Source: Amaricoccus macauensis
Lineage (GTDB): Bacteria; Pseudomonadota; Alphaproteobacteria; Rhodobacterales; Rhodobacteraceae
Assembly (NCBI RefSeq): GCF_014201905.1
Contig: NZ_JACHFM010000005.1
Span: 186,001 to 250,000 of the forward strand
Length of the DNA stretch: 64,000 nt
Direction: 5' to 3'
A program made the position numbers and the translations under genes. Numbering within the stretch: the first letter of the stretch is position 1; each line of letters starts with the position of its first letter. Positions 1-64,000 of this stretch are shown here, one piece after another. The notes beneath the pieces are model-generated. The model did no database searches. It was not told the DNA's origin and worked only from the letters and a program-made list of their open reading frames with translations.

Positions 1-701
1 TAGCCGCGAATCATCGCGAGGAAGTTGTCCTGATTGCAGGCATGGAACCCGAGCCAGAGACCGAAGCGATCGGAGAGCGAGACCTTCTCCTCCACCGCCT
101 CGGTGGGGTTCACGCCGCGCTGCCGCTCGTTGTCGATCATGTCCTGCGGCATGAGATGCCGGCGGTTCGAGGTCGCATAGAGCACGACGTTCTCGGGCCG
201 CCCCTCGATGCCGCCGTCGAGCACCGCCTTCAGGCTCTTGTAGTGGCTGTCATCCTTGTCGAACGAAAGGTCGTCGCAGAACAGGATGAAACGCAGGTCC
301 GACCCCCGCAAGACCGTGAGCAGACGGCCGATCGAGGGCAAATCCTCGCGGTGAAGCTCGATGAGCTTCAGCCCCGGCGCCTCGCGCAGGGCTTCCGCGT
401 GCGCCGCCTTGACGAGGCTCGACTTGCCCATGCCGCGGGCGCCCCAGAGCAGCACGTTGTTCGCCGGATGCCCCCGGGCGAACTGGCGGGTGTTGGCGAG
501 CAGCGTGTCACGCGAGCGGTCAACGCCGACCAGCAGGGCGATATCGACGCGAGAGACCCGCGCCACCGGATCGAGCCGGTCCGGCCCGGTGGCCCAAACG
601 AAGGCATCGGCGGCGTCGAGATCGGGAACGTCCGCCGGGGCCGGGCTCATGCGCTCGAGCGCATCGGCGATGCGTCGCAGGGACTTCTTCACGGCGCTCA
701 C
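1..701 (-). CDS. DUF815-family AAA ATPase (3' end cut by window edge)
   Basis: About 233 N-terminal residues are visible; the C-terminus lies beyond base 1. A Walker A loop, GARGMGKSS, sits near residues 87-95 and a Walker B-like FILFCDDLSF near 138-147, which with the overall sequence matches the DUF815 predicted ATP-binding family. These are AAA-type ATPases of unknown physiological role. The GTG start overlaps the tatC stop codon (GTGA), so the gene is probably translationally coupled to the tat operon. An internal methionine further in is less likely because the family is conserved from before it. No substrate or partner can be read from the sequence. Confidence 0.85.
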   Translation of the reverse strand, partial: MSAVKKSLRRIADALERMSPAPADVPDLDAADAFVWATGPDRLDPVARVSRVDIALLVGVDRSRDTLLANTRQFARGHPANNVLLWGARGMGKSSLVKAAHAEALREAPGLKLIELHREDLPSIGRLLTVLRGSDLRFILFCDDLSFDKDDSHYKSLKAVLDGGIEGRPENVVLYATSNRRHLMPQDMIDNERQRGVNPTEAVEEKVSLSDRFGLWLGFHACNQDNFLAMIRG

Positions 702-1549
702 GCGTTGTCAGGCGTGTCGGTGGTGTCGGGATCGTCGACCCAGAGACCCTGCGCCCGAAGTTCCGCCTCACGCTTGCGCTCGAAGAACCGCACGAGAACG
801 ATCGAGACCTCGTAGAGCGGATAGATCGCGGCAAAGAGGATGAGCTGCGACATGACGTCCGGCCCCGGCGTCACGAAGGCGGCGACGACGAGCAGGCCGA
901 CGAGGGCATAGCGGCGGAAGGACGCGAGCCCCTTCGCGCTGACGATGCCGGCGATGCCCATCAGCGTCAGCGCCACCGGCAGCTGGAAGCAGAGGCCGAA
1001 GGCCACCATGAACTTCATGGTGAGGGCAAGATACTCGTTGATCGTGCCGAGGAACTGGATCGTGACGTCCTGGCCCTCGATCGGACCGGCGCCGAACTGC
1101 TGGAAGCCGAGGAAGAAGTCGTAGACCAGCGGCAAGAGGCCGTAGAACGCGAAGGCGCAGCCGAGCATGAAGAGCACCGGCGAGGCGATGAGAAACGGCA
1201 GGAACGCCCGCTTCTCCTGCTTGTAGAGACCGGGCGCGACGAACCGCCAGAGCTGATAGCTGATGACCGGGAAGGACAGGACGAACCCGCCGAACACCGA
1301 GATGCGGATCTGGGTGAAGAACCCCTGCTGCAGGCCGGTGTAGATGAGTTCGGGCTTCTGGCCGTGCTCGATCAGCAGGCGCGTGAGCGGCGCGGCGAGA
1401 AAGTTGAAGATCGGGCCGGCGACGGTAAATGCCGCGACCATCGCCACGCAGAAGGCGATGAGGCAGGTGATGAGCCGCTTCCGCAGCTCGACCAGATGCT
1501 CCATCAGCGGCGCAGTGGAGTCGTCGATGTCCTTGTCGTCGTCTTTCAT
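698..1549 (-). CDS. tatC: Sec-independent translocase subunit TatC
   Basis: TatC is the multispanning receptor of the twin-arginine translocase, which exports folded proteins across the inner membrane. The 283-residue protein has the family hallmark HLVELRKRL near residue 19, the conserved QEKRAFLPF cytoplasmic loop, FGLCFQLPV, and about six hydrophobic spans. Many TatC proteins have FE.P where this one has FQLP. Its ATG overlaps the tatB stop by four bases and its own stop overlaps the DUF815 start, giving a tightly packed tatA-tatB-tatC-DUF815 unit. The N-terminal acidic stretch KDDDKDIDD is a short cytosolic extension. Confidence 0.97.
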   Translation of the reverse strand: MKDDDKDIDDSTAPLMEHLVELRKRLITCLIAFCVAMVAAFTVAGPIFNFLAAPLTRLLIEHGQKPELIYTGLQQGFFTQIRISVFGGFVLSFPVISYQLWRFVAPGLYKQEKRAFLPFLIASPVLFMLGCAFAFYGLLPLVYDFFLGFQQFGAGPIEGQDVTIQFLGTINEYLALTMKFMVAFGLCFQLPVALTLMGIAGIVSAKGLASFRRYALVGLLVVAAFVTPGPDVMSQLILFAAIYPLYEVSIVLVRFFERKREAELRAQGLWVDDPDTTDTPDNA

Positions 1550-2028
1550 CCGCGCGCGGCTCGGCTCTCGTCGGCCGCGGCGGTCGATGCGTCAGCCGCG
1601 TCGGCCCCGGCCAGGGGGGCACGGACGGCCTCCGGCATCGGCGCGGACTGCGCTGGCACGGACTGTGCGGCGGGCTCGGTTGGGGGGGCGGCCGGAGTGG
1701 CTCCGGTCGCGGGAGTGTGCGGTTTGGCCACCGCCTCGCCGTCCTTCGGCAGGATCACGCTGCGCACGGGCTGCGTCGCGAACTTGCGCGCCGACTCGGT
1801 CGCGGAGTTCAGCGTATCGTCGATGGAGCGCAGGCTTTTCGTGACCTCGCTCATGCCGGACTCGTTCGCAGCTTGTTCCAGCGACCGCTGGAATTCGCGC
1901 GCCATGCCTCTTGCCTTGCCGGTGAAGTTGCCAATCGTCCGGAACAGGGCCGGAAGATCCTTCGGCCCGACCACGACGAGCGCAACGACACCGATCAGGA
2001 AGAGTTCGCCCCAACCGATGTCAAACAT
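1546..2028 (-). CDS. tatB: Sec-independent translocase subunit TatB
   Basis: TatB joins TatC to form the twin-arginine signal receptor. The N-terminus MFDIGWGELFLIGVVALVVVG is a single membrane helix followed by the GPKDLP hinge and an amphipathic helix, the standard TatB layout. The remaining two thirds of the 160 residues are a low-complexity Pro/Ala-rich cytosolic tail (residues ~85-160), typical for the family and poorly conserved. It begins 4 bases after tatA and overlaps tatC by ATGA. Distinguished from TatA by the GWGEL N-terminus, the length and the longer amphipathic helix. Confidence 0.95.
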   Translation of the reverse strand: MFDIGWGELFLIGVVALVVVGPKDLPALFRTIGNFTGKARGMAREFQRSLEQAANESGMSEVTKSLRSIDDTLNSATESARKFATQPVRSVILPKDGEAVAKPHTPATGATPAAPPTEPAAQSVPAQSAPMPEAVRAPLAGADAADASTAAADESRAARG

Positions 2029-2032
2029 TCAG

Positions 2033-2254
2033 TCAGACTTTTTCTTTCTCGGGCGTGATGTCGCGAGCGTGTTCCGCCGCGGCCGCCTGCTGGGTGCTTT
2101 CGATCTCCGCCTTGCCCTCGCTCAGGCCGCGCTTGAAGCTGGTGATGCCCTTGCCGACCTCGCCCATCAGGCCCGCGACCTTGCCGCGGCCGAAGAGGAC
2201 CAGCACGACGACCGCTACGAGAAGCAGACCACCCGGTCCGATATTGTTCAGCAT
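2033..2254 (-). CDS. tatA: Sec-independent translocase subunit TatA
   Basis: TatA oligomerises to form the transport-active element of the Tat pathway. The 73-residue product has an N-terminal hydrophobic helix ([12 protein letters not shown]), the signature FGRGKV hinge, an amphipathic helix with LMGEVGKGI and a charged tail. The chosen ATG is preceded by GGAG at normal spacing. The reading frame stays open for another 35 codons upstream, but those codons do not resemble TatA. It is the first gene of the tatABC operon. Confidence 0.95.
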
Positions 2255-2370
2255 GTCGTGTCTCCTAACCGCAGGGCAGCCTCCGGCACGCCCTGCATGT
2301 TGCGTTACATATGGCGTCGGACGGTCAGGATCAAACCCCAAACCGCTGGCGCGCGTCAAATCAACTGTGA

Positions 2371-2392
2371 AGAGCCGCGCCTCGCGGCGCGG
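2371..2392 (-). terminator. Hairpin directly after folE2
   Basis: A 7-bp perfect GC stem (CCGCGCC / GGCGCGG) with a four-base loop starts at the folE2 stop codon and is followed on the minus strand by CTCTTC. The U-tract is poor, so this is a probable rather than certain intrinsic terminator. Confidence 0.5.
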
Positions 2393-3508
2393 TCAGCCGA
2401 CGTGGTAGAGCGAATCGAACAGCCGGGGGTCGAAGCTCTTCTGCCGGAACGTCTCGCCCATGGTGAGAACGGACACCGCATCGTGGCTGTGCAGCGATTC
2501 CTGGTGGCTGGCCACCACGCGGAAATCACCGATCCGCGCGTCGCGCCCGAGGCTCTCGCAGAGCAGGCGCACCGCGTCCTCGACGAAGATCGCGTTCGAG
2601 CCGTTGAGCTCGGCGAACGCCTGCTCGTCCTCGCGCTTCACCATGACCTGCGTCTCGGTCGGGATCGCGTCGTTGCAGAGACCGACCAGATCCTCGAACC
2701 AGAGCACCTCGTCCCCCGTCACCTCCACCGAGACGCGGGCAACCGAGCGCTGCGAGTGCGGCGTGGCGATCTGGCCACGGGTACGGCGCGCGTGCTCGGA
2801 AAGTTCGAGCGAGCACGGGCAGGTCGACGAATACACATAGTCGAGGTGGATGATCTTCTGCCGCGAGGTGGCGGTCTTCGCCATCTCGAGCGCGATGTTG
2901 TAGTACTGATAGCCCTCGAGTCCGCTGCGCAGCGACCGCTTCAGCATCGGGTAGCTGAAGCGCAGCATGATCCGCGCATCGTAGCTGTCGAGATCACGAA
3001 GATAGCTGTCGAGGACAGCGTCCACCACCTCGAACGAGAACTGCGTCTCGGCATGCCGGTAGAAGGACCGCATGATGCGGCTCATGTTGATGCCCTTCTT
3101 GTCGGCCTCGAGGCTGACCGAGCCGGTCACCGACGTCTCGAGCTGCACGTCGCCGCCCGATCTGGTGTGGAAGCGAATCGGCAGCCGGAAGTTGGAGATC
3201 CCCACGTGCTGGATGCCGGTCTTGGCCCCCTTGATGAGGCTGTCCGGTCCGTTCTGCAGGTCGGGCAACGTGGCAATATAGGCCGGATCGGTGGTGAAAT
3301 CGGCGGGATAGGTTCGCGACAGCATGGGGTAGGACGCCTCGGCCGCGCGGGCGAGCACTGCCGCAACGGCCGGATCAGCCAGATCCGCAGCACCACTGCC
3401 CGCCCAGCGCAGCAACGTCCGCGCAGCACGCTCGGCGTCGGCCAGGCTCGGGCGCGCTTCAAGGTCGAAAGGCTCTCCGGCGTCCGGCGCAGGCGTGTGC
3501 ATGTTCAT
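2393..3508 (-). CDS. folE2: GTP cyclohydrolase FolE2 (type IB)
   Basis: FolE2 converts GTP to 7,8-dihydroneopterin triphosphate, the first step of folate and queuosine synthesis, using a metal other than the obligate zinc of FolE. The signature CPCSLELSEHA, which holds the catalytic and metal-binding cysteine of the family, is present at mid-protein. The ATG at 3508 is chosen because GAGGGACG lies just upstream; the frame stays open 26 codons further without a good site. The product is about 371 residues, at the long end for FolE2. queA, a queuosine enzyme, lies 20 kb away. I saw no Zur-type box upstream. Confidence 0.93.
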   Translation of the reverse strand: MNMHTPAPDAGEPFDLEARPSLADAERAARTLLRWAGSGAADLADPAVAAVLARAAEASYPMLSRTYPADFTTDPAYIATLPDLQNGPDSLIKGAKTGIQHVGISNFRLPIRFHTRSGGDVQLETSVTGSVSLEADKKGINMSRIMRSFYRHAETQFSFEVVDAVLDSYLRDLDSYDARIMLRFSYPMLKRSLRSGLEGYQYYNIALEMAKTATSRQKIIHLDYVYSSTCPCSLELSEHARRTRGQIATPHSQRSVARVSVEVTGDEVLWFEDLVGLCNDAIPTETQVMVKREDEQAFAELNGSNAIFVEDAVRLLCESLGRDARIGDFRVVASHQESLHSHDAVSVLTMGETFRQKSFDPRLFDSLYHVG

Positions 3509-3668
3509 TTCCGTCCCTCGCTCATCACCATGGGCTCCGAAGATCAGATGGTGTGCGCGAACCAAATTCAAAGGTCGCAGGCCCATCCTCCAGAGTCAAA
3601 GCTCAGTCCGTCAACCAGAAATGGAATCTGCGGCAGAATGCAATCGCGATCATAGGAGAAGGTTTATC

Positions 3669-4856
3669 TTACTTGAGAGCACTCTCCAGCGCTCCAAGGA
3701 TATCGGCTCTAAGATCACGCGAATCTTCAAGACCAACGGACAGGCGGATGAGCCCGTCGCCGATACCAAGAGCGGCGCGCTGATCGGCTGAGAGCCGTTG
3801 GTGCGTCGTGGTCGCCGGATGCGTCACGATGCTGCGCGAATCACCCAGATTGTTGGATATGAGCACGATCTTCAGCGCATCGATGAAGCGGAACGCCCCC
3901 GCCTTGCCGCCCTTCAGCTCCAGCGCCAGCATGGTGCCGCCGGTCTCCATCTGGCGGGCCGAGAGTTCCGCCTGCGGATGACTCGCAAGGCCCGGGTAGA
4001 CGGTGCGCTCGAGAGCCGGGTGGCCCTCGACGGCACGCGCGATGTCGTCGGCGGTGGCGGCCTGCGCCCGGCAGCGCAGGTCGAGCGTCTCGAGGCCCTT
4101 CAGCATCACCCAGGCATTGAACGGACTCATGGCCCCGCCGGTATGCTTCACAAAGGTCTCGAACGGCCCGCGGACGAAATCACGCCGGCCGAGGACAATA
4201 CCGCCAAGGCAGCGGCCCTGACCGTCCACGTGCTTGGTGGCGGAGTAGATCACCACATCGGCGCCAAGCTCGATGCTGCGCTGGAAGACCGGGGTCGCGA
4301 AGACGTTGTCCACGACGACCTGCGCGCCGACCGCGTGGGCGAGGCGCGCGACCGCGGCGATGTCGATGATCTCGAGCGTCGGGTTGGAGATCGATTCGAG
4401 GAAGACGAGCTTGGTATCCGGCCGAAGCGCCGCTTCCCACGCCGCGAGATCGGTGCCGTCGACGAGGTCCACCTCGACGCCGAAGCGCGGCAGCAGCGTC
4501 TCGACGATGTAGAGGCAGGAGCCAAAGAGCGCGCGCGACGCGACCACATGGTCCCCCGCGGCCAGCTGGCAGAAGAGCGCGGCATGCACCGCAGCCATCC
4601 CCGACGCCGTGGCGAAGGCGGCCTCCGCCCCCTCGATCGACGCCATCCGGTCCTCGAACATGCGAACCGTCGGGTTGCCGTAGCGAGCATAGACGAATTC
4701 GTCCGGCCCCGAGGAGATGAAACGGCGCTCCGCGGTCTCGGCGTCCGGGTAGACGAAGCCCTGAGTGAGGAAGATCGCCTCGGACATCTCGCCGTAGTGG
4801 CTCCGCCGGGTGCCTTCATGCACCGACCGCGTCCTCAGGCTCCAGTCCTCGCTCAT
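3669..4856 (-). CDS. metZ: O-succinylhomoserine sulfhydrylase
   Basis: A PLP-dependent Cys/Met-metabolism enzyme that makes homocysteine from O-succinylhomoserine and sulfide in the direct sulfhydrylation route to methionine. The 395-residue length, the PLP lysine in YSATKHVDGQGR (K208), the ASGMAAVHAAL motif and FVYARYGNPTVRMFEDR fit MetZ better than cystathionine gamma-synthase or beta-lyase, though the subfamilies are close. The ATG is preceded by GAGGATC. Upstream, 4876-4903 can fold into a strong GC hairpin just before the ribosome binding site. I could not recognise a SAM riboswitch there. Confidence 0.88.
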   Translation of the reverse strand: MSEDWSLRTRSVHEGTRRSHYGEMSEAIFLTQGFVYPDAETAERRFISSGPDEFVYARYGNPTVRMFEDRMASIEGAEAAFATASGMAAVHAALFCQLAAGDHVVASRALFGSCLYIVETLLPRFGVEVDLVDGTDLAAWEAALRPDTKLVFLESISNPTLEIIDIAAVARLAHAVGAQVVVDNVFATPVFQRSIELGADVVIYSATKHVDGQGRCLGGIVLGRRDFVRGPFETFVKHTGGAMSPFNAWVMLKGLETLDLRCRAQAATADDIARAVEGHPALERTVYPGLASHPQAELSARQMETGGTMLALELKGGKAGAFRFIDALKIVLISNNLGDSRSIVTHPATTTHQRLSADQRAALGIGDGLIRLSVGLEDSRDLRADILGALESALK

Positions 4857-5062
4857 CGTCCGATCCTCAGAGAGATTGGCCGGTGCGCGCCCGCCGCGCG
4901 CCGGCAAGGGCGCCGCAGTAGCTCCTATCCCTGCCCGGGTCAACGAATCCATCCGGTCATCCTCAGCGACCCGTGATGCGACTGCCACGCCACAGCGACG
5001 TTACGATTTCGTCACGGCGCTTTGACGCTCGACGGCTAGACCTCTGCGTGAAGGAGGCGGCC

Positions 5063-6067
5063 ATGGCGTATCTCGGAGTGCGCGCGACGGTGGCGGGGCT
5101 CATGGCCTCCGAACCCGGCGTGTCGCTGCGCGAGCGCCTCGCCCGGCGCCTCGCCGGCGGGTCAGGACCCGTGGCGGTGCTGGTGCATGGTTACAAGTTT
5201 CACCCCGACCGCCGCGGCCTTGATCCCGAGCTGTCGGTCTTCGCCCCCACGCCGCGCGGGGAGGGCACCCGGGTGCGCAGCTGGCCCGCCGGGCTCGGCT
5301 TCGCCGACGACGACGGCGAGACCGGGGTTGCGATCGGCTTCGGCTGGCCCGCCGACGCGCCGCTGTTCCTCAGCCTGCTCGGCACCGGACGGAACGGCTT
5401 TGCGCGCGTTTATGTCGCAGCGGCGAACTGGGCGGTGCAACTCGCCGAGCTCATCAGACTGGTGCAGGAGCTCGCGCCCGGGCGGCCGGTCGACATGCTG
5501 GCGCACTCGCTCGGCGCTCGGGTGGCGCTCGCCGCACTCCCGCATCTCGACGAGGCGCCCGGGCGGGTGATCCTGCTCGGCGCGGCGGAGTACGAGGCGG
5601 AGGCGATGCGCAGCCTCGCAGGCGTGCGCGGCGCCCGGGAGCCGCAAATCTACAACGTCACCACGCGGGCCAACGACGCCTACGATCTCGCCTTCGAGTG
5701 CTTCGCGCCGCGCCCCGCCGGCGCTGGTCGCGCCCTCGGGTCGGGCTTGACAGGGGCGCCTCCGAGCTGGTTCGACCTTCAGCTCGATCACCCGGCGGTG
5801 ACCGAGTGGATCAACGGTCAGGGCATCGCCCTGTCGCAGCCCGAGGCGCGGGTCTGCCACTGGAGCTTCTACACACGCCCCGGCGCGTTCGCCGTCTACG
5901 GCGCGATCCTGCGACGAGCGCCCGGCTGGGACGTGGCGGACCTGCGCCGGGTGCGCTGCCTCATGGTTCAGGAACCGCGCTGGAGCCGCCTCCTGCCCCG
6001 ACGCGGCCGGTCCGGTGCGGCCGACCGGCTCGGCACCGGCTTCGGGGCCGGTCTCGGGCACGCTTGA
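5063..6067 (+). CDS. Alpha/beta hydrolase (DUF900-like)
   Basis: A 334-residue hydrolase-fold protein of unknown substrate. It has the oxyanion strand AVLVHGYKF near residues 38-46, and the nucleophile elbow AHSLGARVAL with S149. The sequence resembles DUF900-type cytosolic esterases. There is no obvious signal peptide. The ATG is chosen because AAGGAGG precedes it at ideal spacing; the open frame upstream runs into the divergent metZ promoter region. It is transcribed away from metZ and followed 53 bases later by a glutathione S-transferase gene. Confidence 0.75.
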   Translation: MAYLGVRATVAGLMASEPGVSLRERLARRLAGGSGPVAVLVHGYKFHPDRRGLDPELSVFAPTPRGEGTRVRSWPAGLGFADDDGETGVAIGFGWPADAPLFLSLLGTGRNGFARVYVAAANWAVQLAELIRLVQELAPGRPVDMLAHSLGARVALAALPHLDEAPGRVILLGAAEYEAEAMRSLAGVRGAREPQIYNVTTRANDAYDLAFECFAPRPAGAGRALGSGLTGAPPSWFDLQLDHPAVTEWINGQGIALSQPEARVCHWSFYTRPGAFAVYGAILRRAPGWDVADLRRVRCLMVQEPRWSRLLPRRGRSGAADRLGTGFGAGLGHA

Positions 6068-6120
6068 TCGCGCCAGCGAGTGCGCCATGTTGCCACTCGT
6101 ACACAGCGTCCGGAAATCCA

Positions 6121-6834
6121 ATGATGTCCAAACCGATAGAGCTCTACTTCTGGCCGACTCCGAACGGCTTCAAGGCCGCCATCGCCCTGCTCGAGATGGG
6201 GCTGCCCTTCGACTTGCATCTGATCGACATCGGCAAGGGCGACCAGTTCCAGCCGCACTTCCTGAAGATTTCGCCGAACAACCGGATCCCGGCGATCGTC
6301 GATCCCGACGGCCCCGGCGGCAAGCCGATCCCGGTCTTCGAGTCGGGCGCGATCCTGCAATACCTCGGGCGCAAGACCGGCAAGTTCTACCCCAGCGACG
6401 AACGGGCCCGCGTCGAGGTCGAGGAGTGGTTGATGTGGCAGATGGGCGGCGTCGGCCCGATGGCCGGGCAGGCGAACCACTTCCTGCGCTATGCCCCGGC
6501 GATGGACCCGCCGCAGGTGCTGCCCTATGCGCAGGACCGCTACCGCAACGAGGTCAGCCGTCTCTATGGCGTGCTCGACAGACGCCTCGCCGGGCGAGAG
6601 TACGTGGCGGGCGACTACTCCATCGCCGACATCGCCATCTGGCCGTGGGTCCGCAGCTGGGAGAACCAGGAACAGGACATCACCCAGTTCCCGAACGTGT
6701 CCGCATGGCTCGACCGGATCGCGGCGCGACCGGCGGTGCAGGCGGCCGTGGAGCTGGGCAAGGAGGCGCGGAGCAACCTCCCCCACGACAAGAACGCCCA
6801 GAAGGTGCTGTTCGGGCAGGGCGCGCGGTCCTGA
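6121..6834 (+). CDS. Glutathione S-transferase (YfcG/Ure2p-like)
   Basis: A cytosolic glutathione transferase-fold protein of 237 residues. The N-terminal thioredoxin-like domain (residues ~1-90) carries ELYFWPTPNGFKAAIALLE, a cis-proline segment NNRIPAIVDPDG and the glutathione-binding FESGAILQYLG. The helical domain contains ADIAIWPWVRSW. The TPNG start is typical of YfcG-like disulfide-bond reductases. Two adjacent ATG codons (6121, 6124) are equally possible starts. Substrate unknown. Confidence 0.88.
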   Translation: MMSKPIELYFWPTPNGFKAAIALLEMGLPFDLHLIDIGKGDQFQPHFLKISPNNRIPAIVDPDGPGGKPIPVFESGAILQYLGRKTGKFYPSDERARVEVEEWLMWQMGGVGPMAGQANHFLRYAPAMDPPQVLPYAQDRYRNEVSRLYGVLDRRLAGREYVAGDYSIADIAIWPWVRSWENQEQDITQFPNVSAWLDRIAARPAVQAAVELGKEARSNLPHDKNAQKVLFGQGARS

Positions 6835-6875
6835 GGCTCGCCCCCGCCCGGGGTGCGTGCTAATGGCTCGGGAAT

Positions 6876-6895
6876 CGCGGGCCAATCGGCCCGCG
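6876..6895 (+). terminator. Hairpin between GST gene and pyrE
   Basis: A perfect 8-bp stem CGCGGGCC / GGCCCGCG with loop AATC lies 40 bases after the GST stop and 25 before pyrE. No U-tract follows, so it may be a weak terminator or a leader hairpin of pyrE. Confidence 0.35.
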
Positions 6896-6920
6896 CCCCC
6901 TGTGAGCGAGAGGAGTTCCG

Positions 6921-7616
6921 ATGTCCCTGGGCGGCTTTCCCACTGATGCAGAGATGGCCCGCCTGACGGCACGGATGCTGCTCGAGGTAAAGGCGGTGAA
7001 CTTCCGGCGTGACGAGCCCTACAAGCTCACCTCCGGGCTCGCCTCGCCGGTCTACATCGATTGCCGCAAGCTCATCTCGTTCCCGCTGGTCCGCTCGGCG
7101 CTGATGGATTTCGCCGTGGCGAAGATCCTGCGCGACGCCGGTTTCGCGCGCTTCGACGCGGTGGCGGGCGGCGAGACCGCCGGCATCCCGTTCGCCGCGT
7201 GGATCGCCGAGCGCATGGGCCTGCCGATGCTCTACGTCCGCAAGAAGCCCAAGGGTTTCGGGCGGAACGCCCAGATCGAGGGCGATCTCGCAGAAGGCGC
7301 GCGGGTGCTGCTCGTCGAGGATCTCACCACCGACGGCGGCTCGAAACTCCGCTTCGCCGAGGCGCTGCGCGGCGCGGGGGCCGAGGTGGGGCACACCTTC
7401 GTGCTCTTCTTCTACGCGATCTTCCCGCAGACCGAGCCCGCGCTTCTCGAGCAGGGGCTGAAGCTGCACTACCTCGCCACCTGGCGCGACGTGCTTGCCG
7501 AGGCGCGCGCCGGAGGTCATTTCGACACGGGCACGCTGGCCGAGGTGGGCTCTTTCCTCGCCGAACCGCTTGCCTGGTCCGGCGCACACGGCGGCATCAC
7601 CGAAGTCGTGAGCTGA
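6921..7616 (+). CDS. pyrE: Orotate phosphoribosyltransferase
   Basis: PyrE condenses orotate with PRPP to give orotidine 5'-phosphate in pyrimidine synthesis. The PRPP loop [14 protein letters not shown] is intact, together with [17 protein letters not shown] near the N-terminus and the flexible-loop region [18 protein letters not shown]. The 231-residue length is normal for the alphaproteobacterial form. AGGAG precedes the ATG. No other pyr gene is nearby. Confidence 0.95.
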
Positions 7617-7682
7617 GGCGCCCGCCGCTTCGGGATCCATCGCCGATCCGGCCCGTGGCCGCATCGGCGAGCGGGTGGGCGG

Positions 7683-8024
7683 TCAGGCGTAGACCGACTC
7701 CCGGCCGAAGTGCTTGGCCAGCAGATAGTAGATCACCGCGCGGTACTTGCTGCGGTTCGACCGGCCATAGGTCTCGATCGCCGCGTCGATACCGGACATG
7801 AGCTCCGGGCCGTCCGGCAGTCCGAGCTTCTTCATCAGGAAGTTCTTGCGGATCGTTTCGAGTTCCGAGGCCTCGCTGCCGGCGACGGTCGAGGAGTCGT
7901 TGTTGTAGATCGCCGGCCCGAGGCCGATCGCCACCTTGGTCAGGAGCGCCATATCCGGCTCGACCTTGCATTTCTCCCGCAGATCGGCGGCATACGCCGC
8001 AATCAGATCGTCCCGCTTGCTCAT
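7683..8024 (-). CDS. DUF2853 family protein
   Basis: A 113-residue soluble protein matching DUF2853, a small uncharacterised family common in Rhodobacterales and Bacteroidetes. Recognisable segments are IYNNDSSTVAGSE, LETIRKNFLMKKLGL and the C-terminal YLLAKHFGRES. The start MSKRDD is preceded by a purine-rich GGGAGAGAAAGC. It is transcribed divergently from treZ with 138 bases between them. Function unknown; nothing in the neighbourhood clarifies it. Confidence 0.85.
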   Translation of the reverse strand: MSKRDDLIAAYAADLREKCKVEPDMALLTKVAIGLGPAIYNNDSSTVAGSEASELETIRKNFLMKKLGLPDGPELMSGIDAAIETYGRSNRSKYRAVIYYLLAKHFGRESVYA

Positions 8025-8132
8025 GCTTTCTCTCCCTCTTGCGCGCCGTTCCGCGTCGCCGGGAGGATACGACGGCACCCGACGCTTGGAAACCCGATGC
8101 GTGGAACGCTCCAATGCCCATGACGTTGCACC

Positions 8133-8142
8133 TTCGTACGAA
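8133..8142. promoter_or_regulatory. Palindrome just upstream of treZ
   Basis: TTCGTACGAA is a perfect 10-bp palindrome ending 20 bases before the treZ ATG, flanked by a looser ACGTT...AACGT pair (8123-8127, 8143-8147). The position suits a repressor site for treZY, but no regulator is encoded beside it. Confidence 0.35.
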
Positions 8143-8162
8143 AACGTAACCGCGGGGATGGT

Positions 8163-9950
8163 ATGGCCGACACGGGCTCCGTGACCGGGAGGAGGTCCGA
8201 CTGGGGCGCGGAGCCGGTTCCAGGCGGCACCAGCTTCAGGCTCTGGGCGCCGACAGCGCCCCGGGTCACGGTCGAGGCGGACGGCGTGCGACGCCCGATG
8301 CAGGCGACGGGCGGCGGCTGGTTCGAGGCGTTCCTCCCCGTCGCGGCGGGCGCGCGATACCGCTTCCAGCTCGACGACGGCCCGATCGACGATCCCGCGG
8401 CGCGCGCGCTCCCGGACGGTCCCGGTGGTGCGGCGTTGGTGGACGACCCGGCCGCCTTCCGCTGGCAGACTCCGAACTGGCGCGGCCGGCCGTGGGCCGA
8501 AACGGTGATCTCGGAGCTCCACGTCGGCACCTTCACCGACGGCGGCACCTTCCGGGCGGCGATCGGGCGGCTCCCGGCGCTGGCGGAAGCCGGCATCACC
8601 GCGATCGAGCTGATGCCGGTGGCAAGCTTCGCGGGCGCCCGCGGCTGGGGTTACGACGGGGTGCAGCTCTACGCGCCCCACGCGGCCTACGGCACCCCGG
8701 ACGACCTCCGGGCGCTGGTCGATGCCGCGCACGGGCTCGGCCTCATGGTCTTCCTCGATGTGGTCTACAACCACTTCGGGCCAGTGGGAAATCCGCTGCC
8801 ACGTCTGGCGCCGGCATTCTTCCACCCCGAGCGCCACACCCCATGGGGCACCGCCATCGCCTACGAGCGCCCCGAAGTCCGTCGGTTCTTCATCGACAAC
8901 GCCCTCATGTGGCTCCGCGACTACCGCTTCGACGGCCTGCGCTTCGACGCCGTGGACCACATCCGCGACGACGGCTCCGAGGAGGAGATCCTGATTGCGA
9001 TCGCCCGCGAAGTCCGCGCGGCGTTCCCCGGACACCACGTCCACCTGATGACCGAGGACAACCGCAACATCACCCGGCTGCACGCGCGCGGGCCCGACGG
9101 CTCGGCTGGCCTGCACACGGCCGAATGGAACGATGACCTGCACAACGTCGCCCACGTCATCGCCACCGGCGAGACCGAAGGCTACTACACCGACTTCGCC
9201 GAACACCGCTGGGAGAAATACGCCCGCGCGCTCGCCGAGGGCTTCGCCTTTCAGGGGGAGCCGTCGCGCCATGCGGGCGGGGCGGCGCGCGGCGAACCAA
9301 GCGGGCACATGCCGCCGCTCGCCTTCGTCGATTTCCTCCAGAACCACGACCAGATCGGCAACCGGGCGTTTGGCGAGCGGCTGACCACGCTGGCACCCGC
9401 GCCGCTCTACAGGGCGCTCCTCGCGATCCTCCTGCTCTCGCCGCACGTGCCGCTGCTCTTCATGGGCGACGAGTGGGGTGAGCGGCGGCCGTTCGTATTT
9501 TTCACCGACTTCACAGGCGATCTGGCGGATGCGGTGCGCGAGGGCCGGCGCCGGGAATTCGCGGCCTTCGCCGCCTTCAAGGGCGAACACGCGCGGGCAC
9601 ACATCCCCGATCCGAATGACCCTGCGTCCTTCGCGGCCTCCCGCCTCGACTGGGCCGCCCGGGAGGCCGCCGACGGACAGGCATGGCTCCGTTTCATCCG
9701 CGGCCTCCTCGCGATCCGCGCCCGCGAACTGGTGCCGCATCTCGAAGGCGCGCGCGAGGGCGGCCGGGTGATCGAGGCCGCCGACGGTCGCATCGCGGTC
9801 GACTGGCCGCTCGACGGCGCGATCCTGAGGCTCCGGGCGCGTCTGGTACCCGAAGGCGACGATCCCGCACCACCGCCCGGTCGCGTGATCTGGCAGGGCG
9901 GCGCGGAGATCGCCCCCCTTGCCGTCACCGTGACACTGGAGACCGCATGA
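8163..9950 (+). CDS. treZ: Malto-oligosyltrehalose trehalohydrolase
   Basis: A GH13 enzyme that cleaves maltooligosyl-trehalose to release trehalose. The 595-residue protein has an N-terminal beta-sandwich (residues ~15-100) and a catalytic barrel. GLRFDAVDHI holds the nucleophile (D262), LMTEDN the acid/base glutamate (E298) and FLQNHDQIGNRA the transition-state aspartate region. GWGYDGVQLYAPHAAYG is typical of TreZ. GGGG lies just before the ATG. The stop overlaps the treY start (ATGA), so synthesis of the two enzymes is coupled. No treX or glgX debranching gene is in the window. Confidence 0.95.
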   Translation: MADTGSVTGRRSDWGAEPVPGGTSFRLWAPTAPRVTVEADGVRRPMQATGGGWFEAFLPVAAGARYRFQLDDGPIDDPAARALPDGPGGAALVDDPAAFRWQTPNWRGRPWAETVISELHVGTFTDGGTFRAAIGRLPALAEAGITAIELMPVASFAGARGWGYDGVQLYAPHAAYGTPDDLRALVDAAHGLGLMVFLDVVYNHFGPVGNPLPRLAPAFFHPERHTPWGTAIAYERPEVRRFFIDNALMWLRDYRFDGLRFDAVDHIRDDGSEEEILIAIAREVRAAFPGHHVHLMTEDNRNITRLHARGPDGSAGLHTAEWNDDLHNVAHVIATGETEGYYTDFAEHRWEKYARALAEGFAFQGEPSRHAGGAARGEPSGHMPPLAFVDFLQNHDQIGNRAFGERLTTLAPAPLYRALLAILLLSPHVPLLFMGDEWGERRPFVFFTDFTGDLADAVREGRRREFAAFAAFKGEHARAHIPDPNDPASFAASRLDWAAREAADGQAWLRFIRGLLAIRARELVPHLEGAREGGRVIEAADGRIAVDWPLDGAILRLRARLVPEGDDPAPPPGRVIWQGGAEIAPLAVTVTLETA

Positions 9951-12409
9951 CGCCGCGCGCCACCTATCGCCTGCAGTTCGGGCCGGACTTCGGCTTCGCC
10001 GACGCCGCGGCACTCGCGCCCTACCTCAGCGCCCTCGGCGTCAGCCATGTCTACCTCGCCCCGGTCTTCGCCGCCCGGCCGGGCAGCACGCACGGCTACG
10101 ACGTGACCGATCCGGCGGTGCTGAGTCCCGAACTTGGCGGCGAGGCGGGTTTCCGCGCCATGGTCGCCGCCTTCCGCACCGAAGGGCTCGGCATCGTGCT
10201 CGACATCGTGCCGAACCACATGGGCATCGGCGGCGCCGCCAACCACTACTGGCTCGACGTGCTGGCGAACGGGCCGGAGAGCCGGTTCGCGCGCTGGTTT
10301 GACATCGACTGGCAGGCGTGCGGCGGCCGGGTCATCCTGCCCGTGCTCGGCGAAGGCTACGGCGCGGCGCTCACCTCGGGCGCCCTCGACCTCCGGGCGG
10401 ATGGCGACGGCTTCGCGGTCTGGGCACATGATACGCACAAGCTGCCGGTCCGGTCGGAGGACACCGCCGCGATCCGTGAGGCGGGCGTCGGGACATTTCG
10501 CGGTGCTGCGCTCGACGCGCTCATCGCCCGGCAGCACTGGCGCCCGGCGAAGTTCAGTCTCGAACGCGACGGCCTCAACTACCGCCGCTTCTTCGCGATC
10601 AGCGATCTCGCCGGCGTGCGGGTCGAGGACGAGGCAGTGTTCGAGGCGACGCAGGCACTCGCGCTCCGGCTCGTCGACGAGGGTGTGGCTGACGGGCTGC
10701 GGATCGACCACATCGACGGCCTGCGCGACCCGAAGACCTACTTGCACCGCCTGAGGCGAGGCACCAGCCGGCCGTTCTGGCTGCTCGTGGAGAAGATCCT
10801 CGGGCAAGGCGAGACGCTGCCCGCCGACTGGGACGTGGACGGCACCACCGGCTACGAGGTGACGAACCTTCTTGTCGGCCTGCTCGCCGATCCCGCCGGG
10901 AACGACGCCATGACCGAGGCTTACGCCGCCTTCGCCGGCCGGACGGACCCGGTGGAGATCGTGCGGCACGCCAAGCGCGAGATGCTGGAGCGGCTGTTCG
11001 CCTCGGAATTCAGCGCGCTCTCCGGGCGGCTGGCGGCGCTCGCCGCGGCAAGCCTGCGGTTCCGCGACGTCGGCGCCGACAGCGTGAAGGTGGCGCTCGT
11101 CGAGGTGATCGTGGCCCTCGACGTCTATCGCACCTACGCCGACGCGAACGGCCTCTCCGCCAGCGACCGCGAGCGGCTGACACGGGCGGTCGGCGAAGCC
11201 CGACGGGCGGCGGCATGGCTCGAACCCGACGCCTTCAATCTCGTGGAAGCCGCGCTCGGTCTCGACCTCGACACGTTTCCCGGCGCGGAAGCCGAGGTCC
11301 GCGAGGCCGCCGCCCGGGCGCAACAACTGACCGGGCCAGTGATGGCCAAGGGGCTCGAAGACACCGCGCTCTACCGCTACGCCCGTCTCCTTGCGCTGAA
11401 CGAGGTCGGAAGCGAGCCCGGCCGCTTCTCGACCGATGTCGCGGCCTTCCACGCCGCCAACGCCGCCCGGGCGCCCGGCAGCATGCTCACCACCTCGACC
11501 CACGACACCAAGCGCGGCGAGGATGCCCGCGCCCGGATCGCGGCACTGCCCCGGCACGCGGCTGCGTGGGCCGCGCGAGTGCCCGCATGGCACCGCTGCC
11601 TCGCCGACCCGGAGGCGCCGATCGACCCGAACGATGCGTACTTCTTCTACCAGCTCCTGCTCGGGGCGTGGCCGATGGAATGGCGTCCCGGGGTCCGGCG
11701 CGATGGCTGGGAGGCATTCACACAGCGGGTGCGTGCCGCGATGCTGAAATCCGTGCGGGAAGCGGCGGTCAACACGACCTGGGTGAACGGTGATCCCGAC
11801 TACGAGGCGCGCCTCGCGGCCTTCCTGGACCGCGCCCTCGACCCGAGCCCCGGAAACGGCTTTCTCGCGTCGTTCCGCACCTTCGAGGCGGAGATTGCGG
11901 CGGATGGCGCGGCCAACGCACTGATCCAGACGGCGCTGCGCCTGACCCTGCCGGGGGTGCCCGACACCTATCAGGGCGCGGACTGCTGGGAACAGAGCCT
12001 CGTCGATCCCGACAACCGCCGCCCGGTGGATTTCGCCGGCCGCGCGGCGATGCTGGCGGCGCTGCCGCCCGGCCCGGCGGCCTTCCCCAACTGGACCGAC
12101 CCGATGTCGAAACTCGCGCTCACTGCGCGTGTCCTGCGCCTGCGGCGCGATCATCCGGAGCTCTTCGCGGCAGGCGACTATCGCCCGCTCGACCTGCCCG
12201 CGCCCCTCGTCGGGTTCGTCCGCGAGGCGGCGGACGCGCGGCTTCTGGTGGCAGCGTCGCTGCGCCACGGCCCGGCGCAGCGCGGACTTCTGCCGCTGCC
12301 CGAAGGGCGGTGGCGCGAGGTGCTGACCGAGGCGGAAATCGCCGATCCCGCCGCCGGCCACGGCTTCGACATCCTGCCGGTGGCGGTCTTCGTCAGTTCG
12401 TCAGGTTGA
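9947..12409 (+). CDS. treY: Malto-oligosyltrehalose synthase
   Basis: TreY isomerises the reducing-end alpha-1,4 bond of maltooligosaccharides to the alpha,alpha-1,1 bond that TreZ then cuts, giving trehalose from glycogen-type glucan. The 820-residue protein begins with TYRLQFGPDFGFADAAALAPYL, contains the GH13 motifs VLDIVPNHMGI and GLRIDHIDGL, and the C-terminal STHDTKRGEDAR segment. It overlaps treZ by four bases. Its last 17 bases overlap the convergent degP gene on the opposite strand, leaving no room for a terminator between them. Confidence 0.95.
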   Translation: MTPRATYRLQFGPDFGFADAAALAPYLSALGVSHVYLAPVFAARPGSTHGYDVTDPAVLSPELGGEAGFRAMVAAFRTEGLGIVLDIVPNHMGIGGAANHYWLDVLANGPESRFARWFDIDWQACGGRVILPVLGEGYGAALTSGALDLRADGDGFAVWAHDTHKLPVRSEDTAAIREAGVGTFRGAALDALIARQHWRPAKFSLERDGLNYRRFFAISDLAGVRVEDEAVFEATQALALRLVDEGVADGLRIDHIDGLRDPKTYLHRLRRGTSRPFWLLVEKILGQGETLPADWDVDGTTGYEVTNLLVGLLADPAGNDAMTEAYAAFAGRTDPVEIVRHAKREMLERLFASEFSALSGRLAALAAASLRFRDVGADSVKVALVEVIVALDVYRTYADANGLSASDRERLTRAVGEARRAAAWLEPDAFNLVEAALGLDLDTFPGAEAEVREAAARAQQLTGPVMAKGLEDTALYRYARLLALNEVGSEPGRFSTDVAAFHAANAARAPGSMLTTSTHDTKRGEDARARIAALPRHAAAWAARVPAWHRCLADPEAPIDPNDAYFFYQLLLGAWPMEWRPGVRRDGWEAFTQRVRAAMLKSVREAAVNTTWVNGDPDYEARLAAFLDRALDPSPGNGFLASFRTFEAEIAADGAANALIQTALRLTLPGVPDTYQGADCWEQSLVDPDNRRPVDFAGRAAMLAALPPGPAAFPNWTDPMSKLALTARVLRLRRDHPELFAAGDYRPLDLPAPLVGFVREAADARLLVAASLRHGPAQRGLLPLPEGRWREVLTEAEIADPAAGHGFDILPVAVFVSSSG

Positions 12410-13910
12410 TCGCAACAAAGCGCGGCTGTCCGTCGCGACGGACAAGCAACAGGATCGAGTTGCGCCCCGCCTGCTCCGCCGCGTCGATCCGCGCCTGCAT
12501 CTCCTTGGGTGACGCGACCGGCTCCTGTCCGACCTCGGCGATGATGTCGCCCTCGCGCACCCCCTTGGTGAACGCATCCGCGCTGTCCTCGACTCCGGTG
12601 ACGATCAGGCCGGTAACATCACCCGGCAGACTGAACTGCCGGCGCAACTGGTCGTCGAGCACGGCAACCGTCATGCCGAGGATCGCCTGATCCGCCGGCG
12701 CGGCAGCATCGGGCTTCGCGTTGTCAGGCGTCGCGGCGGCTGTGGCGTCTTCCAGAAGCCCGACCTCGACCTTCAGCGTTTCTTCCTTGCCACCGCGGAA
12801 CACGACGACGTCCACCGTCTTGCCGATCTCGGTATCGGCGACAGTGCGCACGAGCTGGCGGGTGTCCTCCACATCGGCATCGCCAAACTTCAGGATCACG
12901 TCGCCCGACTTGATCCCGCCCGCAAGTGCCGGCCCCTCGGGAACATCGGTGACCACCGCTCCCCTCGCCGCCGGCAGGCCCATCGCTTCGGCCATATCCT
13001 CGTCGACGTTCTGGATCCGCACGCCCAGCCAGCCGCGCCGGGTCTCACCGAAGTCCCGGAGTTGATCGACAACGCGCGAGACCACGGCCGACGACATGGC
13101 GAAGCCGATGCCGATCGAGCCACCGTTCGGGCTCAGGATCGCGGTGTTCACCCCGATGACCTTGCCGTTCATGTCAAAGAGCGGCCCACCGGAGTTGCCG
13201 CGGTTGATCGCCGCGTCGGTCTGGATGAAGTCGTCGTAGCTGCCCTGCAGCATGCGGTTCCGCGCCGAAACGATGCCAGCGGAGACCGAGAAGCCCTGAC
13301 CGAGCGGGTTGCCGATCGCCAGCACCCAGTCGCCGACGTGCGCCGCGTCGCTGTCGCCGAATTCGACAAAGGGCAGCGGCTGGTCGCTGTCGACCTTGAG
13401 CAGCGCAATGTCGGTGCGTGCGTCTCGGCCGATGACCCGCGCCTCAAGATCATCACCGTGGAAGAGCTCGATCGAGATCTCGTCGGCGCTGTCGATCACG
13501 TGGTTGTTCGTCACGATGAAGCCGTCCGGCGAGACGATGAAACCGGAGCCGAGCGCGTTCGAGCGCTGCTGCTGGCGCCGGGGGTCGCCGAAATCCCTGA
13601 AGAAGTCTTCGAAGGGCGAACCCGGCGGGATCATCGGCCGAAGGCTGTCGTCCGCCTCGGCGATCGTCGTCGTCGTGGTGATGTTCACCACCGCCGGGCT
13701 CAGCCGGTCGGAAAGCCCCGCAAAGCTCTCGGGAACGAACCGCGGGCCGGGATCGACGCTGAGCGGCGCCTCGCCCTGCATCTGCGGATCCTCGGCCGGC
13801 GGAGTCGGAGCCTGCGCGTCCTGGGCATGGGCCGCCGCCGCGAGCGCGACAGCAGCGACGAGGGCACCGCTGAGCGCGATACGGGGGAAAAACTCGGTCC
13901 GGATTGCCAC
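12393..13910 (-). CDS. degP: Periplasmic serine protease DegP/HtrA (Do family)
   Basis: A periplasmic protease-chaperone that degrades misfolded envelope proteins. The 505-residue precursor has a signal peptide ending near AAAHAQ (residue 30). The trypsin-like domain has a complete triad: H137 in TNNHVID, D167 in TDIALLKVD and S240 in RGNSGGPL. Two PDZ domains follow (~285-375 and ~410-500). A Q-linker (RRQQQRSNA) precedes the catalytic core. It lies downstream of hflKC-DUF2065 on the same strand, an alphaproteobacterial arrangement that groups membrane and periplasmic quality control. Confidence 0.95.
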   Translation of the reverse strand: MAIRTEFFPRIALSGALVAAVALAAAAHAQDAQAPTPPAEDPQMQGEAPLSVDPGPRFVPESFAGLSDRLSPAVVNITTTTTIAEADDSLRPMIPPGSPFEDFFRDFGDPRRQQQRSNALGSGFIVSPDGFIVTNNHVIDSADEISIELFHGDDLEARVIGRDARTDIALLKVDSDQPLPFVEFGDSDAAHVGDWVLAIGNPLGQGFSVSAGIVSARNRMLQGSYDDFIQTDAAINRGNSGGPLFDMNGKVIGVNTAILSPNGGSIGIGFAMSSAVVSRVVDQLRDFGETRRGWLGVRIQNVDEDMAEAMGLPAARGAVVTDVPEGPALAGGIKSGDVILKFGDADVEDTRQLVRTVADTEIGKTVDVVVFRGGKEETLKVEVGLLEDATAAATPDNAKPDAAAPADQAILGMTVAVLDDQLRRQFSLPGDVTGLIVTGVEDSADAFTKGVREGDIIAEVGQEPVASPKEMQARIDAAEQAGRNSILLLVRRDGQPRFVAINLTN

Positions 13911-14030
13911 CTCGGCGCCTCCTCACGTCGGGGATCCACGGTCGGCCGCCGGGATCCGAATAGCCTCGCCTGCCGTCACCGCCGACGGCAAGTCACGCCT
14001 GCGTGCGCGGCCCGGTCGGCAGCGCACGCA

Positions 14031-14053
14031 GAAATTCCGCATGCAAGAATTTC
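14031..14053. promoter_or_regulatory. Inverted repeat between DUF2065 gene and degP
   Basis: GAAATTC and GAATTTC form perfect 7-bp arms around nine bases (14038-14046), at the DUF2065 stop codon and 121 bases upstream of degP. Its AT content stands out. It could be an operator for degP or the base of a transcript-end hairpin; no U-tract follows. Confidence 0.35.
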
Positions 14054-14240
14054 ACGGTCGCATGGCCGCCGCAAGAACGATGCCCACGGTGACCGCGAGC
14101 AGTCCGATCATCCGCCGTTGCTCGGAACTCAGCCGGGCGAGGAAGGCGAGCGCCTCCTCGACCCGGCCGGGCGCCAGTGCCAGCACCAACCCCTCGACGA
14201 TGGCCACGAGGCCCACGCCGAGGAGCAGGTGGCGGATCAT
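14052..14240 (-). CDS. DUF2065 family small membrane protein
   Basis: A 62-residue protein with two hydrophobic segments (LLLGVGLVAIVEGLVLAL and the C-terminal MIGLLAVTVGIVLAAAM) joined by a short polar loop with LSSEQRR. This matches DUF2065, usually found directly after hflC. The start overlaps the hflC stop (ATGA). It is likely an inner-membrane accessory of the HflKC complex, but that is inferred from gene order only. Confidence 0.8.
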   Translation of the reverse strand: MIRHLLLGVGLVAIVEGLVLALAPGRVEEALAFLARLSSEQRRMIGLLAVTVGIVLAAAMRP

Positions 14241-15178
14241 TCTGCCGGAGCCGGGGCCGCCGGGTCGGCGGACGGCGCCGGAGCAGCGGCGGGCGACATG
14301 ACGTCTTGCAGCCGCCGCTGGTGCGGCGAATGCAGATAGCTGAAGAAGGCGCTGTCCGGCTCGATGAGAAGTGTCGAGTTCGCGCCGGTCATCGCCGCCT
14401 TGTAAGCGTCCATCGAGCGGAGGAAGGCGAAGAACTCCGGATCCACGCCATAGCTCTCGGCCAGCACGCGGTTGCGCTCCGCATCCGCCTCGCCCCGGAT
14501 CACCTGGGCGTCGCGGTCGGCCTCGGAGACGGTCTCGAGCGCCGTCCGGTCCGCCTGCGCCCGCAGCCGCTGTGCCGCTTCCTGGCCGCGTGCCCGCTCG
14601 TCCGCCGCCTCGCGCTGACGCTCGGCCTGCATCCGGTCGAAGGTCGCCTTGAGGTTCTGCTCCGGCAGGTCGGCACGCTTCAGGCGCACGTCGATGATCT
14701 CGATGCCAAGGTCACGCGCTTCCTCGATCGCCTTGTCGCGGATGCGGTTCATCAGCCCGACACGGTCGGCCGAAAGCACTGCCTCGGAGCGCACCGCGCC
14801 GAGCGCCTCGCGGACGTTCGCGTTCAGGATCGCCTCGAGCCGCTGGGACGCCGCCTGCATTCCCCCGGCGCCCACCGCGCGGCGGAACTGCGCCACGTCG
14901 GAGATGCGCCAGCGGGCGAAGGCATCGACGATCAGGCGCCGGTCATCGAGCGGCGTCACCTCGAGGGCGTTGGTGTCGAGGCCCTGGATGCGGCTGTCGT
15001 AGTAGACGACGTTCTGGATGAACGGCAGCTTGAAGGCGAGGCCTGGTTGCTCGCGGATGTCGCGCACCTGGCCGAACTGCAGCACCATGGCCTTCTGCCG
15101 CTCGTCCACGGTGAAGACCGAGTTCAGGACGAGAAAGCCGATCGCGACGATGACGCCGATCAGAATGGGGATGCGCAT
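14237..15178 (-). CDS. hflC: FtsH protease modulator HflC
   Basis: HflC is an SPFH/prohibitin-family membrane protein that with HflK forms a cage around FtsH and limits its proteolysis of membrane proteins. The 313 residues have a single N-terminal membrane span (IPILIGVIVAIGFLVLNSVF), the band-7 domain with VDERQKAMVLQFGQ, and a long charged coiled coil near residues 190-250. Its start codon shares one base with the hflK stop (TGATG). The C-terminus is a Pro/Ala-rich tail. Confidence 0.95.
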   Translation of the reverse strand: MRIPILIGVIVAIGFLVLNSVFTVDERQKAMVLQFGQVRDIREQPGLAFKLPFIQNVVYYDSRIQGLDTNALEVTPLDDRRLIVDAFARWRISDVAQFRRAVGAGGMQAASQRLEAILNANVREALGAVRSEAVLSADRVGLMNRIRDKAIEEARDLGIEIIDVRLKRADLPEQNLKATFDRMQAERQREAADERARGQEAAQRLRAQADRTALETVSEADRDAQVIRGEADAERNRVLAESYGVDPEFFAFLRSMDAYKAAMTGANSTLLIEPDSAFFSYLHSPHQRRLQDVMSPAAAPAPSADPAAPAPAE

Positions 15179-16452
15179 CAGTTGGTCCCTCCGACCGGAG
15201 CCGACGAGGTGGCGGCGGACGAAGGCGCGACCGAAGGCGCCGCGAGAGGCGCAGCCGGGGCGGGCCGCAGGGTGTCGAGCGGCAGGTAGGGCAGGACGCC
15301 GTTCGCGCTGCCGCCGGGGGTGTCGAGAAGGAACAGCTTCACGTCGCCGAGCACGCCCTGCATGGTCTCGAGATAGAGCCGTTCGCGCGTCACGTCCGGG
15401 GCCTTCACGTATTCCTCCTGCACCGACTTGAAGCGGGCGGCCTCACCGCTGGCTGCGTTCACCACCTGGGCGCGGTAGCCTTCGGCTTCCTGCAGCTTCT
15501 GCGCCGCGTTACCGCGCGCGGCGGCAAGCGTCTGGTTGGCATAGGCGTCCGCACGGTTCTGCAGGGTCGAGCGCTCCTGCCGGGCGGCCTGCACCTCGCG
15601 GAAGGAATCGATCACCTCCTGCGGCGGGTCGGCCTTGTCGAAGTTCACCCGGACGAGGTTCACGCCGGAGCCGTAGGAGTCGAGCGTCTGCTGGATCAGA
15701 TCCTTCACTTCCTGGCTGATGATGCCACGGTCGCGGTTCAGGATCGGCGCGAGTTGCGAGCGCGAAACAACCTCCCGCATCGCCGATTCCGCCACAGCCT
15801 GGATGGTCGCTTCCGGCTCGGCCAGGTTGAAGAGGAATTCCTTCGGGTCGCGCACGTTCCAGACGACCTGGAAGGTGATGTCGACGATGTTCTCGTCACC
15901 GGTCAGCATCAGGCCTGCCGCAGTGCCGCGAACCGTGCCCGAGCCGATGTCCTCGGTGTTCTCGCGGGTCACCTGGACGATCTCGTGGGTAACGATCGGC
16001 CACGGCGCGAAGTTCAGACCCGGCTGCCCGACGCAGTCGCCACGGCACTCGCCGAAGGTGAGTTCCACCGACTGCTCTTCCGGCCGGACCGTGTAGACCG
16101 ACATGGCAAGCCAGATGGCGACGAGACCGACCGCGCCGATGAGCAGGCCGCGCTTGCCGACACCGGGGCCCCCGGAACGGCCGCCAGGTCCGCCGGAGCG
16201 ACCGCCGCCAGAGCGACCGCCCATGAGGATCTTCAGCTGCTCCTGACCTTTCCGGACGATCTCGTCGAGGTCTGGCACCGGCGGTTGCCCGCGGTTGCCG
16301 CCGCGATCGTTTCCACCGCGATCATTGCCGCGATCGCCGCCACCGCCACCCCAGGGGTCGCGGCCGCCGCCCCGCTTGTCGTCGCCGCCACCGCTGCCAC
16401 CGCCGCTGCCACCACCGCCGCCCCAAGGACCGCCGTTATTGTTGTTGGGCAT
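15178..16452 (-). CDS. hflK: FtsH protease modulator HflK
   Basis: Partner of HflC in the FtsH-regulating membrane complex. The 424-residue protein starts with a cytosolic Gly/Asn/Asp-rich low-complexity region (residues ~1-75, with GNDRGGNDRGGNRG-type repeats). A membrane span near 105-125 (LLIGAVGLVAIWLAMSVY) is followed by the SPFH domain (RPEEQSVELTFGE) and a coiled coil. The ATG at 16452 is chosen because the Gly-rich start is characteristic of HflK and GAGGCGG and AGGAG precede it. The open frame further upstream overlaps gor. Confidence 0.94.
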   Translation of the reverse strand: MPNNNNGGPWGGGGGSGGGSGGGDDKRGGGRDPWGGGGGDRGNDRGGNDRGGNRGQPPVPDLDEIVRKGQEQLKILMGGRSGGGRSGGPGGRSGGPGVGKRGLLIGAVGLVAIWLAMSVYTVRPEEQSVELTFGECRGDCVGQPGLNFAPWPIVTHEIVQVTRENTEDIGSGTVRGTAAGLMLTGDENIVDITFQVVWNVRDPKEFLFNLAEPEATIQAVAESAMREVVSRSQLAPILNRDRGIISQEVKDLIQQTLDSYGSGVNLVRVNFDKADPPQEVIDSFREVQAARQERSTLQNRADAYANQTLAAARGNAAQKLQEAEGYRAQVVNAASGEAARFKSVQEEYVKAPDVTRERLYLETMQGVLGDVKLFLLDTPGGSANGVLPYLPLDTLRPAPAAPLAAPSVAPSSAATSSAPVGGTN

Positions 16453-16552
16453 CCGCCTCGAGACTCCTCTGATTTCCCCCGGCCGAAGGCATGTGACGAC
16501 CGGAGCGCGCGAATTCAACCCTTTGCGAGCAGTCGGCGCGCGCCGATCCGAC

Positions 16553-17899
16553 TTACACCGGCGCGGGGAGGGTGACGAGTTCCTCCGCCGCGGTCGGATG
16601 GACCGCGACAGTGCGGTCGAAATCGGCCTTTGTCGCCCCCATGCCCACCGCCACGGCGGCAAGCTGGATCATTTCGCCGGCGCCATGCCCGACGATGTGG
16701 ACCCCGAGCACCCGCTGGCTGCCGGCCTCGAGCACCAGCTTCATCAGCATCCGCTCGTCCCGATGCGCCAGTACGTTCAGCATCGGCCGGAAGCTGGTGC
16801 GGGCGATCTCCACCGGGCCACGCTCGCGCGCCTGGGCCTCGGTCAGGCCGACGGTGCCGATCTCGGGCTGGGTGAAGACCGCGGTCGCCACCAGGTCATG
16901 GTCGACGCGGGTCGCCTCGGCGGCGAAGACCGTGCGGGCGAATGCCTGCCCCTCGCGGATCGCCACGGGTGTGAGCGCGATACGGTCGGTCACGTCGCCG
17001 ACCGCATAGATCGAGGGGGTGCTCGATTGCGACCAGTCGCCGACCCTGACTTCACCCTTCTTCCCAAGCTGCACGCCCGCCGCTTCGAGCCCGAGGCCCG
17101 CGGTGTTCGGCGCGCGGCCCGTGGCGAAGAGCACCTGATCGACCAGATGGCTCTCGCCGTTGGTGAGCACGACCCGCTTCTCGTCGCCCGCGGCCTCGAT
17201 CCGCTCGATGTCACGGCCGAGCTCGAGCGCCACGCCGCGCGCGCGCATCGCGTCCGCGACATGGGCGCGCACCTCGTCGTCGAAGCCGCGCAGGATCTGC
17301 GGCCCGCGGTAGATCTGGATCACGCGGGTGCCGAGGCCGTTCAGGATCCCCGCGAACTCGCTCGCGATGTAACCGCCGCCGACGATCGCCACCGACCGCG
17401 GCTGCGTGGTGAGCTCGAAAACCTCGTTCGAGGTAATCCCGAGTTCCGCGCCCGGCACGTCGGGCAGCACGGGGCGGCCGCCCGTCGCGATGAGGATATG
17501 GCTCGCCGTTACGTCCCGCCCGTCCGCCAGCCGGATGCGATGGGCATCCACGAGGACGGCGCGGCTGTCATGAAGCGTGACGCCGGCCTTCAGCAACCGG
17601 TCGCGATAGGCGGCCTCGAGGCGGGCGACCTCGGCGTCGCGCGCGGCGCGGAAACGCTCCCAATCGAATCGCGCGCCCTCGATCGTCCAGCCGAAACCGC
17701 GCGCGTCCTCGAAGGCATCGGCAAAAGCCGAGGCGTAGACGAAGAGCTTCTTTGGCACGCAGCCCCTGATCACGCAGGTCCCGCCCATGCGGTACTCCTC
17801 GGCGAGCGCCACCCGGGCGCCGGCCTCGGCCGCAACACGCGCGGCGCGGACCCCACCGGAGCCGCCGCCGATGACGAAGAGGTCGAAATCGAAGGCCAT
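16553..17899 (-). CDS. gor: Glutathione-disulfide reductase
   Basis: A homodimeric flavoprotein that reduces GSSG with NADPH. The 448 residues include the FAD motif GGGSGGVRAA, the redox-active disulfide TCVIRGCVPKK (C42, C47), the NADPH site GGGYIASEFAG followed by arginines in YRGPQILRGFD, and the C-terminal catalytic VHPTAAEE. The VIRGCVPKK form separates it from the two dihydrolipoyl dehydrogenases in the window, which have LNWGCIPTK and LNIGCIPSK. It starts 9 bases after rpiA, with GAGG upstream, so rpiA-gor are probably cotranscribed; both relate to NADPH and pentose phosphate supply. Confidence 0.93.
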   Translation of the reverse strand: MAFDFDLFVIGGGSGGVRAARVAAEAGARVALAEEYRMGGTCVIRGCVPKKLFVYASAFADAFEDARGFGWTIEGARFDWERFRAARDAEVARLEAAYRDRLLKAGVTLHDSRAVLVDAHRIRLADGRDVTASHILIATGGRPVLPDVPGAELGITSNEVFELTTQPRSVAIVGGGYIASEFAGILNGLGTRVIQIYRGPQILRGFDDEVRAHVADAMRARGVALELGRDIERIEAAGDEKRVVLTNGESHLVDQVLFATGRAPNTAGLGLEAAGVQLGKKGEVRVGDWSQSSTPSIYAVGDVTDRIALTPVAIREGQAFARTVFAAEATRVDHDLVATAVFTQPEIGTVGLTEAQARERGPVEIARTSFRPMLNVLAHRDERMLMKLVLEAGSQRVLGVHIVGHGAGEMIQLAAVAVGMGATKADFDRTVAVHPTAAEELVTLPAPV

Positions 17900-17908
17900 T
17901 GCGATGCC

Positions 17909-18676
17909 TCAGGAGTCCTGGTTGCGCATAAGTTCGGCCTGATCGACCGACGTGCCAGGCGCCACGACGCGCTCGATCACCTCGGTCTTGCCGTCCGTCT
18001 TGCCGATGATGACCATCGACGCCATGTCGATGAAGAGCCCGCTCTCCACCACGCCCGGAATGGCGTTGAGGGCCGAAGCGAGGCGCGGTGCGTCGTTGAT
18101 CTGGCCGAGATGCAGGTCGAGGATGAAGTGCCCCTCGTCGGTGACGAGCGGCCCGGCGGAGCCGGTGCGGATCGAGATCTCGCGACCCTCGACGTCCATG
18201 CCGTTCAGGAGTTCCTGCACCGCGCGCCGCGTCGATGTCCAGCCGAAGCGGACGATCTCCACCGGCAGCGGAAACGCCCCGAGGCGCGCGACGCGCTTGC
18301 TGTCGTCGGCGATCACCACCATCCGGCCGCTGGCCGCAGCGACGATCTTCTCCTGCAGGAGCGCCGCGCCGCCGCCCTTGATGAGATTGAGGTTGGCGTC
18401 GAATTCGTCGGCGCCGTCCACCGTGAGGTCGATGCGTTCGACGTCCTCGAGCTTGCAAAGCGGCACGCCCAGTTCCTCGGCGAGCCACACTGTGGCGCTC
18501 GACGTGGCGACCCCGGTGACGCGGATGCGCTCGCGCTTGATCCGCTCCGAGAGCAGCCGCACGAACCAGCCGGCGGTCGAGCCGGTGCCGAGCCCGAGCG
18601 TCATGCCGTCTTCGACCAGAGTGAGGGCGCGGGCGCTCGCGGCAGATTTGGCCTGATCGGCGGGCGAAAGCGACAT
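17909..18676 (-). CDS. rpiA: Ribose-5-phosphate isomerase A
   Basis: RpiA interconverts ribose 5-phosphate and ribulose 5-phosphate in the non-oxidative pentose phosphate pathway. The 255-residue product has the phosphate loop LGLGTGSTAGWF, the catalytic VDGADEFD and the KGGGAALLQEKIV motif. The ATG at 18676 is preceded by GGAGGA. The frame upstream is open but lies in a repetitive C-rich intergenic stretch with no homology to RpiA. First gene of the rpiA-gor unit. Confidence 0.95.
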   Translation of the reverse strand: MSLSPADQAKSAASARALTLVEDGMTLGLGTGSTAGWFVRLLSERIKRERIRVTGVATSSATVWLAEELGVPLCKLEDVERIDLTVDGADEFDANLNLIKGGGAALLQEKIVAAASGRMVVIADDSKRVARLGAFPLPVEIVRFGWTSTRRAVQELLNGMDVEGREISIRTGSAGPLVTDEGHFILDLHLGQINDAPRLASALNAIPGVVESGLFIDMASMVIIGKTDGKTEVIERVVAPGTSVDQAELMRNQDS

Positions 18677-18919
18677 GGGATTCCTCCGTTGCAGGCAGGG
18701 CCTGTGGCCGGGAATGCGGGGCCGGGGCGTTATAGGCGGATTGTCGGGACGCTGAAAGCCGAATTGAAACCCGCTGGACGGGGACATTCGTCGCCTTTCG
18801 GCCGTCTGCCCGTCCCGCCCTGCCCGTCCCAACGTCCTGCCGTCCCGCTCGACAACCGCGACGGAACTTCGCTAACTGAGACGCCCTTTGGACCACAAGG
18901 GGTCAACAGGGGACCGAAG
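18677..18919. other. Divergent intergenic region, rpiA / lipoprotein gene
   Basis: These 243 bases must carry both promoters. Around 18805-18840 the sequence is pyrimidine-rich with imperfect repeats of GCCCGTCCC. I see no convincing gene, RNA or clear -35/-10 pair. Confidence 0.4.
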
Positions 18920-19483
18920 ATGAAAGTCAGACCCGCGCTCGCCATGGGCGTGCTTGCACTCGCGCTGCTCGGATGCGCGGAACTGAGCCCGCCGCGCACC
19001 AGCACTTCCTCGACGCTGACGACCACCGAGGCCACCGTCGTCTCCGTGGATCAGGCCACCCGCCAGGTGGTCCTGAAGGGCGCCGACGGCTCGACCATGG
19101 ACGTGGCCGCCGGTCCCGAGGTCCGCAACCTGCCGCAGCTCAAGGCCGGCGACACGGTGCGGATGGACTTCTTTCAGGCGACGACGGTCAGCATGGCCGA
19201 TCCCGCCGACACCGGCGAGGTCCAGAAGACGGCGATCGCCGGGCGCGCGGCCGACGGCGACAAGCCGGGCGGCATGGCCGCGTCCAACACCTCGCTCGTG
19301 GTCACCGTGGTCAACTACGACCGCAACAGCGGCGTCGCCACGTTCCGCGCCCCCAGCGGGTTGACGCGGCAGGCCGTGGTGCCGCCGGAACTGCGCAGCT
19401 TCGCGGAACGGCGTGGTCCGGGCTCGCGGGTGCTCGTGTCGCTGACCGAGGCCGTGGCGGTGACGATCACCCCCGAGGGCTGA
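18920..19483 (+). CDS. Putative lipoprotein, unknown function
   Basis: A 187-residue protein with a lipoprotein signal: a hydrophobic core, then LALLGC with C19 as the lipidated cysteine. After the leader there is a Thr/Ser-rich stretch, then a small beta-rich region repeating the pattern TATVVSVDQATRQVVLKGADG and, later, VVTVVNYDRNSGVATFRAPSG, which looks like two OB-like copies of one motif. I do not recognise the family. GGGGACC precedes the ATG. It converges on the thiamine diphosphokinase gene with only four bases between stops. Confidence 0.7.
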   Translation: MKVRPALAMGVLALALLGCAELSPPRTSTSSTLTTTEATVVSVDQATRQVVLKGADGSTMDVAAGPEVRNLPQLKAGDTVRMDFFQATTVSMADPADTGEVQKTAIAGRAADGDKPGGMAASNTSLVVTVVNYDRNSGVATFRAPSGLTRQAVVPPELRSFAERRGPGSRVLVSLTEAVAVTITPEG

Positions 19484-19487
19484 GACG

Positions 19488-20219
19488 TCACCCCGCCGCG
19501 CCGAGGCTGGCCACCACCGTCCCCAGCAGCCCGGCCGGCAGGATGACGACCATCGGCCCTGAGTCAAAGTCGAGGCGCACCGGTCCGCCGGTCGCCTCGT
19601 TGGACGTTCCGGTGCGCTCGTCCGGCCGGAACCGCAGGCCACCGATCGGCCAGCGCAGCCCGGTGGAACGGCCCTCGACCGGCCCGAGCGGCCAGAGCGA
19701 GACCCGCGTCCCGGCCGCCAGCGGCAACTCCCACTCCCGCGGACAGAGAAACGCCAGATCCTCGTCGCCGATCAGCACCACCCGCCCCGCGGGTACGCGG
19801 GTCAGCGCCGTCAGCGCCGCCAGCGTGTGGTCGAGCCGCCCGCCGAGAAAGCCCACCCCGAGAAACAGCGGTGCCTCGACGGAGTAGAGGCATTTCTCGA
19901 AGTCGGTCGTGTCCTGCTCGGGGATCGGCTGGACCGCCACGCCGGCTCCGCGCAGCGCCTCCGCGTCACGGAGCGAGTCCATGTCGCCGATCACCGCCCG
20001 AAACCGCGCGCCCCCGGGCAACGCCACGTCGCCACCGCCATCCGCCGCGATCGCCTCGGGCGCCAGCGCCAGCGCGTCCGCAAGACGCTCTGCCGAAACC
20101 GGCGCGCCGCCGACCAGCGTCACCGGGCCGGTGGCCCGATACAGCACCGGGCCGAAGGCCCGCTGATGCGCCGGGCCGGAGGCCCGATGATGCGCGCTGC
20201 GGGGCGCTCCGCCGCTCAC
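19488..20219 (-). CDS. Thiamine diphosphokinase
   Basis: Transfers pyrophosphate from ATP to thiamine to make the cofactor used, for example, by SucA. Family motifs are all present: [25 protein letters not shown] and [14 protein letters not shown]. The GTG at 20219 overlaps the creA stop (GTGA) and gives 243 residues, but the first ~30 residues are encoded by three tandem 24-bp repeats and do not look like the family. Translation could instead begin at a GTG just before [11 protein letters not shown]. The catalytic core is sound either way. Confidence 0.88.
20121..20192. repeat. Three tandem 24-bp hairpin-forming repeats
   Basis: Three contiguous 24-bp units (20121-20144, 20145-20168, 20169-20192). 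Each contains a CGGGCC / GGCCCG inverted repeat with a three-base loop. Read in the kinase frame they encode [16 protein letters not shown] and RATGPVTL. Arms are conserved while loop and linker bases vary, suggesting selection on the hairpin. Confidence 0.85.
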
Positions 20220-20713
20220 TGCGCCGGCGCGGCCGGCGGCGAGACCGGCGTCATGTCGTGGATCGCCACGGCCGAGATGCTGTTCTTCGGCGATCCCTCG
20301 ACCAGCTTGTCAGAGTAGGTCAGGTAGACCAGCGTGCTGCGCTTCTCGTCATAGAACCGCACCACCTGGATGTGCTTGAAGAGGATGCTGGCCCGGGCGG
20401 AGTAGACCTCCTCGCCGTCCTTGAGCGTATCGCGAAACTTCACCGGCCCGATCTGCTGGCAGCTCACCGCCGCGTCGGAGGTGTCCTCCGCGAGCCCGAG
20501 ACTGCCTTTGATGCCGCCGGTCCGTGCCCGGCTGATGAAGCAGGCGACGCCCTCGACCTTCGGATCGTCGAACGCCTCGACGACGATCTTGTGGTTCGCC
20601 CCGAGGATCCGGATCGCCGTCGTGACCTCGCCGATCTCCTCGGCCCTGGCCGCCCCGGACGCGACCACCCCCGCCATCAGCGCGAGCGCCGCGACCGTCC
20701 TTGCTGCTGTCAT
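20216..20713 (-). CDS. creA: CreA family periplasmic protein
   Basis: A 165-residue protein with a cleavable signal peptide (cleavage near GAARA-EEIG, residue ~24). It has the CreA-family core: [42 protein letters not shown] and [14 protein letters not shown]. CreA is an uncharacterised family first named in Escherichia coli beside the creBCD locus; its biochemical role is unknown. Two cysteines (in VACF and VSCQ) could form a disulfide. It is cotranscribed with the overlapping thiamine diphosphokinase gene. Confidence 0.9.
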
Positions 20714-20782
20714 GTCCTGATCTCCCCCTGCCGCCCGTTCAGATGGCGTCTCGGCCGCGCGAAGAAAAGCCCGGCCCTTGCC

Positions 20783-21031
20783 TCAGGGTTCGCGCGCATC
20801 GTGGTCCGCGCGCCGCCGGGCGTCGGGATCCTCGCGGCCGATCCCGCGAAACACCGCCTTGAACGGCAGCGCCCACAGGATCCCGAGGCCGCCATAGACC
20901 AGAAGCTCGACCCAGATCGACGGCCGCTCGAAGAGCGCGAGCAGGCTCACCGCCGCGACCACATAGGCCGGCAGTCCGACGAGGAGCAGGACGAGCGACC
21001 AGCGTCGCCGCGCCCGCCAGCTCAGGCTCAT
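20783..21031 (-). CDS. DUF2842 family membrane protein
   Basis: An 82-residue protein with two membrane spans ([20 protein letters not shown] and [16 protein letters not shown]) and a charged C-terminus ending [15 protein letters not shown]. This is the DUF2842 pattern, an alphaproteobacterial family usually found next to purA. The ATG overlaps the purA stop by four bases. No function is known. Confidence 0.82.
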
Positions 21032-22320
21032 GCGGCGAACGGGTCGGTGACGAGGATCGTGTCGTCCCGTTCCGGGCTGGTGGAGAGCAGCGCCACCGGG
21101 CAGTCGATCAGCTCCTCGATGCGGCGGACGTACTTGATCGCCTGCGCCGGCAGATCGGCCCACGAGCGGGCGCCCGCCGTGGTCTCGGACCAGCCGTCCA
21201 TCGTCTCGTAGATCGGAACCACCCGCTCCTGCAGCGCCGCCGCCGTCGGCAGATAGTCCAGCCGCTCGCCGTCGAGCTCGTAGCCCACGCAGATCTTCAG
21301 TTCCTCGAAGCCGTCGAGGACGTCGAGCTTGGTCAGCGCGATGCCGTTCACCCCGCTCGTCGTGCAGGTCTGGCGCACCAGCACCGCGTCGAACCAGCCG
21401 CACCGGCGCTTGCGCCCGGTCACGGTGCCGAACTCGCGCCCGCGCTCGCCGAGGCGCTGGCCGATCTCGTCGGTCAGTTCCGCCGGGAACGGACCGGAGC
21501 CCACGCGGGTGGTGTAGGCCTTGACGATGCCGAGCACAAAGTCGATCGCCCCCGGCCCCATGCCGGTGCCGGTCGCCGCCATGCCCGCCAGCGTGTTCGA
21601 CGAGGTGACATAAGGATACGTGCCGAAGTCGATGTCGAGGAGCGAGCCCTGCGCGCCCTCGAACAGGATCCGCCGCCCCTCGCGGCGCTTCTCCGCGAGG
21701 ATGCGCCAGACCGGCGCGGCATAGCGCAGCACCTGCGGCGCGATCTCGTCGAGCTGCGCACGCAGTGCAGCGCGGTCGATCGGCTCGGCGCCGAGCCCCT
21801 GGCGCAGCGGGTCGTGGTGCGCGAGCAGCCGGTCGATGCGCGTCTCGAGCGTCGCGGGGTCCCCGAGATCGGCAACGCGGATCGAGCGGCGGCCAACCTT
21901 GTCCTCATAGGCCGGGCCGATGCCGCGGCCGGTGGTGCCGATCTTCGCGGCCCCCGCCGCCTCCTCGCGCAGGCGGTCCAGATCCTGATGCAGCGGCAGG
22001 ATCAGGGGCGTGTTCTCGGCGACGAGCAGGTTCTCGGGCGAGATGTCGACGCCCTGGGCGGAGAGCTTGTCGATCTCGGTGATGAGCGCCCACGGATCGA
22101 GCACGACACCATTGCCGATGACGCTGAGCTTGCCCGGCCGGACGATGCCCGAGGGAAGCAGCGAAAGCTTGTAGACTGTACCGTCGACGACCAGCGTGTG
22201 GCCGGCGTTGTGGCCTCCCTGGAAGCGGGCAATCACATCAGCCCGCTCACTCAACCAGTCGACGATCTTGCCCTTGCCTTCGTCACCCCACTGGGCTCCG
22301 ACGACGACGACATTTCCCAT
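21028..22320 (-). CDS. purA: Adenylosuccinate synthetase
   Basis: PurA couples GTP hydrolysis to formation of adenylosuccinate from IMP and aspartate, the first committed step to AMP. The 430-residue protein has the N-terminal [17 protein letters not shown]-loop with the catalytic aspartate, [12 protein letters not shown], the [17 protein letters not shown] segment and [13 protein letters not shown] near the C-terminus. Length is standard. The following DUF2842 gene overlaps it, so transcription probably continues through purA. Confidence 0.97.
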
Positions 22321-22433
22321 GGCCGGACCTTCCCGCGTAGTTCGCGGGGGGCGTTATAGCCGTGCCGGCTGGTGGCCGAAACCCGTCATTTTCGCGGATC
22401 AGGCCTGAACTTCCGCTGATCGTCGGGAAGGAT

Positions 22434-22471
22434 CCCGCCCGGACCCTGCAGTGCAGGCCGGTCCGGGCGGG
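22434..22471 (-). terminator. Hairpin after the unknown gene pair
   Basis: Perfect 12-bp arms CCCGCCCGGACC / GGTCCGGGCGGG enclose 14 bases. The element lies 34 bases after the stop of the gene ending at 22505 and upstream of purA. On the minus strand it is followed by ATCCTTCCC, not a true U-tract. Confidence 0.5.
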
Positions 22472-22504
22472 CCCCTCGACCTTCGCGGTCACTGGCCAGC
22501 GATG

Positions 22505-22999
22505 TCAGCCAATGAAGCGGAAGGCTTCGAGCGGGACGCGGTGGTCCTCGACGTCTACGAGGAACGACGGCAGTTCGAGCGGCGCGGAGCTGTCGAGCAA
22601 CGCCTGCTGTGCGATGCGGCGAACCCACGGGTCCGGCGAATAGAGCTGGATCGCCTTCAGCGCCTCGGCATGCCGGTCAAGGCGGCGCTCAAGCGTATGG
22701 ACGTGGTCGCCGAAGACATCGAGGGCCAACCCGAGCGCCGGCTCACCGCCACCTTCGACGGTCCGGTATGCCGCCGCCGCCCGGTCGCGCGCCTCGTCGG
22801 AATCGCGCCGGCCATGCTCGGCGAACGAGGGACGGCCCCGGGCTTCGTCCAGCTTCGCGATGCCGGTGGTGTCGCCGGCGACACCGGCGCCGAGGCGGAA
22901 AAAGAGCGCCTGCACCGCCGAGCGAACGGCCGAGGCCGGGCCCCGTTCGGGGTGGATGTCTGCGTGCGGGTCGATGGCGAGGGCGGTCGTGCGGGTCAT
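22505..22999 (-). CDS. Hypothetical protein, mostly helical
   Basis: A 164-residue soluble acidic protein I do not recognise. It has no signal peptide or membrane span. It is rich in Ala, Asp, Glu and Arg, with likely helices around residues 55-80 and 95-140 (e.g. VFGDHVHTLERRLDRHAEAL). The ATG overlaps the stop of the preceding small basic gene by four bases, so the two are a coupled pair. A strong hairpin follows the stop. Base composition matches the surroundings, so the coding call rests on length, overlap and context rather than homology. Confidence 0.55.
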   Translation of the reverse strand: MTRTTALAIDPHADIHPERGPASAVRSAVQALFFRLGAGVAGDTTGIAKLDEARGRPSFAEHGRRDSDEARDRAAAAYRTVEGGGEPALGLALDVFGDHVHTLERRLDRHAEALKAIQLYSPDPWVRRIAQQALLDSSAPLELPSFLVDVEDHRVPLEAFRFIG

Positions 23000-23229
23000 G
23001 GTCGGTACTCCTTCGATCTCGGCCCCGGCTCACGGGGCGGGTTGGGGAGCTTGATCAGGTCGGCGTTGCGATCGCACCCGGAGGCCAATGCCCTGGCGAT
23101 CCCGGAGAGAAGGCGCCGTGACCTGCTGCCGAACGATGAGGGGCGGTGCAGCCTGGCCATCGCGACCTGTGCTGAGCGCCTGCGGGCGACGTCGCGGAGC
23201 CAGTCCTGGTGTGGATTGTGCCTATCCAT
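22996..23229 (-). CDS. Small basic hypothetical protein
   Basis: A 77-residue Arg-rich protein (MDRHNPHQDWLRDVARRRSAQ...) with an estimated strongly positive charge. I do not recognise it. The ATG at 23229 is preferred because GGGGGG precedes it at five bases; ATG 23241 and GTG 23253 are alternatives. It is the first gene of a two-gene unit with the acidic protein at 22505-22999, and it stands directly downstream of an unusually AT-rich promoter region with an 8-bp-arm dyad. The charge pattern suggests nucleic-acid or partner-protein binding, but that is speculation. Confidence 0.5.
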   Translation of the reverse strand: MDRHNPHQDWLRDVARRRSAQVAMARLHRPSSFGSRSRRLLSGIARALASGCDRNADLIKLPNPPREPGPRSKEYRP

Positions 23230-23254
23230 CCGACCCCCCATCGTTCGGCCCACT

Positions 23255-23279
23255 AATCACGACATATGTGATCGTGATT
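23255..23279. promoter_or_regulatory. Dyad operator upstream of the unknown gene pair
   Basis: AATCACGA and TCGTGATT form perfect 8-bp arms around nine bases (CATATGTGA). It lies in the AT-rich stretch 23254-23330, which contrasts with the GC-rich flanks and must hold the minus-strand promoter. The position, 26 bases from the ATG at 23229, suits a repressor site. Confidence 0.45.
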
Positions 23280-23333
23280 TACAAGCTACAATTTTGTGTC
23301 TGGATTATCTCAAGCAAATTCAACGTGATACGG

Positions 23334-23362
23334 AAAAGGCCGCCGTGCGATGCGCGGCGGCC
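23334..23362 (-). terminator. Rho-independent terminator of bcp
   Basis: GGCCGCCG / CGGCGGCC stem, extended inward by a wobble and two more pairs with a GAT loop, followed on the minus strand by TTTT. It starts 30 bases after the bcp stop codon. Confidence 0.7.
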
Positions 23363-23391
23363 CTCTCGCGATTCGCGCGAATCGCCGGGAT

Positions 23392-23850
23392 TCAGGCGCT
23401 GGCGACCGCCTTCAGGACCGCATCGACGTGCCCCGGCACCTTCACCTTGCGCCACACCTGCCGCACGGTGCCGTCCTTCACGAGGAACGTCGCGCGCTCG
23501 ATGCCCATGTACTTGCGCCCGTACATCGATTTCTCCACCCAGACGCCAAACGCCTCACAGACCTCGCCGGTCCCGTCCGACAGCAGGATCACCTTCAGGT
23601 CGTGCTTGTCGCGGAACTTGTCGTGGCTCGCCACGCTGTCCTTCGAGATGCCGAGGACGACCGCGCCGGCGGCGGCGAACTCGTCCGCCCGATCGCTGAA
23701 GCCGATCGCCTCCTTCGTGCAGCCGGAGGTGTCGTCCTTCGGATAGAAGTAGATGACGAGCGTCTTGCCCGGAAAATCCGCAGGTCCGGCGGTGCCTCCA
23801 CCGTCGCGGGGAAGCGAGAAGTCTGGAACCGGATCGCCCACGTCGACCAT
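23392..23850 (-). CDS. bcp: Thiol peroxidase Bcp/PrxQ (peroxiredoxin)
   Basis: A 152-residue AhpC/TSA-family peroxiredoxin that reduces hydrogen peroxide and organic hydroperoxides. It has the conserved [17 protein letters not shown] with the peroxidatic cysteine C44. The resolving cysteine found five residues later in 2-Cys BCPs is replaced (isoleucine at 49). The only other cysteine is C98 in [10 protein letters not shown], so it may work as a 1-Cys or atypical enzyme. GGGAGA precedes the ATG. It is divergent from queA with 129 bases between and has its own terminator, so it is likely monocistronic. Confidence 0.93.
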
Positions 23851-23979
23851 GGCAGGTCTCCCTCTGAATTGGCCGCGGCAGGGGACGACAATCGGCGCCG
23901 GGTTGCAAGCCGGGGCGATTTCCCGGAAACCCGGCGGCATCCGGTCTCCCCACGCGAATCCCCCCACCCGGTGTCTCCC

Positions 23980-25023
23980 ATGCGGCTCGACGATTTCGAC
24001 TACCAGCTTCCGGAAGATCTGATCGCGCTGCGCCCCGCGCGGCCGCGCCCGGCGTCGCGCCTGCTCGTTGCCGGCCCGGACGCGCAGCACGACTCGCAGG
24101 TCGCGAACCTGCCCGAATGGCTCCGTCCGGGCGATCTTCTCGTCCTGAACGACACCCGCGTCATCCCCGCGCGCCTGACTGGCCGGCGCGAGCGGCCGGG
24201 CGGTGCGGGGGCGACGATCGAGGCGACGCTCGTCGGCTTCACCACCGGCGGCCTCTGGCGGGCGCTCGCCCGCCCCGGCAAGCGGCTGGCGGTGGGCGAC
24301 CGCATCGACTTCGGCCCGCTCTCGGCGCTGGTCCGCGCCAAGGACGGCGCCGAGGTGACGCTCGCCTTCGACCGCGAGGGACCGGCTTTCGAGGCGGCGC
24401 TGGCCGAGGCAGGCGAGATCCCGCTGCCGCCCTACATCGCCACCCGCCGCGCTGCCGACGCACAGGACCGCGACGACTATCAGACTGTCTTCGCCCGCCA
24501 CCCGGGCGCCGTGGCCGCGCCCACCGCCTCGCTGCACTTCGACGCAGGACTCCTCGACGCGCTCGCCGCCCGCGGCGTCTCCACCGCCCGCGTGACCCTG
24601 CACGTGGGCGCGGGCACCTTCCTGCCAGTCAAGGTCGACGACATCGAGACCCACCGGATGCATGCCGAGTGGGGCGAGATCGGCGAGGATGCGGTGGCGG
24701 CGATCCGCGCCACCCGTGCCGCCGGCGGCCGGGTGATTCCGGTGGGCACCACGGCGCTGCGCCTGATCGAGACCGCCGCCGCGCCCGGCAAAATCCGGCC
24801 ATGGCGCGGCGAGACCGACATCTTCATCCGGCCGGGCTACGACTTCCGCGTCACTGACGGCCTGATGACGAACTTCCACCTGCCGAAGTCGACCCTGCTC
24901 ATGCTGGTGTCGGCTCTGATGGGGATCGAGCGGATCCGCGCGATCTACGCGCACGCCATCGCGGACCGCTACCGCTTCTTCTCCTACGGCGACTCGTCGC
25001 TGCTCCTGCCGCACGGGATCTGA
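23980..25023 (+). CDS. queA: tRNA preQ1(34) S-adenosylmethionine ribosyltransferase-isomerase
   Basis: QueA moves the ribose of S-adenosylmethionine onto preQ1 at tRNA position 34, making epoxyqueuosine. The 347-residue product starts [20 protein letters not shown] and contains [26 protein letters not shown] and [16 protein letters not shown], all diagnostic. tgt, commonly adjacent, is not in the window; an MFS gene follows nine bases after the stop. The start lies close to a run of C residues with no clear Shine-Dalgarno. Confidence 0.96.
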
Positions 25024-25032
25024 GGAACCGCC

Positions 25033-26343
25033 ATGCTCTCCGTTCTCTCCAGCTCCTGGCCCCTGCTCTTCGGCATCCTCCTGCTTCTGGTCGGCAACGG
25101 CCTCCAGGGCACGCTGCTCGGCGTGCGCGGCGGCATCGAGGGGTTCGACGCCAGCACCATGGCGTGGGTGATGAGCGCCTATTACGTGGGCTTCCTGCTC
25201 GGCTCGTGGCGCGCGACGACGCTCATCGCCCGCGTCGGTCACGTCCGGGTCTTCGCCGCCCTCGCCTCGCTCATTTCAGCGGCGTTCCTGATCTACGCCG
25301 TGGCACCCAACCCGTGGGTCTGGATCGCCATGCGCGTGCTCGTCGGCTTCGCGTTCTCCGGCGTCTACGTGGTCGCGGAAAGCTGGCTGAACGACGCGGC
25401 GACCAACGAGACCCGCGGCAAGGCGCTGTCGCTCTACATGGTGGTGCAGATGATCGGCATCATCTCGGCGCAGTTCCTGCTCAACCTCGCGAACCCGGCC
25501 GACTATACGCTCTTCGTCGTGATGTCGGTGCTGGTCTCGCTCGGCGTCACGCCGATCCTGCTCACCGCCGGCAACGCGCCCGCCTATCGCCTCACCAAGC
25601 CCATGAGCCTCGGCGAGCTCTTCCGCATCTCGCCGCTCGGCTGCGTCGGCACGTTCCTGCTCGGTGGCGTCTTCGCGGCGATCTTCGGCATGGCCTCGGT
25701 CTACGGCACCGTCACCGGCCTCTCCGTCGCGGAGATCTCGGCCTTCGTCGCGGCGATCTACACCGGCGGGCTCGCCTTCCAGGTGCCGGTCGGCTGGCTC
25801 TCCGACCGCATGGACCGCCGCAAGCTCATCCTCGCGCTCAACGCCGCCGGCGCCGTCATCACGCTCGGCGGCGCCGCCTTCGCCGGAAACTATGCCGTGG
25901 TCCTCGCCCTCGGCTTCGTGATCGGAGGGGTGGCGAACCCGCTCTACTCGCTGATCATCGCCTACACCAACGACTTCCTCGACCCCTCCGACATGGCCGC
26001 GGCGTCGGGCGGGCTGCTCTTCATCAACGGCACCGGCGCCATGCTCGGGCCGCTGGTGATCGGCGTGCTGCTCACCCGCTTCGGCGGCTGGGGCTTCTTC
26101 GGCTTCGTCGGCGGCCTCTTCGCGCTGATGGGCGCCTACGCTGCCTGGCGCATGACCCGTCGCGCCGCGCCGGAGGAGACCTCGGGCGCCTTCACCACCG
26201 TCCTGCCCACCGCCTCGCCGGTCGCGCTCGAAGTCTCCCGCGGAGTCGCCGTGGAACGCAGCGATGCGCAGAAGGCAGGGGACGCGGGCGAGCCCGCGCA
26301 ACCCGCCGCGACGGCCGCGGAGGCCCCTGAGGCGCGAAAGTGA
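25033..26343 (+). CDS. MFS transporter (YcaD-like)
   Basis: A 436-residue major facilitator with about twelve hydrophobic spans. The first-half loop GFLLGSWRATTLIARVGHVR and the second-half loop GWLSDRMDRRKLI follow the MFS pattern. The sequence (start WPLLFGILLLLVGNGLQGTLLGVRG) resembles the YcaD-type family of uncharacterised importers. Residues ~385-436 form an Ala/Glu-rich cytosolic tail that is longer than usual. It follows queA by nine bases and is probably cotranscribed. Substrate unknown. Confidence 0.85.
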   Translation: MLSVLSSSWPLLFGILLLLVGNGLQGTLLGVRGGIEGFDASTMAWVMSAYYVGFLLGSWRATTLIARVGHVRVFAALASLISAAFLIYAVAPNPWVWIAMRVLVGFAFSGVYVVAESWLNDAATNETRGKALSLYMVVQMIGIISAQFLLNLANPADYTLFVVMSVLVSLGVTPILLTAGNAPAYRLTKPMSLGELFRISPLGCVGTFLLGGVFAAIFGMASVYGTVTGLSVAEISAFVAAIYTGGLAFQVPVGWLSDRMDRRKLILALNAAGAVITLGGAAFAGNYAVVLALGFVIGGVANPLYSLIIAYTNDFLDPSDMAAASGGLLFINGTGAMLGPLVIGVLLTRFGGWGFFGFVGGLFALMGAYAAWRMTRRAAPEETSGAFTTVLPTASPVALEVSRGVAVERSDAQKAGDAGEPAQPAATAAEAPEARK

Positions 26344-26435
26344 CGCTGGCATGACAACGCGCCCGTCTCACCACTTCCCTTTTCGATTTTGGTGGGAAAG
26401 AGTGATCCTTGGGATGGACACTGCGGAGAAGGTCG

Positions 26436-27002
26436 ATGGACCCGCGCGCCGAGGAAATACTGGAGTTCTGGGATCGTATCGGGCCGGAAGGCTGGTACGA
26501 GGTCAACGAGGCGATCGATCGCGAGATCATCGACCGCTGGGGCGAGCTGTGGGAGATCGGACGGATCGGCGTGCTGCGCGACTGGCGCGCCACGCCGCGA
26601 TCCTGCCTCGCGCTCGTGCTCCTGCTCGATCAGTTCCCGCGGAACATGTTCCGGGGCGATGCCCGCTCCTTCGCCTCGGACGCGCGCGCCCGTGACGTCG
26701 CGCGCGCCGCGATCGCGTCCGGCTTCGACAAGGCCATCCCGGTGCCCGAGAGGCAGTTCTTCTACCTGCCGCTCATGCACTCCGAGGTCTCGTCGGATCA
26801 GGACCAGTGTGTCCGCCTCGTGCTTCTGAACCTCGGCCGGACGGACACCCTCGACCACGCCCGCGCCCACCGCGCGGTCATCCGCCAGTTCGGGCGCTTC
26901 CCCTACCGTAACGACGCGCTCGGACGCGAGACGACGCCCGCCGAGGCGGCGTTCCTCGAGGCGGGCGGCTACCGCCACGCCTACGAGGCCGTGGCGGCCT
27001 GA
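26436..27002 (+). CDS. DUF924 family protein
   Basis: A 188-residue soluble protein matching DUF924, a helical TPR-like family of unknown role. Hallmarks are EILEFWDRIGPEGWYE, LALVLLLDQFPRNMFRGDA and FFYLPLMHSE. The ATG at 26436 is chosen because GGAG precedes it and the family starts with this segment. It is followed after one base by a dihydrolipoyl dehydrogenase gene, so the two are almost certainly cotranscribed. Confidence 0.88.
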   Translation: MDPRAEEILEFWDRIGPEGWYEVNEAIDREIIDRWGELWEIGRIGVLRDWRATPRSCLALVLLLDQFPRNMFRGDARSFASDARARDVARAAIASGFDKAIPVPERQFFYLPLMHSEVSSDQDQCVRLVLLNLGRTDTLDHARAHRAVIRQFGRFPYRNDALGRETTPAEAAFLEAGGYRHAYEAVAA

Positions 27003-27003
27003 G

Positions 27004-28386
27004 ATGGCAAGGTCCTGCGACGTTGCGGTGATCGGTGGCGGCCCCGGGGGCTACGTGGCCGCCATCCGCGCAGCACAGCTCGGGCTCCGGACCGTCGTCG
27101 TCGAGCGCGAGGCGCTCGGCGGCATCTGCCTCAACTGGGGCTGCATCCCGACCAAGGCGCTGCTGCGCTCGGCCGAGGTCTTCCACCTCATGCACCGGGC
27201 GAAGGAATTCGGCCTCTCGGCCGATGGCCTCGGCTTCGACCTCGACGCGGTGGTGAAGCGCTCGCGCGGCGTCGCGAAGCAGCTTTCCTCCGGCGTCGGC
27301 TTCCTGATGAAGAAGAACCGCGTCGAGGTGGTGATGGGCACCGCCCGCCTCGCCGCGCCGGGCCGGATCACCGTCGAGGGCGCAGATGACATCGAAGCCG
27401 GCGCGATCATCCTCGCCACCGGTGCCCGCGCCCGAGAACTGCCCGGCCTCGAAGCCGACGGCGTGCGCGTCTGGTCCTACCGCCACGCACTCCTGCCGCC
27501 GCACATGCCGCGCCGCCTGCTCGTCATCGGATCCGGCGCGATCGGCATCGAGTTCGCGAGCTTCTACAACACCCTCGGCGCCGAGACGACGGTGGTCGAG
27601 GTGCTGGACCGCATCCTGCCCGTCGAGGACGCCGAGATCTCGGGCCTCGCGAAGAAGGCGTTCGAGAAGCAGAAGATGCGCATCCTCGAAGCCGCCACCG
27701 TTACCGCCCTCGAGCGCGGCCAGGACACCGTGACCGCGACGATCGAGCGCGGCGGCGAGACGCTCCGGGAAGACTTCGACACGGTGATCGTCGCCACCGG
27801 CATCGTCGGCAACGTCGAGGATCTGGGGCTCGAGGCGTTGGGCGCCAAAGTCGAGCGCAGCCATGTGGTCGTCGACGAGTACTGCCGCACCGGCGTGCCC
27901 GGCCTCTACGCCATCGGCGACGTGGCCGCCCCGCCGTGGCTTGCCCACAAGGCGATGCACGAGGGGGTGATGGTCGCCGAACTCATCGCCGGGCAGACCG
28001 TCCACGCCGTCGCCCCGGGCTCCATTCCCGGCTGCACCTACTGCTCGCCGCAGGTGGCGAGCGTCGGCCTGACCGAGGCGAAGGCGGTCGAACTTGGCCA
28101 CGAGATCCGCGTCGGCCGCTTCCCGTTCGTCGGCAACGGCAAGGCGATCGCCCTCGGCGAGCCCGACGGCATGATCAAGACGGTGTTCGACGCGAAGACC
28201 GGCGAGCTTCTCGGTGCGCACATGATCGGCGCCGAGGTGACCGAGCTCATTCAGGGCTATGTCGTCGGCCGCACCCTGGAGACCACCGAGGCCGAACTCA
28301 TTGCCACGGTCTTCCCGCACCCGACCCTTTCGGAGGCAATGCACGAGTCGGTGCTCGACGCCTACGGCCGAATGCTCCACATGTGA
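27004..28386 (+). CDS. lpdA: Dihydrolipoyl dehydrogenase (E3), first paralogue
   Basis: Reoxidises dihydrolipoamide of 2-oxoacid dehydrogenase complexes and reduces NAD+. The 460 residues contain the FAD motif [10 protein letters not shown], the redox disulfide GGICLNWGCIPTKALL (C42, C47), an NAD-binding GSGAIGIEFASF and the C-terminal catalytic FPHPTLSEAMHE. The ICLNWGCIPTK form is typical of E3 of pyruvate dehydrogenase in alphaproteobacteria, whereas the second paralogue at 48809-50200 sits with sucAB. No pdh genes are adjacent here, so its complex is inferred from motif form only. Confidence 0.92.
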   Translation: MARSCDVAVIGGGPGGYVAAIRAAQLGLRTVVVEREALGGICLNWGCIPTKALLRSAEVFHLMHRAKEFGLSADGLGFDLDAVVKRSRGVAKQLSSGVGFLMKKNRVEVVMGTARLAAPGRITVEGADDIEAGAIILATGARARELPGLEADGVRVWSYRHALLPPHMPRRLLVIGSGAIGIEFASFYNTLGAETTVVEVLDRILPVEDAEISGLAKKAFEKQKMRILEAATVTALERGQDTVTATIERGGETLREDFDTVIVATGIVGNVEDLGLEALGAKVERSHVVVDEYCRTGVPGLYAIGDVAAPPWLAHKAMHEGVMVAELIAGQTVHAVAPGSIPGCTYCSPQVASVGLTEAKAVELGHEIRVGRFPFVGNGKAIALGEPDGMIKTVFDAKTGELLGAHMIGAEVTELIQGYVVGRTLETTEAELIATVFPHPTLSEAMHESVLDAYGRMLHM

Positions 28387-28398
28387 GCGCGCCCACCC

Positions 28399-28500
28399 GG
28401 CGCTTGCGCCGGTAGAGGTATGCGGCCGCTTGCGCCGGCAAGGTACGCGGCCGCTTGCGCCGGCAAAGGCTCACCGCTTTCGCGTCGGCACCAAAGCCCT
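28399..28500. repeat. 25-bp tandem repeat array (3 copies plus a degenerate fourth)
   Basis: Units start at 28399, 28424, 28449 and 28474. The core GGCCGCTTGCGCCGGCAA is nearly identical in the second and third copies, one or two bases off in the first and decayed in the fourth. The array fills most of the gap between lpdA and the radical SAM gene and ends 13 bases before the LexA box. Confidence 0.88.
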
Positions 28501-28512
28501 TGCGTCGAATGC

Positions 28513-28527
28513 GAACATATGGCGAAC
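28513..28527. promoter_or_regulatory. LexA (SOS) box upstream of radical SAM-UdgX operon
   Basis: GAACATATGGCGAAC is an exact GAAC-N7-GAAC direct repeat, i.e. GTTC-N7-GTTC on the other strand, the consensus for alphaproteobacterial LexA. It ends eight bases before the start codon of a predicted DNA-repair gene. Only eight bases are fixed, so a chance match is possible; the location is what makes it convincing. Confidence 0.7.
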
Positions 28528-28535
28528 ATGGCGCC

Positions 28536-29747
28536 ATGGACCCTCGACTCGCCGCCAAGCTGCGAATCCTCGCGGACGCCGCCAAGTACGACGCCTCCTG
28601 CGCCTCCTCGGGCGCGCCGAAGCGGTCAGGCGGCGCGAAGGGGCTCGGCTCGACCTCCGGGATGGGCATCTGCCACGCCTACACCCCGGACGGCCGCTGC
28701 GTCTCGCTGCTGAAGATCCTTCTCACCAACTGGTGCCTCTACGACTGCGCGTATTGCGTGAACCGCCGCTCGTCGAACACGCCACGGGCGCGCTTCAGCG
28801 TGGAGGAGGTCGTCACCCTCACCCTCGAGTTCTACAAGCGCAACTACATCGAGGGGCTGTTTCTCTCCTCCGGTGTCGCAAAGTCGCCCGACGCCACCAT
28901 GGAGGATCTGCTGCGTGTCGCGCGCACGCTGCGCCGCGACCATGGGTTTGCCGGCTACATCCACCTGAAAGCGATCCCCGAGGCGAGCCCGTGGCTCGTG
29001 GAGCAGGCCGGGCGCTGGGCCGATCGCCTCTCGATCAACCTGGAGCTTCCCTCCGAGGCGAGCCTCAAGACCCTCGCCCCGGAGAAGAGCGCCCCCGCCA
29101 TCGCCGGCGCCATGGACCAGATGCGCGAGCGCATCGACGAGGCGAAGGCCGAGAAGCTCCGCTTCGCGCCCGCCGGGCAGAGCACCCAGGTGATCGTCGG
29201 CGCCGACGCCACCACGGACGAGGGCGTGCTGCGCGCCAGCGCGCGCCTCTATGGCAGCTACCGATTGCGCCGGGTCTACTACTCCGCCTTCAGCCCGATT
29301 CCCGAGCCGTCGTCGGTCCTGCCGGTGAAGCCGCCACCGCTGCGACGCGAGAACCGGCTCTATCAGGCCGACTGGCTCTTGCGTTTCTACGGGTTCAGCG
29401 TCGACGAGATCGCAGCCGGGGGGGAGGGCGGTATGCTCGACCTCGACGCCGACCCGAAACTCGCATGGGCCCTGAAACATCGCGCCGCATTCCCGGTCGA
29501 CATCAACCGGGCGCCCCGCGAGATGCTGCTCCGTATCCCCGGGCTTGGCGTGAAGGCGGTAAACCGCGCCATCGCGGCCCGGCGGCACACCCGCCTGCGC
29601 CTTGCGGACCTTGCGCGACTGACGCCCTCCCTGAAGCGCGCCCTGCCGTTCATTGTCGCCGCGGACCACCGCGCGCCCGGCCTCGACCGTCTCGACCTTC
29701 GACGGCACCTCGTGAAGCCGCCCGAACAGCTCACGCTCTTCCCGTGA
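28536..29747 (+). CDS. Putative DNA modification/repair radical SAM protein (SplB-like)
   Basis: A 403-residue radical SAM protein. The cluster-binding motif CLYDCAYC (C67, C71, C74) follows KILLTNW, and the N-terminus DAAKYDASCASSG plus GMGICHAYTPDGRCVSLLK match the family annotated as putative DNA modification/repair radical SAM protein. A helix-hairpin-helix DNA-binding motif, LLRIPGLGVKAVNRAIAARR, lies near residues 325-345. It is distantly related to spore photoproduct lyase SplB, but the lesion is unknown. The start is chosen by family N-terminus; a strong Shine-Dalgarno is lacking. Its stop overlaps the GTG of the next gene (GTGA), coupling the two, and a LexA box lies just upstream. 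Confidence 0.88.
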   Translation: MDPRLAAKLRILADAAKYDASCASSGAPKRSGGAKGLGSTSGMGICHAYTPDGRCVSLLKILLTNWCLYDCAYCVNRRSSNTPRARFSVEEVVTLTLEFYKRNYIEGLFLSSGVAKSPDATMEDLLRVARTLRRDHGFAGYIHLKAIPEASPWLVEQAGRWADRLSINLELPSEASLKTLAPEKSAPAIAGAMDQMRERIDEAKAEKLRFAPAGQSTQVIVGADATTDEGVLRASARLYGSYRLRRVYYSAFSPIPEPSSVLPVKPPPLRRENRLYQADWLLRFYGFSVDEIAAGGEGGMLDLDADPKLAWALKHRAAFPVDINRAPREMLLRIPGLGVKAVNRAIAARRHTRLRLADLARLTPSLKRALPFIVAADHRAPGLDRLDLRRHLVKPPEQLTLFP

Positions 29748-31129
29748 TCCACGTGGCGCTGCACGACGGTGCCGACCTCGACGGCTTTCGTGCCGCCGTC
29801 CGCCGGCTCATCGCTGCCGGCGCCCGGCCCGAGGAAGTCGTGTTCGCCAGCGGCAGCCTGTTCGCCGCCGCGCCCGAGACCGACGCGCCCGCGGTCATGC
29901 TGCCGCGCCGCGTCGCTGATCTCGTGCGCCTCGTCACCTGTCACCGCGACCCGGAGCGCTACGCGCTCCTCTACGCCCTGATCTGGCGGATGCACTCCGG
30001 CGAGAAACACCTGCTCGACGTTGCCTCCGACCCGCTCGTGTATCGCCTGCAGCGTCTTGCGAAGTCCGTCCGCCGCGACCTGCACAAGATGCACGCCTTC
30101 GTCCGCTTCCGCCGGATCGAGACGCCGGACGGCGAACGCTTCATCGCGTGGTTCGAGCCGGAAAACTTCATCCTCGAGGCCACCGCCGACTTCTTCATCA
30201 CCCGCTTCCGCTCGATGGACTGGGCGATCCTGACGCCGATCGGCCGGATGCGATGGGATCGGACTCGCCTGAGCTACGGCCCGCCCGCCAGCCGCGACGA
30301 GGCGCCGGTCGCCGACCCCTTCGAGGACGGCTGGCGCGGCTACTACGAGAGCACCTTCAATCCCGCCCGGGTCAACCTCGCCGCCACCCGCGCCGAGATG
30401 CCGAAGAAGTACTGGAAGAACCTGCCCGAGGCGGCGGCGATCCCAGAAATGATCCGAAACGCTCCCGCGCGCGTTAAGGAAATGATCCAGCGGGAAGCGA
30501 CGCGACCCGCGCACCGCAAGCCCGAGAAGGCGCTCGCCGCCATGGCCGACCAGACCCCGAACAGCCTCGATGCCCTCAACCGCATCATCGCCAGCGCACC
30601 GCCCATGGTCGAGGGCGGAACCCGGGCCGTGCTCGGCGAAGGACCGCTCGGTGCGGCCATCGCCTTCGTCGGCGAACAGCCGGGGGATCAGGAGGATCTC
30701 GCGGGGCGTCCCTTCGTTGGCCCGGCCGGACAGGTCTTCGACAAGGCGCTGGAGAAGGCGGGGATCGACCGTGCCGGGGTCTACGTCACCAACGCCGTCA
30801 AGCACTTCAAGTATGTCCAGCGCGGCAAGCGACGGCTTCACCAGCGCCCGACGGCGGGGGAGGTGAAGCACTACCGCTGGTGGCTGAAGGCGGAGCTCGA
30901 CTTCGTCGGACCGCGCGTCATCGTCGCGATGGGCGCGACGGCCGTCCTCGCCCTCACCGGCAAGGCGCTCCCCGTCACCTCGAACCGCGGCGAAACCCGC
31001 TTCGACAACCGCGCGGGCTACATCACCGTCCATCCGTCCCACCTGCTCCGCCTGCCCGACGAGGCGGCGAAGCGGCGGGAGTGGGATGCCTTCGTGGCCG
31101 ACATGCGGCGGATCCGCGAGATCGCCTGA
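29744..31129 (+). CDS. udgX: DUF4130 - UdgX fusion: uracil-DNA glycosylase/cross-linker
   Basis: A 461-residue two-domain protein. Residues ~1-250 are a DUF4130-type domain (RYALLYALIWRMHSGE, RDLHKMHAFVRFR). Residues ~265-461 are a UdgX-type uracil-DNA glycosylase: motif A GEQPGDQEDLAGRPFVGPAG, the R-loop KHFKYVQRGKRRLHQRP with H366 at the position of the histidine that, in studied UdgX proteins, forms a covalent bond to the abasic site, and motif C HPSHLLR (H430). The GTG start overlaps the radical SAM stop. The pair is likely a DNA-repair unit under LexA control. The DUF4130 role is unknown. Confidence 0.88.
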   Translation: MIHVALHDGADLDGFRAAVRRLIAAGARPEEVVFASGSLFAAAPETDAPAVMLPRRVADLVRLVTCHRDPERYALLYALIWRMHSGEKHLLDVASDPLVYRLQRLAKSVRRDLHKMHAFVRFRRIETPDGERFIAWFEPENFILEATADFFITRFRSMDWAILTPIGRMRWDRTRLSYGPPASRDEAPVADPFEDGWRGYYESTFNPARVNLAATRAEMPKKYWKNLPEAAAIPEMIRNAPARVKEMIQREATRPAHRKPEKALAAMADQTPNSLDALNRIIASAPPMVEGGTRAVLGEGPLGAAIAFVGEQPGDQEDLAGRPFVGPAGQVFDKALEKAGIDRAGVYVTNAVKHFKYVQRGKRRLHQRPTAGEVKHYRWWLKAELDFVGPRVIVAMGATAVLALTGKALPVTSNRGETRFDNRAGYITVHPSHLLRLPDEAAKRREWDAFVADMRRIREIA

Positions 31130-31370
31130 ACACGTCCCGGGCAACCGACAATCGACGCGAGTCGCCGGTCTGTCACCGTACCTCTGGCGGAAATGCCCGG
31201 CCATCACCCCCGATTCGCCCGAAAAATCCCTCGGGATATCGCGTTTGCGCAGTTTCGAGGTATCCGCTCCGACGATCTTCCCGAAGGATGCCTCCGGCAA
31301 CGACGGCGCGTTCCCTTGCGACCGGGCGCCCCCCCGCATACGTTGTGGCCGATCTCAGGAATGGCCCCGC
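31130..31370 (+). other. Leader region of dnaX
   Basis: The 241 bases between udgX and dnaX must hold the dnaX promoter. A small stem CCCGA / TCGGG occurs near 31219-31236. I checked for a signal recognition particle RNA and did not find its conserved core. No other feature seen. Confidence 0.35.
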
Positions 31371-33179
31371 GTGACCGACACCACGACCTCGACCGACGCC
31401 GCCTATCGGGTTCTCGCCCGGAAGTACCGGCCCGCCACCTTCGCCGATCTGATCGGTCAGGAGGCGATGGTGCGCACGCTCAGGAATGCCTTCGAGTCCG
31501 ACCGGATCGCCCACGCCTTCGTGCTGACCGGGGTGCGCGGCGTCGGCAAGACCACCACGGCGCGCATCATTGCCAAGGGGCTGAACTGCACCGGCGCTGA
31601 CGGCAACGGCGGCCCGACCATCGAGCCCTGCGGCATCTGCGACGCCTGCCGCGCCATCTCCGAAGGCCGCCACGTCGACGTGCTCGAAATGGACGCGGCC
31701 TCGCGCACCGGCGTCAACGACATCCGCGAGATCATCGACGGCGTTGCCTACCGGGCCGCCTCGGCGCGCTACAAGGTCTACATCATCGACGAGGTGCACA
31801 TGCTCAGCACCTCGGCGTTCAACGCGCTTCTGAAGACGCTCGAAGAGCCGCCGCCCCACGTGAAGTTCATCTTCGCGACCACCGAGATCCGCAAGGTCCC
31901 GGTGACGGTGCTCTCGCGCTGCCAGCGCTTCGATCTGCGCCGGATCGAGCCCGAGGTCATGCTCGCCCACCTCGCCCGCATCGCCGACGCCGAGGGCGCG
32001 GCGGTCGCCGCCGACGGGCTCGCGCTCATCACCCGCGCCGCCGAGGGCTCGGTGCGCGATGCGCTCTCGCTCCTCGACCAGGCGATCGCCCACGGCGCGG
32101 GCGAGACCGGTGCGGCCGAGGTGCGCGCCATGCTCGGCCTCGCCGACCGCGGCCGCATCCTCGATCTCTTCGCCGCCGTGATGACCGGCGACGCGCGCGG
32201 CGCGCTGGCCGAGCTTGCCCAGGAATATGCCGCCGGCGCCGACCCGGCCGCGATCCTGCGCGATCTGGCCGAGGTGACGCACTGGGTCTCGATGCTGAAG
32301 CTCGCGCCCGAGTCCGCCGAGGATCCGACCGTCGGCCCGGATGAACGCACCCGCGGCCTCGACTTTGCCGCGCGCCTGCCCATGCGGGCGCTGACCCGCG
32401 CGTGGCAGATGCTCCTGAAGGCGCTCGAGGAAGTGGCGACGGCGCCGAACGCGATGATGGCTGCCGAAATGGCGGTGATCCGCCTCACCCACATCGCCGA
32501 CCTGCCCTCACCCGAGGAGCTCGTCCGTCGCCTGACGAGCGGCGCCGCCCCCGCCCCGTCCGCACCCGCCCCGACCGCACCGTCCCCGCCCGCAACGCCC
32601 CCCACCGGCAACCCCGGCGCGCGGGCCGGTGCCGCCCCCGCGCGCGCGCTGGCACAAGCCGTCGCCCAGCCGATGCCGGCCTCGGAGACCGCCCCCCGAT
32701 CCGGGCCCGACACCGGCCCGCTCGCCCGCTTCCAGAGCTTCCCCGATGTCGTCGCCCTGATCCGCGCCCGGCGCGACATCAGCCTGCTCGTCGAGGTGGA
32801 AAGCCACGTCCGCCTCGCCCGCTATGCCCCCGGCCGCATCGAGTTCGAGCCCGGCGACGGCGCGCCGCCCGACCTTGCCGCCCGCCTTGCCCAGCGCCTC
32901 CAGCTCTGGACCGGCGTGCGCTGGGGCGTCGCCATCGTCGGCTCCGGCGGCGAGCCGACCATCGCCGAGGTGCGCGCCGAGCGGAAGGGCACCCTGCACG
33001 CTCAGGCCCTCGCCCACCCGATGGTGCAGGCGATGCTCGCCGCCTTCCCCGGCGCGGAGGTGCGCGAGGTCCGCGCTCCCGACCTCACCGACCCCACGAC
33101 CGCCCCGCTCGCACCCGCCGCCGAGGAGGCGGAGGACGACGACTGGGATCCCATCGACCCGTTCTCGGAGGACAACTGA
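31371..33179 (+). CDS. dnaX: DNA polymerase III subunit tau/gamma
   Basis: The clamp-loader ATPase of the replicative polymerase. Residues ~15-240 form the AAA+ domain with Walker A GVRGVGKTTT (54-63), a zinc site C73, C87, C90, C93 and Walker B YIIDEVHML. Residues ~370-470 are a collar region. A Pro/Ala-rich linker (~485-545) leads to the tau C-terminal domain. The 602-residue protein is probably only the tau form: I see no A-rich slippery sequence for programmed frameshifting. Start is GTG with AGGA ten bases upstream. The canonical dnaX-ybaB-recR order follows. Confidence 0.93.
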   Translation: MTDTTTSTDAAYRVLARKYRPATFADLIGQEAMVRTLRNAFESDRIAHAFVLTGVRGVGKTTTARIIAKGLNCTGADGNGGPTIEPCGICDACRAISEGRHVDVLEMDAASRTGVNDIREIIDGVAYRAASARYKVYIIDEVHMLSTSAFNALLKTLEEPPPHVKFIFATTEIRKVPVTVLSRCQRFDLRRIEPEVMLAHLARIADAEGAAVAADGLALITRAAEGSVRDALSLLDQAIAHGAGETGAAEVRAMLGLADRGRILDLFAAVMTGDARGALAELAQEYAAGADPAAILRDLAEVTHWVSMLKLAPESAEDPTVGPDERTRGLDFAARLPMRALTRAWQMLLKALEEVATAPNAMMAAEMAVIRLTHIADLPSPEELVRRLTSGAAPAPSAPAPTAPSPPATPPTGNPGARAGAAPARALAQAVAQPMPASETAPRSGPDTGPLARFQSFPDVVALIRARRDISLLVEVESHVRLARYAPGRIEFEPGDGAPPDLAARLAQRLQLWTGVRWGVAIVGSGGEPTIAEVRAERKGTLHAQALAHPMVQAMLAAFPGAEVREVRAPDLTDPTTAPLAPAAEEAEDDDWDPIDPFSEDN

Positions 33180-33180
33180 C

Positions 33181-33525
33181 ATGCTGAAGGGTCTCGGCCA
33201 GCTTGGCGACATGGCCAAGCTGATGAAGCACGCACAGGAAATGCAGAGCCGCATGGCCGACGCCCAGAACCGTCTCGACGACGTCGAGGTGGTGGGCGAG
33301 GCCGGCGCCGGGCTCGTCAAGGTAACCGCCACCGCCAAGGGCGCGGTGAAGGGCCTTGCCATCGATCCCACCCTCTTCGTGCCCGAGGAGCGCGAAGTGG
33401 TGGAAGACCTGATCGTCGCGGCGATCCAGGACGCCCAGGCCCGCGCCATGGCCGCCGCCCAGACCGAAATGGCCAAGGTGACCGAGGGCCTCGACCTGCC
33501 CCCCGGCATGAAGCTGCCGTTCTGA
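33181..33525 (+). CDS. ybaB: YbaB/EbfC family nucleoid-associated protein
   Basis: A 114-residue DNA-binding protein of the YbaB/EbfC family, which coats DNA as a homodimer. It starts MLKGLGQLGDMAKLMKHAQEM, has the helix with MQSRMADAQNRLDDVEVVGEAGAG split over two segments and ends GLDLPPGMKLPF, all typical. It begins one base after dnaX, with GGAGGA inside the dnaX end as ribosome binding site, and precedes recR by 27 bases. Confidence 0.95.
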   Translation: MLKGLGQLGDMAKLMKHAQEMQSRMADAQNRLDDVEVVGEAGAGLVKVTATAKGAVKGLAIDPTLFVPEEREVVEDLIVAAIQDAQARAMAAAQTEMAKVTEGLDLPPGMKLPF

Positions 33526-33552
33526 GAACGCGCTGAGAACGGGCGGGCAAAG

Positions 33553-34155
33553 ATGGCGGACGCGGGAGATGCGGCGGTTGACCGGCTGATCGGGCTTATG
33601 GCCCGGTTGCCGGGACTTGGGCCGCGCTCGGCGCGTCGGGCCGTGCTGACCCTGATCCGCCGCCGCGAAAGCCTGCTCGATCCGCTCGCCCAGGCGCTGG
33701 CCGACGTGGCCGCGACAGTGCGGGAATGCGCCCGTTGCGGCAACATCGCCACCACTGAACTCTGCACCATCTGCACCGACCCGGCCCGGGCGACCGGCGA
33801 AATCTGCGTCGTCGAGACGGTGGCCGATCTCTGGGCGATGGAGCGCGGCGGCGCCTTCCGTGGCCGCTATCACGTGCTCGGCGGCGTCCTCTCGGCGCTC
33901 GACGGCATCACGCCCACCAGCTTGCGCATCCCCGAACTCGTGGCGCGGGTGGCGGAGGAAGGCACGCGCGAGGTGATCCTCGCGCTCAACGCCACCGTCG
34001 ACGGCCAGACCACCGCGCACTACATCGCCGGCGAACTCGCGCCGCTTGGCGCCAGCCTCACCTCACTCGCCAAGGGCGTGCCGATCGGCGGCGAACTCGA
34101 CTACCTCGACGACGGCACGATCGGCGCCGCGCTCCTCGCCCGCCGGGCGCTCTGA
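33553..34155 (+). CDS. recR: Recombination protein RecR
   Basis: RecR acts with RecF and RecO to load RecA on gapped DNA. The 200-residue product has the helix-hairpin-helix [15 protein letters not shown], the zinc finger [16 protein letters not shown], and a Toprim domain with [15 protein letters not shown] and [12 protein letters not shown]. Length and order behind ybaB are canonical. It converges on a small secreted-protein gene with four bases between stops. Confidence 0.96.
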
Positions 34156-34159
34156 GGCC

Positions 34160-34453
34160 TCAGCAGTTCGGGTCCGTCGTGCCGGAAAGGTCGAGCCCGG
34201 TCGCCGTCGGCGGCTGCCAGGAGCGTGATTCCGCCACCGCCCCCTGACCACTCGTGCCGATGTGCGAGCCGCCGGTGCCGCCCGTCCAGCCGGTGTTCCC
34301 GGCGTTGCCCGGCGCGGCGCCGTCGCTGCCGGGTGCCGGGGCCGTGGCAGGCCCCGCCGCCGCCGCTCCGTCCCGGCAGCCATCCGTCTCCGCCAGCGCG
34401 GCCCCCGCGGTCAGCGTGAGAGCCGTCCCGAGCGCCATCATCAGCCTGCGCAT
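34160..34453 (-). CDS. Small secreted Gly-rich protein, unknown
   Basis: A 97-residue precursor with a clear signal peptide (MRRLMMALGTALTLTAGAALA, cleavage near residue 21). The mature part is Ala/Gly/Pro-rich, with NTGWTGGTGGSHIGTSGQGA and SWQPPTATGLDL, a pattern I associate with small Rhodobacterales exported proteins but cannot name. Two cysteines (CRDG near the mature N-terminus and the C-terminal residue) could form a disulfide. GGGGAG precedes the ATG. It is divergent from an L,D-transpeptidase gene across 270 bases. Confidence 0.65.
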   Translation of the reverse strand: MRRLMMALGTALTLTAGAALAETDGCRDGAAAAGPATAPAPGSDGAAPGNAGNTGWTGGTGGSHIGTSGQGAVAESRSWQPPTATGLDLSGTTDPNC

Positions 34454-34723
34454 CGCACAATTCTCCCCGAATGGTCATGACCTGATTGTTCATGAAGGGA
34501 ACGATTGGCGCCGCCCCACGGTTCCGACCCCTCTCCAAAGAGCCATCTCGCGGTCAATTGTCGGCAACTTCACACTGCACTACGATCGGGAATCAGGTGA
34601 GGTTCAGCGAACCGCAAGGGTTTGCGGCCTACCGAGGCTTGTCGAGCTGTACTGGTCCGAAGCGGCGCCGCAGACGCCGGACGGACGCCTTGCGTGACCG
34701 TTGTTCTGGAGTTTGAGTTCGAC
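34454..34723. other. Divergent intergenic region, secreted protein / L,D-transpeptidase
   Basis: The 270 bases should carry both promoters. The near-start region 34470-34500 holds two TCATGA-like elements (GGTCATGACC and TTCATGAA). No gene or RNA is recognisable. Confidence 0.35.
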
Positions 34724-35431
34724 ATGAATGTCAGAGCCTGCGCCCTGCTCGTTGCGGCGGTTGCGCTCGGAGCCTGTGCCACGGTCCCGGCGACCGGGCC
34801 CGTGGTGACCGAGGCTGTCGCGCCCGTACCGGAAGCCGGCCGCGCCGCGGCCGCGGCCGCCGTTCCCCAACCCGTCAGACCCGCGCCCGATCCGGCGCTG
34901 GTGGCGATCTATGCCTCGCGCAAGGACGGCTCAAGGACCCTGCCCGCCGTCGACGTCGCCGCGTTTCACCGCGAACTCCTGCGCAACGAGGTCGATTTCC
35001 CGACCACCGAGGCGCCGGGCACCGTCGTCATCGACACCACGGGGCCGTTTCTCTACCTCGTCGAGCCGGGCGGCCGGGCGACGCGCTACGGCATCGCCAT
35101 CGGCCGCGAGGGGTTCGGCTGGACTGGCGACGGCACCATCGCCCGCCGTGCCAAATGGCCGACGTGGACACCGCCACCGGAGATGATCGCCCGAGACCCG
35201 CACGTGGCGAAATGGGCGGGCGGCCAGCCCGGCGGCGTCACCAACCCGCTCGGCGCCCGGGCGCTCTACATCAACTTCGGCGGGGCGGACTCAGGCTATC
35301 GCATCCACGGCACCAACATGCCGAAGTCCATCGGCTGGGCCGCCTCCTCCGGCTGCTTCCGCATGTTGAACCAGGACGTCATCGACCTCTACGACCGGGT
35401 ACAGATCGGCGCGAAAGTCATAGTGCTCTGA
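34724..35431 (+). CDS. L,D-transpeptidase lipoprotein (YkuD domain)
   Basis: A 235-residue lipoprotein: hydrophobic leader and lipobox ALGAC place C18 as the lipidated residue. The YkuD domain covers ~90-235. The catalytic signature runs from the histidine in IHGTNMPKSIG through SSGCFRMLN, with the nucleophile at C211. Such enzymes form 3-3 peptidoglycan cross-links or attach lipoproteins to the wall. An Ala/Pro-rich spacer (~30-55) separates anchor and domain. The open frame upstream of the ATG is not family-like. Confidence 0.9.
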   Translation: MNVRACALLVAAVALGACATVPATGPVVTEAVAPVPEAGRAAAAAAVPQPVRPAPDPALVAIYASRKDGSRTLPAVDVAAFHRELLRNEVDFPTTEAPGTVVIDTTGPFLYLVEPGGRATRYGIAIGREGFGWTGDGTIARRAKWPTWTPPPEMIARDPHVAKWAGGQPGGVTNPLGARALYINFGGADSGYRIHGTNMPKSIGWAASSGCFRMLNQDVIDLYDRVQIGAKVIVL

Positions 35432-35544
35432 AGCGGGAGGCGCGGAGGCCGACAGGGGCAGTCGCGGACGGATGTGTCACCTGCCGGATCCGTCTCTCGT
35501 CACCGTTGCGACCGACCCCGCCGTGGTTCTTCCCGCACGCCGCC

Positions 35545-36810
35545 TCACACGATCCCGCTGCTGCCCCCCGCGACCGCCGGCCGCTCCTCCGCGACTTTCG
35601 CGCGATATCCTGACGCCCGGAACGCCGCCACCGGGTCGATCGCCGCGCCCTTCTCCAGCCGCGCCATGGCAAGGATCGGCTCCACGTCGGTGCGGAACGC
35701 CGCCCGGAGCGTCTGGTTTGCCATCAGCGCGTCGTTCGCATCCTGATAGCCCTCGAGCGCCGGCCGATCGACCAGCGCCGCCTGAACATACGCCCGTTCG
35801 ATCTCCATGGCGCTCGTCATCAGGCTCTCGATCGGATCGGTGACGTTGTGGCTCTGGTCGATCATGTGTGCGGGGTTGAAGCCCTCGACCCAGGCCTCCG
35901 CATCGACGAGCTCGTTGAAGACGAGAAACAGCCGGTAGGGATCGATGCTGCCCGCGTCGAGATCATCGTCGCCATACTTCGAGTCGTTGAAGTGGAAGCC
36001 GCCGAGCTTGCCGAACTGGATGAGCCGGGCGACGATCATCTCGATGTTGGCGTTCGGCGCGTGGTGGCCGAGGTCCACGAGACAGAACGCCTGCGGCCCG
36101 AGCTCCTGCGCGATCAGGATATTCGTCCCCCAGTCCTGCACCACGGTCGAATAGAACGCCGGCTCGTACATCTTGTGCTCGGAGAAGAGCCGCCAGTCCC
36201 CGGGCAACCGGACATAGACCGCCTGCATGGACTGGAGATACCGCTCGAAGCTCCGGGTGAAATGGCTCTGGCCGGGGAAGTTCGAGCCGTCGCCGATCCA
36301 GACCGTGAGCGCCTTCGACCCGATCGCCTCGCCGATGGCGATGCACTCGAGGTTGTGCTCGACCGCCTGCGCCCGGACGCCCGCGTCGGTGTGCGAGAGC
36401 GACCCGAACTTGTAGGAATGCCGCTGGCCGGGTGCGTCGGAGAAGGTGTTCGAGTTGATCGCGTCGAACCCGAGCCCGAGCGCCGCCGCGGTCTGGCGCA
36501 GCGCCGCCGGATCGGCCTTGTCCCACGGGATGTGGAGCGACACCGTCGGCGTCGCACCGGTCAGACGGTTGATCTCGGCACAGTCCGCGAGCTTGTCGAA
36601 CACGTCCCGGGGCTCGCCCGGCCCGGGAAACCGCGCGAAACGCGTCCCACCCGTCCCGACGCCCCAGGACGGCACCGCGACGCCGAAGGCCGCCGCGCGC
36701 GCCTTCAGCGCGTCGATCTCCACGCCCCGGCGCGCCAGCCGCTCGCCGAGGCTCTCGTAGTCCCGCCGCAGGTCTGCCTCCGCAGTCGCCCCAGTCCGCT
36801 GAACCGTCAT
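35545..36810 (-). CDS. rhaI: L-rhamnose isomerase (RhaI type)
   Basis: Converts L-rhamnose to L-rhamnulose. The 421-residue protein belongs to the TIM-barrel L-rhamnose isomerase of Rhizobium and Pseudomonas stutzeri type rather than the E. coli RhaA type. Diagnostic segments include TVSLHIPWDKAD, INSNTFSDAPGQRHSYKFGSL split over two parts, WIGDGSNFPGQ, VDLGHHAPNANIE and GGFHFNDSKYGDDDLDAG, which supply metal ligands. It lies 13 bases downstream of rhaD on the same strand and is the second gene of the leftward catabolic unit. Confidence 0.93.
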   Translation of the reverse strand: MTVQRTGATAEADLRRDYESLGERLARRGVEIDALKARAAAFGVAVPSWGVGTGGTRFARFPGPGEPRDVFDKLADCAEINRLTGATPTVSLHIPWDKADPAALRQTAAALGLGFDAINSNTFSDAPGQRHSYKFGSLSHTDAGVRAQAVEHNLECIAIGEAIGSKALTVWIGDGSNFPGQSHFTRSFERYLQSMQAVYVRLPGDWRLFSEHKMYEPAFYSTVVQDWGTNILIAQELGPQAFCLVDLGHHAPNANIEMIVARLIQFGKLGGFHFNDSKYGDDDLDAGSIDPYRLFLVFNELVDAEAWVEGFNPAHMIDQSHNVTDPIESLMTSAMEIERAYVQAALVDRPALEGYQDANDALMANQTLRAAFRTDVEPILAMARLEKGAAIDPVAAFRASGYRAKVAEERPAVAGGSSGIV

Positions 36811-36823
36811 CGGCCTGCCTCCC

Positions 36824-38926
<2,103 letters not shown>

Positions 38927-38997
38927 GAAGACTCCTCCTGGCGCGCCCCGGGCCACCCCGGCGCTTTGGCACAGATTTGCGCGCGCCACCCGCCATT

Positions 38998-39058
38998 GTC
39001 AATCATAACCAATCATGTTGCACTGCAATACGATCATTGATGATCGAACATGATTGAC
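38998..39058. promoter_or_regulatory. Nested operators in the rhaD / rhaS control region
   Basis: Three overlapping dyads: GTCAATCAT (38998-39006) with ATGATTGAC (39050-39058); AATCATGTT (39011-39019) with AACATGATT (39047-39055); and GATCAT-TG-ATGATC (39032-39045). TTGCACTGCAA (39018-39028) adds an 11-bp palindrome. Repeats of this kind suit a DeoR-type regulator, as expected for RhaR, which is not in the window. Confidence 0.65.
39002..39029 (-). promoter_or_regulatory. Candidate rhaD-rhaI promoter
   Basis: On the minus strand ATTGCA and TATGAT are separated by 16 bases, inside the operator cluster and about 75 bases from the rhaD ATG. The -10 is a good match, the -35 weak. Confidence 0.4.
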
Positions 39059-39146
39059 ATGCGACCGGTGCAGCCCCATCGTGAGTAGAAAATCGGACGA
39101 CCAGATCCAGCAAACGGACCAGAAGACCGCACTCGGGAGGTTATCA

Positions 39147-40139
39147 GTGAAACTCGTCCCTACCCTGCTCGCATCGGCCGCACTGGCGACGGCGCTCATG
39201 GCTCCGGCCCATGCCGAGGATCAAAAGCGCATCGCGATCGTCGCAAAGGCACTCGGCATCGGCTTCTTCGAGGCCGCCGCGAAGGGCGCCGAGGAAGCGG
39301 CGAAGGAGCTCGGTGACGTCAAGATCATCTACACCGGCCCGACCGACACCACCGCGGAGGGTCAGATCGAGGTCATCAACTCGCTGATCGCCCAGAACGT
39401 CGATGCCATCGCCATCTCGGCGAACGACCCCGACGCGCTCGTCCCGTCCCTGAAGAAGGCGATGCAGCGCGGCATCACGGTGATCTCGTGGGATTCGGGC
39501 GTCGCCCCCGAGGGCCGCGAGATGCAGCTCAACCCGTCCTCGACCCCGCTCATCGGCAACATGATCATCAAGCTTGCCGCCGACAACCTGCCCGACGGCG
39601 GTGACGTGGCGGTGCTCTCGGCCACCGCCACCGCGACGAACCAGAACGCATGGATCGCCGCGATGAACGAAGTCCTGCCGAACTACCCGAAGATCAAGGT
39701 GGTCGCGACGGTCTACGGCGACGACCTCGCCGACAAGTCCTATCGCGAGACCCAGGGCCTGATGCAGACCTATCCCGACCTGAAGGCGATCATCGCGCCC
39801 ACCTCCGTCGGCATCGTCGCCGCGGCGCAGGCGGTCGAGGACGCCGGCAAGATCGGCCAGATCAACGTCACCGGCCTCGGACTGCCCTCGGAGATGGCCG
39901 GCCACGTGGAAAGCGGCGCGACGAAGTCCTTCGCCATCTGGAACCCGATCGACCTCGGCTATTCCGCCGCGATGATCGCCTACAACCTCGCCACCGACAA
40001 GGCAGAGGCCAAGGCAGGCGGCGAGATCCCCATGGGCCGCATGGGCGTGGTGAAGCTCGACGACAACACCGAAGGCGCGATGGCCGACCCGTTCGTCTAC
40101 GACAAGTCGAACATCGAGCAGTTCAAGTCGATGTTCTGA
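39147..40139 (+). CDS. rhaS: Rhamnose ABC transporter substrate-binding protein
   Basis: A periplasmic sugar-binding protein of the type I fold (330 residues with leader). A signal peptide runs from KLVPTLLASAALATALMAPAHA to cleavage before EDQKR. Segments ANDPDALVPSLKKAMQRGI and ISWDSGVAPEGREMQLN fit the RhaS subfamily. The GTG at 39147 is chosen because GGGAGG lies seven bases upstream and it gives a clean signal peptide; the frame is open further up through the operator region. First gene of rhaSTPQK. A perfect 12-bp hairpin follows the stop, which may keep rhaS mRNA more abundant than the downstream genes. Confidence 0.93.
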   Translation: MKLVPTLLASAALATALMAPAHAEDQKRIAIVAKALGIGFFEAAAKGAEEAAKELGDVKIIYTGPTDTTAEGQIEVINSLIAQNVDAIAISANDPDALVPSLKKAMQRGITVISWDSGVAPEGREMQLNPSSTPLIGNMIIKLAADNLPDGGDVAVLSATATATNQNAWIAAMNEVLPNYPKIKVVATVYGDDLADKSYRETQGLMQTYPDLKAIIAPTSVGIVAAAQAVEDAGKIGQINVTGLGLPSEMAGHVESGATKSFAIWNPIDLGYSAAMIAYNLATDKAEAKAGGEIPMGRMGVVKLDDNTEGAMADPFVYDKSNIEQFKSMF

Positions 40140-40146
40140 CGCCTTC

Positions 40147-40173
40147 GGGCTCCCGGGCGGCGCCCGGGAGCCC
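40147..40173 (+). terminator. Intercistronic hairpin rhaS-rhaT
   Basis: Perfect 12-bp arms GGGCTCCCGGGC / GCCCGGGAGCCC with a GGC loop, seven bases after the rhaS stop. No U-tract. Probably a partial terminator or RNA-stabilising stem that raises binding protein over the other transporter subunits. Confidence 0.6.
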
Positions 40174-40191
40174 TCGCCGCAAGGGACGCCC

Positions 40192-41733
40192 ATGCTCGTC
40201 AGCCCTGTCACCGAAGCCCCCGCGCCCGGCGCGGAGCGGGCGGCGGTCCTCGCACTCGAAGGGATCGCCAAGAGCTTCCCCGGCGTGAAGGCGCTCGATG
40301 GGGTGCGCCTCAGCCTGCATCCCGGCGAGGTGACGGCACTCGTCGGCGAGAACGGCGCGGGCAAGTCCACCATCGTCAAGATCCTGACCGGCATCCATCA
40401 GCCCGACGAGGGCGCGATCCTGCTCGACGGCCAACCCGTCCGCTTCGCCACGCCCCACGCCGCCGCCGATGCCGGCGTCACCGCGATCCATCAGGAAACC
40501 GTGCTCTTCGATGACCTCTCGGTCGCGGAAAACATCTACCTCGGCCACGCCCCGCGCACCCGGCTCGGCCTCATCGACTGGCGCCGGCTCTACGCGCAGG
40601 CCCGCGAGATGCTGGCCCGCGTCGGTGCCGAGATCGACCCGACCGCCCGGCTCCGCGACCTCGGCATCGCCAACAAGCATCTCGTCGCCGTCGCCCGCGC
40701 GCTCTCCATCGACGCCCGCGTCGTCATCATGGACGAGCCCACCGCGGCACTCTCCCACAAGGAAATTACCGAGCTTTACGCGCTGGTCGAGCGGCTGAAG
40801 GCCGAGGGCAAGGCGATCCTCTTCATCTCGCACAAGTTCGACGAGATCTTCCGCATCGCCGACCGCTACACCGTCTTCCGCGACGGCCGCTTCATCGGCG
40901 AGGGCGCCATCGCCGACGTCAGCGAGGCCGAGCTGGTTCGCATGATGGTGGGCCGCTCCATCGACGCGATCTTCCCCGCGCGCGCCCATGAGACCGGCGA
41001 CGAGATCCTGCGCGTCGAAGGCTACAGCCACCCGACCGAATTCGATTCGATCAGCTTCAGTCTCCGGCGCGGCGAGATCCTCGGCTTCTACGGCCTCGTC
41101 GGCGCCGGGCGCAGCGAACTGATGCAGGCGCTCTTCGGCGTCACCCGGCCCTCGGCGGGCAGCGTGACCATCGACGGGGCGCCCGTCTCGATCCGCTCGC
41201 CCGCCGACGCCATCGCCCGCGGCATCGTCTACGTGCCGGAAGACCGCGGCGCGCAGGGCGCCATCCGGGCGCTGCCGATCTTCCAGAACGTCACCCTGCC
41301 GTCGCTCAACCGCACCTCGCGCCACGGCTTCCTGCGGCTCGCGGAGGAATTCAGGCTCGCCCGCGACTACACCCGCCGCCTCGACCTGCGCGCCGCCTCG
41401 CTCGATCAGGAGCTTGCCCAGCTTTCCGGCGGCAACCAGCAGAAGGTGGTGATCGCCAAGTGGCTCGCGACCCGGCCCCGGGTCATCGTCCTCGACGAGC
41501 CGACCAAGGGCATCGACATCGGCTCCAAGGCCGCCGTCCACGAGTTCATGGCCGAGCTCGCCGCCGAAGGTCTCGCCGTCATCATGGTCTCCTCGGAAAT
41601 CCCCGAGATCCTCGGCATGTCCGACCGCGTCATCGTCATGCGCGAGGGCCGCATGGTGGCTGAGTTCCCCCGCGACGGCCTCGACCCCGAACGCCTCGTG
41701 CGCGCCGCCGCCGGGATCGGCACGAAGCCATGA
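40192..41733 (+). CDS. rhaT: Rhamnose ABC transporter ATPase (double NBD)
   Basis: A 513-residue sugar-transporter ATPase with two fused nucleotide-binding domains. The N-terminal domain is complete: Walker A GENGAGKST near residue 62, Walker B VVIMDEP. The C-terminal domain has the degenerate GLVGAGRSELMQALFG typical of the RbsA/XylG family, but LSGGNQQKVVIAKWL and VIVLDEPTKGID are intact. It energises uptake through RhaP and RhaQ. ATG 40192 follows AAGGGA. Confidence 0.93.
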   Translation: MLVSPVTEAPAPGAERAAVLALEGIAKSFPGVKALDGVRLSLHPGEVTALVGENGAGKSTIVKILTGIHQPDEGAILLDGQPVRFATPHAAADAGVTAIHQETVLFDDLSVAENIYLGHAPRTRLGLIDWRRLYAQAREMLARVGAEIDPTARLRDLGIANKHLVAVARALSIDARVVIMDEPTAALSHKEITELYALVERLKAEGKAILFISHKFDEIFRIADRYTVFRDGRFIGEGAIADVSEAELVRMMVGRSIDAIFPARAHETGDEILRVEGYSHPTEFDSISFSLRRGEILGFYGLVGAGRSELMQALFGVTRPSAGSVTIDGAPVSIRSPADAIARGIVYVPEDRGAQGAIRALPIFQNVTLPSLNRTSRHGFLRLAEEFRLARDYTRRLDLRAASLDQELAQLSGGNQQKVVIAKWLATRPRVIVLDEPTKGIDIGSKAAVHEFMAELAAEGLAVIMVSSEIPEILGMSDRVIVMREGRMVAEFPRDGLDPERLVRAAAGIGTKP

Positions 41734-41838
41734 GGAATGACGCCGTTCAGCCCGCGCCCAGCCCCCCTGCGCCCAGCCCGTGGCCCGGCTCTCGCCTGAC
41801 GCGGCCGGACGACAGCCCATGCCGTCGGTCAACGAACA

Positions 41839-41868
41839 TTGAGAAACGGTTGATGCCCATGGTATTAT
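41839..41868 (+). promoter_or_regulatory. Candidate internal promoter for rhaPQK
   Basis: TTGAGA and TATTAT separated by 18 bases, about 70 bases before the rhaP ATG, in an AT-rich patch. CGAACATTGA just upstream resembles CGAACATGATTGA in the rhaD/rhaS operators. Confidence 0.45.
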
Positions 41869-41876
41869 CTCGCCAT

Positions 41877-41890
41877 GTCAATATCTTGAC
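41877..41890. promoter_or_regulatory. Inverted repeat just after the rhaP promoter
   Basis: GTCAA-TATC-TTGAC, nine bases after the candidate -10, where a repressor would block transcription. It shares the GTCAAT element with the rhaD/rhaS operators. Confidence 0.35.
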
Positions 41891-41941
41891 TGTTCCGCGC
41901 AACGCGCGCGGCGGCGCCCGTCCTCACCGGAAGGCCCGCCG

Positions 41942-42907
41942 ATGAAATCCCGCGAGCTTCTCCTCGCCGTGATCATCGTGGCCCTCGTCGGCCTGATCGC
42001 GACCCGCTTCCCCGCCTTCGCCCGGCCGGCAAACCTCGCGAACGTCCTGAACGACACCTCGATCCTCATCATGCTCGCCCTCGGCCAGATGGCGGTGATC
42101 CTGACGAAGTGCATCGACCTCTCGGTGGCGGCCAACCTCGCCCTGAACGGCATGGTCGTCGCCATGCTGAACGCCACTTTCCCCGGGCTCCCCATCCCGC
42201 TCCTGATGCTCGTGGCCCTCTGCCTCGGCGCCGCCCTCGGCGCGGTGAACGGCCTCATGGTCTGGAAGCTCGACATCCCGCCGATCGTCGCCACCCTCGG
42301 CACGCTCACGATCTACCGGGGCGCGATCTTCGTGCTCTCCGGCGGCGCCTGGGTGAACGCCCACGAGATGAGCCCCGCCTTCAAGGCCCTGCCGCGCGCC
42401 AGCCTCGCCGGCCTGCCCGTCCTCACGTGGATCGCCATCGTCGCGATCCTCGCGGTCTGGGTGCTCCTCACCCGCACCCCGCTCGGACGCGCCTTCTACG
42501 CCGCCGGCGGCAACCCCCACGCGGCGATCTACACCGGAATCGACGTCGGCCGCACCCGCTGCGCCGCCTACATCCTCTCAGGCGCGCTGGCCGGCATCTG
42601 CGGCTATCTCTGGGTCTCCCGCTACGCCGTCGCTTACGTCGACGTCGCCGGCGGCTTCGAACTCGACGTCATCGCCGCCTGCGTGATCGGCGGCGTTTCG
42701 ATCGCCGGCGGCATCGGCTCGGTCGGCGGCGCCATCCTCGGCGCGCTCTTCCTCGGCGTCATCAAGAACGCCCTGCCGGTGATCGACATCTCCCCCTTCT
42801 GGCAGCTCGCGATCTCCGGCACCGCGATCATCGCCGCCGTCGCCTTCAACGCCCGCGCCGAACGCACCAAAGGCCGCGTCATCCTCAAGTCGGCGGAGAC
42901 CGCATGA
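41942..42907 (+). CDS. rhaP: Rhamnose ABC transporter permease RhaP
   Basis: A 321-residue inner-membrane permease of the ribose/xylose type with eight or more hydrophobic spans. The signature segments are ILTKCIDLSVAANLALNG, VNGLMVWKLDIPPIVATLGTLTIYRG in two parts, and the ABC-coupling region AGGNPHAAIYTGIDVGRTR. It overlaps rhaQ by four bases (ATGA). With RhaQ it forms the heterodimeric channel for rhamnose uptake. Confidence 0.9.
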   Translation: MKSRELLLAVIIVALVGLIATRFPAFARPANLANVLNDTSILIMLALGQMAVILTKCIDLSVAANLALNGMVVAMLNATFPGLPIPLLMLVALCLGAALGAVNGLMVWKLDIPPIVATLGTLTIYRGAIFVLSGGAWVNAHEMSPAFKALPRASLAGLPVLTWIAIVAILAVWVLLTRTPLGRAFYAAGGNPHAAIYTGIDVGRTRCAAYILSGALAGICGYLWVSRYAVAYVDVAGGFELDVIAACVIGGVSIAGGIGSVGGAILGALFLGVIKNALPVIDISPFWQLAISGTAIIAAVAFNARAERTKGRVILKSAETA

Positions 42908-43896
42908 CCGACGCCCGCATCGTCCCCGACCGCCTCGACACCCGCGCCTCCCGCCTTCTTCGAAGCTGGGAGGCGCTCCTTCTCGCGCTCGCCGTCGCGA
43001 TCTTCATCGCGAACGCCTTCGCCTCGCCCTACTTCCTCGACCCGTGGAACCTGTCGGACGCCACCTTCAACTTCACCGAGAAGGCGATGATCGCCTTCCC
43101 CATGGCGCTCCTCATCATCTCGGGCGAGATCGACCTCTCCGTCGCGTCGATCATCGCCCTCGCCTCGACCGCCATGGGCCATGCCCTCAGCCTCGGCGCC
43201 GGCACGCCCGAGCTCGTCCTGATCGGCCTCGGCACCGGCCTCATCTGCGGCGCCTTCAACGGCCTGCTCGTCACCCGCCTCGGCCTGCCGTCGATCGTCG
43301 CCACCATCGGCACCATGAGCCTCTTTCGCGGCGTCGCCTACATCGTGCTGGGCGACAAGGCCTACACCGGCTACCCCGAGGCGTTCGCCACCTTCGGCCA
43401 GGGCTACGTGGCGTGGGTCGTCTCCGTCGAGTTCGTGCTCTTCTGGATCCTCGCCGCCGCCTTCGCGGTCCTGCTCCACGTCACGAGCTTCGGCCGGACG
43501 GTCTATGCCATCGGCAACAACCCGACCGCCGCGCTCTTTTCCGGGATCCGCGTCGTGCGGGTGAAGTTCCTGCTGTTTCTGATGACCGGCCTTTTCTCCG
43601 GCCTCGCCGCCGTCTGCCTCACCTCGCGCCTCGGCTCTACCCGGCCGTCGATCGCCCTCGGCTGGGAGCTCGAGATCATCACCATGGTCGTCCTCGGCGG
43701 CGTCTCGATCCTCGGCGGCTCGGGCTCCATCTTCGGCGTCGTCATCGCCGCCTTCGTCCTCGGCATGGTCACCTTCGGCTTCGGCCTCATGAACGTGCCG
43801 GGCATCGTCATGTCCATCTTCATCGGCGTCCTGCTCATCGCGGTGATCGCGCTGCCGCGCCTCATCGCCCGCCTCCGGCCACACCGCCATGCGTGA
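42904..43896 (+). CDS. rhaQ: Rhamnose ABC transporter permease RhaQ
   Basis: A 330-residue permease paralogous to RhaP. ALLIISGEIDLSVASIIALAS, NGLLVTRLGLPSIVATIGTM and the coupling motif AIGNNPTAALFSGIRV mark it as a sugar ABC permease. The ATG overlaps the rhaP stop. The assignment P versus Q follows gene order in the rhizobial locus. Its last eight bases overlap the rhaK start. Confidence 0.9.
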   Translation: MTDARIVPDRLDTRASRLLRSWEALLLALAVAIFIANAFASPYFLDPWNLSDATFNFTEKAMIAFPMALLIISGEIDLSVASIIALASTAMGHALSLGAGTPELVLIGLGTGLICGAFNGLLVTRLGLPSIVATIGTMSLFRGVAYIVLGDKAYTGYPEAFATFGQGYVAWVVSVEFVLFWILAAAFAVLLHVTSFGRTVYAIGNNPTAALFSGIRVVRVKFLLFLMTGLFSGLAAVCLTSRLGSTRPSIALGWELEIITMVVLGGVSILGGSGSIFGVVIAAFVLGMVTFGFGLMNVPGIVMSIFIGVLLIAVIALPRLIARLRPHRHA

Positions 43897-45259
43897 GCGC
43901 ATTCTCGTCATCGACATCGGCAAGACCAACGCCAAGGTCGCGGTCGTCGAGGCCGCGAGCCTTGCCCAGATCGACCACATCGCCCGGCCGAGCCGCGTCC
44001 TGCCCGGCCCGCCCTATCCTCATGCCGACACTGAAGGCATCTGGGCGTTCCTGCTCGATGCCATGCGCGAGCTTCACGCGCGCCACCAAGTCGGCGCGGT
44101 CTCGATCACCGCCCACGGCGCCACCGCGGCGCTGCTCGACGCCGACGGCCAACTGGCGCTGCCGGTCCTCGACTACGAGCATCCCGGGCCCGACGAACTC
44201 GCCGCCGCCTACGACGCGCAGGCGCCGGCCTTCGCCGAGACCGGCACGCCGAAGCTTCCCTGCGGCCTCGTGGTCGGCCGCCAGCTCTTCTGGCAGTTCG
44301 CGACCTTCCCCGAGGCCGCGCGCGCCGACCGGATCGTCATGTATCCGCAGTATTGGGCGCACCGCCTCACGGGCGTCGCGGCCTCCGAGGCAACCTCGCT
44401 CGGCTGTCACACCGACCTCTGGAACCCCACCACCCGCGATTTCTCAAGCATGGTCGATGCCCATGGCTGGCGGCGGCTCTTCCCGGCGCTCCGCAAGGCG
44501 TCCGACTGCCTCGGCCCGATCACCGCTGAGGTCGCCGCCGCCACTGGCCTGCCGCCCGATACTCCGGTCTTCTGCGGCATCCACGACTCGAACGCATCGC
44601 TCCTGCCGCACCTCAGGAGCCAGCCCGCGCCGTTCTCGGTCATCTCGACCGGAACATGGGTCATCGTCATGGCGATCGGCGGGCGTGCAACGCGCCTCGA
44701 CCCGGCACGCGACACCCTCGTCAACGTCAACGCTTTCGGCGATCCGGTGCCGTCCGCCCGGTTCATGGGCGGGCGCGAGTGGGAGATGACCCGCCCCGAG
44801 CCCGTCCCCGAGCCCGCGGCCGTCGCCACCCTGCTCGAGCGCGAGATCTTTCTACTCCCCTCGGTCGTCCCCGGGTCCGGCCCCTACCCGGGCCACGTTG
44901 CGGAGTGGACCGGCCCTGATGACCGGAGCCCCGCGGAGCAGACCGCCGCGCTCTCGCTCTATCTCGCAATGATGACCGCGACCTGTCTCAAACTCATCGG
45001 CGCCGCGGGTCCGACGCTGGTCGAAGGCCCCTTCGCCCGCAACGCGCTCTACGTCGCCATGCTGCGCGCGGCCACCGGTCGTCCCGTCACGCTGCCGGCA
45101 CCGGGAAGCACCGGCACCAGCCTCGGGGCAGCGCTCCTCGCGCTTCCGGTGCCGCCCGCGGCCAGAGAAGCCGCCGTGACCGTGCTTGATCCCGACCCGG
45201 CGCTCGCAGTCTATGCCGAGCGCTGGCGCGACCGTGTCACCCGGCTGATCGACGCGTGA
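43889..45259 (+). CDS. rhaK: FGGY-family rhamnose/rhamnulose kinase RhaK
   Basis: A 456-residue FGGY kinase. VIDIGKTNAKVAVVE is the N-terminal phosphate loop, ITAHGATAALLD and CGIHDSNASLL hold the catalytic region and STGTWVIVM the second phosphate motif. It phosphorylates the keto sugar before aldolase cleavage; in Rhizobium the homologue is also needed for transport. It overlaps rhaQ by eight bases and ends the operon. GCGCTC / GAGCGC stem at about 45280-45300 follows. Confidence 0.9.
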   Translation: MRERILVIDIGKTNAKVAVVEAASLAQIDHIARPSRVLPGPPYPHADTEGIWAFLLDAMRELHARHQVGAVSITAHGATAALLDADGQLALPVLDYEHPGPDELAAAYDAQAPAFAETGTPKLPCGLVVGRQLFWQFATFPEAARADRIVMYPQYWAHRLTGVAASEATSLGCHTDLWNPTTRDFSSMVDAHGWRRLFPALRKASDCLGPITAEVAAATGLPPDTPVFCGIHDSNASLLPHLRSQPAPFSVISTGTWVIVMAIGGRATRLDPARDTLVNVNAFGDPVPSARFMGGREWEMTRPEPVPEPAAVATLLEREIFLLPSVVPGSGPYPGHVAEWTGPDDRSPAEQTAALSLYLAMMTATCLKLIGAAGPTLVEGPFARNALYVAMLRAATGRPVTLPAPGSTGTSLGAALLALPVPPAAREAAVTVLDPDPALAVYAERWRDRVTRLIDA

Positions 45260-45347
45260 TTCGGCGGGGTCCGCCAGCGCGCGCTCGCCGGCGGGAGCGC
45301 CCGTCGCTGCGTGAGATGTCCGGGTGGTGATCACATGTTCGTGAGGT

Positions 45348-45423
<76 letters not shown>

Positions 45424-45478
45424 GTACCACCTGGGTGCAGACACCGATCTTCAGAAGGATCGGGCCGCGGTGCGCGCT

Positions 45479-45507
45479 TCTTTAGGAGGGAGCCCGGACC
45501 AGATCAA
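45479..45507 (-). promoter_or_regulatory. Candidate promoter of tRNA-Ala
   Basis: On the minus strand CTTGATC (matching the alphaproteobacterial CTTGAC -35) is followed after 17 bases by TAAAGA. This would give a leader of about 50 bases before the tRNA. Confidence 0.45.
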
Positions 45508-45539
45508 GCGGGAAATGGCCCGGGGCGCGCAAAAGGATC

Positions 45540-45863
45540 TCAGCTTTCTTCTTCGTCGTTGCCGACGTCGGCGATCTCGTCGAGATCGACGTTGTCCTCT
45601 TCATCCTCAAGGATTTCGTCATTGAGATCATCATCCGTGTCGAGGCTCTCCTCGTCAGAATCAATCTCGGGCAGATCCTCCAGGTCGACCGGCTCGGGCT
45701 TCGCCTTTTCCGGCCGCATGATCTTCGTCTTGGCGGCCGTAAGGCTGTCAACTGTGTACGTCGCGCCACAGCTCGGGCACGTCATCGGATCGATACGAAG
45801 ATCGTAGAATCGGGTCGAGCAGGTCGGGCAAACGCGCTTAACGCCCCATTCATCCTTGGGCAT
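45540..45863 (-). CDS. TIGR02300 (FYDLN-type) acidic zinc-finger-like protein
   Basis: A 107-residue protein that starts MPKDEWGVKRVCPTC, the conserved N-terminus of the alphaproteobacterial TIGR02300 family (FYDLN motif, here FYDLR). Two CxxC pairs (CPTC and CPSC near residues 12-15 and 28-31) suggest a zinc ribbon. Residues ~55-107 are almost entirely Asp/Glu (e.g. DSDEESLDTDDDLNDE), a disordered acidic tail. The ATG at 45863 is preferred: AGGAAG precedes it and the family starts there. Function unknown. It is divergent from phaZ. Confidence 0.88.
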   Translation of the reverse strand: MPKDEWGVKRVCPTCSTRFYDLRIDPMTCPSCGATYTVDSLTAAKTKIMRPEKAKPEPVDLEDLPEIDSDEESLDTDDDLNDEILEDEEDNVDLDEIADVGNDEEES

Positions 45864-45986
45864 TCGCTTCCTCACGGCTGGAATCTCGGGGAAATCGGCG
45901 CTGCGATGCCACGCCAGCAGAACTTTGTCAAACCTTCGCCGCTATCCGTCAAGCGACTTTCCGGCACCGGAGTCCGTCAAACGCTC

Positions 45987-46014
45987 TTGATGCGCTGCAG
46001 CAGGAGTTTATACG
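45987..46014 (+). promoter_or_regulatory. Candidate phaZ promoter with CTGCAG element
   Basis: TTGATG and TATACG separated by 16 bases; the spacer contains GCTGCAGCAG. PhaR repressors of PHB genes in Rhodobacterales bind CTGC...GCAG sequences, so the spacer could be an operator. No phaR gene is in the window. Confidence 0.3.
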
Positions 46015-46069
46015 TGACGAATAAGTGACCAATTCGGTGTCGAAGAGCGAGAGGGAATTGAGGGTGGGG

Positions 46070-47317
46070 ATGCTGTATCACGCCTACGAAATAACCCATG
46101 CGGCGATTTCACCGATGCGCGCCGCCGCGCGCCTTGGCCGCGAAGTGATGAGTAACCCGCTGAACCCCATGGCGTCGAGTTACGGCTCCCGAGCAGTCTC
46201 AGCCGCGCTGGAGATGTTCATCAACGCCACCCGGCGCTACAGCAAACCTGAGTTCGGCATCGCGTCAGTCCTCGTTGATGAAGTCGAGACTTCGATCGAA
46301 GAAGAAGTGGTCTGGGACGCGCCGTTTGCCCAGGTGATCCACTTCAAGCGGGTCTCACCGGCCGCCGACGCGCGCAAGGACCCGAAGGTTCTCATCGTCG
46401 CGCCGATGTCGGGACACTACGCAACGCTGCTCCGCGGCACGGTTCGGGACATGTTGCCGAACCACGAGGTCTACATCACCGACTGGATCGACGCGCGCGA
46501 AGTGCCGATGGTTCACGGCGAATTCGATCTGGACGACTACACCGACTACCTCATCCGGATGGTCGAGGCGCTGAGCGACGAGGGCGAGCGGATCACCGTG
46601 ATGGCCGTCTGTCAGCCCGGTATCCCGGTGATGGCTGCCTCAGCGCTGATGGCCACCACGAACAATCCCAAGCGCCCGGCGGCGATGGTGCTGATGGGCT
46701 CGCCCATGGACACCGCCCGCAACCCGAAGCAGCCGAACGAACTCGCGGTGAAGCGGCCGCTCGGCTGGTTCGAGAACAACGTCGTGGTGATGGTGCCGTG
46801 GCCGTGCCGCGGCTTCATGCGGCGGGTCTACCCGGGCTTCCTGCAGCTCTCGGGCTTCCTCGCCATGAACATGGACCGCCACGTCGACGCCCATGTGCAT
46901 CAGTTCCAGAATCTGGTTCGCGGCGACGGCGACAGCGCCGAGCAGCACCGGACGTTCTACGACGAATATCTCTCGGTGATGGACCTGACGGCGGAGTTCT
47001 ATCTCCAGACCATCGAGCGGGTGTTCCAGAAGCGGCTGATGGCGAAGGGTGAGTATCTGTATCGCAACACCCTGCTCGACACGACGCAGATCGACGACAT
47101 CGCCCTGATGACCGTCGAGGGCGAGAAGGACGACATCACCGGACTTGGCCAAACCGAGGCGGCGCACGACATGACGCCGCACCTCCCCAAGGCGAAGCGT
47201 GGCCACTACGTCGCGGAGGGCGTGGGGCATTACGGCGTGTTCAACGGGTCCAAGTGGCGCAAGCTGATCGAGCCGCGGGTCCGGGAATTCATCCGGGCGA
47301 ACAGCAACCCGTCCTGA
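46070..47317 (+). CDS. phaZ: Intracellular polyhydroxyalkanoate depolymerase
   Basis: Hydrolyses stored polyhydroxybutyrate at the granule surface. The 415-residue protein starts MLYHAYEITHAAISPMRAAA, the family N-terminus. It has a cysteine instead of serine as nucleophile in VMAVCQPGIPVM (C181), as in other intracellular PhaZ enzymes, and the C-terminal histidine in GHYGVFNGSKW. There is no signal peptide, consistent with a cytoplasmic role. A GTG at 46025 would add 15 residues; the ATG is preferred by family length. It implies the organism makes PHB. Confidence 0.93.
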   Translation: MLYHAYEITHAAISPMRAAARLGREVMSNPLNPMASSYGSRAVSAALEMFINATRRYSKPEFGIASVLVDEVETSIEEEVVWDAPFAQVIHFKRVSPAADARKDPKVLIVAPMSGHYATLLRGTVRDMLPNHEVYITDWIDAREVPMVHGEFDLDDYTDYLIRMVEALSDEGERITVMAVCQPGIPVMAASALMATTNNPKRPAAMVLMGSPMDTARNPKQPNELAVKRPLGWFENNVVVMVPWPCRGFMRRVYPGFLQLSGFLAMNMDRHVDAHVHQFQNLVRGDGDSAEQHRTFYDEYLSVMDLTAEFYLQTIERVFQKRLMAKGEYLYRNTLLDTTQIDDIALMTVEGEKDDITGLGQTEAAHDMTPHLPKAKRGHYVAEGVGHYGVFNGSKWRKLIEPRVREFIRANSNPS

Positions 47318-47327
47318 GCGCAAGTCT

Positions 47328-48026
47328 GTGGCCGAGGCGATTCGCATCGGGAACCCGGCGATCGAAGTCAGGCTCCGGCGCCATGCCCGCGCCCGGCGCA
47401 TGGTTCTCCGCGTTTCGCACCTGACCCCGACCCCAGTCCTGACGCTGCCGCCCGGCATACCGCTCAGCCGGGCGCGGGCGTTTCTGTCGGATCAGGAAGC
47501 CTGGATCCGCGGCCATCTCGCGAAGCAATCAAAGCCCACGGTGGTGGCAGATGGCGCGGTTCTGCCGTTTCGTGGCGGCGAACTCACGATTCGGGTGGCG
47601 CCCGTTGCCCGGTTTGCGCACCGCGGGACGGAACTCCTCGTGCCGGCCCGGGGGCCGGTCGGCCCGCTCGTCGCCGGCTGGATGCGCGAGACGGCCCGGG
47701 CCGAACTCGTCGCCGCCTCACAGCGGCACGCGGCCCAGCTCGGGGTCCGAATCGGTCGGATCACCATGCGCGATCCGCGCAGCCGCTGGGGCTCCTGCAG
47801 CCACGCCGCCGATCTCATGTACTCCTGGCGGCTGGTGATGGCGCCGCCCATCGTGTTCGATTACGTGGTGGCGCACGAGGTCGCGCATATCTCCGAGCTC
47901 AACCACTCGCCGGCGTTCTGGAACGTGGTGGCGGGCCTGATGCCGGGGTATGCCGGCCCGCGCGACTGGCTGCGCGAGAACGGAAGTTCGCTCCACCGAA
48001 TCGATTTCGGCAACCGGACCGCCTGA
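47328..48026 (+). CDS. YgjP-type M48/SprT-like metallopeptidase
   Basis: A 232-residue protein of the DUF45/YgjP family. The zinc site is HEVAH (183-187) with H193 in LNHSPAFW, and RDPRSRWGSC is the conserved substrate-side motif. The N-terminus is Arg-rich (VRLRRHARARRM), as usual in the family. No membrane span is present. It starts with GTG ten bases after phaZ, so may be cotranscribed. Physiological substrate unknown. Confidence 0.88.
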   Translation: MAEAIRIGNPAIEVRLRRHARARRMVLRVSHLTPTPVLTLPPGIPLSRARAFLSDQEAWIRGHLAKQSKPTVVADGAVLPFRGGELTIRVAPVARFAHRGTELLVPARGPVGPLVAGWMRETARAELVAASQRHAAQLGVRIGRITMRDPRSRWGSCSHAADLMYSWRLVMAPPIVFDYVVAHEVAHISELNHSPAFWNVVAGLMPGYAGPRDWLRENGSSLHRIDFGNRTA

Positions 48027-48057
48027 AGGAAACCCTGTCCAGCAAAGGTAGCGGCCG

Positions 48058-48708
48058 ATGAACGAGCGCGAGCGCCAGAGCGAAACCGTCCTGCCGGCGC
48101 ACGAGCGGGTGTATCGGACGCTGCGCGCACGGGTGATGCATGGGCAGATCGCCCCAGGCGCGCCCCTCACGCTGCGCGGGGTAGCGGCTGAGTTCGGAGT
48201 GAGCATGACGCCGGCGCGCGAAGCGGTGCGGCGTCTGGTGGCAGAAGGGGCACTGAAGCTCTCGGCCTCGGGACGCATCTCCACGCCGGAACTCGCGAGC
48301 GAGCGCATCGAGGAGCTTGCGGCCCTCCGGGCGCTGATCGAGCCTGAGCTCGCCAGCCGTGCCCTGCCGCGCGCCCATTCGGCGCTGACCGACCGGATGG
48401 CGGCGATCAACGCGGTGATCGACGAGATGATCGTAAAGGGCGACGCCTCCGGCTACGTGCGGACCAACCTCGAATTTCACCGGACGCTCTATCTCCGCGC
48501 CCAGGCGCCGGCGATGCTGGCGCTGATCGAAACCGTATGGCTGCAGGCCGGACCGACGATGCGACTGCTCTATGAGCGGCTGCAGCGGCGGCAGGCAACC
48601 GATCTCCACCGCAAGATCATTGCCGCGCTCCGGGCTGGGGACGAGCCCGGTCTGCGGCTCGCGATCCGGACGGACGTGACGCAGGGGCTGAGGATGCTGA
48701 TGGCGTGA
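48058..48708 (+). CDS. GntR-family transcription regulator (FCD/FadR subfamily)
   Basis: A 216-residue regulator. Residues ~15-80 form the winged helix (VYRTLRARVMHGQIAPGAPL, VAAEFGVSMTPAREAVRRL) and ~85-216 the all-helical FCD ligand domain, with EPELASRALP and the metal/ligand pattern LEFHRTLY...HRKIIAALRAGD. The ligand is not predictable, but FCD regulators often sense small organic acids. It lies 31 bases after the metallopeptidase gene and converges with lpdA. Confidence 0.9.
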   Translation: MNERERQSETVLPAHERVYRTLRARVMHGQIAPGAPLTLRGVAAEFGVSMTPAREAVRRLVAEGALKLSASGRISTPELASERIEELAALRALIEPELASRALPRAHSALTDRMAAINAVIDEMIVKGDASGYVRTNLEFHRTLYLRAQAPAMLALIETVWLQAGPTMRLLYERLQRRQATDLHRKIIAALRAGDEPGLRLAIRTDVTQGLRMLMA

Positions 48709-48775
48709 GAGCCCGCACCGGGACGCCCGAAGGAAACGCGGAAACGATCTGACCGTGGCCGACCGGGGGCGTGGA

Positions 48776-48801
48776 CGCGGGGTGGGTCGACCCACCCCGC
48801 G
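48776..48801. terminator. Perfect 26-bp palindrome between GntR gene and lpdA
   Basis: CGCGGGGTGGGTC followed by its exact reverse complement GACCCACCCCGCG, in a 100-base convergent gap, eight bases from the lpdA stop. It can work as a bidirectional terminator stem although neither side has a U-tract. Confidence 0.5.
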
Positions 48802-48808
48802 GTAAAGA

Positions 48809-50200
48809 TCAGGCGTGGATGGCCCCGTCGCCGCAGGCGAGAGCCGCCTCGCGGACGGCCTCGGAGCAGGTGGGGTGCGCGTGGCAGGTGCGGGCCAGAT
48901 CCTCGGCCGAGGCGCCGAACTCCATGGCGACGCAGACCTCGGCGATGAGCTCCCCCGCCTGCGGGCCGATGATGTGGGCACCGAGGATGCGGTCGGTTTC
49001 CTTGTCGGCGAGGATCTTCACGAAGCCGTCGCCCATGAAGTACGACTTGGCGCGCGCGTTGCCCATGAACGGGAACTTGCCGACCTTGTAGGCCCGCCCG
49101 GCCTTGGTCAGCGTCTCCTCGGTCTCGCCGACCGAGGCCACCTCCGGAGAGGTGTAGATGACGCCGGGGATCACGCCGTAGTTCACATGGCCATGCTGGC
49201 CCGCGATGGTCTCGGCCACCGCCATACCCTCGTCCTCGGCCTTGTGGGCAAGCATCGGACCGGGCGTGACGTCGCCGATGGCATAGATGCCGGGGACGTT
49301 GGTCTTCCAGTGGGCGTCCACCTTGACCTGCCCGCGCTCGGTCAGCTCGATGCCAGCCGCGTCGAGGCCAAGTCCCTCGACATAGGGCCGGCGGCCCGTG
49401 GCGACGAGGACGACATCAGCGTCGAGCGACGCCTCGCTGTCGTCCTTGCGGAGCTTGTAGGTGACCTTGATGCCGTCGTCGCCCGGCTCGGCGGACTGGA
49501 CGGCCGCGCCAAGGATGAACTCGAGGCCCTGACGCGTAAGCTGCTTTTGCAGCGCCTTGCAGATCTCGAGGTCCATGCCGGGGGTGATCTGGTCGAGGAA
49601 CTCGAGCACCGTCACCTTCGAGCCGAGGCGGGCATAGACCGAGCCGAGCTCAAGACCGATGACGCCCGCGCCGATCACCACGAGCCGCTTCGGCACGTCA
49701 GGCAGGTCGAGCGCGCCGGTGGAGGAGACGATGGTCTTCTCGTCGATGGTGACACCGCGCAGCGGCGTGACCTCGGAGCCCGAGGCGATGACGATGTTCT
49801 TCGCCTTGTGGGTCGTGTCGCCGACCTTGACCTCGCCCGGAGCGGTGATCTGACCCCAGCCCTTCAGCCAGTCGATCTTGTTCTTCTTGAACAGGAACTC
49901 GATGCCCTTGGTGTTCGAGTCGACCGTCGAGGCCTTGTAGCCCTGCATCTTCGCCACATCGACGCCGACCGACGCGCCGCCGGTCAGGCCCATCTTCTCG
50001 AAGGTGTCGTGCGCCTCGTGGTAAAGCTCCGACGCGTGGAGCAGCGCCTTCGACGGAATGCAGCCGATGTTGAGGCAGGTGCCGCCCAGCGTCTCGCGTC
50101 CCTCGACGCAGGCGGTCTTGAGCCCGAGCTGGGCACAGCGGATGGCGCAGACGTAGCCCCCGGGGCCGCCGCCGATGACGATGACGTCGTAGTCAGCCAT
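48809..50200 (-). CDS. lpdA: Dihydrolipoyl dehydrogenase (E3) of the 2-oxoglutarate dehydrogenase cluster
   Basis: A 463-residue E3 flavoprotein: [14 protein letters not shown] site, redox disulfide [16 protein letters not shown] (C42, C47), NAD site [13 protein letters not shown] and the catalytic [20 protein letters not shown] precedes the ATG. It is the last gene of the sucC-sucD-sucA-sucB-MAPEG-lpd run and so most likely serves 2-oxoglutarate dehydrogenase, while the paralogue at 27004 stands alone. An unusual cysteine-rich N-terminal helix (VCAIRCAQ) is present. Confidence 0.94.
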
Positions 50201-50236
50201 TTTTCACTCCTTCGACCAGATCCCAGACCGGGCCGG

Positions 50237-50626
50237 TCAGAACAGGGCCACCAGAATCATCACGAGCGTGGCCGCGCAGCCCACCGCGAATATGACCGAT
50301 CGCCCGGGGGTCCAACCAAATGCGTAGGCGGGAACGTAGAGCACCCGCGCGACAAGATAGATCCAGGCGCAGCTCACCGTCACCCCGTTCGCCTTGCCCG
50401 AAAGCGTCACGACGACGACGGCGATGGTGAAGAGGATGAGCGCCTCGAAGTGGTTCGAAACCGCGCGACGGAGCCGGCCCGTGAGGGGCGAGAACTCCGC
50501 CGGGGTATCGCGCGGGCCGGCGTTGTAGGCCGGCCCGACGTCACGGTTCATCGACACGCCCGCGAGCAGGAGCTGCACTGCCTGCAGAAGCGCGGCGAGA
50601 GCGAGAACCGTGAGCTCGGCGGGCAT
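50237..50626 (-). CDS. MAPEG family membrane protein
   Basis: A 129-residue protein with four hydrophobic spans and the MAPEG pattern: SPLTGRLRRAVSNHFEALILF, where RA..N..E is the glutathione-binding signature, and YLVARVLYVPAYAFGW. Bacterial members are glutathione-transferase-like membrane proteins of uncertain substrate. It sits between sucB and lpdA with GAGG before its ATG, five bases after the sucB stop. Why it is in a TCA-cycle operon is not clear from sequence. Confidence 0.88.
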   Translation of the reverse strand: MPAELTVLALAALLQAVQLLLAGVSMNRDVGPAYNAGPRDTPAEFSPLTGRLRRAVSNHFEALILFTIAVVVVTLSGKANGVTVSCAWIYLVARVLYVPAYAFGWTPGRSVIFAVGCAATLVMILVALF

Positions 50627-50631
50627 TGACC

Positions 50632-52179
50632 TCAGAGATCCATCAGCAGCCGGCGCGGATCCTCCAGCGCGTCCTTGACCCGAACGAGGAACGTGACCGC
50701 GCCCTTGCCGTCGACGATGCGGTGGTCGTAGCTCAGCGCGAGGTACATCATCGGCCGGGCGACGATCTGGCCCTTCACCACCATCGGCCGCTCCTGAATC
50801 TTGTGCATGCCGAGGATACCCGACTGCGGCGGATTGAGGATCGGCGAGGAGAGCAGCGAGCCGTAGACGCCGCCGTTCGAGATGGTGAACGTGCCGCCCT
50901 GCATCTCGGCCATGGAGAGCTTGCCGTCGCGGGCGCGGGCGCCGAGTTCCGAGATCTTCTTCTCGATCGCGGCGAACGACATCTGGTCCGCGTCGCGCAC
51001 CACCGGAACCACGAGGCCCGAGGGCGTGCCGACGGCGACCCCCATGTGCACGAAGTTCTTGTAGACGACGTCGGTGCCGTCGATCTCGGCGTTGACCTCG
51101 GGGACTTCCTTCAGCGCATGGCAGCACGCCTTGGTGAAGAACGACATGAAGCCGAGCTTCACCCCATGCTTCTTCTCGAACTGGTCCTTGAACTCGTTCC
51201 GCAGGTCCATGATGCCGCTCATGTCCACCTCATTGTAGGTGGTGAGCATGGCGGCGTTGTTCTGGGCCTCCTTGAGGCGGCGCGCGATCGTCTGCCGCAG
51301 GCGGGTCATCTTCACCCGCTCCTCGCGGGCGGCATCCTCGGCGAGGACGGGCGCGCGGGGGATCGGCACGGCCTCGGCGGCGGGTGCCGGTTTGACCGGA
51401 TTCGGCGCCTCGGACCGCAGGACGTCCTCCTTCATGATCCGCCCGTCACGGCCCGAACCCTGCACGCTGGCGGGGTCGATACCACGGTCGGCCATGAGCT
51501 TCTTCGCGGACGGCGCATCCTCGACGTCACGGCGGGTGGCATCGGCCGGCGCGGCAGCGGCGGCCGCGTTGCCGGCCTTCGCGACCTGAGCATTGCCGAC
51601 GCCCCCGCCGATCCGGGCGAGCTTGCCACCGGCGGCGACGGTCGCACCCGCGTCGGCGTAGATTTCCGCCAGCGTTCCCGACGCGGGCGAGGGAACCTCG
51701 ACGGAGACCTTGTCGGTTTCGAGCTCGCAGAGGATCTCGTCCTGATTGACGCTGTCGCCCACCTTCTTGAACCAGGTGGAGACGGTCGCCTCGGTCACGC
51801 TTTCGCCGAGGGTCGGGACGGCAACCTCGGTCGAGCTTTCGTTTGCCGGAGCCGATTCGACGCCCTCCGCGGCAGCACGGCCCGGCTTCTCCTCGGCCTT
51901 CGCCGCCTTGGGCGCGGACGCAGCGGCCTCAGCCTTCGCATCGGCGTTCTCGTCGATCGTGGCGAGGAGCGCGTCAACGCCCACAGTCTCGCCCTCCTTC
52001 GCGACGATCTCGGCAAGGACGCCGGCGGCGGTCGCGGGGACCTCCACCGTGACCTTGTCGGTCTCGAGTTCGCAGAGCATTTCGTCGACCTTCACGAGGT
52101 CGCCGACCTTCTTGAACCAGGTGGCCACCGTCGCTTCGGTGACACTCTCGCCGAGCGTGGGCACGCGGATGTCGGCCAT
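50632..52179 (-). CDS. sucB: 2-oxoglutarate dehydrogenase E2 (dihydrolipoyl succinyltransferase)
   Basis: The E2 core of 2-oxoglutarate dehydrogenase, transferring succinyl groups to CoA. The 515 residues comprise two lipoyl domains (~3-77 and ~118-192, each with LCELETDKV, the lipoylated lysine in DKV), a peripheral-subunit-binding domain (~225-262, [18 protein letters not shown]) and the catalytic domain ending with [13 protein letters not shown]. Two lipoyl domains are more than the single one in E. coli. Four bases separate it from sucA; GAAGGA precedes the ATG. Confidence 0.95.
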
Positions 52180-52183
52180 TGTT

Positions 52184-55150
52184 CTATCGGTCCTTCTTCA
52201 GGCTGAGCGCAGCATCGACGAGGGAAGCCTGCTGCGCCTTGTGCTCGCGGGCGAGGCCCGTGGCAGGCGAGGCGGCGGCGGGACGGCCGGCATAGGTCGG
52301 CCGCTTGTGCTTGGCGTCGATCTTGTCGAGCACCCATTCGAGGTTCGGCTCCACGAAGCTCCAGGCACCCTGGTTCTTCGGCTCCTCCTGGCACCAGATG
52401 ATCTGGGCTTGCTTGAAGCGCTGGAGTTCCTTCGTCAGCGACATGGCCGGGAACGGATAGAACTGTTCGAGACGCATCAGGTAGATGTCGTCGATCCCCC
52501 GGGCGTCACGCTCCTCGAGGAGGTCGTAGTAGACCTTGCCCGAGCAGAGGACGACACGCTTGATCTTCTCGTCCGGGACCAGCTTGGTCGCGGACAGCCC
52601 GTAGTCCGGTCCGAAATCGGCGTCGTCCCACAGCACCCGGTGGAAGCTCGTGCCCTTGGCGAAGTCCTTGAGCTTCGACACGGCAAGCTTGTGCCGCAGG
52701 AGCGACTTCGGGGTGAAGAGAACCAGCGGCTTGCGGAAGGTGCGGAACAGCTGCCGGCGCAGGATGTGGAAGTAGTTCGCCGGCGTGGTGACGTTCGCGA
52801 CGATCCAGTTGTCCGATGCGCAGAGCTGAAGGAAGCGCTCCGGCCGCGCGGAGGAGTGCTCCGGGCCCTGACCCTCGTAGCCATGCGGCAGCAGCATCAC
52901 GAGACCCGACATGCGCAGCCACTTCGCCTCGCCCGACGAGATGAACTGATCGATCATGATCTGGGCGCCGTTCACGAAGTCGCCGAACTGCGCCTCCCAG
53001 AGCACGAGTGCGTTCGGCTCGGCGAGGGAATAGCCGTACTCGTAGCCGAGCACCGCGTATTCGGAGAGCATCGAGTCGACGACCTCGTAGCTCGCCTGAC
53101 CCGACTGGATGTGGTTGAGCGGCAGATAACGCTCCTCGGTCTCCTGGTCGATGATGCCCGAGTGACGCTGGCTGAAGGTACCGCGGGTCGAGTCCTGGCC
53201 GGAGAGCCGCACGGGATAGCCTTCGGCGAGCAGCGTGCCGAAGGCGAGCGCCTCCCCCGTTGCCCAGTCGATGCCGTCGCCGGTCTCGATCATCTGATGC
53301 TTGGCGTCGAGCATCCGCTGCACGGTCTTGTGCGGGTGGAAGCCGTCCGGCAGGCGGGTCAGCGCATCGCCAACCTTCTTCAGCTTCGAGATCTCGACGC
53401 CGGTCTTGCCGCGCTGGTAGCGGCCTTCGCGCTTGCCGAGTCCCGACCACCGGCCATCGAGCCAGTCCGCCTTGTTCGGGCGGAAGTCCTTTCCAGCCTC
53501 GAACTCCTCGTTCAGGTGCGACTGGAACGCTGCCTTCATGTCCTCGATCTCACCCTCGGGGATGAGGCCGTCGGCAACGAGGCGGTCGGTGTAGAGCTGC
53601 AAGGTGGTCTTGTGCGTCTTGATCAGCTTGTACATCAGCGGCTGGGTGAACATCGGCTCGTCACCCTCGTTGTGACCGAACCGCCGGTAGCAGAAGATGT
53701 CGATGACGACATCCTTGTGGAACTGCTGGCGGAACTCGGTCGCAACGCGAGCGGCGTGCACGACGGCCTCCGGGTCGTCGCCGTTCACGTGGAAGATCGG
53801 CGCCTCCACCATGAGCGCGATGTCGGTGGGGTAGGGCGACGAACGGGAATACTGCGGCGCCGTGGTGAAGCCGATCTGGTTGTTCACGACCACGTGGATC
53901 GTGCCGCCGGTCTTGTGGCCCTTGAGGCCGGAAAGGCCGAAGCACTCCGCCACGATCCCCTGTCCGGCGAAGGCCGCGTCGCCGTGCAGCAGGATCGGCA
54001 GCACCTTCGTGCGCTCCAGATCGCTCATCTGCGCCTGCTTGGCACGGACCTTTCCGAGCACGACCGGGTCCACCGCCTCGAGGTGCGAGGGGTTGGCGGT
54101 CAGCGACAGGTGGACGGTATTGCCGTCGAACTCACGGTCGGAAGAAGCGCCGAGGTGATACTTCACGTCACCGGAGCCCTCGACTTCCTCGGGCTTGTAG
54201 CTGCCGCCCTGGAACTCGTTGAAGATCGCGCGATAGGGCTTCGCGAGGACGTTCGCGAGCACGCTCAGGCGGCCGCGGTGCGGCATGCCGATGACGATCT
54301 CCTCGACGCCGAGCTGGCCGCCGCGCTTGATGATCTGCTCCATCGCCGGGATCAGCGCCTCGCCACCATCGAGGCCGAAGCGCTTGGTGCCGGTGTACTT
54401 CACCTGAAGGAACTTCTCGAAGCCCTCGGCCTCGACGAGCTTGTTCAGGATCGCCCGGCGGCCCTGACGAGTGAAGCTGATCTCCTTGCCGTAGCCCTCG
54501 ATCCGCTCCTTGAGCCAGGCGGACTGCTCCGGGTCGGAGATATGCATGTACTGGAGCGCAAAGGTGCCGCAGTAGGTCCGCTTCACCATCGCGAGGATCT
54601 CGCGCAGGGACGCGGTCTCGAGGCCAAGCACGTTGTCGATGAAGATCGGCCGGTCGAGGTCTGCGTCAGTGAAGCCGTAGGTCTCGTAGCGAAGCTCGGG
54701 ATGCGGCAGCTGCTCCTCGAGCTTCAGCGGGTCGAGGTCGGCCTCGAGGTGGCCGCGAATACGATAGGCCCGGATCAGCATCAGCGCGCGGAGCGAGTCG
54801 GTGACCGCCTGGCGCAACTGATTGTCGGAGATGGAGACGCCCTTCTCCTCGGCCTTGGCCTTGACCTTCTCGGCGATCTTTGCCGGCACCGGCCACTGTC
54901 CGTCGAGGGCGGCGGTGAGTTCGTCCGTGGGCTGCGGCGGCCAGTCGGCGCGGACCCAGCTCGGCCCTGCGGCGCCCTTCACCGCATCGCTGTCGGAATC
55001 GCCGAGACCCCGGAAGAACGCCTGCCACGCGGCGTCGACGCTATCGGGGTCGCGGGCATATCGGGCGTGAAGCTGCTCGATGTATTCCGCGTTCTGCATC
55101 TGCAGGAACGAGGAGGAGTGGAAGACCGTGTTCTGCGACTGATCGGTCAT
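52184..55150 (-). CDS. sucA: 2-oxoglutarate dehydrogenase E1
   Basis: A 988-residue thiamine-diphosphate enzyme that decarboxylates 2-oxoglutarate and reductively succinylates the E2 lipoate. Recognisable elements are the N-terminal E2-binding helix region ([20 protein letters not shown]), [33 protein letters not shown] for cofactor binding, and [20 protein letters not shown]. Length is normal. It depends on the ThDP made by the kinase at 19488. Transcribed between sucD and sucB; the sucD-sucA gap is 113 bases. Confidence 0.96.
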
Positions 55151-55263
55151 TCTGGATATCGCCGGGCCCGCGCCCGCTCCCTCAACCGGACCTTGTTGCG
55201 GTCCCCGTGAAGCCGCCGCGGACCGTTCCGCGACGGCACTTGTTGATCAGAGAGCCATTCGGC

Positions 55264-56148
55264 TTAGCGGCCGATGGCCTTCAGAACCGCCTGGCCGAGG
55301 CCCGCCGGGCTGTCGGCGACGACGATGCCCGCCGAGCGCATGGCCTCGATCTTGTCGTCGGCACCGCCCTTGCCGCCGGCGACGATGGCGCCGGCATGGC
55401 CCATGCGCCGCCCCGGAGGCGCGGTGCGGCCGGCGATGAAGCCCGCGGTCGGCTTCATGCGGCCCTTTTTCGCCTCGTCCTTGAGGAACTGCGCGGCGTC
55501 CTCTTCCGCCGAACCGCCGATCTCGCCGATCATGATGATCGACTCGGTCTCCGGGTCCGCGAGGAACCACTCGAGCACGTCGATGTGCTCGGTCCCCTTG
55601 ATCGGGTCGCCGCCGATGCCGACGCAGGTGCTCTGGCCAAGGCCCGCGGCCGTCGTCTGGCCGACCGCCTCATAGGTAAGCGTGCCCGACCGGGACACAA
55701 CCCCGACCGACCCGCGCTTGTGGATGTGGCCCGGCATGATGCCGATCTTGCAGGCGTCCGGCGTGATGACGCCCGGGCAGTTCGGCCCGATCAGGATCGA
55801 CTTCGTGCCCTGAAGCGCGCGCTTCACCTTCATCATGTCGAGGACCGGGATGCCCTCGGTGATGCAGACGATGAGCGGGAGTTCCGCGTCGATCGCCTCG
55901 AGGATCGCGTCGGCCGCGAAGGGCGGCGGCACGTAGATCGCCGTTGCCGTCGCGCCGGTCCGCTCGACCGCCTCGGCGACCGTGTTGAAGACCGGCAGGC
56001 CGATGTGGCTCTCGCCGCCCTTTCCGGGGGTGACGCCGCCGACCATCTTGGTGCCGTAGGCGATGGCCTGCTCGCTGTGGAAGGTCCCCTGCGAGCCGGT
56101 GAAGCCCTGGGTGATGACCTTGGTGTTCTCGTCTACGAGGATCGCCAT
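55264..56148 (-). CDS. sucD: Succinyl-CoA synthetase alpha subunit
   Basis: With SucC converts succinyl-CoA to succinate with substrate-level phosphorylation. The 294-residue protein begins [20 protein letters not shown] (CoA-binding Rossmann part), contains [11 protein letters not shown] and [10 protein letters not shown], and the phosphorylated histidine is H251 in [13 protein letters not shown]. The gap to sucC is six bases, with AAGGGG before the ATG. Confidence 0.97.
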
Positions 56149-56154
56149 CTCAAA

Positions 56155-57348
56155 TTACCCCTTCACCGCCTGCACGATCTTTTCGGCGGCGTCAGCCAGA
56201 TCGTCGGCCGCGATCACCGCAAGGCCGGATTCATTCAGGATCTTCTTGCCGAGCTCGACGTTCGTGCCTTCCAGCCGGACGACGAGCGGCACCTGAAGAC
56301 CCACCTCCTTCACCGCGGCGATGACGCCCTCGGCAATGATGTCGCAGCGCATGATCCCGCCGAAGATGTTGACGAGGATGCCCTTCACGTTGGGGTCGGA
56401 GGTGATGATCTTGAAGGCCTCGGTGACCTTCTCCTTGTTGGCGCCGCCGCCCACGTCGAGGAAGTTCGCGGGCTCCGCGCCGTAGAGCTTGATGATGTCC
56501 ATGGTCGCCATGGCGAGGCCGGCGCCGTTCACCATGCAGCCGATCTCGCCTTCGAGCGCGATGTAGTTCAGGTCGAACTTCGAGGCGGCGAGCTCCTTGG
56601 GGTCTTCCTCGGTCTCGTCGCGGAGCGCGAGGATGTCCTTCTGGCGGTAGAGCGCGTTCGAGTCGAAGCCCATCTTGGCGTCGAGGCACTTCAGGTCGCC
56701 GTCGGTCGTCACGATGAGCGGGTTGATCTCAAGCATCTCGGCGTCCTTCTCGATGAAGAGCCGGTAGAGCTTGTTGATGAGATCGACGCACTGCTTCACC
56801 TGCTTGCCTTCGAGCCCGAGGGCGAAGGCGACGCGGCGGCCGTGGAAGCCGGAGATGCCGGAGGCCGGGTCGATGGTGAAGGTCAGGACCTTCTCGGGCG
56901 TCTTCGCCGCGACTTCCTCGATGTCCATGCCGCCCTCGGTGGAGCAGACGAACGCGATCCGGCTCGACACGCGGTCGATGAGCAGCGCGAGGTAGAGCTC
57001 GCGGGAGATGTCGGAGCCGTCCTCGATGTAGATGCGGTTCACCACCTTGCCGGCCGGGCCGCTCTGATGGGTGACGAGGGTACGGCCTAGCATCTTCTGG
57101 GCTTCCTCGGCGGCCTCGGCGACGGACTTCGTCACGCGCACGCCGCCCTTCTCGCCGGCGGAGGCTTCCTTGAACTTGCCCTTGCCGCGACCACCGGCGT
57201 GGATCTGCGACTTCACCACCCAGATCGGTCCGTCGAGTTCGCTCGCCGCCGACTTTGCCTCTTCGGCCTTGAGCACGATCCGGCCCTCACTGACCGGGGC
57301 ACCGTATTGGCGGAGAAGCTGCTTGGCCTGGTATTCGTGGATGTTCAT
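56155..57348 (-). CDS. sucC: Succinyl-CoA synthetase beta subunit
   Basis: The 397-residue ATP-grasp subunit. It starts [19 protein letters not shown], has the ATP-grasp segment [16 protein letters not shown] and the C-terminal [14 protein letters not shown] and [14 protein letters not shown] that contact the alpha subunit. The ATG at 57348 is chosen by family start; ten upstream in-frame codons exist. First gene of the sucCDAB-MAPEG-lpd run, preceded by a 367-base regulatory region. Confidence 0.97.
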
Positions 57349-57715
57349 CTCGTCCCTCGGGCCTTTCTGTCTGCGCACCCCGTAGGCGGGGACTCCACGG
57401 TATGCAAACAGATTTCAAGCCCGCGGCGCAATGGTCGTGCAAAATCGACCAAGTGTGATCACAGCAAAAATGAGCGTGATCACAACCGGGATGAAACCTC
57501 GTTCCGGAAATCGTATGCGGGAGGAATCGCGATTGTGACAGACGACTCAGTATCGGGGGGAAAGTTGCTTACAACCGACACGATCATCACTCGCCCGATT
57601 CTCGACCGGACGCCGGCATGACGGTCGAAGCGGAGCGGCGTGTCGATCGGAGGCACGCCATCTGAACGTGCGGCCGTGGGCAACCGATTTCACGGGAGCC
57701 GCACAGGCAAAGTCT
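57349..57715. other. Regulatory region upstream of sucC
   Basis: The 367 bases separate sucC from the SDR gene. The middle (57440-57560) is AT-richer and holds two GTGATCAC palindromes. I find no gene; short open frames here have no family resemblance or ribosome binding site. Confidence 0.5.
57454..57483. promoter_or_regulatory. Paired GTGATCAC palindromes upstream of sucC
   Basis: TGTGATCACA (57454-57463) and GTGATCAC (57476-57483) have centres 21 bases apart, two helical turns, about 105-135 bases before the sucC ATG. This suits cooperative binding of a dimeric regulator to one DNA face. The regulator is not identified. Confidence 0.5.
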
Positions 57716-58438
57716 TCAGCGGCCGCCGCTCACGTCGAGAATCGCGCCCGACACGTAGGTGGAGGCGTCGGACAGCAACCATACGATCGCTTCGGCGACT
57801 TCCTGCGGCTCGGCGGCCCGGCCCAGCGGCATGGTGGCCCCGACGCGGGCGGCGCGGTCGGGCGTGCCGTTGCGGGCGTGAATATCGGTGGTCGTGGTTC
57901 CGGGGCGGACGGCGTTCACCCGGATGCCGGCTGGCCCGAGTTCCTTTGCGAGCCCGAGCGTCAGCGTATCGACGCCGCCTTTCGCCGCCGCGTAGTCGAC
58001 GTATTCGTCAGGCGAGCCGACGCGCGACGCGACCGATGAGACAAGGACGAGCGAGCCGCCCCGCATCCGGCGCGCTGTCTCCCGGGCTGTCAGGAGCGCC
58101 CCGAGCAGGTTGACCTCGACGACCCGCCGCATCCGCTCGACGCTCATCTCCGCCAGCCGCAATGGCGGCGCGACGATGCCGGCATTGGCGACAACGCCGT
58201 GGAGCGGGCCGAATGCCGCCTCTGCCGCGTCGAAGACAGCGAGCGTGTCGGCCTCGAGCGCCACGTCACCGCGCACCGTGATCGCGCGGCCGCCCGCCTC
58301 CCGAACGGACGACGCCGTCGCCTCGGCGGCGACGGCGTCGTTGAGATAGTTCACGGTAACGTCCCAGCCACGTGCCCCGGCAAGCCGGCAAGCCGCGGCA
58401 CCGATGCCGCGCGCCCCGCCAGTGACCAGGATATGCAC
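57716..58438 (-). CDS. SDR family oxidoreductase
   Basis: A 240-residue short-chain dehydrogenase of the FabG-like class. The cofactor loop VTGGARGIGAAACRLAG starts at residue 6, NAGIVAPP follows, and the catalytic motif is SSVASRVGSPDEYVDYAAAKGG (Ser, then YxxxK as YAAAK) in two parts. The C-terminus YVSGAILDVSGGR is typical. Start is GTG six bases after the mdh stop with only a weak AGG, so translation may depend on mdh. Its substrate is unknown; it is not a known TCA-cycle enzyme despite its place between mdh and sucC. Confidence 0.88.
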   Translation of the reverse strand: MHILVTGGARGIGAAACRLAGARGWDVTVNYLNDAVAAEATASSVREAGGRAITVRGDVALEADTLAVFDAAEAAFGPLHGVVANAGIVAPPLRLAEMSVERMRRVVEVNLLGALLTARETARRMRGGSLVLVSSVASRVGSPDEYVDYAAAKGGVDTLTLGLAKELGPAGIRVNAVRPGTTTTDIHARNGTPDRAARVGATMPLGRAAEPQEVAEAIVWLLSDASTYVSGAILDVSGGR

Positions 58439-58443
58439 CGGCC

Positions 58444-59814
<1,371 letters not shown>

Positions 59815-59819
59815 GGCCT

Positions 59820-60290
59820 CTACGGGCGATTCGCCTTTGACGAAATCGGCGGTCCGAAGCGGGCGCGGATGCGCTTGGCGATCTGGTCGCGGGTCTGGCG
59901 GAACGCATCGAGCTTGGCGGCGCGGTTCTCGCCGAGGCCGGTCGGATCGAAGGTGGGCCAGTATTCCACCTCGATCGCGTGCCAGCGGGTATATTCGAGC
60001 GCGGCGCGCTGTGCCGCCGGCGAGAGCGCGACGATCAGGTCGTAGCTGCCGATGCGGTCGCCCCATTCCTCCATGTCGTGGAAGCTTCGCACCCGGTGGC
60101 GATGCAGCTCGACGCCGATCTCCGCACAGACGGCGACCGCGAATCCGTCGATCTCGAGGTCGTTCTTCACCCCTGCCGACTGCACGTAGATCCGCATGCC
60201 ATAGTTCTTCTTCATGATGCCCTCCGCCATCGGCGAGCGCACCGCGTTGTGATCACAACAGAAAAGTACTGACTGGGGGTTCTGGAGCAC
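59820..60290 (-). CDS. Low-molecular-weight phosphatase/arsenate reductase-like protein
   Basis: A 156-residue protein of the LMW protein-tyrosine-phosphatase fold. The phosphate loop is CDHNAVRSPMAEG (C-x5-R), a divergent form of the usual CxGNxCRS, and the C-terminal half has YDLIVALSPAA in place of the DPF-type acid loop, then WPTFDPTGLGENRAAKLDAF. Such alphaproteobacterial proteins are often annotated as arsenate reductase, but no other ars gene is near. Start is GTG eight bases after the UPF0262 stop. Confidence 0.82.
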   Translation of the reverse strand: MLQNPQSVLFCCDHNAVRSPMAEGIMKKNYGMRIYVQSAGVKNDLEIDGFAVAVCAEIGVELHRHRVRSFHDMEEWGDRIGSYDLIVALSPAAQRAALEYTRWHAIEVEYWPTFDPTGLGENRAAKLDAFRQTRDQIAKRIRARFGPPISSKANRP

Positions 60291-60297
60291 CCCGCCC

Positions 60298-60795
60298 CTA
60301 CCCCTTGAAGTGCAGGACGCAGATCAGGGTGAAGAGCCGGCGTGCGGTCGCCATGTCCGTCTCCACCTTGCCGCTCAGCCGTTCGAGGAGCAGGCGGCTG
60401 CCCTCGTCGTGGATGCCGCGCCGCCCCATGTCGATCGCCTCGATCTGCGCCGGCGGAAGCCGTTTCACCGCGTCGAAGTAGCTCTCGCAGATCTGGAAGT
60501 AATCCTTCACCACCTGATTGAACGGCGTGAGCGAGAGATGCACCTCGCCCACGGGATCGCCGGGCTCGGTCGCCACCTCGAAGACCAGACGCCGCTCGCG
60601 GACGGCGAGCCGCAGGCGGTATGGTCCGGGCGGCACCGCCCGGCCCTCGCGGCCGGGAAGCCCGAACCGGTTGTCCTCGATGAGATCGAAGAGCGCCACC
60701 CGGCGCTCCTGCTCCACCTCTGGAGTGGGCGCCGGCAGGCCGGTCTCGTCGAGCGTGACCTCCATCAGCCGATCGGTGGCCGGAACGTCGTTCAT
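60298..60795 (-). CDS. UPF0262 family protein
   Basis: A 165-residue soluble protein of the alphaproteobacterial UPF0262 family. Characteristic segments are ERRVALFDLIEDNRF, GPYRLRLAVRERRLVFEV, LSLTPFNQVVKDYFQICESYF in two parts, and ARRLFTLICVLHFKG at the end. Function unknown. It overlaps the hisD stop by four bases, the usual position of this family. Confidence 0.92.
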   Translation of the reverse strand: MNDVPATDRLMEVTLDETGLPAPTPEVEQERRVALFDLIEDNRFGLPGREGRAVPPGPYRLRLAVRERRLVFEVATEPGDPVGEVHLSLTPFNQVVKDYFQICESYFDAVKRLPPAQIEAIDMGRRGIHDEGSRLLLERLSGKVETDMATARRLFTLICVLHFKG

Positions 60796-62105
60796 TCTGC
60801 CGGCTCCGCGTTCAGGCGCTCAAGGCGCGCGGTGACCGAAAGACCGTGCGCCTCGAGCCCTTCGGAGGCGGCGAGGCAGGCGGCGGCGGGCCCGAGCGCG
60901 CGGAGCGACTCGGGGCTCATGCGGGCGACGGTCGTGCGTTTCATGAAATCGAGGACCGAGAGGCCGGAGGAGAAACGGGCGGAGCGGGCAGTCGGCAGCA
61001 CGTGATTCGGCCCCCCCACGTAGTCGCCGATCGCTTCGGGCGTCAGGGCGCCAATGAAGATCGCGCCCGCGTGGCTGACCCGCTCCGCGAGCGCTTCCGC
61101 GTCGCTGGTGCAGATTTCCAGATGCTCCGGGGCGATTCGGTCGGCGATCTCCACCGCCTCGTCCCAGTTCGTGACGGTGATGATGGCGCCGAAATCGCGC
61201 CAGCTCGCGCCGGCGATCTCGCGCCGGGCCAGCGTCTCGAGGCGCGCCTCGACGGCGGCGGCGACGCGCTGGCCGAAACCGGCGTCGTCGGTAACGAGGA
61301 TCGACTGCGCCGCGCTGTCGTGCTCGGCCTGCGCGAGGAGATCGAGCGCCAGCCAGTCCGGGTCGTTGTCCGCGTCGGCGATCACCAGCACCTCGGACGG
61401 CCCGGCGATCATGTCGATGCCGACCCGGCCAAAGACCCTGCGCTTGGCCGCCGCCACCCAGGCGTTGCCGGGGCCGGTGATCTTGTCGACCGGGGTGATC
61501 GTCGCGGTTCCATAGGCAAGGGCCGCAATCGCCTGCGCGCCGCCAATCCGCCAGATCCGATCCACACCCGCAAGGCGCGCCGCCAGCAGGACGAGGGGGT
61601 TCACGTCCCCGCGCGGCGTGGGCGCGCAGATCTCGATGCGCGGCACGCCCGCGACCCGCGCCGGGATCGCGTTCATCAGCACCGACGACGGATAGGAGGC
61701 AAGGCCGCCCGGGACATAGAGGCCGGCGGCCGAGACCGGGGTGAAGCGCCAGCCGAGTTCGGCCCCGGACGGGTCGGTCCAGCGTGCATCCGCCGGGCGC
61801 TGGCGCTCGTGGTAGACGCGGATCCGATCGGCCGCGAGCTCCAGAGCCGCGCGCTCGTCGGGGGGCACCTTTTCGATCGCGGCGTCGATCTCCGCCTCGG
61901 AGAAGGCCAGCGTCTCGGGGGTGAGGTCGAGCTTGTCGAAGCGCGCGGTGAGTTCGATCACCGCCGCGTCGCCACGCTCCACCACGTCTGCGATGATCCG
62001 GGCCACATCGGCGTCCACGTCGGCGTCGGCCTCGCGCTTCTGGGCCAGAAGAGCGGTGAAGCGGGCGCTGAAATCGGGATCGCTTGTGGCAAGGTACTGG
62101 GGCAT
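60792..62105 (-). CDS. hisD: Histidinol dehydrogenase
   Basis: A zinc enzyme performing the last two steps of histidine synthesis, histidinol to histidine. The 437 residues contain KITGPGNAWVAAAKRRVFG followed by DMIAGPSEVLVIAD, the family signature, AQAEHDSAAQSILV with a zinc-ligand histidine, and GPNHVLPT. GAGGAG precedes the ATG at 62105. No other his gene is in the window, which is usual for hisD outside enterobacteria. Confidence 0.96.
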   Translation of the reverse strand: MPQYLATSDPDFSARFTALLAQKREADADVDADVARIIADVVERGDAAVIELTARFDKLDLTPETLAFSEAEIDAAIEKVPPDERAALELAADRIRVYHERQRPADARWTDPSGAELGWRFTPVSAAGLYVPGGLASYPSSVLMNAIPARVAGVPRIEICAPTPRGDVNPLVLLAARLAGVDRIWRIGGAQAIAALAYGTATITPVDKITGPGNAWVAAAKRRVFGRVGIDMIAGPSEVLVIADADNDPDWLALDLLAQAEHDSAAQSILVTDDAGFGQRVAAAVEARLETLARREIAGASWRDFGAIITVTNWDEAVEIADRIAPEHLEICTSDAEALAERVSHAGAIFIGALTPEAIGDYVGGPNHVLPTARSARFSSGLSVLDFMKRTTVARMSPESLRALGPAAACLAASEGLEAHGLSVTARLERLNAEPAE

Positions 62106-62152
62106 CGCGGTGTCTCCTCGGCGGCGAGCCATAGCGGCTCGGCGCTTCCCGC

Positions 62153-62932
62153 TCAACTGTCCGTGAGGAAGCGGCGGAGCATCCCGGCCACGACCTCCGG
62201 CGCATCTTCATGCAAGTCGTGCCCCGCCCAGGCGAGGTTCAGCAGCCGCGCCCCGGGGATGCGGTCGGCGAGTGCCACGGTTTCGGCGCGCGTCGCGAAG
62301 GGATCACCGTCACCGCGCATCAGAAGGACGGGGCATCTGATCTCGCGCACGGACTCGCCCGGATAACCATCGGTGCCGGGGTCGAGCCAGAGACGGCGGA
62401 TCTCCGCGATCAGCCGGGGAAAATCGGGCTCGGGGTTCGCCGCGTGATAGATCGCCCAGCTGTCGGGGAACTTGTCCTGACAGACTTCCGGGGTGATCCC
62501 GTCGAGAAGCCCCTCCACCGGGTCGTCCGGCAGGAGGCGCCAGGTCGCGCCGATGGTCGCGAGCCGCCGCAGGCCGGGCCAGCCCGCCGCCGCCAGCCGC
62601 AGGCCGGTGATGGCGCCATCGCTGTAGCCGAGGATCGTCACGCCCACGAGGCCGAGCGCGTCGCAGACCGCCATAACGTCGCTCGCAAGGCGCGCATAGC
62701 TGAGCGGTGCGCCCCCGAGCGTCGAGCCGCCGTGGCCCCGGCTGTCGAGGCCGATCAGGCGAGCGTGCGGCGCGAGGAACGGCGTCAGTGCGTCGAAGTC
62801 GTTGATGGTGCCGAGCCCGCCCGGCAGGAGCAGGACCGGCGGGCCGTCGGGTCGGCCGATCTCCTCCACCCAGAGGCGGGCGCCCCCCACCTCGACGTGG
62901 CGTCCCTCGGAATGGGTGAAGCGGTCCTTCAT
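62153..62932 (-). CDS. Alpha/beta hydrolase
   Basis: A 259-residue hydrolase-fold protein. VLLLPGGLGTINDF is the oxyanion loop, DSRGHGGS the strand after it, GYSDGAITGL the nucleophile elbow (S104), GDGDPF holds the acid and WAGHDLHE the catalytic histidine. It resembles 3-oxoadipate enol-lactonase-like and other small esterases, with no evidence for one substrate. The ATG lies 17 bases after the DUF2948 stop; Shine-Dalgarno is weak. Confidence 0.82.
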   Translation of the reverse strand: MKDRFTHSEGRHVEVGGARLWVEEIGRPDGPPVLLLPGGLGTINDFDALTPFLAPHARLIGLDSRGHGGSTLGGAPLSYARLASDVMAVCDALGLVGVTILGYSDGAITGLRLAAAGWPGLRRLATIGATWRLLPDDPVEGLLDGITPEVCQDKFPDSWAIYHAANPEPDFPRLIAEIRRLWLDPGTDGYPGESVREIRCPVLLMRGDGDPFATRAETVALADRIPGARLLNLAWAGHDLHEDAPEVVAGMLRRFLTDS

Positions 62933-62949
62933 GCCCGGAGTGTCCGCCC

Positions 62950-63474
62950 TCAGCCTTCCGGGTGGCTCGGCGCCCGCCCGGAGGGCGCCTCGTAGGGCCG
63001 CGTCACGTCGGTCAGCGTCACATCGAGGCACTCGACATCGAGGGCGATCTCGCCATGGCCGGCAAAGATCAACCGCACCCGGCCGCTCGCATCCTCTCCC
63101 GGCTCGAAGACGATGGAGAGCAGGTCGAGGACGGTCGCCTTGTCAGCCGGATCCACGCCGTCGCTTCGCGCCGTGAGCACGTCGTCAAAGACCAGCAGCG
63201 TGCGCACCCGCTCGAACGGCCGCCCCTGCCGTCGCGCGTGATCGGCATCCTCCCAGCGGAAACGGTTCAGCAGCAGCGTGAAGCGGCGGCGGCGCCGCGC
63301 CCAGGCGATTTCGCCGGTCTCGGCCACCGCATCCTGCAGAAGCGCCGAGACGATGGCGAGATCATCGGGCGATTCGGCCTTCAGCCGGAGCGGCCGCTCG
63401 ACACCATCCTCGAACCGGGCGTCCTCCGGCTGGGCGGCCCCGGCACCTTCGGGCAGCTTGCGCTCGCCGCTCAT
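62950..63474 (-). CDS. DUF2948 family protein
   Basis: A 174-residue protein of the alphaproteobacterial DUF2948 family, normally placed between murA and hisD. Typical segments: [22 protein letters not shown] split over two parts, [14 protein letters not shown], and [21 protein letters not shown] near the C-terminus. No catalytic residues are evident and no function is known. It overlaps the murA stop by ATGA. Confidence 0.9.
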
Positions 63475-64000
63475 GCCGCCCGCTCGCTGATCCGCTCGAT
63501 CGACGCGCCACAGGCGGAAAGCTTCTCCTCGACCCGCTCGTAGCCGCGATCGAGATGGTAGACGCGGGCAACCCGCGTCTCGCCCTCGGCAGCGAGGCCG
63601 GCGAGGATGAGGCTCACGCTGGCGCGGAGGTCGGTCGCCATGACCGGCGCGCCCTTCAGCTTCTCGACGCCGGTGACGGTCGCGGTGCCGCCATGGACAT
63701 CGATGCGCGCCCCCATGCGAATCAGCTCCGGCGCGTGCATGAAGCGGTTCTCGAAGATCTTCTCCTCGAGGTGGCTCACCCCGTCGGCGAGGGTGAGCAG
63801 CGCCATCATCTGCGCCTGCAGGTCGGTCGGAAAGCCCGGGAACGGCTCGGTCGTCACGTCCACCGCGCCGACATGGCCGTTCATCCGGCGCACCTTCAGC
63901 CCGGAATTCGTGGCCGCGACCTCGATCCCCGCCTCCTCGAGCTTGTCGGCGAAGGCCGACACGAGATCCCGCCGACCGCCGACCAGCTCCACCTCACCGC
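63471..64000 (-). CDS. murA: UDP-N-acetylglucosamine 1-carboxyvinyltransferase (5' part beyond window)
   Basis: Only about the last 175 residues are in the window. They match the C-terminal part of MurA, the first committed enzyme of peptidoglycan synthesis: [58 protein letters not shown] and the end [18 protein letters not shown]. The catalytic cysteine region lies upstream, outside. It begins the run murA-DUF2948-hydrolase-hisD-UPF0262. Confidence 0.95.

Follow-up and report, generated by a model that had tools for sequence, protein, structure and literature searches.

Does the pair of overlapping genes directly behind a LexA box in Amaricoccus macauensis form a damage-response operon, and which of the encoded domains is its core? 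The genes lie in a 64-kb stretch of DNA, the whole of which is called the window here; coordinates refer to it and all features of the operon are on the + strand. The box (GAACATATGGCGAAC, 28513–28527) matches the LexA operator GAAC-N7-GAAC exactly (GTTC-N7-GTTC on the other strand), and was assigned from this match and from its conservation at orthologues. It is separated by 8 nt (28528–28535) from the ATG at 28536 of a radical SAM gene (28536–29747, 403 aa), the product of which was placed by family profile in TIGR03916 (rSAM_link_UDG; 538 bits, curated cut-off 343.5), which we take to be COG4277. The second gene (29744–31129, 461 aa) begins with a GTG at 29744 that overlaps the upstream TGA (GTGA), and encodes a DUF4130-UdgX fusion, which scored 191 bits with TIGR03915 (curated cut-off 112.25) and 296 bits with TIGR03914 (UdgX; curated cut-off 189.95). 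Box, 8-nt gap, radical SAM gene, GTGA overlap and fusion had been described in the initial annotation, and all are borne out by the sequence and the family scores. An overlap of 1 or 4 nt between the radical SAM gene and the second gene was found in 68 of 97 alphaproteobacterial loci; no terminator-like sites were found near the operon. The reading favoured here, with a probability of about 0.8, is that of a LexA-repressed SOS operon with a near-leaderless mRNA, in which the radical SAM enzyme and DUF4130 would carry out a repair or modification reaction and UdgX would be an accessory.

Two sets of loci were used for comparison. Within the class, 385 genomes were searched and 25 had a TIGR03916 match above the cut-off, so the distribution of the operon is patchy; two of five sampled genomes of the window's own family gave no match. 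A control search gave a match in Caulobacter vibrioides, whether above or below the cut-off. The second, separate set comprised 80 named loci, 72 of them alphaproteobacterial (69 by taxonomy, two Bosea, and L098, titled only Proteobacteria and counted as alphaproteobacterial). The sets may share species (the L051 and L108 proteins are identical), and counts were summed only in pooled analyses. Alignments A2 and A3 each combined the window with 55 named loci, drawn from the 70 fused ones for A2 and from all 80 for A3.

In the first protein the radical SAM motif C67-X3-C71-X2-C74 (28734–28757) is invariant in 22/22 and 56/56 sequences. The same is true of three cysteines outside CX3CX2C, C22, C46 and C55 (codons within 28599–28700), which could possibly bind a second cluster or be catalytic. 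A helix-hairpin-helix-like segment near the C terminus (29490–29594), recognised from weak hits to the ComEA (E 0.0096) and RuvA (E 0.08–0.09) profiles, is a putative DNA-binding element. The CX3CX2C motif and this DNA-binding-like end would also suit an SplB-like enzyme that reverses a UV photoproduct directly, in which case DUF4130 and UdgX would deal with related thymine or uracil lesions. Such a role is possible but rather doubtful, since the protein falls in TIGR03916, no SplB model was among its NCBIfam and Pfam matches at E 0.001, and a sequence search found no close solved relative.

The DUF4130 domain (TIGR03915 by family profile; 29774–30433) is the constant partner of the radical SAM enzyme. 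All 104 class and named loci in which it can be read (L056 is cut off) encode it downstream of the radical SAM gene and in the same orientation; the distance from the radical SAM stop codon to the first aligned DUF4130 residue is at most 150 nt in 87 loci and larger in 17, up to 1279 nt. No close solved relative of DUF4130 was found by sequence. The annotated partners in Parabacteroides, Acinetobacter and Lachnospira are 253–265 aa long. In the Parabacteroides and Lachnospira annotation the partner is named TIGR03915, and no UdgX is annotated in Parabacteroides; the Acinetobacter partner, annotated as ‘DNA metabolism protein’, matched the DUF4130 query from the window weakly.

UdgX, which was present at 89 of 106 readable loci, is the variable component. 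It was absent from 17 (12 alphaproteobacterial, five others), absence being judged at the locus only, with class loci extending ∼0.5–0.6 kb past the second gene. No state was assigned to L041 and L080 (where the stretch ends within the second gene), L056 (contig end), or L143, L145, L147, L148 and L149 (second gene unmatched by the window DUF4130 query); at L112 UdgX lies beside DUF4130 as a separate frame. In a quick tree built from 110 radical SAM proteins (35 open forks, one very long row, L147; L056 left out) the presence and absence of UdgX require nine changes by parsimony; for the UdgX-less group, starred branches make at least five unavoidable. The exact box was found upstream of 10 of the 12 UdgX-less and 81 of the 83 UdgX-bearing alphaproteobacterial loci.

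The radical SAM/DUF4130 pair thus goes together with LexA control, and UdgX is optional at the locus. These counts bear on the two-step scheme suggested in the initial annotation, taken here to mean that UdgX marks or protects a site by its covalent bond, after which the radical SAM enzyme resolves the protein–DNA link or restores the base. Overlapping genes under one box, and the frequency with which UdgX adjoins DUF4130, would agree with such coupling, but DUF4130 is kept where UdgX is missing, in several lineages including Parabacteroides (as annotated) and at the 12 alphaproteobacterial loci, and as a core mechanism the scheme has become improbable. Because DUF4130 is constant, UdgX comes and goes, and most UdgX-less loci retain the box, UdgX has the look of an accessory to the radical SAM/DUF4130 pair rather than of the centrepiece of a mark-and-restore scheme.

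The UdgX-type uracil-DNA glycosylase domain of the window (30437–31114) was recognised with TIGR03914 and by its match to the MsmUdgX-type PDB chain 6iod_A (E 8.1e-42). The sequence features by which UdgX was judged, GEQPG, the KRR-x-H loop with its histidine and the HPS of motif B, are all present. In alignment, H366 of the R-loop KRRLH (30827–30841) is the counterpart of MsmUdgX H109. Among the 56 aligned proteins GEQPG, H366, H430 of motif B and the core residues of both motifs, A and B, never vary; in the R-loop, K and the first R do. Tyr377 (30872–30874) replaces a conserved cysteine, and the CxxC upstream of it is also missing. All three of these cysteines (the CxxC and the one aligned with an MsmUdgX cysteine) occur in 40 of the 56 proteins and none in the other 16, including that of the window. 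When all 89 UdgX-bearing loci were scored, 67 had the three cysteines and 22, with the window among them, had none; intermediates numbered 0. The cysteine-less form accounts for 4/16 class loci and 18/71 named loci. In the lineages sampled, parsimony explains its distribution by three changes, at least two of them imposed by starred branches, and in the radical SAM tree the window lies within a set of 17 cluster-less rows with support 99.

From the cysteine pattern and from the family literature, in which UdgX is stated to contain a 4Fe-4S cluster (passages of PMC10359453), we infer that the three cysteines are 4Fe-4S ligands. Judged by these conserved cysteines, the window UdgX would have no [4Fe-4S] site; it is, as far as sequence can tell, a cluster-less variant that scores above the family cut-off, retains the cross-linking histidine and on paper should function as a UdgX. 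The odds are about even that this clade dropped the cluster as a unit and kept the cross-linking residues, in a protein tethered to the radical SAM/DUF4130 system and translated from a near-leaderless mRNA with its −10 element in the operator. No description of a cluster-free UdgX was met in the portions of the literature searched, including term searches within UdgX papers. If active, such forms would reveal which functions depend on the cluster and which do not, and might be useful as uracil-mapping cross-linkers that dispense with iron–sulphur assembly.

The number of LexA boxes says little. Four exact boxes were found in the window against 1.58 expected by chance, and 8 of 100 shuffles reached four; the whole genome contains 109 exact boxes and 48 matches to the reversed pattern, and the window shuffle rate scaled to 4.83 Mb gives ∼119. 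Box count was rejected as evidence, there being no excess over shuffles in the window or the genome. Position and conservation carry the case; the initial annotation had likewise named position as the key evidence.

With loci oriented to the gene strand, the exact box was found upstream of 24 of 25 class orthologues, within ∼110 nt of the profile match. For the named loci it was present between −200 and +15 in 69 of 80, that is, in 69/72 alphaproteobacterial and 0/8 other loci; control windows taken from the same loci contained it in 15 of 3019 cases. It was missing from one class locus and from three named alphaproteobacterial loci; the alphaproteobacterial locus L088, which lacks the usual box, has GAAC-N4-GTTC instead. 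A GAAC-N7-GAAC operator just upstream of the start codon is therefore conserved in alphaproteobacterial relatives, and the initial proposal of LexA control, which had been made to depend on the box being present upstream of orthologous operons, agrees with this.

Boxes also accompany SOS-type genes elsewhere in the genome. Its own lexA (189 bits) has the box GAACGTACCTAGAAC 25 nt before the ATG; further boxes lie 26 nt upstream of an imuA-like gene (ImuA match 27 bits, curated cut-off 150) and 16 nt upstream of an imuB-like gene, the product of which matches the IMS family in Pfam. The conservation at orthologues, together with the boxes at the lexA, imuA-like and imuB-like genes, supports the assignment of the A. 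macauensis operon as a LexA-controlled member of the damage response. The rival view, a fortuitous box and no control of the A. macauensis operon by LexA, would be consistent with the unremarkable box number and with the GGC spacer end and weak promoter elements of the window, less typical than those of relatives, but is very improbable, as nearly every alphaproteobacterial orthologue sampled has the box at the equivalent position and no such conservation was found at recR.

Of the other boxes of the window, those at 785 and 1864 fall inside open reading frames, presumably tatC and tatB. The fourth (33526–33540) lies 12 nt before recR; recR as a second SOS target was rejected, the box being present in 0 of 30 relatives (26 of the 30 with full flanks). 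Genes for recR are commonly situated behind other genes, which makes recR a weak control for box conservation. The box of the imuB-like gene ends 261 bp before the start of the window, and the gene runs away from the window. Among the 42 of 109 box surroundings in the genome that were read, many boxes were inside frames or had no evident gene nearby.

The architecture of the operator was derived from pooled alphaproteobacterial loci (n=98): the box is oriented as GAAC in 85 and only as GTTC in nine, and four have no exact box. The spacer profile of the 85 aligned loci reads A-T-A-T-(C/A)-(A/G)-T, which amounts to a TATAAT-like hexamer within the operator. A weak TTG (42, 34 and 42 of 85) lies 18–16 nt upstream of the box, at a spacing of 17 nt. 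The first in-frame start codon follows within 10 nt of the box in 57 of the 85 loci (median 5), and a Shine–Dalgarno-like string lies between box and start codon in 18. The counterpart of the hexamer in the window is TATGGC (28518–28523), a putative −10 element by the family consensus TAT(C/A)(A/G)T, though a weak one. No good −35 element was found at spacings of 15–19 nt from TATGGC, and a promoter scan of the window itself found no sigma-70 promoter. The start codon so near the box and the −10-like spacer across relatives suggest a near-leaderless mRNA, with its 5′ end on the start codon or a few bases ahead of it, and with LexA predicted to sit on the −10 element; since the window's own −10 and −35 are poor, this interpretation is carried by the relatives.

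Outside Alphaproteobacteria, three of 16 loci have what we take to be the LexA box of their own clade: Caballeronia (CTGTATAAATATACAG), Chthoniobacteraceae (TGTTCAATAGAACA) and Lachnospira (GAACACATGTTC). Three Xanthomonadales loci share a different palindrome, GTCTCA-N5-TGAGAC, and the remaining ten have no assignable motif within 200 nt. GGA-N5-TCC, which belongs to another phylum, was matched at L076 and L099, and these hits were counted as chance. Two Bacteroidetes LexA motifs given in PMC8565304 were not found at the Parabacteroides or Phocaeicola loci. For mobile elements, a phage origin was rejected: tblastn returned ten phage records, each with less than 60% identity and eight labelled only Bacteriophage sp. 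Among plasmids, a match was present in 158 records, eight of which were retrieved; one of the phage records was also inspected in more detail.

In the favoured reading, that of a LexA-repressed radical SAM/DUF4130 operon with UdgX as an accessory, uncleaved LexA would cover the −10 element and block RNA polymerase. RecA filaments on damaged DNA would trigger self-cleavage of LexA, and a nearly leaderless mRNA would then be made from which both proteins are co-produced. Anchored to DNA through its hairpin-helix end, the radical SAM enzyme would act with DUF4130 and use radical chemistry to repair or modify a damaged base. The accessory UdgX would remove uracil from DNA and remain bound to the sugar, and so could shield abasic sites from breakage while the crisis lasts. 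Attention would thereby turn away from UdgX and towards the radical SAM/DUF4130 pair as a widely scattered, SOS-controlled repair activity, and the layout with the operator on the −10 element and a near-leaderless message would be a simple, directly testable switch.

LexA/SOS control of the operon is not new, being already in print. A putative UDG-based two-gene repair operon, COG1573-COG4277, is part of Bacteroidetes SOS networks inferred by the authors' own analysis in PMC8565304, where it is said to have been reported earlier, with da Rocha 2008 (Caulobacter, Alphaproteobacteria) and Erill 2016 (Verrucomicrobia) cited; for this reason SOS control is not claimed as new here. Other reports touch on genes of these kinds. 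CAC3343-CAC3344 of Clostridium acetobutylicum is putatively under LexA (PMC3828012), a radical SAM protein, not further named, belongs to Gram-positive and Balneolaeota SOS regulons (PMC7739468), and DUF4130 is predicted to be a mutagenesis-related enzyme with links to radical SAM and UDG (PMC3765255). Iron limitation induces the Caulobacter SOS regulon, the radical SAM-DUF4130-UdgX operon being unnamed in those passages (PMC6120978); an Acinetobacter gene with the same annotation is upregulated on desiccation (PMC13130816). The parts of PMC12907096 covered by the terms searched do not mention the operon. For UdgX, the role of MsmUdgX H109 is treated in PMC10359453, and PMC10776899 also deals with UdgX.

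Compared with these systems, the window operon belongs to the NCBIfam trio TIGR03916/TIGR03915/TIGR03914, exceeding all three curated cut-offs, and the family scores gave no tested difference from it. The COG1573-COG4277 operon is, as the COG names are understood, the same gene pair, under LexA or LexA-like control and with Alphaproteobacteria included; it is treated in PMC8565304 as a uracil-DNA glycosylase base-excision system, in passages that are silent on DUF4130, on loss of the cluster and on any overlap between operator and −10 element. In CAC3343-CAC3344 the partner is given as of unknown function in the relevant part of PMC3828012; it is presumably a DUF4130-only form. With Mycobacterium smegmatis UdgX (passages of PMC10359453; PDB 6iod, 6ajo) the window UdgX shares motif A GEQPG, the KRR-x-H R-loop and motif B HPS, but it differs in being fused to DUF4130, in being encoded in an operon with a radical SAM gene, and in lacking the conserved cysteines.

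Sites of the form GTCTCA-N5-TGAGAC were located by pattern search in the Xanthomonas family genome set (L163-L168 and L199-L268), in which 41 of 60 genomes were positive with 1-7 copies each; the reversed form gave no match in any of the 60 genomes. The neighbourhoods of 77 of the 79 sites found were read, and the palindrome marks an apparent damage regulon. A DEAD-box helicase of a single type, with a weak Hrq1 winged-helix match, was present at 22 of these 77 sites, the radical SAM operon at 13 and a uvrA-like gene (named by reading alone) at one. The other 41 gave no match to the helicase, radical SAM or uvrA-like queries; among them were genes for recA, an Lhr-type helicase, RmuC and a DUF763 protein, each assigned by Pfam in one example, as well as dnaB-like and mraZ-like genes, named by reading alone. 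Genome L237 carries seven sites in total, two of which (1500 and 3058) lie close to a predicted Cas3-like HD protein gene, named by reading.

The lexA-like promoters of 10 palindrome-bearing genomes of this family, 18 in number, were also inspected. None carried the exact palindrome; TTAGTAG...CTACTAA-like sites were found at 8/18, exact TGTACAAATGTACA at 4/18, near forms at 3/18 and neither site type at 3/18. The protein that acts on the palindrome may be other than LexA. At L088, a Rhodospirillales MAG, the place expected for the alphaproteobacterial LexA box is occupied by GAACAAACGTTC, which we take to be a LexA box of Gram-positive type.

In the window, the operon is preceded by a dihydrolipoyl dehydrogenase-like gene (named by reading), and a 25-bp tandem repeat of 2.6 copies (28401-28466) lies between the two. 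An exact box on the same contig (C5 of G000, 185725-185739) ends 261 bp ahead of the window start, 16 nt upstream of an imuB-like polymerase gene that is read away from the window. Another exact box, 12 nt upstream of recR (33526-33540), is probably a chance match, since it was absent at the 30 relatives checked.

The histidine of the VKHFK motif in UdgX may be the fourth ligand, as hinted by its additional replacement (Q and R) in Maritimibacter and Oceanicola (L106 and L136), whose UdgX proteins are cluster-less; in the window's UdgX, by contrast, this histidine is not replaced.
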